35,649 nucleotides of DNA, from NCBI GenBank assembly GCA_944324435.1, contig CALUWH010000021.1, positions 1 to 35,649 of the forward strand, given 5' to 3'. Position numbers and translations under genes: made by a program. Below, in pieces: positions 1 through 35,649 of this stretch (the stretch's first letter is position 1; each line of letters begins with the position of its first letter). The stretch is from Candidatus Gastranaerophilales bacterium. GTDB taxonomy: Bacteria; Cyanobacteriota; Vampirovibrionia; Gastranaerophilales; Gastranaerophilaceae. Under the pieces are notes generated by a model that had not been told where the DNA came from, did no database searches, and was given only the letters and a program-made list of their open reading frames with translations.

Positions 1-35
1 AGTGTATTTGTTTGAGTAGCGTGAGTAGCTCAACT

Positions 36-234
36 GGTGTGATTATTTTGGGCAATCGGCTTTTGGTGTGGGTTTGAGGGGTAGGAAGCAATCAAACCAT
101 TTGACCCAGCAACCGGTCAAATTACTCTTTTGCTGGTCAGGGCGGATGGTGTGATTATTTTGGGCAAATGATTTCAAGACAATACTTTTAACCTATTTTT
201 GTACTAGTTCAAATGATATGATTATTTCGGGCAA
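36..234 (+). repeat. Three direct copies of a 20-bp motif near the window edge
   Basis: The motif GGTGTGATTATTTTGGGCAA occurs exactly at 36-55 and 148-167, and a degenerate copy (GATATGATTATTTCGGGCAA) lies at 215-234. All are in the same orientation, spaced 112 and 67 bp. Nothing else in 1-282 looks coding. Arrays of about 20-bp same-strand repeats near an end are typical of transposase-binding sites in IS21-family and Tn7-like elements, but no transposase is visible in the window, so that identity is only inference. The spacing is too irregular and the copies too few for a CRISPR array. Confidence 0.7.
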
Positions 235-282
235 AAAGAATTTTTAAATTAAACATAAGAAATACAAAGTTTAACTTAAATA

Positions 283-897
283 TTATAATTGAATTCCGCA
301 ACTTTCCCCTAAGGTATCATAATGTAATTTATCATAATTTTTAATAGTCTCTAACAATAATGATATGGCACTTATTAAATAACTTTTATCAAATAAAATT
401 TCAGGATGAACATGAGATTCATCATTTACAATTCGGTATAATATTGAAAATCTAATAACATCTTCATTTATATTTTTAATGTATTTTGTCAGCTTATCTA
501 AAGAATTTTGATTATTTGGTATTTTATATTCTAAATAATTATCTAAGAATCTTCTTGCACAGTGCCCAATTAAATAAATATCAGCATCTGTATTATCTTG
601 ATTAAATTTGTATAATTGATGAAAAAAGTATTCATACTCTGAATCATAATTTTTTAATTCATTAGGCAGTTCTGTTATTACAGAAGTATCCTTTTCTCGT
701 TTGATATAGTAAAAATTTGTATGAACTTTGTTTTTTCTTTTCAATAATCTATATAGTTCGTAACTATGTGTTGTAACAAAAGTTTGATTAAATTTATCTA
801 TTACTTCTTTTATCATTACACTAATAGAATATATATGGTTTTTATCTAAACTAGATATTGGGTCATCAATGAATATTATTTCATCTTTTGCAAAGCC
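283..897 (-). pseudogene. C-terminal fragment of an AAA_13/RecF-like ATPase
   Basis: Reading the minus strand from about 897, the frame gives DEIIFIDDPISSLD, a Walker B plus D-loop typical of ABC/RecF-type ATPases of the AAA_13 class (the class that includes PrrC-like proteins). After it come VTTHSYELYRLL, a switch-region-like histidine, and a C-terminal region of about 150 residues with no recognised motif. The P-loop and the rest of the N-terminal part are missing: an in-frame stop (898-900) lies immediately upstream and unrelated sequence starts at 901. The internal ATG at 816 is not the natural start because the Walker B lies upstream of it. The segment is visibly more AT-rich than the genes to the right, which suggests an acquired defence-type or phage-related gene that was later cut. 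It is probably inactive. Confidence 0.7.
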
Positions 898-900
898 TTA

Positions 901-1248
901 ATGGAAAAAATTAAAAAGGAGTTATCAGTTGTACAAATGGAAGAGGCGCTTGAAAATATCAAAAACGGTAAACCTGCGTATTTTAAACTTGATGACAATA
1001 GTGTAATATTACTTCCCAAACCAGGAGAAAGGGTTATTGGAGATACGTCTCTGGGCGTAAGGGCAGAAACTTCTTTTAATGAAATAAGAGAAGTCCTTGA
1101 AAATTTACCGCCCACAGTAAAAGCCGGTATGTTTGTCATAACAGTTGCAGCAGGTGCCTATGCTCTTGATGCAATAGTGTTTCCATCTTTTTTGGACGGA
1201 GCGGCAGCCATTGGGGTAATACCTGCTAGTGTCGGAGCAGCATTGTAA
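901..1248 (+). CDS. Small uncharacterised protein, hydrophobic C-terminus
   Basis: I do not recognise the family. The reading frame encodes up to 115 residues: a charged N-terminal half (about residues 1-60) followed by an alanine/glycine-rich hydrophobic tail (about 73-115) that could cross or enter a membrane. The ATG at 901 abuts the breakpoint of the truncated ATPase and has no ribosome site. A purine-rich AAAAAGGAG at 913-921 could serve the in-frame ATG at 937, though 15 nt is a long spacing. The gene may therefore itself be 5'-truncated by the rearrangement. A hairpin terminator follows at 1390-1433. Real coding status is moderately supported by codon texture only. Confidence 0.45.
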   Translation: MEKIKKELSVVQMEEALENIKNGKPAYFKLDDNSVILLPKPGERVIGDTSLGVRAETSFNEIREVLENLPPTVKAGMFVITVAAGAYALDAIVFPSFLDGAAAIGVIPASVGAAL

Positions 1249-1284
1249 TTCAAAACTAAAAGTATAAACTGCAGCATTTCAAAA

Positions 1285-1331
1285 CCCGATTTCAAAATCG
1301 TCGGTTGGGCATACTGAAATGCCCCCCCCCC
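1285..1331 (+). repeat. REP-like palindromic repeat, copy 1, with a C10 tract
   Basis: A 31-nt unit at 1285-1315 matches 28 of 31 bases of the unit at 5629-5659. It contains the short inverted repeat CGATTTCAAAATCG and then GTCGGTTGGGCATACT. It sits inside a larger imperfect hairpin (GCATTTCA at 1274-1281 pairing with TGAAATGC at 1315-1322) and is followed by ten consecutive C at 1322-1331. The companion copy lies against a transposase remnant of the REP-associated class, so this is likely a dispersed REP-type element. Confidence 0.65.
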
Positions 1332-1389
1332 TAAAACCTTGAGCAGAAAATCTTATATAACTTCCCTTAAATACATAAGCATACTCAAA

Positions 1390-1433
1390 CCCTCCCCGGG
1401 GGTAAATGAGTCCGATGGGGAGGGCAGTTTTTT
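1390..1433 (+). terminator. Rho-independent terminator for the 901-1248 ORF
   Basis: CCCTCCCC (1390-1397) pairs perfectly with GGGGAGGG (1417-1424) across a 19-nt loop, and a run of six T follows at 1428-1433. It faces the plus strand. Confidence 0.75.
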
Positions 1434-1455
1434 AGTGCGAGGTATGCACTACATT

Positions 1456-2673
1456 CTAGCTTATCTTTCTTACCGTTAAGGTATGGGAAAGAGGTATTCC
1501 GCCTTGTACTGTGGGTTTGTTGACAACTTGACCGTTCACATACATTACCGTTGAGCCGCCGCCGTCAAGATTCATGGCATTTACGCAGCCTAAATCTTTC
1601 ATCAAATTTGCAAGCTCCATTAGAGTCAGCCCTATTGAAGAGCCCTCTCTTCCGTCTGCTGTCAACATTATTAAATTATTATCTTTTGTATATCCAATGG
1701 CCGTCCGTGGGTTCCTGCCGCCTACAGAGCCTAATTTTTGGGCTGTCATATCGACAAAAACTTCACCGTTTTTAACCAGATACGGACCACCGCTTATTAT
1801 ATGATTAACATCTCTCCACTCCGGATTGATATTGAGTTTTAACTTTAATTTCCTTGCATATACAATTGTATTAAGATTTTTCTCCGGTCCGACAACAACA
1901 AACCCATTTGGGGGGATTTTGTTCCTGCCGTACGTAACTTTAGTAATCTTACCGTCTTCTACTACTATCTGCTTGCCATACTTAGGAGTTGGCGGAGAAT
2001 ACTCGCCCCAATCCGGCGTATATACAATTGTATGGACTGACAACATTCTAGGCTGATTGACATTATCAATTTTTAACCCTCCTATATTTGTTTGTAACAC
2101 TGCATCTAGTTTAACCCTTGCCATTTCAAATCCGTTATCGAATATTCCCATAGCCACTCTGTCATATATTGGTCCGGTGTATATCTTTTTGTTTATCATC
2201 AATGTTCCTAACGGGACACCGGTTTGGGGTTTGAAATAACCTCCGTTTATTGCGACAATTGCATTTTCTCGATTTGCTATTGCAGAAATCTTTGTTTTTG
2301 CGGCCAAGGTTGTTGATGCAGTTGAGGGCTCTATTACGAGGCTATCATTTAACCCGGGTGACAGTTCGACTATATTTATCCGAACGGGTCGATTGTTGTA
2401 ATATTTAATCATTCTGACATGCTTAACACCTTTTTCTACTTCAGTTACTCTATAATTTTGATACTTGTCAGCAATTTCTTGTTCAAATAATAGTTCTTGA
2501 TTTACTCGTTTTTCTTGAATATTTATTGTTGGCGAAATACCTGTTATTTGACCGATGCCTTTTGCTGGTATTAATAAGTTTTGCGAAACCAGAAGGCAAA
2601 GGGCTATACCTATGCCTGCGGCGCTTGTTGCGGCCTTTTCAAACTGGGGTCTATGTACTAATATCGTATCCAT
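1456..2673 (-). CDS. Exported phosphodiester glycosidase family protein (NAGPA domain)
   Basis: 405 residues. The N-terminus has a single hydrophobic segment (about residues 19-33), consistent with export or membrane anchoring. From about residue 130 the protein carries hallmarks of the NAGPA / phosphodiester glycosidase family (PF09992): AINGGYF, MGIFDNG, IISGGPYLV with GRNPRTAIGY, and the C-terminal MNLDGGGSTVM. Family members include the mammalian enzyme that uncovers mannose-6-phosphate and bacterial envelope proteins such as those linked to exopolysaccharide and spore or cell wall glycans, so a role on a cell-envelope glycan is inferred. The ATG at 2673 is preferred over the in-frame GTG at 2682 because AGGTGAG lies just upstream of it. 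The gene is monocistronic, with its own sigma70-type promoter 266 nt upstream. Confidence 0.85.
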   Translation of the reverse strand: MDTILVHRPQFEKAATSAAGIGIALCLLVSQNLLIPAKGIGQITGISPTINIQEKRVNQELLFEQEIADKYQNYRVTEVEKGVKHVRMIKYYNNRPVRINIVELSPGLNDSLVIEPSTASTTLAAKTKISAIANRENAIVAINGGYFKPQTGVPLGTLMINKKIYTGPIYDRVAMGIFDNGFEMARVKLDAVLQTNIGGLKIDNVNQPRMLSVHTIVYTPDWGEYSPPTPKYGKQIVVEDGKITKVTYGRNKIPPNGFVVVGPEKNLNTIVYARKLKLKLNINPEWRDVNHIISGGPYLVKNGEVFVDMTAQKLGSVGGRNPRTAIGYTKDNNLIMLTADGREGSSIGLTLMELANLMKDLGCVNAMNLDGGGSTVMYVNGQVVNKPTVQGGIPLSHTLTVRKIS

Positions 2674-2939
2674 TGCTCTCACCTATTGAATAAAGTAACA
2701 GATACCTTTTTTATTAAGGAGTGGTGTGGGGCTATAACACTCCGCGTGGGGGAAAATATATCGGGCTTTTATTCAAGGCTACCAGTTCAAATGTTTGAAG
2801 AGGAAGGCTTAGAGTTTGCGCTGCAAGCTAAAAGCTTGTTTTACCGTCCGCCACGTGCCGAAATTTTCCGGCTTTTTTAATTGTCACATCCGAAAATTTC
2901 ACTCTTCAGATTACGCGTTGAGAACTTATTAAATCCTCT
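2674..2939 (-). other. Long, hairpin-rich 5' leader of the glycosidase gene
   Basis: This region of about 390 nt between genes (2674-3073) has no convincing ORF. On the minus strand it is the predicted untranslated leader. It contains perfect small hairpins: GGAGTG/CACTCC (2718-2723 with 2738-2743), TTCAAA/TTTGAA (2786-2799), CAAGCT/AGCTTG (2824-2838), and GCCG/CGGC at 2857-2872. On the plus strand the last hairpin is followed by six T (2873-2878), so a plus-strand small RNA ending there is an alternative. I could not match any known riboswitch consensus. Confidence 0.4.
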
Positions 2940-2945
2940 ACTATT

Positions 2946-2974
2946 ATTATATCATACACTTAATCTATTCTCAA
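2946..2974 (-). promoter_or_regulatory. Sigma70-type promoter for the phosphodiester glycosidase
   Basis: On the minus strand TTGAGA (2974-2969), a 17-nt spacer ending in TGA, and a perfect TATAAT (2951-2946). Predicted start is near 2939, giving a 266-nt leader. Confidence 0.75.
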
Positions 2975-3058
2975 GAGGGTTGTAGGTCAAATTTGGTAAT
3001 ACTTTAGGATAATTTTTAAAAGTGGTAAAAATACACTTAATCTGATTTTTAATATTTT

Positions 3059-3067
3059 TGATATAAT
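3059..3067 (+). promoter_or_regulatory. Extended -10 promoter, probable leaderless start
   Basis: TGA followed by TATAAT (3062-3067) ends 6 nt before the ATG at 3074, and there is no Shine-Dalgarno. No good -35 is visible. Confidence 0.6.
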
Positions 3068-3073
3068 ATAAAA

Positions 3074-4117
3074 ATGAGTTTGATATCAATTTTAAAAAGA
3101 AAAAATAGAAAAACACTTTTTACTACACCCAGCCACAACGGTAATGTGTGTATTTTTCATAAATTCTACCAGTGGTATAGGGCCGACATCTCTGAGGTTG
3201 AAGCTTATAATCCGCAAGAGGCTTTAGAAAAAGCAGAGAAGAAAGCTGCAGGTATTTATGGAGTTAGGTCAACTCATTTTCTTACAAATGGTTCTACAAG
3301 CGGAATTATTGCTTCGATCTTGGCCTCCTGCAGGCAAGGTGAGAGGATTTTAATATGGGAGCATTCTCATCCCTGTCACAAAAACGGTGCAAAACTTGCC
3401 GGGGCTCAAATTGTTGAATATTCACTCCCTTTTAATGAAGAATGGGGGATTTATGAAAGAATAGAGCCTTCGTATTTAAAAAAAATAATCAGCGAACATT
3501 CTCCGCGAGCGGTTGTTATAACGTCTCCAAGCTATGAAGGGATTGTATCTGATATACCAAAAATCAGTCAAATTTGCAAAGAAGCCGGCGTTGTGTTAAT
3601 TGTGGATGAGGCTCACGGCGCGCTGTATCCTTTCAGCCCTAATCTGCCGGGAAGTGCTGTAAAGTATGCAGATTTTACGGTTCAGTCATTACATAAGACC
3701 GCAGGAGGTGTTAATCCGACAGCGTTGCTTCATTGTAACAGTGAGTTAGACATAAAAGCTGCGCTAGAACTTATTACTACAACTTCGCCTTCTTATCCTA
3801 TGCTGGCAACAATTGAGGCTAATATTAAGTATCTGAACTCACAAAAAGGCAGAAAGAAAATCGAAAAATTAATCTGTATGCTGAAAGAATTAAGGACAAA
3901 ATTCAGCAATATTGAATTTTTCGGAGATGATATAACAAAAATATTAATAAAAAAAGAGGGTTTATCAGGATATGAACTATCCGCCATTCTCTTTGAAAAA
4001 TTTGATATAGAAGATGAGCGTACAAATGAAAAATCTACTCTTCTTCTGACCGGACTCGGGACTGATAAAGCAAAACTTTTAAAACTTGATAAAGCTTTAA
4101 AAAAACTGTTTCATTAG
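3074..4117 (+). CDS. Orn/Lys/Arg decarboxylase-family PLP enzyme, short form
   Basis: 347 residues, a fold-type I PLP enzyme of the Orn/Lys/Arg decarboxylase major-domain class. Motifs run in order: NGSTSG (72-77, phosphate-binding loop), SPSYEG (151-156), VDEAHGALYPF (177-187, with Asp178 for the pyridine nitrogen and the conserved Ala-His), and SLHKTAGG (205-212), where Lys208 should form the Schiff base. The N-terminal wing domain and most of the large C-terminal domain of classical decarboxylases (over 450 residues) are absent, as in short YaaO-like members. Substrate cannot be read from sequence; arginine, lysine or ornithine are the usual ones, giving polyamines. It is probably cotranscribed with the unknown gene at 4164. 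Its promoter layout suggests a leaderless message. Confidence 0.85.
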   Translation: MSLISILKRKNRKTLFTTPSHNGNVCIFHKFYQWYRADISEVEAYNPQEALEKAEKKAAGIYGVRSTHFLTNGSTSGIIASILASCRQGERILIWEHSHPCHKNGAKLAGAQIVEYSLPFNEEWGIYERIEPSYLKKIISEHSPRAVVITSPSYEGIVSDIPKISQICKEAGVVLIVDEAHGALYPFSPNLPGSAVKYADFTVQSLHKTAGGVNPTALLHCNSELDIKAALELITTTSPSYPMLATIEANIKYLNSQKGRKKIEKLICMLKELRTKFSNIEFFGDDITKILIKKEGLSGYELSAILFEKFDIEDERTNEKSTLLLTGLGTDKAKLLKLDKALKKLFH

Positions 4118-4163
4118 AGCATAAATATTAGCAAAAAAATCTTTGACGTTTTTTAGAACTGAT

Positions 4164-4787
4164 ATGGAAAACAATTCAATTTCATTTACCTCAAAAATCA
4201 GATTTGTAGAACGTCACATTTATTCAATCATGGACAAAAAAAATTTTATAGATTTTGCCCATTCAAAGCCGAATATCTTAAAGGCAGACGAATTTTATTC
4301 CGAGGAAATCCGTACCTGTACAGGAGGAGGCCTTGTTAATCCATACCATGAGGCGGAAGGGTTTCATTTGTGGGATGACCTCACAAATAAAAGAAATTTT
4401 CCTCATCTTATAAATTCTCTTTTCAGATTTGTAAAAAAACCGGAAAGAGGACTTCTCGTAGGCAGTAAAGAGCTCGAAAAATCGCCGTATTCTATAGAAC
4501 AGTTTGACAAATTTAAAAAAGTATTTTTAGAACGTGTTAAAGATGTTTCCATTTTTCAACAACACACATTTCCTTGTTCAGAAACACACTATCATTACTC
4601 GCTTGATAGTGATACCTGGACATTATGTACTCGTTACAAAAATGAAAAAGAGTTAAATTATAAAAGCGTAAGAAGTCTGGAAGCATTGAAAAAGTGTTTT
4701 AAGTATATATCAATCGCAAAGGGTGACAGGCTTTTTATAGGTAGAAAAGAAATATTTCCGTCAGAAGCACCTGAAATTTTTGAATAA
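4164..4787 (+). CDS. Uncharacterised protein, 207 residues
   Basis: I do not recognise this family. It follows the PLP decarboxylase by 46 nt in the same direction and is probably in its operon. The ATG at 4164 is preferred to an upstream TTG (4143); neither has a good ribosome site. There is no signal peptide or membrane segment. The N-terminus carries ISFTSKIRFV, which resembles the 'hydrophobic-x-Phe-x-Gly-Lys' stretch found near the N-termini of two other unknown proteins in this window. Other visible features are CTGGG (about residues 52-56) and a His/Tyr/Cys-containing stretch SETHYHYSLDSDTWTLC (about 141-157). No catalytic role can be assigned. Confidence 0.6.
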   Translation: MENNSISFTSKIRFVERHIYSIMDKKNFIDFAHSKPNILKADEFYSEEIRTCTGGGLVNPYHEAEGFHLWDDLTNKRNFPHLINSLFRFVKKPERGLLVGSKELEKSPYSIEQFDKFKKVFLERVKDVSIFQQHTFPCSETHYHYSLDSDTWTLCTRYKNEKELNYKSVRSLEALKKCFKYISIAKGDRLFIGRKEIFPSEAPEIFE

Positions 4788-4853
4788 AAATTTACGGCTA
4801 AGTTTATCGGGAATAACGCCCTTCTGTGTAGAACTTAAAGGTACCGGATAATT

Positions 4854-5291
4854 TTAGAGTTTTTTTAGATAAATCAGGTCAACTAATTGCCTTCCGTTTT
4901 CAAAAATGGGGTTAGAATAATTCTCCGTAAAGAAATTCTTTATTATATCAAATTCTACAAAACCACGTTTTCTATAAAACCTGAGAGTTTTTTCATTCTC
5001 GCCGGTTCCAAGTATTAAAGCTTTATTTTTATATTTGTCGTATACAAAATCAAGCAGAGCAGACGCGTACCCTTTATTTTGATATTGGGGATAAGTTGCA
5101 AGATTTTTAATTTCTATTGTCTTGGAATCTATTTTTATTACCGCGCATAAAGATACCGGGTTTTCGCTATCATACAGCACAAAAAGCGTCGACTGCTCTA
5201 AATACCTGTTAATCATAGCCTCGTCTTCATCTCCGATTAACAATAAATCCATAAACGCGGTTTTATTTTCTCTAATTTCTCTAATTTCCAT
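4854..5291 (-). CDS. GNAT-family N-acetyltransferase
   Basis: 145 residues, the normal size for a single GNAT domain. The acetyl-CoA binding motif A is visible as NLATYPQYQNKGYASALLDF (about residues 68-87), with the Q-x-K-G-Y-A signature of the pyrophosphate loop. The following strand and helix give GTGENEKTLRFYRKRGF, the usual motif B with the Asn and Tyr that face CoA. Substrate is unknown; small-molecule or protein amine acetylation is typical. The gene is convergent with the 4164 gene and stands alone. No ribosome site is visible before the ATG at 5291. Confidence 0.85.
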   Translation of the reverse strand: MEIREIRENKTAFMDLLLIGDEDEAMINRYLEQSTLFVLYDSENPVSLCAVIKIDSKTIEIKNLATYPQYQNKGYASALLDFVYDKYKNKALILGTGENEKTLRFYRKRGFVEFDIIKNFFTENYSNPIFENGRQLVDLIYLKKL

Positions 5292-5382
5292 CTTTATACC
5301 GATTTTTTGATTTATTTAACCATGATAGTATAAAGTCGTAGGGAGTAAATATCATAAAAGTTTCTGTAATCAAAGATTAAAA

Positions 5383-5631
5383 TTATTCAAAATCCAGATT
5401 TTTGATATTTTCAATATCTTTTAAACTGCCCCAATTATATTCATGCATTCCTTGCTCTACAAATTTATGAAAAGATGAATACTGCCAGTCTTTTACATTT
5501 TTCACAAGTCCTTGTTTTACCGGATTGTAATGAATATAATTAATTTGATTATTTAATTCTTATTCGTTTCTGATTGTATATTCCCAGTAACGTCTCTGAA
5601 AAAGTCCTTTTTCACGCTTATTTTTATACCC
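5383..5631 (-). pseudogene. Remnant of a REP-associated tyrosine transposase (IS200-like Y1)
   Basis: The minus strand reads FQRRYWEYTIRNE, then an in-frame TAA (5560-5562), then ELNNQINYIHYNPVKQGLV followed by KDWQYSSFHKFV and about 25 more residues to a stop at 5383-5385. This is the well-known C-terminal signature of TnpA_REP/RAYT transposases (QRRYWE...IHYNPVK...W.YSSF). The stop most likely replaced CAA or GAA. The N-terminal two thirds, including the HUH motif, are missing: sequence upstream of about 5629 is the palindromic repeat. It is dead, but it marks a past REP/RAYT system whose palindromes remain at 1285 and 5629. Confidence 0.85.
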
Positions 5632-5671
5632 GATTTTCAAATCGTCGGTTTGGCATACTTGCCCAACCGAC
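5629..5671 (+). repeat. REP-like palindromic repeat, copy 2
   Basis: The 31-nt unit (5629-5659) shares 28 of 31 bases with 1285-1315. Here the hairpin is complete: GTCGGTTTGGC (5644-5654) pairs with GCCCAACCGAC (5661-5671) with a single mismatch, next to the smaller inverted repeat CGATTTTCAAATCG. It replaces the 5' part of the RAYT transposase remnant. Confidence 0.75.
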
Positions 5672-5727
5672 CTGTCCGATAATATTTGTGGGAGAATAAA
5701 TTTTTCCGCGAACTCTTAATTTTTCTA

Positions 5728-5736
5728 TGCTAAACT
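5728..5736 (+). promoter_or_regulatory. Extended -10 promoter of rimO, probable leaderless start
   Basis: TGC followed by TAAACT (5731-5736) ends 6 nt before the rimO ATG (5743); no Shine-Dalgarno is present. Confidence 0.5.
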
Positions 5737-5742
5737 AGAGTT

Positions 5743-7044
5743 ATGAAAAAGATAGCTCTTGTAAGCCACGGATGTGCGAAAAATTTAGTTGATTCGGAAC
5801 TTATTCTCGGAATACTCAAAGATAACGGGTATGAGATTACGCTGAATGAAGATGAGACAGACACGGTTATTGTTAACACCTGTTCATTTATTTGTGATGC
5901 TGAAAGAGAATCGATAAGGTCTATTCTTGAATTGATTGATAAAGGCAAAAGAGTTATTGTAACTGGATGTCTTTCCCAGAAACATCCGGAAGAATTGAAA
6001 AAAGAGATTCCGGAGATTGCAGGAGTTGTCGGAACCACTGATTTCTCAAAGATTGTTGAGGTTTTGGAAAGTGGAGATTACACCTGTAAGGTCAATCCGA
6101 ATCCGGAGTACATTTACCCCGAAAATGTCGAAAGGCAGCAGATAACTATGGGCGCAAGCTCATATATAAAAATAGCAGACGGATGCAGCTACAGGTGCGG
6201 ATATTGTGTAATTCCTTATCTTAGAGGGAATTATCATTCCAGAAAAATAGAAAATATTGTTGAAGAAGCAAAAAAACTTGTGCAAAAAGGGGTTACGGAA
6301 ATTATTCTTGTTGCGCAGGACACAACAGGATACGGCATTGATATTTATAAAAAACCAATGCTTCCAAAACTTCTTGAAGAATTAAACAAAATAGAAGGTT
6401 TAGGCTGGATAAGAGTAATGTACGCTTATCCGACCCAAATGAGCGATGAGCTTCTGGATACAATTGCAAGATTGGATAAGGTTGTAAAATATGTTGATAT
6501 TCCGCTCCAGCACTCACATCCTGAAATGCTAAAGATGATGAAGCGTCCTGCTTTTGACTATCGGCCGATGATCGAAAACATAAGAAAACAGATACCGGGA
6601 GTTTCTATTAGAACAGCGTTTATTGTAGGATATCCCGGAGAAACAGAAAAATACTTTGAACATTTATGCGAATTTGTCCGTGATATGAAGTTTGACAGAA
6701 TGGGCGTATTCAAATACTCACGAGAAAAAGGAACTCCGTCTTATAGTATGCCAAACAGAGTGAGTGCAAAAGAGGCAAACAGAAGGTATAAAAAATTAAT
6801 GGAAATACAGCAGGAAATATCCAGAGAGAGAAATTCCAAATTTGTCGGCAAAACTATCCCTTGTATTATAGAATGCTGTTCGGATGACGGAGAAGTTATT
6901 GCAAGAACCCAGTATGATGCGCCTGAAATAGACGGTATTGTTAATATACAAACAGATAAACCCGTTATCCCGGGGGATATTGAGATGGTTAAGATTACAG
7001 GTTCTACTGAATACGATTTGATTGGTGAGTTAATAAGTTTATGA
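5743..7044 (+). CDS. rimO: Ribosomal protein S12 methylthiotransferase RimO
   Basis: 433 residues, normal for RimO. This radical SAM enzyme adds a methylthio group to the conserved aspartate of ribosomal protein S12. The N-terminal UPF0004 domain holds the three cysteines of the second cluster (Cys11 in HGCAKNLVDSE, Cys47 in NTCSF, Cys76 in TGCLSQ). The CAKNLVDSE signature separates RimO from the tRNA-modifying MiaB. The radical SAM motif is GCSYRCGYC (Cys148, Cys152, Cys155), and a TRAM domain ends the protein (about 365-433). The stop overlaps the start of the next gene by 4 nt (ATGA), so the two are translationally coupled. Confidence 0.95.
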   Translation: MKKIALVSHGCAKNLVDSELILGILKDNGYEITLNEDETDTVIVNTCSFICDAERESIRSILELIDKGKRVIVTGCLSQKHPEELKKEIPEIAGVVGTTDFSKIVEVLESGDYTCKVNPNPEYIYPENVERQQITMGASSYIKIADGCSYRCGYCVIPYLRGNYHSRKIENIVEEAKKLVQKGVTEIILVAQDTTGYGIDIYKKPMLPKLLEELNKIEGLGWIRVMYAYPTQMSDELLDTIARLDKVVKYVDIPLQHSHPEMLKMMKRPAFDYRPMIENIRKQIPGVSIRTAFIVGYPGETEKYFEHLCEFVRDMKFDRMGVFKYSREKGTPSYSMPNRVSAKEANRRYKKLMEIQQEISRERNSKFVGKTIPCIIECCSDDGEVIARTQYDAPEIDGIVNIQTDKPVIPGDIEMVKITGSTEYDLIGELISL

Positions 7045-7943
7045 AAAAACTAAAATCCTACCTTTATTCCATGTTAAATAGTCTTGTGAAAATTTCGCTT
7101 GAACTGCTTGTTTTTGATAGGAAATTAAGAAGGCGGCTCAAAGGGAATTTCTGCAAATGGTACCTGAAACCATATATTCAAACAATAGAATCCGAGGATA
7201 TTAAATTATCGAAAACGCCTAAAGAATACAGAATTTGGCAATACTGGAACGGAGATATACAAAACGCTCCGGATATTGTTAAATGTTGTATAAAAAGCGT
7301 GGAAAAGTACAAAGGAGAGCTTGAACATGTAATTTTGAATGACGAAAACATTAAAAACTATATTACGATTCCTGATTATATTTATGAACTTAAAAATCAG
7401 GGAATAATAAAAGCCGCACATTTTGCGGATATCGTAAGAACATATCTTCTCTATGAATACGGCGGATTATGGATAGATGCAACCGTATTGCTTACAGCAC
7501 CGCTTCCTGAATATATTCGTGATTCTGAGCTCTTTGTATTCCAAAATGATGAAAATGAAGACCCTGACGGACTTAATATGGCAAATTATTTCATCTCGTC
7601 AAAAGGGAATAGTGTTATAATCGCTAAAATGAAAAGATTTCTTGAAGAATACTGGAAAAACAATTATTTTGTTATTAACTATTTTTTCTATCTTCACGCA
7701 TTCACGATGTTTACCCACTCCAGCAAAGATAATATTAAAGAGTGGAGCGAAATTTTCTACTCACCATATATACCTGTACAATTAATGCAAAATGAACTAA
7801 AAGATAAGTTCTCGCCAAGGCGTTACAAAGAACTTAAACAAATATCTCCCATTCATAAACTAACCTATAAATGGAAAGTAATGAGTAAAAAGAAAAAATT
7901 TGACCCTCAAGGTACTTTATATGAATATTTAATTACTCACTAA
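7041..7943 (+). CDS. Capsular polysaccharide-type glycosyltransferase (Caps_synth family)
   Basis: 300 residues. The pattern RIWQYWNG (about 65-72), then AAHFADIVRTYLLYEYGG (about 125-142) and LWIDATV (143-149) matches the Caps_synth / Gly_transf_sug glycosyltransferase group (PF05704). In this group the Asp-containing strand after YGG binds the nucleotide sugar and metal; here the DxD is reduced to IDA. A role in surface polysaccharide or glycolipid assembly is inferred; donor and acceptor are unknown. The N-terminal 40 residues are basic with a short hydrophobic stretch. The gene is coupled to rimO by a 4-nt overlap, an unusual pairing, and ends at a strong terminator. Confidence 0.8.
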   Translation: MKKLKSYLYSMLNSLVKISLELLVFDRKLRRRLKGNFCKWYLKPYIQTIESEDIKLSKTPKEYRIWQYWNGDIQNAPDIVKCCIKSVEKYKGELEHVILNDENIKNYITIPDYIYELKNQGIIKAAHFADIVRTYLLYEYGGLWIDATVLLTAPLPEYIRDSELFVFQNDENEDPDGLNMANYFISSKGNSVIIAKMKRFLEEYWKNNYFVINYFFYLHAFTMFTHSSKDNIKEWSEIFYSPYIPVQLMQNELKDKFSPRRYKELKQISPIHKLTYKWKVMSKKKKFDPQGTLYEYLITH

Positions 7944-7977
7944 AAAAACGGAGCCTCTGTGTTTGCTCCGTTTTTTT
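7942..7977. terminator. Bidirectional terminator between the glycosyltransferase and malQ
   Basis: ACGGAGC (7948-7954) pairs with GCTCCGT (7965-7971). The stem is flanked by seven A on the left and seven T on the right, so it can stop both the plus-strand rimO operon and minus-strand malQ transcripts. Confidence 0.85.
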
Positions 7978-8025
7978 ATCTATAGGACTTGAGGGATTTA
8001 TCTTCTTTACCTCCCCTTATTAATA

Positions 8026-8065
8026 TTTACCCCTTTACCCCTTTACCTCTTTACCCCTTTACCCC
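8026..8065 (+). repeat. Five tandem TTTACCCC octamers
   Basis: Five head-to-tail 8-mers run from 8026 to 8065; the third differs by one base (TTTACCTC). The array abuts and shares one base with the malQ stop codon (8065-8067). On the malQ message it reads as repeated GGGGTAAA, with four intact G4 runs, in the 3' untranslated region. Confidence 0.9.
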
Positions 8066-9933
8066 TAGCCTAATCTTTCAATCAAGCTGGCATGTTTTGA
8101 TGCAAATTCTTTTCCGCGCGCAATAATTGCTGCTTTCAGAATTGCATGCAAATCAATCGGGTTAAGTTCCTTAAAGTTATTAGGCAGTCTCAAAGACCAA
8201 TTCTGGTCGCCTGATGTTCCCGGACGATTATAAACATCGTTAATCTGGAAGAAATCAGTGAAGAAGATTTGCAGATTCTTAGCCTTTGATGCAAAGATTT
8301 CTGTTAATTTAATAAACTTCAAGTAATCTTTATCCTGAGTAAGTCTGACAATAATATCATCCTTATTTTCAGCCTCTGCAAACAAGTCCTCAACAAGATT
8401 TTTTGCGTGCAGATAACCTTCGTGGGTATTAATCATGCTCTCTGCCCACATTTCAATAGGATTGTTGTCGTGAGTTCCGACCATAGCCCAAACATTTTCC
8501 GTAATATTCTTGCAGCGGTACGGATGTTCAGGTTTTTCAGGAACAACAAACTGGGTTAATCTCATGCCCTGTAGTTCATATTTTTTCATAACAGCATCTA
8601 CAGGGTTTGTAAGAGTACCTAAGTCCTCACAAACAATTGCATTTTTATCCATTCCGCATTCTTTAGCGGCAGCAATAACAATCTTTTCGATTAATCTGCC
8701 GTAAAGCTTTATCTGCTCATCAGATAAGGTTTTAACACGTTTTTCTTTGTCAGCTTCAAGCGTAAGATCTAAATCTTCATTTCTTGCAATCGCATATCTG
8801 TAAAGTTCCGGATGCTCAGGAGAAGAATAAAGTCTTCCGGCACCTTCTTCACACATAGGCTTTTTGCCTGCTTTATATACCCAAGGATCAATCAAACCTA
8901 CGATATGATCGATTCTAACACCGCCCGGGTTTTCTTTGAACATCTTTTTATAAAGATGTTTCATCAAAATTCCGCCTTCACCTAATGAACCGTCAGCGTT
9001 ATACATCTTATCAGGATCCATAACCGGGAAGCCCCATGCCTGCCCGTCTTTTGAAAAATAATCAGGAGGACAGCCAAGACACCAGCCTTCCAAGAATAGA
9101 GACTGATAAGCCCAGGTATCTCTGTCAGAAAAAGCAACCTGACGATCTGCAATCATCCTTATGCCTTTTGATAAAGCATATTTTTTTGTTTCTTCATTTT
9201 GAACTTCTAAAACAAATTGGCAGAATTTATAGAATTCTATTTCATCCGCGTATTTATTTTTTATTTCTTCAATTCTCTGTGCATAAGCTTTCTTTTCATC
9301 ATCAGATTTTGGATTCATCAGATTTTTGTCAGCTTCGTTTTTCCAGCTGTACCAATAATCTCCTCCGTTTTCGATTGATAAAGCTTCATACAGCGAGTCT
9401 TTATCAAGCCAAAAATCATTTTCTTTTTTAAATTTTTCAAAATCCTTCTTCAAAGAAGAGCCAAAGAGACCGCCATGAATCTTTTTAAAGTTTTCCCAAG
9501 CTTCTTTTAAGGCGTCATTCTGTGCTTTTGTAATGTATGAATAAGCGGTTCTGCCTTGATTTTGTTTAGGGTTATTTGCAACGACTTTTTCAAAAGTTTC
9601 TGCAGAAAGTATATTATCCCATTTTTTATCTGTTAATTGTTTCAAGTCTATAAAAAGCGGATTACCGGAAAAAATTGTTCCAGTATACGGTGAAGAGTCA
9701 GAACTTTTAGTTTTACCTGCAGGGCCGAGCTGGAGAGCATTGAAAATACCTTGAGCGTAATCAATAAGTTCATGCCCGGCTTCTGAATTAAAAGTTCCAA
9801 ACCCTGTATCCTCTCCGTTTTTAGAAGGGAAACTTCCGCCATGAATAATCAGGGCAAAATTTTCTTTTCCTAAGGCTTTAAGCGCTTCTGATACCAGTTT
9901 AGTGTCAATTTTGTTTGATGTTAAACAGACCAT
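8065..9933 (-). CDS. malQ: 4-alpha-glucanotransferase (amylomaltase, GH77)
   Basis: 622 residues, within the range for MalQ/DPE-type enzymes. It moves maltodextrin segments between glucans and frees glucose, a cytoplasmic step in glycogen or starch use. The GH77 catalytic triad is visible: the nucleophile in GGVRIDHIVGL (Asp342), the acid/base in CEDLGT (Glu436), and the stabilising Asp in VGTHDNNP (Asp489). The region about 140-230 is a Lys/Glu-rich insertion between barrel elements. The start at 9933 has a good AGGAG site. It lies downstream of pncC but has its own promoter and palindrome. With the secreted amylase at 22114 it indicates alpha-glucan metabolism. Confidence 0.9.
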   Translation of the reverse strand: MVCLTSNKIDTKLVSEALKALGKENFALIIHGGSFPSKNGEDTGFGTFNSEAGHELIDYAQGIFNALQLGPAGKTKSSDSSPYTGTIFSGNPLFIDLKQLTDKKWDNILSAETFEKVVANNPKQNQGRTAYSYITKAQNDALKEAWENFKKIHGGLFGSSLKKDFEKFKKENDFWLDKDSLYEALSIENGGDYWYSWKNEADKNLMNPKSDDEKKAYAQRIEEIKNKYADEIEFYKFCQFVLEVQNEETKKYALSKGIRMIADRQVAFSDRDTWAYQSLFLEGWCLGCPPDYFSKDGQAWGFPVMDPDKMYNADGSLGEGGILMKHLYKKMFKENPGGVRIDHIVGLIDPWVYKAGKKPMCEEGAGRLYSSPEHPELYRYAIARNEDLDLTLEADKEKRVKTLSDEQIKLYGRLIEKIVIAAAKECGMDKNAIVCEDLGTLTNPVDAVMKKYELQGMRLTQFVVPEKPEHPYRCKNITENVWAMVGTHDNNPIEMWAESMINTHEGYLHAKNLVEDLFAEAENKDDIIVRLTQDKDYLKFIKLTEIFASKAKNLQIFFTDFFQINDVYNRPGTSGDQNWSLRLPNNFKELNPIDLHAILKAAIIARGKEFASKHASLIERLG

Positions 9934-9951
9934 AAATTTCTACTCCTTATC

Positions 9952-9992
9952 TTCTATATATAGAATGTATCATTTACATAAACATATTTCAA
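9952..9992 (-). promoter_or_regulatory. malQ promoter overlapping a perfect 14-bp palindrome
   Basis: On the minus strand TTGAAA (9992-9987), a 17-nt spacer, then TGA-TACATT (9969-9964). The predicted start (about 9957) falls inside TTCTATATATAGAA (9952-9965), a perfect palindrome just before the ribosome site, so it could be an operator for a dimeric regulator. Confidence 0.55.
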
Positions 9993-10008
9993 TAATATTT
10001 AAAAAGTA

Positions 10009-10482
10009 TTAAGGAGTTTTTAAGAAAACCAGAAGTTTTTTAAGAACAGAAGCAGCAAATTTTTCTTTCATTTCAATTCTTTCGGTATCCGGAGGCAGAA
10101 GCGTTTCAAAGGTTATGGATCTATTTTGGGTGTATATTGTCGAAAACATTAACCCGACAGGTTTTTCTTTGGAGCCTCCTGTGGGGCCCGCTATTCCTGT
10201 TGTTGAAATACAAATATCCGCTCCTGTTGCTCTGTAGAGCCCTTCTGCCATTTCATAAGAACATTCTTCGCTCACTGCCCCGAAATTCTCAAGAGTTTCA
10301 TTTCTAACCCCCAGAATTTTATGTTTAGCTTCATTTGAATAAGTTACAAAATTCAAATGTACAAAAGCCGAACTTCCACTTACGTCCGTAAGCTTTGAAC
10401 TTAATAATCCTCCTGTGCAGGATTCTGTCGTTGCTATTGTTAATCCTCTTTCAAGAAGTATTTTGGCGATTTCTTCCATCAT
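10009..10482 (-). CDS. pncC: Nicotinamide-nucleotide amidase (CinA C-terminal domain)
   Basis: 157 residues, a stand-alone CinA C-terminal domain (PF02464). The family deamidates nicotinamide mononucleotide to nicotinate mononucleotide in NAD recycling. Signatures are TTESCTGGLLSSKL (18-31), containing the catalytic Ser/Lys region, and TGIAGPTGGSKEKPVG (about 96-111). The N-terminal MoaB-like domain of full CinA is absent, as in PncC. Two adjacent ATGs (10482, 10479) are possible starts. The gene begins one base after the stop of the upstream gene, so the two are translationally coupled. Confidence 0.92.
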   Translation of the reverse strand: MMEEIAKILLERGLTIATTESCTGGLLSSKLTDVSGSSAFVHLNFVTYSNEAKHKILGVRNETLENFGAVSEECSYEMAEGLYRATGADICISTTGIAGPTGGSKEKPVGLMFSTIYTQNRSITFETLLPPDTERIEMKEKFAASVLKKLLVFLKTP

Positions 10483-10483
10483 T

Positions 10484-11083
10484 TTAGTAAGTTGTCCTTG
10501 TTAAAATAACCTTTGATTCTTTGTTGTATAGGTTATGTTTATACCATACTCCCTCGAATGTCCCGTCAGGCTTGAACAAATATTGGCAGTCTTTTGATAC
10601 GTAATAAATTGCACTTACAGGTTTACCCGATATTCTGTATTGAATGGCATAATACGGAAAATCAGGGTATTCGCCGGATATAAAATCTACGTATTTTAAG
10701 TTCCCAAGTGCATCATAGTAATATGCTTTTGAAACATCTTTCTTGTTTTGAAGAGCGTACATGTAGATGTTCTTCATTTTTTTGTAATAAAAAGCCGAAA
10801 TATTGTAATCTCCCAGCTCTTTATATCCTGCAGATGCTGCAAAATAATGGTCAAGGTGGTCTTTGTCTTTCAGCATATCCTTAAACCGATCTTTGAAATC
10901 TTTTTGTTTTTCAACCGGCTCTTCAAATATAATATCCCGAACCTCACTTATAATAGCTTCTTTTTCGACTTCGGTTTTGTCAATCCAATCGTACTGAATG
11001 TCTGCTATATAAACATCATTATAATTCGCAAAAACCGCCGTTTGTACCAGAATTGCCATCAACAATAATAATTTTTTAATCAT
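10484..11083 (-). CDS. Exported uncharacterised protein
   Basis: 199 residues. The N-terminus MIKKLLLLMAILVQTAVFA is a clear signal peptide with an Ala-x-Ala-like cleavage site near residue 19, so the mature protein is exported or periplasmic. The body has a helical, TPR-like texture (YFAASAGYKELGDYNISAFY at about 80-99) followed by a beta-rich region with repeated Tyr (YYAIQYRISGKPVSAIYYVS and a C-terminal FEGVWYKHNLY). I do not recognise a named family. A GGAAGAG ribosome site precedes the ATG and a TATACT box lies about 30 nt farther up. It heads a probable operon with pncC, perhaps reading into malQ. Confidence 0.7.
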   Translation of the reverse strand: MIKKLLLLMAILVQTAVFANYNDVYIADIQYDWIDKTEVEKEAIISEVRDIIFEEPVEKQKDFKDRFKDMLKDKDHLDHYFAASAGYKELGDYNISAFYYKKMKNIYMYALQNKKDVSKAYYYDALGNLKYVDFISGEYPDFPYYAIQYRISGKPVSAIYYVSKDCQYLFKPDGTFEGVWYKHNLYNKESKVILTRTTY

Positions 11084-11183
11084 ATTAACTCTTCCACTTT
11101 TTCTACTAATCGCTACCTTTAGTATAACACAATTACAAAGTCTCCGGTTTTATGTAGATTTGTTAAAAGTATGGCGTATAAAA

Positions 11184-11212
11184 TTGCAATAACCATATTT
11201 TTAAGATACTAT
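11184..11212 (+). promoter_or_regulatory. Sigma70-type promoter of the SLH gene
   Basis: TTGCAA (11184-11189), a 17-nt spacer, TACTAT (11207-11212). Start near 11219 gives a leader of about 33 nt that carries AAGGAGG. Confidence 0.7.
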
Positions 11213-11251
11213 TAGAGTAAAAATGCGACGGAATTAGAAGGAGGATTCTGA

Positions 11252-12400
11252 ATGTTCAAAAAATTAGTTAAGGGGTTGTTTATTGTAAGTACACTTTTCA
11301 TGCTTAATAACCCTGCAAATGCTTTTTATACTGATATGGAAGAAAGCCACTGGGCTTATCAGCCGATTAAATTTTTAACTGAAGTTGGTGTGGTTGTGGG
11401 CTATCCTGACGGAACTTATAAACCGGATATTCCTGTAACTCGTGCCGAATTTGCGTCAATGGCTATTAAAGCCTTAGGACAAGAAGATGCAAACGTTACT
11501 CAAGAAATCCATTTCTCTGACGTAAAGCCGGATTTTTGGGCTTATAATATTATTCAGAAAGCCGTTTACTTTGACCTGATACCGGATGCTAACGATCAGC
11601 AATTCAGACCTTATGATTCCGTAACAAGGGCAGAAGCTATCTCTATTGCGGTTAATGCTCTTACAACACAGCAAATAAGCGAACAGAAAGCAAGAGATAT
11701 TCTTGCGAAAAGCTATGAAGATTACGAACTCTGTCCTGCATGGTTCTTAATTGCTGCAGGTAAAGCTCAAATTCTTGATATGGTTATCGTAATGCCGGGT
11801 AATGAAGGAAAACTCGAAGCCGACAGACCGGCTAACAGAGCAGAAGTTGCTGCGATTCTTTACAAAATGATGCAGGAAGCTAAACTTAATCCGAATGCAA
11901 AACTTGCAGAAAGCATGCAAAAAAGAACTGCAGAGGGTTATATAGTTGATAACGTAAGAGTTCAAGGCTCTATCGGTATTATTCCTGCAGGAGCTATTTT
12001 CCCGATAAAAATGGAAACCGTTGTCGGCTCTCAGATATCTAACGTAACAGATATCTATACAGCAAAAGTTCCTAAAAACATTGTTACTAAAGAAAAATAT
12101 CTATTGATATCAGAAGGCAGCGACCTTAAAGGGCAGGTAAAGCATGTACAGCGCGCAAAATTGTTCAAACAAAATGGCGAAGTTATTATCAAAAACGAAC
12201 TTCTCGTAACTCCAAATGATCAGGCTGTAATGCTTTATGGTGTTGCAACTCTTGATTCTGAACAAAAGAATGCGTTTATGAGATGGTTCAGAAAAGTATT
12301 CAAAGGAGACAAGGTGTTAACAATGCCCGACCAGATTGTTAATATCAGACTGCTCGGACCATTGAAGATTGATCTGACAAACGGCTACATATACGAATAG
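11252..12400 (+). CDS. SLH-domain envelope protein
   Basis: 382 residues with a signal peptide (cleavage after PANA, about residue 24). Three S-layer homology units follow: HWAYQPIKFL...GYPDGTYKPDIPVTRAEFA (about 33-71), FWAYNIIQKA...FRPYDSVTRAEAIS (about 94-133), and a weaker third (about 150-205) ending NRAEVAAILYKM. SLH units bind secondary cell wall or peptidoglycan glycans. The C-terminal half (about 225-382) starts IPAGAIFPIKMETV and reads as a beta-rich domain with the order 'IPAG...L..GS.L.G.V' seen in VirB10/TrbI-like barrels; a similar order occurs in the exported protein at 33052. It has no porin barrel. Strong ribosome site AAGGAGG and its own promoter and terminator suggest an abundant monocistronic envelope protein. 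Confidence 0.88.
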   Translation: MFKKLVKGLFIVSTLFMLNNPANAFYTDMEESHWAYQPIKFLTEVGVVVGYPDGTYKPDIPVTRAEFASMAIKALGQEDANVTQEIHFSDVKPDFWAYNIIQKAVYFDLIPDANDQQFRPYDSVTRAEAISIAVNALTTQQISEQKARDILAKSYEDYELCPAWFLIAAGKAQILDMVIVMPGNEGKLEADRPANRAEVAAILYKMMQEAKLNPNAKLAESMQKRTAEGYIVDNVRVQGSIGIIPAGAIFPIKMETVVGSQISNVTDIYTAKVPKNIVTKEKYLLISEGSDLKGQVKHVQRAKLFKQNGEVIIKNELLVTPNDQAVMLYGVATLDSEQKNAFMRWFRKVFKGDKVLTMPDQIVNIRLLGPLKIDLTNGYIYE

Positions 12401-12420
12401 TGCGATACAAGATTGAAATA

Positions 12421-12457
12421 AAAAATCCCTTCTCTTCGCGGAGAAGGGATTTTTTTT
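12421..12457. terminator. Bidirectional terminator after the SLH gene
   Basis: ATCCCTTCTC (12425-12434) pairs perfectly with GAGAAGGGAT (12441-12450), with A-rich and T-rich flanks on either side. It can serve both the SLH gene and the minus-strand prepilin remnant. Confidence 0.9.
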
Positions 12458-12459
12458 AT

Positions 12460-13270
12460 TTAGAACTGTTGGCACATTTTACCATGCGGAAATTCGATAA
12501 ATAAAGCACTTCTGTTCATATCGCTATACCCTGTACCAAAATTAGTGCTATCAGCACCCAGATATGTTTTATTTCCTACAACTAGATTCCCGGGAATATA
12601 GACGGTTTCAGTTTCTGCCCCTATAGCAACACTGCAGCCCCTCCGGCATTTGCATTATACCCAAGACTACTCCCTTTATATCCTGTACTAGTAACACCAG
12701 CACCAATAGCCACTGTTTCACCTGCAGAACTATAAGCACCAACTCCAACAGCTGTAGTATTACCACCTAAGACCGTAGTATTATATCCCAAAGCTGTTAC
12801 ATTTGAGGAAAGATCTGTTGTTATATTATTACCAATCAGGGTAGAATTGGTATTGTTTTTAAGCGTTTGTCCCAAGCCTATCGCAATAGAGTTATCGGGA
12901 ACAGTAGTATTTGAAGCTGCAGAAAAATGCCTACTCTTTTTTTCACAGGATCCGCCAGAATGTTTGCAGCCTAATCGCCGCTGCCCAAAGATAACTACGA
13001 CGCACTTTCTCCGCAATCTATGTATAATCTTGTTTTTGTTCCGTCTGGAACTTTAGCCGCTTGGATAATAGCGGTCGCATTATCCAAGCCGCCCGTATTA
13101 AAAGCTATATTTTTCCCTTGACCCGTAAATACCCACGTACTTGCATTAGCCCCTGAGCTTCTTGTCATTTTTCTGCTTACTATTGGTGCCGTTGCTGCTG
13201 CGATGAATGACATTATCAGCAGTACAACCATCATTTCCATTAATGAAAAACCGTTGTCTAAAATAAAAAT
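12460..13270 (-). pseudogene. Decayed type IV prepilin fused to YadA-like head repeats
   Basis: The minus strand begins DNGFSLMEMMVVLLIMSF, a class III prepilin leader cut after Gly with the conserved Phe1 and Glu5, then a pilin-like helix and a globular start ending RLYIDCGE. After two in-frame TAG codons and a one-base slip in a T run (near 12934) the frame continues into six or seven 14-15 residue repeats of the S-x-A-I-G-x type (SIAIG, STLIG, VTALG, TTAVG, TVAIG, GSSLG, SVAIG), the pattern of trimeric-autotransporter YadA heads. A second one-base loss (near 12633) precedes a tail VYIPGNLVVGNKTYLGAD to KMCQQF and a stop at 12460-12462. No normal start codon precedes the prepilin leader: a TAA lies just upstream of an ATT. 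The gene overlaps the end of miaA and is clearly broken as written. Confidence 0.8.
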
Positions 13271-14106
13271 TTAAGCGACTTGTTTCTTCGAAACCAAGTA
13301 ATCTGGCGCTTAGCGTAATTTCTTGAATGCTGTTTTAACTTCTCAATAGCCTCATCTAAAGACATTTCACCGTCCAAAAAACATAATATCTCTTTATACC
13401 CTATCGTATCAGTTATATTTTTAATCCTTCCATGTTTTTTCAAAAGCGATTGTGTCTCCTCTATAATACCCTCCTCTACCATCTTGTCAACTCGCCGGTT
13501 TATCCTCCCATAAAGCTCCTCTCTTGATTTAATTAATGGCATTTCCCACTGAACATCAAACTCCGGCTCCTTTTGTATTGAAATCTCAGAAAGAGGCTTT
13601 TTTAAAATTTTAATAATTTCCAAAGCACGTACTATTCTCCGCTTATTGGCATCTTTTACTCGCTCATAAGTCAGTAAATCCAGTTTTTTTAATTCTTCCA
13701 ACAAATCCTCACGTTCGTGCGACTCAAGCTCGCCTCGCAGTTTGTAATCCGCCTCTACCCTCGGCAAATCGTAATGTTCTAGCAATACTCTAAAATATAG
13801 TCCGGTACCGCCTGCGACAATTGGAATTTTACCACGCGATAAAATATCCGCTATTGCGCGTTTTGCATCGTCATAAAAGTTGCCGACAGAATAATCAAAC
13901 TCCGGCTCTACGATATCTATCAAATGGTGAGGTATACCTTCTCGTTCTTCTACTGAAGGTTTTGCACAGGCTATATTGAAACCTTTGTATACAAGCCTTG
14001 AATCCGCAGAGATAATCTCTCCGTTATATTTTTTAGCAAGCTTTATTGCCATTTGGGTCTTGCCGCTTGCCGTAGGACCCACCACGGCTATTACTTTTTG
14101 TTTCAT
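13258..14106 (-). CDS. miaA: tRNA dimethylallyltransferase MiaA
   Basis: 282 residues, slightly short for MiaA (about 300). It transfers a dimethylallyl group to A37 of tRNAs reading UNN codons. The P-loop is GPTASGKT (10-17), followed by the catalytic Asp in ADSRLVY (Asp35), AGGTGLYFRVLL, and RRIVRALEI, all family signatures. It ends in a short basic tail, and its stop region overlaps the frame of the decayed prepilin gene. A TAGAAT box ends 6 nt before the ATG and no Shine-Dalgarno is visible, so the message is probably leaderless. Its nearest tRNA neighbour is tRNA-Met, which is not its substrate. Confidence 0.95.
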   Translation of the reverse strand: MKQKVIAVVGPTASGKTQMAIKLAKKYNGEIISADSRLVYKGFNIACAKPSVEEREGIPHHLIDIVEPEFDYSVGNFYDDAKRAIADILSRGKIPIVAGGTGLYFRVLLEHYDLPRVEADYKLRGELESHEREDLLEELKKLDLLTYERVKDANKRRIVRALEIIKILKKPLSEISIQKEPEFDVQWEMPLIKSREELYGRINRRVDKMVEEGIIEETQSLLKKHGRIKNITDTIGYKEILCFLDGEMSLDEAIEKLKQHSRNYAKRQITWFRRNKSLKFLF

Positions 14107-14112
14107 ATTTTT

Positions 14113-14118
14113 ATTCTA
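14113..14118 (-). promoter_or_regulatory. -10 box of miaA, probable leaderless start
   Basis: TAGAAT on the minus strand, then AAAAAT, then the miaA ATG at 14106; no ribosome site. Confidence 0.5.
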
Positions 14119-14230
14119 CCGTAAAATCGTACAATTGTTCGATAATTGATTAACAAATTGCTCAACAAACAATCTTACATCTGTGTCTACCTTCAAGATA
14201 AAAAATCGAATTTTTACTTTTGCAGAAAAT

Positions 14231-14262
14231 AAAAAAGACTGATTTATAAATCAGTCTTTTTT
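14231..14262. terminator. Perfect palindromic terminator after tRNA-Met
   Basis: AAAAAAGACTGATTTA (14231-14246) is followed directly by its full reverse complement (14247-14262). It lies 4 nt past the tRNA 3' end on the minus strand. Confidence 0.9.
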
Positions 14263-14265
14263 ATT

Positions 14266-14337
14266 TGGGCCCGGAGGGATTCGAACCCACGACCAAAGGA
14301 TTATGAGTCCTCTGCGCTACCGCTGCGCCACAGGCCC
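14266..14337 (-). tRNA. tRNA-Met (anticodon CAT)
   Basis: 72 nt cloverleaf on the minus strand: acceptor GGGCCTG/CGGGCCC, D stem GCGC/GCGC, anticodon stem GAGGA/TCCTT with loop CTCATAA, T loop TTCGAAT, discriminator A. The CCA is not encoded. One T-stem pair (T-T) is mismatched. The G1-C72 pair argues against an initiator tRNA; a lysidine-modified tRNA-Ile2 with the same anticodon cannot be excluded. Confidence 0.92.
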
Positions 14338-14535
14338 GAGGCGCTTTTATATTAAATTGTCATTTTGCTTTGGGCTCCGCGTTAGCGTGGAAACTGCGTT
14401 TCCGGCGCTACCTACCTCTCGAAAAATCCTCAACGGTTCGGATTTTTCTCGGCAGAGTGCCACAGGCCCGAGGCGCTTTTATATTAAATTATCATTTTGC
14501 TTTGGGCTCCGCGTTAGCGTGGAAACTGCGTTTCC
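14327..14535 (-). repeat. Duplicated tRNA-Met 5' end plus upstream leader
   Basis: A 77-bp block at 14327-14403 is repeated at 14459-14535 with one mismatch (period 132). It contains the first 11 nt of tRNA-Met, its upstream region, and a small hairpin GGAAAC/GTTTCC. Between the copies (14404-14458) sits another hairpin, GAAAAATCC/GGATTTTTC (14421-14448). The second copy is therefore a promoter plus a tRNA stub. The rest of 14338-14825 holds no ORF I trust. Confidence 0.85.
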
Positions 14536-14825
14536 TGAAAGCCGTTACTATCAAAAAGATAGTGGTTTACTGCTCCTTACAGGGCACCACAAGCACCCTG
14601 CAATTGTATACATCAAATCTTACCAACTACATACAAAAAAATCAAGTCATCAGAAAATAAATACTTCTACTAGTATTAACTACTATTTCTGAATAAAAAA
14701 TTTAAGTATAGCAACAAAAAAACTCGACTTGTAACATTATGTTAATAATTTTGCATATCATTGGCAATTTTTAGAGGTGAAAATACTTTATATAAATATA
14801 GTGTAGATAAAATTTGGAGTGTTGT

Positions 14826-15497
14826 ATGACAAACCCTTACAATATGGAGGCTTCTCCTAATTATCAAAATCAAGTATTTCCTCAACCCCAAAAGAAAACG
14901 AATAATCCGCCCGTGCTTGGAATGATGACTTTAGGCGCTGTCGGTGGGGGTACTGTTGGTTATTTTAAACACAGATATCCGGTCTCTGCTGATGGAGTTG
15001 TGGCAGACACTTTTGCAAAAAATGTTTTTGAAGCAAATCTCAAAAAAAATGTTCCGGAAAAAAATAAAAAATTCTTTAAAGAATTAAATGCGGTGCTTAA
15101 TAAAATTGATAAAATAAAAAATGTAGAGGACTATAAAAAACTGTTAAAACAAAATAAAAATCTTATAGAAGAACAGTACAAAGGAATTTCCTTTGAAACA
15201 ACATTAAATTCTTTAACACCCGATAACCTAAAAACAAATAAAACTGCGCTCAAAGAAGCTTTACAAAAAATTATGGATTATGAAATGGTAAAAACAAAAA
15301 ATGCAATAAAATTAGGCTGGAACAGTGACTCTAAAAAATTCGTTAAAACTGAAGCCTTCAAAGACGATAAGCTTTTTGATATTATTAAAAAGACAAAAAC
15401 AAATCATCAATGGAAAAAGGCCTTAAAGTATGGAGGGATAACCGCCGGAGTTTTAGGTGCCTTGACAATGGGATACAAGATTGTAACTGGTAAATAA
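14826..15497 (+). CDS. Uncharacterised protein with two terminal hydrophobic segments
   Basis: 223 residues. I do not recognise the family. The ATG at 14826 is preferred because TTGGAG (14814-14819) sits 6 nt upstream; the TTG inside that site is not a start. A Pro/Gln/Asn-rich N-terminus (about 1-30) precedes a glycine-zipper-like hydrophobic segment, LGMMTLGAVGGGTVGYF (about 32-48). A long Lys-rich helical middle follows, and a C-terminal hydrophobic segment YGGITAGVLGALTMGYKIV (about 201-219). The two small-residue-rich segments suggest a membrane hairpin with a soluble helical loop. Possible promoter TTGGCA (14761) and TACTTT (14784). The gene is convergent with the ketoacyl synthase, 3 nt apart. 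Confidence 0.65.
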   Translation: MTNPYNMEASPNYQNQVFPQPQKKTNNPPVLGMMTLGAVGGGTVGYFKHRYPVSADGVVADTFAKNVFEANLKKNVPEKNKKFFKELNAVLNKIDKIKNVEDYKKLLKQNKNLIEEQYKGISFETTLNSLTPDNLKTNKTALKEALQKIMDYEMVKTKNAIKLGWNSDSKKFVKTEAFKDDKLFDIIKKTKTNHQWKKALKYGGITAGVLGALTMGYKIVTGK

Positions 15498-15500
15498 GAT

Positions 15501-16619
15501 TTAAAGTTTTTTCCTGAGAATAAGTGCTGCATTTGTTCCTCCGAATCCAAAAGATGTACATAATACTGTTTCCATCTTTTTTACCAGGGTTTGGCTGATA
15601 TTAATTTTAGGGAGACTCAAATCATACTCGCCGCCGTATTTGTGTGGGAAAATTCTTCCATCAAAAGAATCAATAAGCTTACAGCAAAGCGCGGTCTCAA
15701 TACTCGCAGCAGCCCCAAGACAATGGCCTGTCAGCGGTTTGGTAGAACTTGCCGGGATAAACTCACCAAATATTTCATTAACAGCTTTTGCTTCCATCAA
15801 ATCGTTGGCTTTTGTTCCTGTTCCGTGAAGGTTTATATAATCAATGTCATTCGGCTTAATATTTGCACAGGCAAGAGCTGTGCGAATGGCGCGAATGGTT
15901 TCGACAGCTTCTGGATCCGGTGTTGTAGCGTGGTATGAATCGGTTGTTTCCGCGGTTGATAAGATTTCTATTCCGGGCAAATCTTTTTCTACAACAAATA
16001 CAGCCGCAGCCTCTCCCAGATTTATTCCGCTTCTGTTTTTGCCGAACGGATCGGAAGGCTCCGAAGATAGAATTTCAAGCGAATCAAATCCAAAAATCGG
16101 GACTCTTGAAAGCCCGTCCGTACCCACTACGATTACGGCTTTTGAAAAATTTGTTTCAAGAAGTTCTTTTGCGATAGTAAAAGCTTTGATTCCTGATGAA
16201 CACGCTGTTGACACAGATGTATAATAGTTTTTCAGCCTATACTTATGGCGTATAAATTCCGCAGGATTACTGATTTTTGCGTGCATAGGATTTCTTGTCA
16301 AAGCGTAGTCGTCAACTCCGGTATTAGTAGTTGCGCAAACGACACCAATATTCTCCGCTCCGTATTTTGATATTACAGATTCAATATTAAGTGATTCAAA
16401 AACAGCCTGCAAGAGCTTATTACATCTTATATTATAGTCTTTTTCTTTTATTTCGCGGAGGGGAAAATCTACTTTGCCGAGACGAACAGGTTTCCCCTTG
16501 ATAATTTCTGATGTTATTTCAAAACGCGTATCTATTCCGTTAAGGGCATTTTTATAAATTTCATCTATATTGTACCCTAAATTACATAAAGCATTGTATT
16601 TCGTTATTGTTGCACCCAT
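15501..16619 (-). CDS. Beta-ketoacyl synthase (FabF-like condensing enzyme)
   Basis: 372 residues from the ATG at 16619; a longer frame to 16655 exists but overlaps the divergent promoter. The decarboxylating condensation triad is intact: Cys140 in VSTACSSG, His265 in LHGTGTK, His299 in LTGHCLGAA, plus the C-terminal SFGFGGTNA loop. It should elongate an acyl or polyene chain carried on ACP. It is divergent from a chain-length-factor-like protein and an acyltransferase, which points to a dedicated product such as an aryl polyene-type or unusual envelope lipid rather than housekeeping fatty acid synthesis. No ACP, dehydratase or ketoreductase lies in the window. The start seems leaderless, with TACAAT 7 nt before the ATG. 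Confidence 0.85.
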   Translation of the reverse strand: MGATITKYNALCNLGYNIDEIYKNALNGIDTRFEITSEIIKGKPVRLGKVDFPLREIKEKDYNIRCNKLLQAVFESLNIESVISKYGAENIGVVCATTNTGVDDYALTRNPMHAKISNPAEFIRHKYRLKNYYTSVSTACSSGIKAFTIAKELLETNFSKAVIVVGTDGLSRVPIFGFDSLEILSSEPSDPFGKNRSGINLGEAAAVFVVEKDLPGIEILSTAETTDSYHATTPDPEAVETIRAIRTALACANIKPNDIDYINLHGTGTKANDLMEAKAVNEIFGEFIPASSTKPLTGHCLGAAASIETALCCKLIDSFDGRIFPHKYGGEYDLSLPKINISQTLVKKMETVLCTSFGFGGTNAALILRKKL

Positions 16620-16626
16620 AAGATTT

Positions 16627-16636
16627 ATTGTATAAT
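16627..16636. promoter_or_regulatory. Overlapping divergent -10 boxes
   Basis: Plus-strand TATAAT (16631-16636) ends 7 nt before the ATG at 16644. Minus-strand TACAAT (16632-16627) ends 7 nt before the ATG at 16619. The two boxes share two base pairs, so polymerase binding on one strand should exclude the other. Confidence 0.55.
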
Positions 16637-16643
16637 GCTTAAC

Positions 16644-17237
16644 ATGAAAAAACAAATTTTTTATATAAGTAACTTTTCAAGTATACAATCGCAGGACGAT
16701 ATAGATATCGCAGAGATACCGCCTCTTATTAGGAGAAAACTGAGTTTACTTGACAAGGCTGCTTTGACGACTATATGCAGAACATTTTCAGAGCATATTG
16801 ATGAAATTATTTTTACCTCGGAGTATGGTGAGTTATCAAGGCTGGAAACGATTATAGAACAATATTCCTCTCAAAATGAAGTTTCTCCTGCCCAATTTTC
16901 AGCATCGGTGCACAACTATCTTGTTGGATTTTTTGCATTGTATAAAAATCTAAATGTTCCCTATTTTGCGTTATCTGCCGGGGAAAATTCCGTATCTGCA
17001 GGTCTAGTGAAATCTGTCATATCTTCACACAAAAACATCTTATTTTCCTATGCCGATGTTGTTGAGGGGGTAAAAAGCGCCTCCTGCATAATATCCCCTG
17101 AGTCAGGTGAGATTAAATGCCGAATATCGAACGGGGGTGCACAAGTATGTAAAGATGAATTTGAAAATTTCATTGATTTTATGAATACCGATAAAGAAAT
17201 TTTTGAAACTCCGCTCATCAGAATAGAGAGGGTATAA
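16644..17237 (+). CDS. Ketoacyl synthase-like chain length factor (Ketoacyl-synt_2 type)
   Basis: 197 residues, about half a normal ketoacyl synthase. The pattern IPPLIRRKLSLLDKAAL, FTSEYGELSRL and SPAQFSASVHNYLVGFFAL followed by ALSAGENSVSAGL matches the short 'beta-ketoacyl synthase chain length factor' proteins (PF13723) found in aryl polyene gene clusters. The active-site Cys of true condensing enzymes is absent, so it probably partners a condensing enzyme; the divergent gene at 15501 is the obvious candidate. ATG 16644 is chosen over 16635 because the latter lies in the -10 box. Its stop overlaps the next start (TAATG), so the acyltransferase is coupled. Confidence 0.75.
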   Translation: MKKQIFYISNFSSIQSQDDIDIAEIPPLIRRKLSLLDKAALTTICRTFSEHIDEIIFTSEYGELSRLETIIEQYSSQNEVSPAQFSASVHNYLVGFFALYKNLNVPYFALSAGENSVSAGLVKSVISSHKNILFSYADVVEGVKSASCIISPESGEIKCRISNGGAQVCKDEFENFIDFMNTDKEIFETPLIRIERV

Positions 17238-17980
17238 TGAAAAGGTTTGTCCGTTCGGTATTAACAACTATTTTATTTGGAGTTTTCGGATTTGGAGCAT
17301 GTATTATGAATTTTTTGATTTTTCCGGCTGCAAAAATAGTTCTGGAGGAGAAGAAGTTTATCATATTTTGCTCGGACTTCATTTATCATATATGGAAATT
17401 CTTTATCAGACTTCTGATGTTGCTTAGAATTATAAAACTTGATATCAAAAACAAGGAAGAGATTGCAAATATACGCAATAAAATTATTGTATCCACACAC
17501 CCGAGCTTTATAGATATTGTCATTTTAATGAGTCTTATTCCGCGGACAACCTGTTTTGCAAAGCGTTCGCTTGCACATAATCCACTTTTAAAAAATATTA
17601 TAAAGAGTATTTTCATTACAGATGATGTTGAGATAGAAGAACTAAAATCCGCAACGAAAAAAATGCTTGATATGGGATTTAACGTAATAATATTTCCGGC
17701 AGGAACAAGACATCGCAGGGGTGAATTTCCTAAGATAAAGAAGGGCGCAGCACTTGCAGCAATTAATGCAGGGAAGAATATTATCCCGATTAAAATGTAT
17801 ACCAGCGAGGACTTTTTATTTATAAATCAGCCGTTTTATGCGGCAGGCGGAGATACTGTAATTTTTGAAATTATTGCAGTCGGAGAAATCGATATTTCAG
17901 ATTTCCAATCAGAGACGGAAATTGCAGGTAAAAAACATATTACAGACAGGATAAAACAGGCCTTATACGATGTTAAATAA
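17237..17980 (+). CDS. PlsC-like 1-acyl-glycerophosphate acyltransferase
   Basis: 247 residues. An N-terminal hydrophobic segment (about 10-35) anchors it to the membrane. The acyltransferase block I motif H-x4-D is present in THPSFIDIV (about 92-100). Block III appears as FPAGTRHRRGEF with Ala in place of the usual Glu of FPEGTR, which may alter substrate binding. The block IV-like region IIPIKM follows. It moves an acyl chain onto a glycerol-phosphate or another hydroxyl. Its coupling to the chain-length-factor-like gene suggests it transfers the specialised chain made by that pair to a lipid, as acyltransferases in aryl polyene clusters are thought to do. General phospholipid synthesis is the alternative. 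Confidence 0.8.
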   Translation: MKRFVRSVLTTILFGVFGFGACIMNFLIFPAAKIVLEEKKFIIFCSDFIYHIWKFFIRLLMLLRIIKLDIKNKEEIANIRNKIIVSTHPSFIDIVILMSLIPRTTCFAKRSLAHNPLLKNIIKSIFITDDVEIEELKSATKKMLDMGFNVIIFPAGTRHRRGEFPKIKKGAALAAINAGKNIIPIKMYTSEDFLFINQPFYAAGGDTVIFEIIAVGEIDISDFQSETEIAGKKHITDRIKQALYDVK

Positions 17981-18064
17981 TCAATATTTAAAATAAGAAT
18001 TAAGAATCTCTATTTATTTTCCCCGGTGTTTAATATAAAATTTAGGAAGAGTTGGAGAGTTGTT

Positions 18065-19372
18065 ATGTCTGAAAAAATTTTAATTTTGGGTTTGTCAAAG
18101 AGCGGAATTTCAGCAGCCGAATTTGCCCTCAAAAAAGGTTATGACGTATATATAACAGAGGCCAAGGCTCCTAAGGACGAATATAAACAAAAGGTTGAAG
18201 AGTTAAAAAATAAAGGCGTTAAGATTGAATGCGGATATCACAGCGACGAGTTTATATCAGATTCTGTTTTTGCGGTCACAAGCCCCGGTATTCCGCCAAA
18301 GTCTGAAATCTTTAAGAGACTTGAAGAAAAGAATATTCCGATAATATCAGAAATCGAGTTTGCATATCAAAACACGGATATTCCGTTTATTGCGATAACC
18401 GGAACTAACGGAAAAACTACGACAACGGCTCTTGTCTCTCATATTTTAAGCAAACAATATTCTGCGCCTGTTTGCGGAAACATTGGTGTTCCGCCAACTT
18501 CTTTGATTTGTGAAAAACATGATTTTCTCGTATGTGAAATAAGTTCTTATCAGGCACAGATGACAGAAAAATTTAAGGCAAAAATTGCCTGCTGGACTAA
18601 TTTTACGCCAGATCATATTGATTGGCACGGCGGATTAGAAAATTATTTCAACGCAAAAGCTAAAATATTCTTGCCGCCGCAGGCGCCCGAATTTGCTGTT
18701 TTGAATGCCAAAGACAATAAGCTTTTGGAATTTTCCAAAAGGTGTAAAAATGTTGTATTGTTTGATGATGATAAAGATTGTTATATAAAAGAGGAGGCAA
18801 TATTTTACAGAGGCGAAAAAATTATCTTATTGAGCGATTGTCCTCTTGTCGGACACCACAATCACCAGAACATTATGTGCGGAATAATTATTGCAAAGCT
18901 TCTGGGGATGGAAAATGATGACATAAAAGAGCGTATTATGTCCTTTAAAGCTCCGGAGCACCGTCTTGAAAAAGTCAGGGTTATGGACGGAATAACCTTC
19001 TATAACGATTCCAAAGCTACAAATCCGGAAGCTTCAATTGTTGCAATTGATTCGTTTAACAATGTTGATGTTGCTTTGATTCTCGGAGGCAGAGACAAAA
19101 ATACGGATTTGACTGAAATGTGTCATTCCATAAACAAACATATTCACACGGTTTTGTTAATAGGCGAGGCAAGTGAAAGATTTGAAGAAAATCTGAAAAA
19201 AAATGGTTTTAGTAATATAATAAAAGAACGCACGATGGAGGAGGCAATAGATAGGGCAATAAGCTTAAAGCCTGATGTAGTTCTTCTATCACCTGCATGC
19301 GCAAGCTTTGATATGTTCAAGAGTTACGAGCACAGAGGAGATGTCTTTAAAGAATATGTCTTATCTAAATAA
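18065..19372 (+). CDS. murD: UDP-N-acetylmuramoylalanine--D-glutamate ligase
   Basis: 435 residues from ATG 18065, which has GGAGAG 5 nt upstream; an in-frame ATG at 18026 has none. MurD adds D-glutamate to UDP-MurNAc-L-Ala in the cytoplasm. The N-terminal nucleotide-sugar domain starts ILGLSKSGISAAEFAL. The ATP loop is ITGTNGKTTTTAL, followed by the Mg-binding region NFTPDHIDWHG and the C-terminal YNDSKATNPEASIVA typical of Mur ligases. It is the first gene of a murD-ftsW-murG operon. The promoter region has a TATAAA-like box near 18033. Confidence 0.95.
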   Translation: MSEKILILGLSKSGISAAEFALKKGYDVYITEAKAPKDEYKQKVEELKNKGVKIECGYHSDEFISDSVFAVTSPGIPPKSEIFKRLEEKNIPIISEIEFAYQNTDIPFIAITGTNGKTTTTALVSHILSKQYSAPVCGNIGVPPTSLICEKHDFLVCEISSYQAQMTEKFKAKIACWTNFTPDHIDWHGGLENYFNAKAKIFLPPQAPEFAVLNAKDNKLLEFSKRCKNVVLFDDDKDCYIKEEAIFYRGEKIILLSDCPLVGHHNHQNIMCGIIIAKLLGMENDDIKERIMSFKAPEHRLEKVRVMDGITFYNDSKATNPEASIVAIDSFNNVDVALILGGRDKNTDLTEMCHSINKHIHTVLLIGEASERFEENLKKNGFSNIIKERTMEEAIDRAISLKPDVVLLSPACASFDMFKSYEHRGDVFKEYVLSK

Positions 19373-19391
19373 TTACGACAATAAGGAAAAG

Positions 19392-20507
19392 ATGAGTACG
19401 CAAAACATGCAATCCGACAGACCGCTTTTGATTGCAGTAATTTTCCTTGTCGTAATCGGGCTTATGGCAATATTTTCAGCTAGCGCTCCTAAGTGTATTG
19501 ATATGGGATTAAATCCTGCAAGATTTCTAATACAGCAGCTTCTTGGCGTATTTGTCGGGATTATCGGTTTAAGGTTTTTATCGAACTTCCATTACAAAAA
19601 GCTTATGACCTATACTTTACCTTTTGCAGCATTTGTGATTATTATGCTTATTCTGGTAAAAGTTATGGGAACAACAGTAAATGGTGCTCAAAGGTGGATT
19701 AATATAGGGCCTATGAGCTTGCAGCCTTCGGAGTTTGCTAAACCTGCGGTTGTAATGCTTCTTGCAGGTGTATTCTATAGAGACGCAAATATTTTTGACA
19801 ATAATAAAATCGTGACGGCATTTATTCCAATACTTATTATGATAGGGCTTATCTTCACCCAGCCGAATTTAAGTATGGTATTGCTTCTGCTTGCAACATC
19901 CGTAGCGATATATATTTGTGCCGGCGGCTCGATTCAGTTGATTATCGGCGGTGCCGCAATTATGCTTCCGCTGCTTTTATTCAAGGGCTTGAAAGGGTAC
20001 CAGTCATCCCGTATTACGACTTGGCTGCATCCTGAAGCAGATCCTCTGGGGGCAGGATACAATATAATCCAGTCTCTTGTAGCTTTTGCATCCGGCGGAC
20101 TTTACGGACTCGGGTACGGTGCCTCAAAACAGAAGCTTGCATGGCTTCCGGAAGCGCATACGGACTTTATTTTCGCAGTAATAGGAGAAGAACACGGATT
20201 TATCGGATGTCTTTTAATAATTTGTCTTTTCTGGACAATTCTGCAGAGAGGATTTTTGATTGCCGTAAAATGTCAGGACATGTACGGCAAACTGCTTGCG
20301 CTCGGCCTTACGTTTTCAATTTGTTTTCAAGGATTTTTGAATATGTGGGTTGCAAGCTCGTTTGTACCGGCAACAGGTGTGCCGATGCCATTTATAAGTT
20401 ACGGCGGTTCTTCCATTATGGTATCATTGTGGATGGTTGGAATTTTATTAAATATATCAAAAGATAATGTGAAAAGGATAAGAACAAATGTCAGAAGTAT
20501 ACAATAG
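19392..20507 (+). CDS. ftsW: FtsW/RodA-family peptidoglycan glycosyltransferase
   Basis: 371 residues from ATG 19392, which has AAGGA upstream; earlier in-frame starts lie inside murD. About ten membrane helices. SEDS-family signatures are GAQRWINIGPMSLQPSEFAK (about 101-120), PLGAGYNIIQSL, GYGASKQKLAWLPEAHTDF, the loop containing the essential Asp region of SEDS polymerases, and PFISYGGSS near the C-terminus. It polymerises lipid II glycan strands, at the septum if FtsW. Its place between murD and murG favours FtsW over RodA. Confidence 0.92.
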   Translation: MSTQNMQSDRPLLIAVIFLVVIGLMAIFSASAPKCIDMGLNPARFLIQQLLGVFVGIIGLRFLSNFHYKKLMTYTLPFAAFVIIMLILVKVMGTTVNGAQRWINIGPMSLQPSEFAKPAVVMLLAGVFYRDANIFDNNKIVTAFIPILIMIGLIFTQPNLSMVLLLLATSVAIYICAGGSIQLIIGGAAIMLPLLLFKGLKGYQSSRITTWLHPEADPLGAGYNIIQSLVAFASGGLYGLGYGASKQKLAWLPEAHTDFIFAVIGEEHGFIGCLLIICLFWTILQRGFLIAVKCQDMYGKLLALGLTFSICFQGFLNMWVASSFVPATGVPMPFISYGGSSIMVSLWMVGILLNISKDNVKRIRTNVRSIQ

Positions 20508-21597
20508 CAGTTACTTTGTGACCGGAGGCGGAACCGGCGGTCATATTTACCCTGCAATGGCTGTAGCGGACGTGCTGTCAGAAAACGGTGCTAAAGTTTA
20601 TTATGTCGGAAACAAGCGCAATATGGAATTTGAACTTGCAGGGAAAAAGGGGTATAAATTCTTGCACGTGAGCGTTTCCGGTATGCCGAGAAAACTCAAT
20701 CCCAAATTCTTTGTATGGGGGGTAAAACTTGTAAAGGCAATTATCCGCTCTGTAAGATATATAAAAAAATACAAGCCTAACGCTGTTTTTGCAACAGGCG
20801 GTTATGTTTCGGCGCCAATGATTTTTGCCTGCATATTAACTAAAACCCCTTATATGATGCATGATTGTGATGCCATGCCGGGGCTTGTTACAAGAAGGTT
20901 ATCAAAAAGAGCAAAATATGTATCATTGGCGTTTGAAAACGCTAAGAAGTTTATTCCAAATAAACACGCGATTGTTACGGGAAATCCTATAAGAGAAGAG
21001 TTTGAAACATTAACAAAGGCTGATGCAAGAAGAAAACTCGGACTTGAAAATCGGCTTACAATTTGTATTATGGGCGGCTCTCAGGGGGCAAAATCAATAA
21101 ATAATACGACAATAGAACTCATCAAGGAATTGTCGCAGGAGATGAATCTGCAGGTAATTTTTCAGACAGGAAAGAAAAATTACGCTGATGTGACAGATAG
21201 AATCCAAAAGATTTATCCGGCTTATGAGCAGGACAAAAACTTAATCATACGTCCTTATTTTGAGGATATGATATCACCTCTTAAATCAAGCGATATTGTT
21301 GTTTCAAGAGCCGGGTCTTTGAGTCTTTCAGAGATTTGTGCATCTGATGCGGCTCCAATACTTATTCCGTACCCTTATGCTGCTGCGAATCACCAGAGGA
21401 TTAATGCAAAATATCTTCTTGATATGGGCGCTTGTATTTATATAGAAGATAAAGAGCTTGAGCCGAACAGCTTAAGAGAGGCTATTGCGGAGCTTATTGA
21501 GAATCCGATAAAAATGAATTACCTGAAACAAAACGCTTCTCATCTTGCAAGATTTGACGCAACAAAGAAAATAGTTGAGTGTTTGGAAAAATTCTAA
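20488..21597 (+). CDS. murG: UDP-GlcNAc:undecaprenyl-PP-MurNAc-pentapeptide GlcNAc transferase
   Basis: 369 residues. MurG converts lipid I to lipid II on the inner face of the membrane. Signatures: GGGTGGHIYPAMAVA (13-27), TGGYVSAPM (about 107-115), HDCDAMPGLVTR with Cys in place of the usual Glu-Gln, TGNPIREEF, GGSQGAKSIN (about 195-204) and SRAGSLSLSEI with PYPYAAANHQ near the C-terminus. It overlaps the end of ftsW by 20 nt, so translation is coupled. No murC, murB or ddl follows; the operon ends here, convergent with ogt. Confidence 0.95.
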   Translation: MSEVYNSSYFVTGGGTGGHIYPAMAVADVLSENGAKVYYVGNKRNMEFELAGKKGYKFLHVSVSGMPRKLNPKFFVWGVKLVKAIIRSVRYIKKYKPNAVFATGGYVSAPMIFACILTKTPYMMHDCDAMPGLVTRRLSKRAKYVSLAFENAKKFIPNKHAIVTGNPIREEFETLTKADARRKLGLENRLTICIMGGSQGAKSINNTTIELIKELSQEMNLQVIFQTGKKNYADVTDRIQKIYPAYEQDKNLIIRPYFEDMISPLKSSDIVVSRAGSLSLSEICASDAAPILIPYPYAAANHQRINAKYLLDMGACIYIEDKELEPNSLREAIAELIENPIKMNYLKQNASHLARFDATKKIVECLEKF

Positions 21598-21605
21598 AAA
21601 TGCAC

Positions 21606-22067
21606 TTAAAACTGCTTTTTCTTTTCTAAATTCAATAAAAAAGTCTTTATATTTAATCCGCCGGCATAACCGACAAGCGCGCCGTTGGAGCCTACAACTC
21701 TATGGCAGGGGATTATTATCGGGATTGGGTTTTTGTTATTTGCATTGCCTACAGCGCGCGAAGCATTGGGATTATCTAATAAGACAGCAATTTCTTTGTA
21801 CGTTCTTGTCTCTCCATAAGGTATTTTTTGCAAGCAATGCCATACTTTTCGTTGAAATTCTGTACCTTCCGGTTTGCAAGGAACATCAAATTCTCTTCTT
21901 TTACCATCAAAATATTCTTCTAATTGTTTAAAAGTCTGTGCAATTATAGGAGTAAGCTCATTTTTACCTTCAAAATCTTTTGCTCCGAAGATTATATGAG
22001 TAATAAAAGAAGCGTTTTCTACAACTGTTAAATTCCCAATTCGTGTATTTTTTATATAATAATTCAT
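21606..22067 (-). CDS. ogt: Methylated-DNA--protein-cysteine methyltransferase
   Basis: 153 residues from ATG 22067. It repairs O6-methylguanine by moving the alkyl group to its own cysteine. The active site is IPCHRVVGSNGALVGYAGG (about 118-136), with the preceding GTEFQRKVWHCLQKIPYGET and the Asn hinge. The N-terminal RNase H-like region is present. A longer open frame to 22361 is antisense to the amylase gene and is not real. A TGC-TATTAT box ends 7 nt before the ATG with no ribosome site, so the message is probably leaderless. Confidence 0.93.
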   Translation of the reverse strand: MNYYIKNTRIGNLTVVENASFITHIIFGAKDFEGKNELTPIIAQTFKQLEEYFDGKRREFDVPCKPEGTEFQRKVWHCLQKIPYGETRTYKEIAVLLDNPNASRAVGNANNKNPIPIIIPCHRVVGSNGALVGYAGGLNIKTFLLNLEKKKQF

Positions 22068-22074
22068 AAAATAA

Positions 22075-22107
22075 ATAATAGCATAAAACACATTTATCTG
22101 ATAAAAT
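22075..22107. promoter_or_regulatory. Divergent extended -10 promoters of ogt and the amylase gene
   Basis: Minus strand: TGC-TATTAT (box 22080-22075), 7 nt before the ogt ATG. Plus strand: TGA-TAAAAT (box 22102-22107), 6 nt before the amylase ATG at 22114. Both are extended -10 type with no convincing -35, and both genes lack a ribosome site. Confidence 0.6.
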
Positions 22108-22113
22108 AGCGAT

Positions 22114-23643
22114 ATGAAAAAGAGATTTTTGTTGACAGCTGCAATATTTTTCGCTTTTTCCGGGGCCGTATTTGCCGGAGAAAATAACGATTTAAGAACT
22201 CTGTTTTTAAATAATAAGTCAAATATCTGCTGTATCAACATAAGAACTTTTAACGCAAAAGACGTTAACGGAAATGAAATTATTGACGAAGGGGAAGAGA
22301 GCGGAACTTTTCTAAACGCAATTGAGAGGCTTGATGAGCTAAAAGAGCTTAATATCAACACTCTTCATGTTCTCCCTATTACACCTGTGGGAAGGCTTAA
22401 AGCGCTCGGAACAGCAGGTTCTGTTTATGCGGTTTCTGATTTTTGGAGTTTGAATCCGCAATTAATAGATGAAAACTCTGAGCTTTCAAGTATTGAGCAG
22501 GCAAAGAAATTTGTTGATGAATGCCACAAAAGAGGAATAAGAGTAATCATAGATTTGCCGAGCTGCGGCTCTTATGATTTATTCCTAACCCATCCTGAAT
22601 TGTTTTTAAAGGACTCGAAACAATGTTCTATTGTTCCGACAGACTGGACTGATGTCAGACTGCTAAATACAGGTAATAATTCAAAGTTAAACCAAGATGT
22701 ACTTGATGCTCATAAAAAGTTTGTTGATATGCTGCTTCTTATAGGCGCTGACGGAATCCGTGCAGATGTTGCAACGATTAAACCTTCCGCTTTTTGGGAA
22801 GAGATTATCAAATATACGAGGGAAAAAGATCCTGAATTTATGTTCCTTGCAGAAGCTTCCGATTCCTGGCGAGAACCGCCAAGCAAGTATGCAGAATTTA
22901 CACCTTACAATAAACTTTTAGGAGCCGGATTCGACGGTTATTACGGAAGTTTTTTCAATCTAAAAGATTGGAATGCAGAGGAATTTATTGAACATATAAA
23001 GTTTAACATTAAATTATTGCACTCTTATAATCAGCCTAAAAGTGTGATACTAAGTTTTTCTACCCATGATGAAGTAAGCCCGATAGTGCTTCATGGAGAA
23101 AACTTTTCGAACATGATTTCTTGGCTGAATGCAACTTTGCCGTTCAACCCTTATTGTATTGACGGATTTTTCACCGGAGACAGCTATCTTTACCCTTGGG
23201 CCAATACAAGAGCCGAAAAGTCTGAAACCGACGATATTTACTATTTTGTGCACAGGGGCAAACTTGATATATTTAATTTCTCAAGACGCCCCGGAGGGAA
23301 AAATCTGAATGTTTTAAATAACTTTAAAAGAGCTTATGAATTTAGAAAAAATCATTCAGATTTAATATCAAAAGGAAGCTTTATTGATTTCAAAACTGAT
23401 AATGATAAAGTTTTTGCCTACGCAAGAACTCTGAAAAATGATACAGTAATTGTTATCGGCAATCTGGATTTTGAGAAACCGCAAAATAAGGTTACAATTA
23501 AAGCTCCGGGCATAAAGAAAAGAACTGATTTTGAGTTTATTAACTGTGAAGGCACAATAAAACCCGGAAGGAATAAAATTTACACTGATCTGAGCGCCGG
23601 AGAGATAAAAGTTATTAAAATAGCGACGAAAGGAAATCTATAA
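22114..23643 (+). CDS. Secreted alpha-amylase family glycoside hydrolase (GH13)
   Basis: 509 residues with a signal peptide (MKKRF then a hydrophobic core, cleaved near AVFA, residue 21). GH13 landmarks: the first barrel region NTLHVLPITPVG, GIRVIIDLPS, the nucleophile in GADGIRADVA (Asp218), the acid/base in FLAEAS (Glu247) and FSTHDE (Asp319). The usual His in region I (xDxxxNH) is replaced, since DLPSCGSYD follows the Asp. An EF-hand-like calcium loop, DVNGNEIIDEGE (50-61), lies just before the barrel. It probably degrades or rearranges alpha-glucans in the periplasm or outside. It is cotranscribed with trpS (1-nt gap), an odd pairing, and is likely translated from a leaderless message. 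Confidence 0.85.
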   Translation: MKKRFLLTAAIFFAFSGAVFAGENNDLRTLFLNNKSNICCINIRTFNAKDVNGNEIIDEGEESGTFLNAIERLDELKELNINTLHVLPITPVGRLKALGTAGSVYAVSDFWSLNPQLIDENSELSSIEQAKKFVDECHKRGIRVIIDLPSCGSYDLFLTHPELFLKDSKQCSIVPTDWTDVRLLNTGNNSKLNQDVLDAHKKFVDMLLLIGADGIRADVATIKPSAFWEEIIKYTREKDPEFMFLAEASDSWREPPSKYAEFTPYNKLLGAGFDGYYGSFFNLKDWNAEEFIEHIKFNIKLLHSYNQPKSVILSFSTHDEVSPIVLHGENFSNMISWLNATLPFNPYCIDGFFTGDSYLYPWANTRAEKSETDDIYYFVHRGKLDIFNFSRRPGGKNLNVLNNFKRAYEFRKNHSDLISKGSFIDFKTDNDKVFAYARTLKNDTVIVIGNLDFEKPQNKVTIKAPGIKKRTDFEFINCEGTIKPGRNKIYTDLSAGEIKVIKIATKGNL

Positions 23644-23644
23644 C

Positions 23645-24649
23645 ATGCAGGATAAAATTGTTTTTACGGGAATGCGCCCGACAGGAAAGCTTCATTTGGG
23701 ACACTATTTGGGCGTTATAGAAAATATGGTTAAGCTGCAGGACGAATACAATTGCTACTTTTTTATTGCAGACTGGCATGCGCTTACAACCAAATACGAT
23801 AAGACGGAAAACTTAAAACAGGATATTATTGATGTTGCAACAGATTGGCTTGCAAGCGGAATTGATCCTGAAAAAGCAACAATTTATGTACAGTCTCTTA
23901 TTCCGGAAACAGCCGAACTGCATATATATTTGAGTATGATAACACCGCAAAACTGGGTAGAGAGAGATCCTAACCTTAAAGATATGGCAAAGATTTTAAG
24001 GTCAAAAGAGGGTATGGCCTCCCAGATTAACTACGGCTTAATGGGGTATCCTGTGCTTATGACCGCGGATATTTTAAGTTTTAATGCTGATTTTGTACCG
24101 GTAGGTATTGATCAGGTTGCGCATGTTGAACTCACAAGAGATATCGCAAGAAGATTCAATAATTTATACAATACTGATTTCTTTAAAGAAACACAGCCTT
24201 TGTTAAATAATTGCTCGCTCATCTGCGGACTTGACGGTAATAAAATGGGCAAATCGTTTAATAATGATATCAAAATTTCAGACACACCGGAGGTCACGGC
24301 TAAAAAAGTTATGTCTGCCATAACTGACAGAAGCAGAATGAGAAAAGACGATCCGGGACATCCTGATGAATGTGAAGTAGCATTCAAATACTGGAAAATT
24401 TTCGGAGACGAAGAAGATGTCAGCACTGTAAGATGCGAGTGTGAAAAAGGTGCAAGAGGGTGTGCAGATTGTAAAAGGCAGCTCGGAGCAAAAATTAACG
24501 AAAAATTCGCTCAAATAAGAGAGAAAAGAAAATACTATGAGGAGAACCCTCAAGTTGTAGAAAAAATCTTGAGAGACGGTTCTGAAAAAGCTCGTGTCAG
24601 AGCGAAAGAAGTGTTAAAAGAAGTCAGAAAAATTGTTAGAATGTTTTAG
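23645..24649 (+). CDS. trpS: Tryptophanyl-tRNA synthetase
   Basis: 334 residues, the usual class Ic size. Signatures: GMRPTGKLHLGHYLG (about 9-23, HIGH-type HLGH), the tryptophan pocket region MTADILSFNADFVPVGIDQ, DGNKMGKS (KMSKS type) and a C-terminal anticodon-binding region. An insertion CECEKGARGCADCK (about 260-273) carries four cysteines, compatible with a metal or Fe-S site as in some bacterial TrpRS. A ribosome site AAAGGA precedes the ATG. It ends at a hairpin terminator. Confidence 0.95.
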   Translation: MQDKIVFTGMRPTGKLHLGHYLGVIENMVKLQDEYNCYFFIADWHALTTKYDKTENLKQDIIDVATDWLASGIDPEKATIYVQSLIPETAELHIYLSMITPQNWVERDPNLKDMAKILRSKEGMASQINYGLMGYPVLMTADILSFNADFVPVGIDQVAHVELTRDIARRFNNLYNTDFFKETQPLLNNCSLICGLDGNKMGKSFNNDIKISDTPEVTAKKVMSAITDRSRMRKDDPGHPDECEVAFKYWKIFGDEEDVSTVRCECEKGARGCADCKRQLGAKINEKFAQIREKRKYYEENPQVVEKILRDGSEKARVRAKEVLKEVRKIVRMF

Positions 24650-24656
24650 ATTATTT

Positions 24657-24683
24657 AAAAGGCGCCCAATCAGGCGCCTTTTT
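24657..24683. terminator. Bidirectional terminator overlapping the GNAT stop codon
   Basis: AAAAGGCGCC (24657-24666) pairs with GGCGCCTTTT (24673-24682) around a 6-nt loop. The loop holds the stop codon of the convergent acetyltransferase gene, so that gene's last codons lie in its own terminator stem. Confidence 0.85.
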
Positions 24684-25152
24684 GATATTCCATTATGTAA
24701 TCATCCATCACAAATCCTGAGCCTATATCTGTAACATCCTCATCTACAGTCTTAAATCCGTATTTCAAGTACGCATTAATCGTATTCTTATTATTTTTAT
24801 TTACTGTCAGGCGGATTCTCGGGTATCCCAGATTTTTGATTTTATCAAAAGCCAGAGCTCCATAGCCTTTATGCCTAAACTCTTTTTTGATATAGAGTTT
24901 TGATAAAAACAAATAATCACCTTTATCAGAAAGTCCTGTATATCCTATCTTTTCGCCATCATCTACAAGATAGTAATATGTGTAGCTCTCATTTTTTATC
25001 TGGTCAATAATTGCCTGCTCAGACTGGAACTTATCAACCATATAATTTATCTGGTCCTCAGACAAAATACAAGGCCAATATTCATGCCAGATACTTGATG
25101 CAAAATTTGCAAGTTCCTTTACATCAGTTAATTCAACCTTTTGAAGTTCCAT
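24670..25152 (-). CDS. GNAT-family N-acetyltransferase, last gene of the decarboxylase operon
   Basis: 160 residues from ATG 25152 (preceded by GAGGTT); an upstream ATG at 25164 is also possible. Motif A of the GNAT fold is visible as LFLSKLYIKKEFRHKGYGAL (about 76-95, with R-x-K-G-Y-G), and the C-terminal NKNNKNTINAYLKYGFK gives motif B. Substrate unknown. It starts within 20 nt of the oadB stop, so it belongs to the birA-oadA-oadB transcription unit. Confidence 0.85.
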   Translation of the reverse strand: MELQKVELTDVKELANFASSIWHEYWPCILSEDQINYMVDKFQSEQAIIDQIKNESYTYYYLVDDGEKIGYTGLSDKGDYLFLSKLYIKKEFRHKGYGALAFDKIKNLGYPRIRLTVNKNNKNTINAYLKYGFKTVDEDVTDIGSGFVMDDYIMEYQKGA

Positions 25153-25167
25153 TGCTAACCTCATGAT

Positions 25168-26343
25168 TTAGTGGCATAGAGCTAGCAATACACCTGCAGC
25201 TACAGCCGAACCGATTACACCTGAGACATTCGGTCCCATTGCGTGCATCAGAAGGAAGTTCTGCGGATCAGCCTCCTGCCCGACTTTATTTGAAACTCTT
25301 GCTGCCATAGGTACAGCAGACACCCCGGCTGAACCGATAAGCGGATTAATCTTCTCTTTGCTAAAGAAATTCATAACTTTTGCCATTAGCACACCGCCTG
25401 CTGTTGCAAGAGAAAATGCAATAATCCCAAGAATTAAAATAAATAATGTCTGTACAGTCAAAAATTGATTAGCTGAAAGTTTTGAGCCTACAGAAAGGCC
25501 TAAAAATATAGTAACGATATTTATCAAAGCGTTCTGCATTGTATCAGAAAGTCTATCAACAACTCCGCATTCTTTACAGAGGTTTCCAAACGTCAATGCG
25601 CCGATTAGAGGACACGCATCCGGCAATAGAATAACGCAAAGAAGCAGAACCATAAGCGGAAACACAATTTTTTCACGTTTAGTAACTTCTCTTAGTTGGG
25701 TCATTTTTATTTTTCTTTCGGCCTCTGTTGTTAGCAGCTTCATTATAGGCGGCTGAATAACAGGCACAAGAGCCATATAAGAATATGCCGCAACAGCAAT
25801 TGCCCCAAGGAGTTCCGGAGCAAGTCTTGAGGTTACAAAAATTGATGTCGGGCCATCAGCACCTCCAATAATACCTATTGCCGCAGATTGTGGTATTGTA
25901 AAACCGAATAAACATAATGCCATTAACAAAGCACCAAAAATACCAAATTGAGCAGCACCACCCAAAAGAGCAGTCTTAGGATTAGCAATCAAAGGACCAA
26001 AGTCGGTCATTGCACCAACCCCCATAAAAATTATTAGAGGAAATAATCCTTTATGAATACCTGCTTCATAAATTATGCCTAAAAAGCCGTTAGAACCGGC
26101 GATATCACAAATTGGAATATTGGATAAAAGTCCTCCAAATGCGATAGGCACAAGAAGAAGAGGTTCAAACTGTTTTTTTATACCCAACCATAGTAAGAAT
26201 AAACATACGAGAATCATTATCCATGCACCATGCATATGCAAAAACTGTTCAAAACCATTTGTAATTGCAGGGTCTGCAGGTTTTACAAAATTCATTATAC
26301 CGGTCGAATGCCAGAGAGTATTTAAACCATCTATTATATTCAT
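25168..26343 (-). CDS. oadB: Na+-pumping decarboxylase beta subunit (OadB/GcdB/MmdB family)
   Basis: 391 residues, an integral membrane protein with about nine helices. It couples decarboxylation of carboxybiotin to Na+ export. The central motif [14 protein letters not shown] (about 155-168) carries the conserved Asp used in Na+ and proton transport, and [20 protein letters not shown] with [14 protein letters not shown] near the C-terminus holds the second conserved site. It sits 6 nt after the biotin carboxyl-carrier/transferase gene, which is its natural partner. No small gamma subunit gene (OadG) is seen beside it. Ribosome site GGAGG. Oxaloacetate is the likely substrate, but glutaconyl- or methylmalonyl-CoA systems use close homologues. 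Confidence 0.88.
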
Positions 26344-26349
26344 AATTCT

Positions 26350-28134
26350 TTACCCTCCTATTACCGCTAATGTTTGGCCTGTGACAACTTTATCACCTTG
26401 AGATACAACAATGGATTGAACAACTCCTGATTTTGGTGCTTTTACTTCAATTTCCATTTTCATAGCTTCAAGAACCATAATTACATCGCCTTCGGAAACG
26501 CTATCACCTACAGAAGCTTCTATTCTCAAAACATTTCCGGGTACACCTGCTTTAACGTCTTCCCCAGCTCCTGATGAAGCAGCCTGTTTTTCAATTCCTG
26601 CCTTTACGGAAACATCATAGGACTTACCGTTAACAGTTGCTTTGTCTCCGTCAAGCTTAACCGCATAAGCTTTGCCGTTAACCTTTACTGTAAACTCGTT
26701 GCCTTCTGCAGAACAAGCAGGTACTGCAGGGCAATTTTTACGAACACCGATTTGTCCTTTGCCTTGCAGGAACATTATACCTTTTTCTTTGCAGGCGCCT
26801 GCAATAAAGATATTTTCGTCATTAACTTCTAAGCCTGCATCTTCAAGCATTTTAGTTGCAGCCTTAATTCCCTTATTCGGATCTTTATCATTCAAATCCA
26901 CAACTAATTCAGAAGTCGGTGCCAAACCAAGCTGCTCTTCCGCAATTTTTACAACTTCGCTATCCGGTTCGCAAGGAGTTTTTCCAAAATATCCGAGAAC
27001 CATTTTGCCGTAACCTTCCGCAATTTTCTTCCAAGCGCCAAACATAACATTATTGAATGCCTGCTGGAAGTAAAATTGTGACACGGGAGTAACAGAAGTT
27101 CCGAATCCGCCCTTTTCTACAACTTCTTTCATAGCAGCAACAACCTCAGGGAATTTATCCATCACACCATTATCTCTCATCATCTGGGTGTTTGCAGTTA
27201 ATGCTCCGCCCGGAAGAGGTGAAGATATAATCATCGGATTAACTGCCAAAGCCTCCGGAGGCAAGAAGTAATCTTTCATACATTCCTTAAAAATTTCTTC
27301 CGTTTCAAGAATCTTATTAATATCAATTCCCAAATCATACTCAGTTCCCTTGAGCGCATGCCACATTGAAACAATATCAGGCTGAGCAGTTCCGCCTGAT
27401 ACAGGCTTCATCGCCAAATCTATTCCGTCAGCTCCGCCATCAAGCGCCGCAAGATACGCAGCCAAGCCTGTTCCGGCCGTCTCGTGCGAATGGAATCTTA
27501 TATGAGCATCAGGGCCTAAAATTTCTCTTGTTCTCTTTATTGTTTCATAAACCTTTCTCGGAGCAGAAGTTCCGGAAGCATCTTTAAATGCAATGCTGTC
27601 AAACGGAATCCCTGCATCAAGAATATTTCTCAGCACCCTTTCATAAAAAGGAACATCATGAGCGCCTGTACAGCCTATCGGCAGCTCCATCATTGTTATA
27701 GTAACTTCATGTTTCAAACCGTTATCTTTGATACATTGACCTGAATAAATTAAATTGTGAACATCATTTAAAGCATCAAAATTTCTTATAGTAGTAACAC
27801 CGTGTTTTTTAAACAATTTAGCATGCAGGTTAATCATATCTCGCGGCTGAGAATCCAGCCCTACAACGTTTACACCTCTAGCTAAAGACTGAAGGTTTAT
27901 ATCGGGACCGACAGCAGCTCTAATCTTATCCATAGTTTCAAACGCATTTTCATTACAATAGAAAATCGGAGACTGGAATCTTGCCCCGCCTGCAACTTCA
28001 AAATGCTTAATACCGGCTTCTGTCGCAGACTTCAATGCCGGCAAAAAGTCATCTACAAAAACTCTCGCCCCATATACTGATTGAAATCCGTCCCTGAAAG
28101 ATGTATCCATAACTTTGATAAGTTTTTTTGCCAT
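26350..28134 (-). CDS. oadA: Biotin-dependent carboxyltransferase (OadA / pyruvate carboxylase B type)
   Basis: 594 residues. The carboxyltransferase barrel begins VMDTSFRDGFQSVYGARV; Asp10, Arg14, Asp15 and Gln18 match the DT-R-D-Q core. The lysine in AFKDASG and the HSH in FHSHETAG supply the metal site. A PYC_OADA segment follows to about 450. The C-terminal biotinyl domain carries EAMKMEIE, with the biotinylated lysine near 559. With OadB it would form a Na+-pumping oxaloacetate decarboxylase; a stand-alone pyruvate carboxylase B subunit is the alternative, but no biotin carboxylase gene is nearby. The 'DTSFRDGFQS...FHSHETAG' wording matches the epsilonproteobacterial PycB-like branch rather than classical OadA (DTTLRDAHQS). 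Confidence 0.88.
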   Translation of the reverse strand: MAKKLIKVMDTSFRDGFQSVYGARVFVDDFLPALKSATEAGIKHFEVAGGARFQSPIFYCNENAFETMDKIRAAVGPDINLQSLARGVNVVGLDSQPRDMINLHAKLFKKHGVTTIRNFDALNDVHNLIYSGQCIKDNGLKHEVTITMMELPIGCTGAHDVPFYERVLRNILDAGIPFDSIAFKDASGTSAPRKVYETIKRTREILGPDAHIRFHSHETAGTGLAAYLAALDGGADGIDLAMKPVSGGTAQPDIVSMWHALKGTEYDLGIDINKILETEEIFKECMKDYFLPPEALAVNPMIISSPLPGGALTANTQMMRDNGVMDKFPEVVAAMKEVVEKGGFGTSVTPVSQFYFQQAFNNVMFGAWKKIAEGYGKMVLGYFGKTPCEPDSEVVKIAEEQLGLAPTSELVVDLNDKDPNKGIKAATKMLEDAGLEVNDENIFIAGACKEKGIMFLQGKGQIGVRKNCPAVPACSAEGNEFTVKVNGKAYAVKLDGDKATVNGKSYDVSVKAGIEKQAASSGAGEDVKAGVPGNVLRIEASVGDSVSEGDVIMVLEAMKMEIEVKAPKSGVVQSIVVSQGDKVVTGQTLAVIGG

Positions 28135-28139
28135 CGTCT

Positions 28140-28871
28140 TTATCCTCTCTGATTTATTATATCCCCTACCATAAGGAGATGCTCTTGATTATTCTTGTCA
28201 AGCAGCACTAATGCACCACCCTCAGTAATTTCTTTTGCTATACCGGAAATCTCTTTATCAAACACCCTGACCTTAATTTCCTGATTAAGGAACCTAACTC
28301 TCCTTAAATAATCATTCTTAATTAACGAAAATCCATCCTCAATAAATCTATCATACCGTAAAAAAAACTTTTCCAAAAGCCTTTTTAAAAAGATTTCTTT
28401 ATCAACATACTGCCCGAGTTCAATATTCAAAGCTGTCGCAGGCTGATTAATTTGCGCCAAAACCTCAGATTCTGCATTCAAATTAATTCCAAATCCCAAA
28501 ATTAATCCGCGCAGACAGTTTCTCTCCATAACCCCCTCCGCTAATATCCCGGAAATTTTTTTAGAGCCAACCTGAACATCATTCGGCCATTTTATTGAAG
28601 GCTCTACTCCATACTCCTCCATAAGTTCTGCGATTACAACACATAAATACTGGGTAAGATTTGAATATACATTCCTCATATCATAAGACGGTTTAAGAAC
28701 CAGCGTTGCATAAATATTATCACTGCCTGTAAAGTTCCACTTCCTATCCAATCTTCCGCGCCCGGCTGTCTGATTATACGTATAAACAACGCTTCTATCC
28801 AAAATCTCTTCAATATGTTCTTTTGCGTACTTGTTTGTAGAATCAACCGTCTCTAAATATAATGACTTCAT
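28140..28871 (-). CDS. birA: Biotin--[acetyl-CoA-carboxylase] ligase
   Basis: 243 residues, catalytic and C-terminal domains only; the N-terminal winged helix of the E. coli repressor form is absent, so it does not regulate directly. Signatures: VDSTNKYAKE (about 8-17), QTAGRGRLDRKW (about 35-46, the biotinyl-AMP loop), and KWPNDVQVGSKKISGIL (about 95-111). It attaches biotin to the lysine of the carboxyltransferase encoded 5 nt downstream, a sensible operon of enzyme and substrate. TATAAT ends 6 nt before the ATG with no ribosome site, so the operon message is probably leaderless. Confidence 0.93.
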   Translation of the reverse strand: MKSLYLETVDSTNKYAKEHIEEILDRSVVYTYNQTAGRGRLDRKWNFTGSDNIYATLVLKPSYDMRNVYSNLTQYLCVVIAELMEEYGVEPSIKWPNDVQVGSKKISGILAEGVMERNCLRGLILGFGINLNAESEVLAQINQPATALNIELGQYVDKEIFLKRLLEKFFLRYDRFIEDGFSLIKNDYLRRVRFLNQEIKVRVFDKEISGIAKEITEGGALVLLDKNNQEHLLMVGDIINQRG

Positions 28872-28877
28872 AAGTTA

Positions 28878-28883
28878 ATTATA
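28878..28883 (-). promoter_or_regulatory. -10 box of the birA-oadA-oadB operon, probable leaderless start
   Basis: Perfect TATAAT on the minus strand, then TAACTT, then the birA ATG at 28871. Confidence 0.6.
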
Positions 28884-28942
28884 TAAAAAAATTAATAAAT
28901 AATACTACAATTTTTTTTATATATCAAGTATAATAACGAACC

Positions 28943-28972
28943 TTGACAAATATAATTTTTATCAGTTATAAT
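28943..28972 (+). promoter_or_regulatory. Near-consensus sigma70 promoter of the RiPP-like operon
   Basis: Perfect TTGACA (28943-28948), 18-nt spacer, perfect TATAAT (28967-28972). This is the strongest-looking promoter in the window. The short leader holds AAAGGAGG before a GTG start. Confidence 0.85.
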
Positions 28973-29001
28973 TACTCCAAAGTATCGTAAAGGAGGTTAT
29001 A

Positions 29002-29229
29002 GTGTTACGCGGCGTTACAGGAATTAATCAGACTAAGGTAAGTCATTTTTTACCTAATGCTAAAGCTAAAGCAAATATCGGGAAAAATATGGAACTGCCT
29101 TCTAAAATTGCATTGAGTACCCTTGGAATTTTTGGTGTTGCAGATGGAATAAAAGGGGTAAATGCACCAAAGAATGAACATGTCGACCGTTACTGCGGTT
29201 CAGATTTTGCTTGCTCTTTGCTTTATTAA
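29002..29229 (+). CDS. Candidate RiPP precursor peptide
   Basis: 75 residues, GTG start with an excellent AAAGGAGG site 5 nt upstream. I find no known family. The first 60 residues are Lys/Asn-rich and could be a leader, with a hydrophobic middle LPSKIALSTLGIFGVADG (about 33-50). The last residues, HVDRYCGSDFACSLLY (60-75), hold the only two cysteines plus Tyr, Phe, Asp and His, which looks like a small core peptide. The strong promoter, the first position in the operon, and the radical SAM/SPASM and PqqD-like genes directly behind it support a precursor role. There are no Gly-Gly cleavage site and no transporter or protease nearby. The chemistry (thioether or ring-type carbon cross-link) cannot be read from sequence. 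An ordinary small protein is the alternative. Confidence 0.65.
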   Translation: MLRGVTGINQTKVSHFLPNAKAKANIGKNMELPSKIALSTLGIFGVADGIKGVNAPKNEHVDRYCGSDFACSLLY

Positions 29230-29239
29230 TAAATCAAAT

Positions 29240-30454
29240 ATGATAAACTTAGAGAATCTGTTTGAGCTATACATACATAACAAAAAAACTTTGCAGACAC
29301 AAAAATTGCCGGCAGAAATGTTTTCTTGTTATACCAAATATAAAGAATCGTTACCCAAAGGTTATATTTTTGCCTTTCCAAATTCAATTGTATTAAAAGT
29401 AACAGAAGCGTGTAATTTACGTTGTAAACATTGTTTTTACGCAGAACAACCGGAATTTTATAATAAGCGCTCGGAACTAAATACTACCGAAATAAAAGAG
29501 CTTATTGATTTTTTAGTAGATGAAATTAATATTATTTTTTTAACTTTAACTGGCGGTGAAGTCTTTGTACGAAAAGACTTTCTTGAAATATTAAACTATA
29601 TAAAACAAAAGTATATACCAGTAATTATTCAAACAAACGGTGTACTTATTGATGAAATAAAGGCAAAACAGCTCGGAAAGACTTTAAACCTCAAAACAGA
29701 CTCTGTTCAAATTAGTCTGGAAGGAGCCGATGCGGAATCACACAATAAAATTCGAGGAGACGGAACTTTTGAAAAAGCAATTAATGCAATTCAACTCTTA
29801 CGAAAAAATAATATTAGGGTTCAAATCAATATGACACTAACTACAGTAAGTGCACCTAAAATAGAAAACATTTTTGAACTCTGTCGCAACTTGAATGTTA
29901 ATTGGCTATCAATAGGCCGCCTTGAAATTTGTTCAGACAAACAAAGATATCTGGAATTACCAACAGAAGAATTAATGAATTATAGTAATATCCTTTTAAC
30001 AAAAGCAAAAAAAATCAACGATATAAAGATGGACTATAGAGCCTTGACCCTATTTGACTTTTTGAAGCTACCAGAAGGGAAAATATTATTAGATAATTAT
30101 ATTAATAACAAGGATATACAAATATCACAAAATAAATGCTTAACCTGCCACCACCATGATAAACTAACAATTTCTTCTGAAGGAAACGTATTTTTCTGCT
30201 CTATGGATGAGTCAAAAGACGCAATATTAGGCAACTTGAGAGAACAAAACTTTTATGATATATGGGAAAATCGGTTTAATACCCCATACTTTCAAAAACG
30301 AGATATGTCAACTACAAAATGTAGAAACTGCAAATATATCCCATTGTGTAATACCGGCTGCATGGCAAGCGCCTATAAAAAATACGGCGATATAAATTGT
30401 GCAGCTGCAGAATGCACTTATTTTAACGAATATATGAGGTTAAAAAATGGATAA
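29240..30454 (+). CDS. Radical SAM/SPASM peptide maturase
   Basis: 404 residues from ATG 29240, 10 nt after the candidate precursor stop; earlier in-frame ATGs lie inside that gene. The radical SAM motif is EACNLRCKHCFY (Cys58, Cys62, Cys65), followed by LTLTGGEVFVRKDF (GGE motif binding the SAM amino group) and ISLEGADAESHNKIRG. The C-terminal SPASM domain has CLTC (about 297), a Cys after NVFF, and C-x2-C-x5-C-x3-C (Cys361, 364, 370, 374) with further Cys387 and Cys392, enough for two auxiliary Fe-S clusters. Such enzymes cross-link or epimerise peptides (sactipeptide, ranthipeptide, cyclophane and PqqE-type reactions). It overlaps the PqqD-like gene by 8 nt. It is more AT-rich than the birA operon next door. 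Confidence 0.9.
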   Translation: MINLENLFELYIHNKKTLQTQKLPAEMFSCYTKYKESLPKGYIFAFPNSIVLKVTEACNLRCKHCFYAEQPEFYNKRSELNTTEIKELIDFLVDEINIIFLTLTGGEVFVRKDFLEILNYIKQKYIPVIIQTNGVLIDEIKAKQLGKTLNLKTDSVQISLEGADAESHNKIRGDGTFEKAINAIQLLRKNNIRVQINMTLTTVSAPKIENIFELCRNLNVNWLSIGRLEICSDKQRYLELPTEELMNYSNILLTKAKKINDIKMDYRALTLFDFLKLPEGKILLDNYINNKDIQISQNKCLTCHHHDKLTISSEGNVFFCSMDESKDAILGNLREQNFYDIWENRFNTPYFQKRDMSTTKCRNCKYIPLCNTGCMASAYKKYGDINCAAAECTYFNEYMRLKNG

Positions 30455-30752
30455 AACGGCTGTATTAAAACTGACACCCCATGTTTTAAAACGTATGGAA
30501 TATAATATTGAACGTTTCTACTTATTAAACCTTAATAATGATGAGTTATGGGTCGGGAATTATTCCTCATATCTAGTAATTAATGCTCTAGATGGTTTCA
30601 AAACCATTGAACAAATTGTTAAAGAAATACATAATACCACCCTTTCAGGTTTCAAAACAGAGGCTTTATATAAGGCAGTAGAAGCAATCCTGCAAGAACT
30701 TTTAGACAAACATTTTTTAGTCATTGTAAAAAACGAAACTGCACTTTCATAA
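30447..30752 (+). CDS. PqqD-like RiPP recognition element protein
   Basis: 101 residues, overlapping the radical SAM gene by 8 nt. The pattern 'YLLNLNNDELWVGNYSSYLVINALDGFKTIEQIVKEI' reads (in pieces: LLNLNNDELW at about 26-35; INALDGFKTIEQIVKEI at about 44-60) like PqqD (PF05402): a short beta hairpin, then a winged-helix bundle with the conserved 'L-D-G-x-x-T-I-x-x-I'. In RiPP systems this domain binds the leader of the precursor and delivers it to the radical SAM enzyme. Here it is separate rather than fused. A hairpin just at its stop codon closes the operon. Confidence 0.75.
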   Translation: MDKTAVLKLTPHVLKRMEYNIERFYLLNLNNDELWVGNYSSYLVINALDGFKTIEQIVKEIHNTTLSGFKTEALYKAVEAILQELLDKHFLVIVKNETALS

Positions 30753-30767
30753 GCGCAGTTTCTTTAT
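30735..30767 (+). terminator. Hairpin at the end of the RiPP-like operon
   Basis: GAAACTGC (30735-30742) pairs with GCAGTTTC (30755-30762), followed by TTTAT. The stop codon of the PqqD-like gene lies in the loop. The T tract is short, so termination may be partial. Confidence 0.55.
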
Positions 30768-30796
30768 GTACACATTAGGTTTGCATTTGTTCTTAT

Positions 30797-31486
30797 TTAT
30801 GCCGCGGTGTTTAGTTTTTTGTCCTCCATCGGCTTCATTTCAATTTGTTTAGCCATTTCTGCTTCTTTGGCGTGAATCTTTGCGTTCCACCAGTTTCCGA
30901 TTTTGTTAGCAAATGGAGTTATGGCAACAGGCGTTACATATCTGTAAATGAATGTGAATGTCAGGATACTCATCAAAGCTCTTACAGCCTTTAGATTCTT
31001 ACCGAGCTTCTCCATCGCAACCTTTTTCTGCTCAGGAGTTAATTTCATTTGAGCTATCTTATGTTCGTGCATTGCATCATACTTATATTCTATCTGCTTC
31101 TTGATATCTGCAATATAATGGTCAGTAATATAAGCACCTGCGGTCGGTACAAGGAACCCTAAACCCTGGTTAATAGCAAGAGTTCGAGCATTATCTTTAT
31201 CAAAATCCTTGTTTTTCATTGTAGAAACCATATAAGCAGAACTTGTAATTGCAGATCCTGCAACCTGAAAGTGATTTGTGACATTTTCAACTTCAGATTT
31301 CTTTGAAGCTTTTTCTGCAAACGTTCTTAACCTGTCAGAATTTGCAAGATATTTTCCATAGATTTTTGCAGTAAAGTCAGAAATTTTATCTCCAAACTTT
31401 CCTTCAAAATTTATATTATTATCTGTTCTATTTTGTAAAGTAGTACGGCTGTTTATACCCGGCATATTTACACCCTGAATATTCAT
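30797..31486 (-). CDS. Uncharacterised membrane protein, smaller paralogue of the upstream gene
   Basis: 229 residues. Unknown family. N-terminal disordered-looking stretch with NNINFEGKF (about 23-31), then a helical region, two hydrophobic stretches (about 75-85 and 105-120, including NQGLGFLVPTAGAYI) and a C-terminal membrane segment ALMSILTFTFIYRYVTPVAI (about 166-185). The segment order (VAGSAITSS, DKDNARTLA, LGFLVP) parallels VQSGSALGI, DKNKKDCKYAA, WGFVVP in the gene upstream, so the two are likely paralogues; this copy lacks the repeat region of the other. Its start overlaps the upstream stop by 1 nt (TAATG), with a very strong AAAGGAGGTGG site. Possibly lineage-specific. Confidence 0.65.
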   Translation of the reverse strand: MNIQGVNMPGINSRTTLQNRTDNNINFEGKFGDKISDFTAKIYGKYLANSDRLRTFAEKASKKSEVENVTNHFQVAGSAITSSAYMVSTMKNKDFDKDNARTLAINQGLGFLVPTAGAYITDHYIADIKKQIEYKYDAMHEHKIAQMKLTPEQKKVAMEKLGKNLKAVRALMSILTFTFIYRYVTPVAITPFANKIGNWWNAKIHAKEAEMAKQIEMKPMEDKKLNTAA

Positions 31487-32883
31487 TATGCCACCTCCTT
31501 TCCGGAAGGCACAGAATCCATTTTAATTTCCTTTGCTGCAGCGGGAACTTCCTGTTTTGGCTTCTTAGTTTTTTCTATATGGAATACGTGTTTAAGCAGG
31601 AATGGTAAAATTGCAATTGTAGCTGCAGCTCTTGGGTATGCTGTGATAACCTCCGGCAGCCAGCTTCCGATTTTATCCTGTAATGTATTTGCCCAGCCTG
31701 CCTCAACCATATCTCTTTCTATTGCAGTTCCTAAATCGTGTACGCCGTCTTTTGAATTATTCTGGTAACATACATCCTTTATTTTCACCTTTTTCCCTTT
31801 GACTTCTTCGCGAACCCTGCCTGTAATAAGCGGAATCATATCTTCTGCTTCTGCCATATCAGATATAAAGATAGAATTATTATCAAAGTTAAATGCCTTG
31901 CCATCTTTAGTCAGCCATTTATCAGGATGTAATCTGTCGAGCCCCTTTCCGCCTACAGAGTTTAAATCCAAGTCCGGAAAAGCATCTTTTAAAATATTTT
32001 CTTCTGCATGTTCAAGAGGATAATATTTTACTTTGCCTGATTCTTTATCTTTTAGTGCAATATATATATCTTTTAAATCAATATGAGCTTTCTTTCCGTC
32101 TTTTGTAACAAGATTGTTTGCGCCATTTTTAATTGAACTTGTATCCAAATCATTAAAATACTTTTTCATGGTATCTTCTGATACTTCTGATATGTGTTTG
32201 GGCTGTGCTATTTTTCTAACATTTTTAAAATCAGTAACAAAGACACGTCCTTCTCTGTCTACCCATTCCTTCATATCTTTTATTGTTCCGTCTGCATTTT
32301 TTATAGAAGACATATCCAAATGCGGATTTCTTCTCTTTATCATACTTTCAGAAATATATTTATTAACATACTTGTGCATGTCTTTTATAATTTTATTGTA
32401 TCCTGTTACCGTTGGTTTAATTAATGTAAAAGGCACGACAAAACCCCAAATACCTGATGACATAGAGTGCACTGCCGCATACTTACAGTCTTTTTTATTT
32501 TTATCTCCAGGGAATAGCAGCAATGTCCCCGGTCTAAGTATCAAACAGATACCTAACGCAGAACCTGACTGGACCATTACTTCCTGTTTAGATGTTATCT
32601 CTGTTGCTTTATTAAAAAGGCCGCTATTAATAGATTTCTTGACAACCTTATTATTAGCGACCTTCTCTGCAAATGTTTTTTTACCGGCTTCAACAGCTTT
32701 AGTGACAATTTCCTTCTTCCCCCTAAATGACACACCACTCTCGTACGTATCAGGGACAGAATTGCGCATCTTACGCATTTGCTCCGAATAATTTAATCTA
32801 ATCTCACCGGATTTGTTGGTTGACATGATACTTCTATTTTGGGCCAATGAGTTTAGATTTTGCGTTGTATGAATCTTCATCAT
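31486..32883 (-). CDS. Uncharacterised membrane protein with three internal repeats
   Basis: 465 residues from ATG 32883 (or 32880), behind TTGGAAA. Unknown family. An Asn/Ser-rich N-terminus includes GVSFRGKK (about 50-57). Hydrophobic stretches lie near 107-125 and 140-160, and a C-terminal membrane segment lies near 418-435 (AAATIAILPFLLKHVF). The middle holds three related units starting HLDMSSIKNADGT, DLDTSSIKNGANN and DLDLNSVGGKGLD, the later parts containing W or LVTKDGK-like strings (DREGRVF, TKDGKKAHID, TKDGKAFNFD). They read as about 35-70 residue repeats on the soluble side. The gene is paralogous in its flanking parts to the gene that follows. Function unknown; the pair forms a two-gene operon. 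Confidence 0.7.
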   Translation of the reverse strand: MMKIHTTQNLNSLAQNRSIMSTNKSGEIRLNYSEQMRKMRNSVPDTYESGVSFRGKKEIVTKAVEAGKKTFAEKVANNKVVKKSINSGLFNKATEITSKQEVMVQSGSALGICLILRPGTLLLFPGDKNKKDCKYAAVHSMSSGIWGFVVPFTLIKPTVTGYNKIIKDMHKYVNKYISESMIKRRNPHLDMSSIKNADGTIKDMKEWVDREGRVFVTDFKNVRKIAQPKHISEVSEDTMKKYFNDLDTSSIKNGANNLVTKDGKKAHIDLKDIYIALKDKESGKVKYYPLEHAEENILKDAFPDLDLNSVGGKGLDRLHPDKWLTKDGKAFNFDNNSIFISDMAEAEDMIPLITGRVREEVKGKKVKIKDVCYQNNSKDGVHDLGTAIERDMVEAGWANTLQDKIGSWLPEVITAYPRAAATIAILPFLLKHVFHIEKTKKPKQEVPAAAKEIKMDSVPSGKEVA

Positions 32884-33051
32884 AGTTTCCAATCTTTTAC
32901 TAACTGTCTACACATCTATAGTAAAACAAAGAAAAATATTTTTTGCTAGTTCGTTAAAAATTTGTTACAATTGGGGGGTAAATATATTAAAATGGAAGGC
33001 AGCATTACCAGAACAACGTTTTTTGTACCCGGAATTAAAGAGAGGAAAGAT

Positions 33052-33879
33052 TTGAATAGAAATATACTAATAGCACTATCTTTAATAAGCCTATCTCTAA
33101 ACCGTGCATGCGCATTCGACCTAGACATGACGGTTGATGATGAAATCCGCAAAAATTATAACTCTGAAAAACTTATAAAAGATACAAACACGCAAACAGA
33201 AGAAAGCCTTCCTGCATTACCGGAGATTTCTAAATACCAGCAAGAAGTCTCTAAAGAAGCTGCTAAAGAAGTGTACACACCTCCGCCTGTTATTAATACA
33301 GGCACAGTAAAAATCAGAAGCGGAACGTCGTTTGATGTCACAAACTCCACAAAGATTTCCGACTGGATGCAAAAAGGCGCAACAGTAAAATTTACAACAA
33401 AATCCGCAATTCATAAAAGAAAATATTCTATCCCTGCAAACACTGTTTTTACAGGCGAAGTTATTGAATCACATCAGCCTCAAATTACTTGTAACGGAGG
33501 ACTTGTCGTCATAAGAGTAAGAAGCATGCTCTATAAAGGACAGACTATACCAATAAACGCTTACGTAACAAGAGCCGATGATAAGATGATTTTCCTCAAC
33601 AACATAAAAGGTGACCGAACTTATCTTAAAACTATGTGGAAAAAGGGTAATTGGGGCAGAACCCTATTTGGAAGAATGTTTAATCTCACCGTAAACCTCG
33701 GCGGAGATGGTGCAACTCTGCTTCTTTCCCCATTTCCGTTTGCATACGGAACTATTTGTCTTGGCTTAAATACCCTTGCATCCCCAATTTGCGCTTTCTT
33801 CTCAAAAGGAGGGCACGTAAATATTCCGGCAGGAAGCCAATTCAGAATAAAACTTCTTGATGATGCGTACATATATTAA
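33052..33879 (+). CDS. Exported uncharacterised protein with a VirB10-like beta domain
   Basis: 275 residues from a TTG at 33052, chosen because AGAGGAAAG precedes it and translation then begins directly with a signal peptide (MNRNILIALSLISLSLNRACA, cleaved before FDLD). An in-frame ATG at 32992 would add 20 residues in front of the signal. A Glu/Pro-rich linker (about 40-75) leads to a beta-rich domain (about 80-200) with SIPANTVFTGEVIES and VVIRVRSMLYKGQTIPINAYV, an order like 'IPAGT...G.V' of the C-terminal half of the SLH protein at 11252. A glycine-rich hydrophobic C-terminal region (GDGATLLLSPFPFAYG) follows. Probably periplasmic or envelope-associated; role unknown. Its stop overlaps the convergent glycosyltransferase stop by 2 nt. 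Confidence 0.65.
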   Translation: MNRNILIALSLISLSLNRACAFDLDMTVDDEIRKNYNSEKLIKDTNTQTEESLPALPEISKYQQEVSKEAAKEVYTPPPVINTGTVKIRSGTSFDVTNSTKISDWMQKGATVKFTTKSAIHKRKYSIPANTVFTGEVIESHQPQITCNGGLVVIRVRSMLYKGQTIPINAYVTRADDKMIFLNNIKGDRTYLKTMWKKGNWGRTLFGRMFNLTVNLGGDGATLLLSPFPFAYGTICLGLNTLASPICAFFSKGGHVNIPAGSQFRIKLLDDAYIY

Positions 33880-35387
33880 AACAAATTCACAACGTTTTGT
33901 TCTTCAAATCTCGGGCATGTATTCCAAACCAATGTCGGAATTATATCACCGGCAACCCTTCCCTCAAAACGGCAATTACAGCATCCTTTAACCATATTGG
34001 TAGAGCCGTCAACCACAGGTTGAAAATATTTACAACATTGGCAAACCTTTAACGACAACCCGTAATCGCTCAATTTGCCTGTAAGCTCCTTTATTGCATC
34101 AATCATTCTGAGGTGATTATTCTTCGTTGTATATGTTTTTCTTTTATTGATAAACTTAACCCTTGCAAGGCCGTCATCAGATATCAATTCTAATTTACAC
34201 TGATAATCATGCTTTCCGTCAGTAACTATTACATCGGTTATCATTTTTTCTATATTATGCTTGCGATTCTTTCTGGAAATAAAATTCAAAACACCTCGTA
34301 TCAATGGGAAGTTTCTTATAAGATGAGCTATAGAATATATAGGATAAGAAAAAAGATAGATATATTCTTTTGCATAAATCCTTGCATTAAACAAACTCAT
34401 ACAAAAGGCAAGAGCGAGTATTATTGAAGTTATAAGCAAGGTAGAATACCCCACCCAGAATGGGAAAATGTAAGCATGTCTCACCAGTATTACATATCCC
34501 AATATACAAACCAGCCAATTAGGTTGTATTAAAGAAAAGACATATTCCTGATTCATAAAGCTTCCGGGATGAACAAAATTATCTTTGAAAAGCTCAAATC
34601 TCTTAGACAAAGATGGAATCCTTGAATCATAATTTGCAATATCTGTATAGACTTTCACATCGTCAATAAAAGCAACCTGCTGCTTTTCTCTTGCAAGCTT
34701 CATCGTATACTTGACTTCAGCCGTTTTATCCTGAAAATCAAAAGAGCCTATTTTATTTAACACCTCTCTTTTAATAACAAAGGCATCAGTATTAATCAGG
34801 TTTGTAAGCCCCAAACGAGTCCTTGTTGCCCAAAGAAATTTAGAGCAATAGCGAAGATAAGTAGCTCTAACGCAATCCCAAAACTTCATTTCTTTGTATT
34901 CGCCGATATAATTAACCATTGGCATAAAAACATCATGCTTTGTTAAATAGTAATTAATATTAGCCAAGAAGTCAGAATCTACATAGTTTTTTGCATCAAG
35001 AAAGACATAAGCATTGAGATTTTGAACCTCTGATAATTTTTCAGCAAGAATAGAATAAGCTTGACTTTTGCCAATTGGTTCAAGATTATTAACATTAATT
35101 ACATTTACATCCAAATCACTCTGGAGCATCATCTCCGGAATATTTTCACACTTATCCAAAATTGTATAAATTGTGTATCTTTGCTTAGGATAAGACTGGT
35201 TTTTCAGCTGGTTAACCAAATTCTCAAGAGTTTTAACCTCGCCTGTTGCATAGACTGCGACACAAATATTAGAATCTTTTGAGGTGTACTTGTCTCGGAT
35301 TTTTTTAGCCGGCTTAAAGCTGACTGCGGCTAGAATAATATAATATAGTGTAAAAATCGTTATATAAATATATAGTAGTGTAATCAT
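33876..35387 (-). CDS. Membrane GT2-like glycosyltransferase with a C-terminal Cys cluster
   Basis: 503 residues from ATG 35387, which has TGGAGA upstream. Layout: an N-terminal membrane helix (about 1-20), a GT-A domain of glycosyltransferase family 2 (about 35-260: ICVAVYATGEVKTLENLV, NAYVFLDAKNYVDSDF, TDAFVIKREVL), two or three membrane helices (about 280-350), then a soluble tail. Catalytic signatures look worn: the expected DxD is DAK, the TED base motif reads TAE, and the QxxRW motif reads SLSKRFE. The tail ends with CQCCKYF, GCCNC and CPRFE, a cluster of at least six cysteines that could bind zinc. It may be a polysaccharide synthase with altered chemistry or a degenerate regulatory copy. 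Confidence 0.75.
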   Translation of the reverse strand: MITLLYIYITIFTLYYIILAAVSFKPAKKIRDKYTSKDSNICVAVYATGEVKTLENLVNQLKNQSYPKQRYTIYTILDKCENIPEMMLQSDLDVNVINVNNLEPIGKSQAYSILAEKLSEVQNLNAYVFLDAKNYVDSDFLANINYYLTKHDVFMPMVNYIGEYKEMKFWDCVRATYLRYCSKFLWATRTRLGLTNLINTDAFVIKREVLNKIGSFDFQDKTAEVKYTMKLAREKQQVAFIDDVKVYTDIANYDSRIPSLSKRFELFKDNFVHPGSFMNQEYVFSLIQPNWLVCILGYVILVRHAYIFPFWVGYSTLLITSIILALAFCMSLFNARIYAKEYIYLFSYPIYSIAHLIRNFPLIRGVLNFISRKNRKHNIEKMITDVIVTDGKHDYQCKLELISDDGLARVKFINKRKTYTTKNNHLRMIDAIKELTGKLSDYGLSLKVCQCCKYFQPVVDGSTNMVKGCCNCRFEGRVAGDIIPTLVWNTCPRFEEQNVVNLF

Positions 35388-35445
35388 AGAGTATCTCCAA
35401 GAAAAGTTTACTCTAAACAAAAGATTTTCTCAAATAAAAAAGCGC

Positions 35446-35474
35446 TTGATTTTCAAAAATGTCTATGATAAATT
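35446..35474 (+). promoter_or_regulatory. Promoter upstream of tRNA-Ile
   Basis: TTGATT (35446-35451), 17-nt spacer ending TGA, TAAATT (35469-35474): an extended -10 promoter with start near 35481, about 95 nt before the tRNA. Confidence 0.55.
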
Positions 35475-35554
35475 ATAAATTGCCGAAGGGGCAAATGGAA
35501 CTGAGGGTGGAACTGCAAAGTTTAGAAGCACGCGAGGTAACTGTTTATAACTAG
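35459..35554 (+). other. Structured tRNA leader or 31-codon small ORF
   Basis: The predicted transcript starts with TGCCG (35481-35485), which pairs with CGGCA (35556-35560), closing a region of about 80 nt with two GGAACTG repeats. The same DNA is an open frame of 31 codons (ATG 35459 to TAG 35552-35554) reading KLPKGQMELRVELQSLEA in its middle, which has plausible protein texture but no ribosome site. I cannot choose between the two. Confidence 0.3.
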
Positions 35555-35575
35555 CCGGCATTGAAAAAGAAATAT

Positions 35576-35649
<74 letters not shown>

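Follow-up and report, generated by a model that had tools for sequence, protein, structure and literature searches.

The window, i.e., the whole 35,649-nucleotide stretch of Candidatus Gastranaerophilales DNA analyzed here (genome G000), codes for a precursor peptide, a radical SAM/SPASM maturase and a PqqD-like protein in a single cassette, and the genomic evidence makes it very likely that this locus serves RiPP maturation and belongs to an unnamed family restricted to its bacterial order. The best explanation of the whole, which we regard as probable, is that the tail of the precursor is presented by the PqqD-like protein and modified by the radical SAM/SPASM enzyme. The family is patchily distributed, has not been named previously and is not a member of any named class. 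It displays the genomic hallmarks of RiPP systems dependent on a RiPP recognition element (RRE), namely a conserved leader, a variable core and a precursor linked to both maturase and RRE.

Organization of the cassette and its insertion site

The cassette lies on the forward strand downstream of a sigma-70-type promoter (TTGACA-18 nt-TATAAT; 28943..28972) that matches the consensus at 12 of 12 positions and is the sole site of such quality recovered by a consensus scan of the region. A Shine-Dalgarno element, AAGGAGG (28990..28996), is situated 5 nt 5′ of the GTG start (29002) of the 75-residue precursor gene (29002..29229). Exactly 10 nt separate this ORF from the ATG-initiated gene for the 404-residue maturase (29240..30454), which in turn overlaps by 8 nt the ATG-initiated gene for the 101-residue PqqD-like protein (30447..30752). 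The cassette ends in a hairpin (30735..30762; no strand assigned) with a folding energy of −15.3 kcal/mol (z −4.7), which covers the stop and last codons of the PqqD-like gene; because the better T-run belongs to the minus strand, this possible terminator may be bidirectional or serve the convergent gene. The promoter, the strong ribosome site, the 75-residue ORF, both gene junctions and the closing hairpin had all been correctly noted in a preliminary description of this DNA, as had the AT-richness of the locus: its GC content is 0.317 as compared to 0.365 for the whole window, and is equally low in only 1.2% of equal-sized windows.

The cassette is carried by a 1.90 kb insert (28860..30759, forward strand), in place of which the nearest relative, the sister species G011 (L149), has 62 bp between flanks showing 99.0% (27462-28859) and 97.0% (30760-32986) identity to the window. 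The site is also empty in G027 (L150), and across the genus many more species have the flanking genes adjoining each other. Its near-identical but empty site makes the sister species a clean comparison for the role of the product. At one edge (28860-28871) the insert extends into the opening codons of the biotin ligase gene; the product of that gene begins with MKSLYLE here and MEIYLE in G011. At the other edge lie two adjacent genes whose products begin with MNIQG and METMM (30797-32892), neither of which has a Pfam match; in many species of the genus a frame of about 520–780 residues matches the pair, as if they were fused.

The preliminary description took the AT-richness as a hint of lateral transfer, an argument from base composition that is not borne out: low GC is common among the family maturases, and in the more distant G163 the same site is occupied by a cassette of the same subclade, with an adjoining partner gene (see below) and with neighbor genes less similar to those of the window. 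With a relative of the cassette occupying this position, an ancient presence followed by repeated losses fits at least as well as transfer, and recombination via the shared flanks is compatible with the site pattern.

The maturase and the PqqD-like protein

Consistent with the RiPP-like radical SAM system of the preliminary description, the window maturase matches the Pfam Radical_SAM (2.5e-26) and SPASM (2.1e-9) domains, and its neighbor the PqqD domain (PF05402; 8e-6, 26.5 bits against a cut-off of 23.4), all above the curated cut-offs, with the latter constituting a discrete RRE. The maturase combines the radical SAM motif CxxxCxxC (C58, C62, C65) with the SPASM pattern C-x(9-15)-G-x4-C ... 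C-x2-C-x5-C-x3-C ... C, comprising seven cysteines (303, 320, 361, 364, 370, 374, 392), and all ten are invariant across the 27 maturases of the family. An eighth cysteine near the SPASM domain, C300, is found in the window's subclade and in G127. In SuiB, which forms a C–C bond, a linker cysteine closes the Aux I site; by analogy, C300 could close an otherwise open Aux I site. Seven SPASM cysteines in AlbA have been linked to such an open Aux I site (PMC6231123).

The best solved relative recovered by the maturase profile is SkfB (8e-32), with CteB (5wgg) and SuiB also being matched. SuiB is the closest Foldseek match of a partial maturase model, which was built with distant viral-contig relatives and has a good barrel and a poor SPASM part, such that the Foldseek ranks are a rough guide only; the single-sequence model of the PqqD-like protein is too poor to confirm its fold. 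The maturase falls below the cut-offs of the named NCBIfam radical SAM families (PqqE, mycofactocin, ScmE/F, StsB, AlbA, WgkB, AhbD and nif11 class 3), with a top score of 152.5 of 500 bits (AhbD), while the PqqD-like protein scores 15.7 of the 46 bits required for the PqqD of PQQ synthesis (TIGR03859). No NCBIfam equivalog model recognizes the maturase, the PqqD-like protein or the precursor.

Distribution and gene order of the family

A profile built from related loci of the genus recovers 27 maturases with E < 1e-105 in 19 of the 383 genomes of the order, and is separated by a wide gap (about 1e-106 in the family to 5e-48) from the next match in these genomes. An independent PqqD profile retrieves exactly the same 19 genomes, which together hold 23 cassettes with a maturase and 25 precursors; four of them, the window's genome included, have two cassettes each. 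Across 386 sampled genomes of the phylum, no match outside the order approaches the family scores (best other match 2e-47), and a genome-contig scan sensitive to close relatives only returned a single 25% match elsewhere. A literature search on RiPPs in Gastranaerophilales/Melainabacteria found nothing relevant. The compact three-gene cassette with an unassigned precursor proposed in the preliminary description is real, but it is not a singleton, and its relatives often possess an additional partner protein.

Most of clade I shows the gene order precursor–maturase–PqqD, while clade II, G239/G350 and G244 show the order precursor–PqqD–maturase. In two clade II loci (G237:C44 and G292:C40), which occur as tandem pairs, the PqqD-like domain is fused to the N-terminus of the maturase, a layout reported for SkfB and CteB (PMC6231123). 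Distances between maturases correlate with those between the PqqD-like proteins (Mantel r 0.88, p 0.0002) and between the precursors (r 0.75, p 0.0002). In two cassettes the PqqD-like gene is followed by an additional radical SAM/SPASM gene (L024:7293-8447 and L025:600-1751), whose product forms its own branch in the tree, whereas G237:C49 has an orphan PqqD-like gene (L091:3887-4171) with no adjoining maturase, perhaps a relic. A different radical SAM gene is found 3′ of a gene for a secreted-looking protein with 3–11 [RK]YAGP repeats (L050:675-1412, also in L011 and L014), which suggests a further radical SAM peptide system, unrelated to the one described here.

The precursor: leader and core

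A small same-strand ORF of 61–112 residues with a cysteine near or at the C-terminus lies directly upstream in 23 of 23 cassettes, as compared to any such ORF within 400 bp of just 4 of the 26 radical SAM genes of other kinds that served as controls. The association holds in the other direction too: in the genus, a homologue of the window precursor is found only beside a related maturase (2 of 65 genomes), with the precursor of the syntenic cassette in another species, G163:C60 (BLASTP 4e-10), being its only match in these 65 genomes. The pairing of maturase and cysteine-tailed small ORF, on which the preliminary description had staked its reading, therefore survives on both counts. Ten precursor pairs at 56–93% identity show dN/dS values of 0.09–0.25, and the window and G163 precursors a value of 0.38, with the higher dS values being near saturation. 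This purifying selection, together with the homology, rules out a chance ORF as the identity of the 75-residue frame.

An 8-residue motif search across the precursors retrieves a leader motif with an information content of 14.28 bits, as against 12.19 bits (sd 0.23, maximum 12.66) in 40 shuffled sets. It takes the form [LI]-P-[KAS], an L-P followed by basic or small residues, about 32–54 residues from the C-terminus in most precursors; a clear copy is missing in several clade II precursors, and the motif is accordingly not universal. In the window it reads MELPSK (29089..29106), with the L-P at residues 32–33, and is the presumed recognition site of the PqqD-like protein.

The tails are hypervariable and track the maturase tree. 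Cysteine accounts for 8.3% of the residues in the final 25 positions of the precursors as compared to 0.5% of the remainder and is the only tail residue kept in 25 of 25; tyrosine is also enriched (6.2% versus 1.3%). The presumed core of the window precursor, HVDRYCGSDFACSLLY (29179..29226), contains the motif C-x2-D-F-x-C (C65, D68, F69, C71). It matches no NCBIfam precursor model, in line with its earlier placement outside the known classes, and the two cysteines in 75 residues do not form the SCIFF pattern of six cysteines in about 45 residues. The preliminary description had suggested asking whether the tail and the gene pair co-vary, and tail type indeed varies together with maturase clade: C-x(1,2)-D-[FYWH] is shared by all of the 8 precursors that belong to the window's subclade (G000, G163, G237, G292) or its sister subclade (G008, G032, G029, G003) and occurs in 0 of 17 elsewhere, while the terminal residue is cysteine in 10 of 10 clade II precursors and in none of the others. 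An Asp/Glu follows a cysteine within 6 residues in 21 of 25 precursors, the exceptions being the tails of G127, G244, G237:C44 and G292:C40. Some clade II tails show repeated X-Y-G, the spliceotide splice-site motif (L021:3629-3856 and L088:5424-5666). The tandem precursors in G030 and a multi-core precursor in G244 (L100:3652-3990) with three near-identical repeats, ADSCGGMMSWSTHTAPVQAK, are typical of RiPPs and count in favor of the RiPP reading.

A partner protein in related cassettes

Clustering of flanking genes uncovered a homologous protein of 277–538 residues, encoded no more than about 3 kb from 13 cassettes. Among the 383 genomes, its profile recovers it with most of its length covered in 13, all of them cassette genomes and always beside a cassette, with the other matches being one 44-residue fragment and one at 3e-4. 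Its distances mirror those of the maturases (Mantel r 0.96, p 0.0002; r 0.80 on representatives), and it is probably part of the same pathway as the cassette in many relatives. The window's cassette lacks the gene, the single copy in this genome being at the second cassette (G000:C15). Each two-cassette genome has one copy, which would fit sharing between cassettes, and the window's genome may use the G000:C15 partner in trans; six cassette genomes have none. The partner protein has no Pfam, NCBIfam or PDB match. Its C-terminal part aligns to GNAT enzymes in the expected register (hhalign P 0.004 against 0.43–0.92 for controls, with a probability of only 8–23%), which at most hints at an acetyltransferase-like protein. 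Being confined to the neighborhood of these cassettes, it presents itself as a new candidate for a tailoring or immunity function. In G239 and G350, a further protein of about 590 residues (L097:2042-3829 and L099:5536-7308) lies between cassette and partner gene, and is a possible additional accessory.

As the preliminary description noted for the window, no transporter or protease stands alongside: none recurs by the cassettes among 70 flanking proteins.

Proposed mechanism and chemistry

We posit that the discrete PqqD-like protein would bind the 75-residue precursor via the leader L-P motif and offer the last ~16 residues of the peptide to the radical SAM/SPASM enzyme, which would then modify this tail; export and leader removal would fall to machinery encoded elsewhere. 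As for the modification itself, our leading guess, to which we give a little under even odds, is a ranthipeptide-like radical thioether in which Cys65 (or Cys71) is joined to a side chain close by, with Asp68 as first choice. This guess stems from SkfB being the best solved relative and CteB also being matched, the seven invariant SPASM cysteines, the Asp/Glu shortly after a cysteine in 21 of 25 precursors and the precedent of PapB, which joins Cys-Xn-Asp with n = 0–6 (PMC9413430), a range that takes in the Cys-Gly-Ser-Asp of the window. Against it, C300 could fill the Aux I site in the window's subclade and G127, and the four tails without a nearby Asp/Glu imply that one Cys-Asp/Glu rule fails to cover the whole family.

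That same C300, a feature of fully ligated enzymes, would suit a C–C or C–O cross-link on the tail aromatics (Phe69, Tyr64, Tyr75) of the SuiB, PqqE or cyclophane type, with the cysteines serving only in structure or cluster binding. We rate this somewhat unlikely: the top Foldseek rank of SuiB for the partial model, the tyrosine enrichment in tails and the aromatic residue (or His) beside the Asp in all eight C-x(1,2)-D-aromatic precursors speak for it, but cysteine is the sole residue common to all tails, and the aromatic varies in both letter and position. Backbone chemistry, such as PlpX-type tyramine excision at X-Y-G or another rearrangement, appears improbable. It would share the three-part logic with a separate PqqD-like partner, X-Y-G occurs in some clade II tails (G000:C15, G345), and some members score weakly to the nif11 class 3 maturase model (TIGR04103); however, the motif is absent from the window tail and every C-x(1,2)-D-aromatic precursor, and one X-Y-G site of G000:C15 is P-D-G in G011 and G027. 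We hold a peptide-derived redox cofactor akin to PQQ or mycofactocin to be a similarly long shot. While the maturase scores to the mycofactocin (3e-37) and PqqE (6e-25) models and no transporter is linked, these scores (128 of 265 and 88 of 381 bits, respectively) are far under the curated cut-offs, the patchy presence (19 of 383 genomes) and hypervariable tails are unlike a cofactor system, and no cofactor-dependent enzyme recurs beside the cassette among the flanking proteins.

A bolder and rather doubtful reading would make the family a new RiPP class of the order: a single maturase family would have evolved through two or more tail grammars (C-x(1,2)-D-aromatic and C-terminal Cys), with unprecedented radical chemistry, and its own partner enzyme, which would represent a new family and perhaps be an acyltransferase, would be able to serve several cassettes per genome.

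Comparison with known systems

RiPP systems that have a separate RRE and the same layout as this cassette are already known (PMC7470986). With 25 precursors, 27 maturases and two tail types, the family forms a natural series in which the adaptation of a SPASM enzyme and its discrete recognition protein to shifting cores can be tested. The PQQ (PqqA–PqqD–PqqE) and mycofactocin (MftA–MftB–MftC) systems share with the cassette a small precursor, a separate RRE and a SPASM enzyme, but their models do not recognize the window proteins; the 16 residues of the window core include no Glu from which a PqqA-type Glu-Tyr link could form, and they lack the terminal Val-Tyr of MftA. Spliceotides (PlpA–PlpX–PlpY) likewise combine precursor, radical SAM enzyme and partner protein, and have a parallel in the X-Y-G of some clade II tails; in contrast, the window tail lacks this motif and there is no Nif11 leader match.

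SynChlorMet (ScmD/ScmE/ScmF) furnishes the second-best NCBIfam match of the maturase and the best of the PqqD-like protein, which is separate there as well. However, the scores reach only 141 of 400 and 18.5 of 100 bits, most cassettes have a single maturase and the precursor has no match. Among the sactipeptide maturases SkfB, AlbA and StsB, SkfB is the nearest solved structure, and the fused family loci share their RRE–radical SAM–SPASM order; yet SkfB has a Twitch domain in place of the full SPASM domain found here, and the StsB and AlbA models yield 103 of 625 and 70 of 850 bits, far under cut-off. Finally, ranthipeptides (freyrasin, PapA/PapB; SCIFF, CteA/CteB) differ in that the window precursor has only two cysteines and no six-Cys pattern and the RRE is mostly a separate protein, but they resemble the family in the radical SAM/SPASM maturase, the RRE and the Cys donor with a nearby Asp/Glu.
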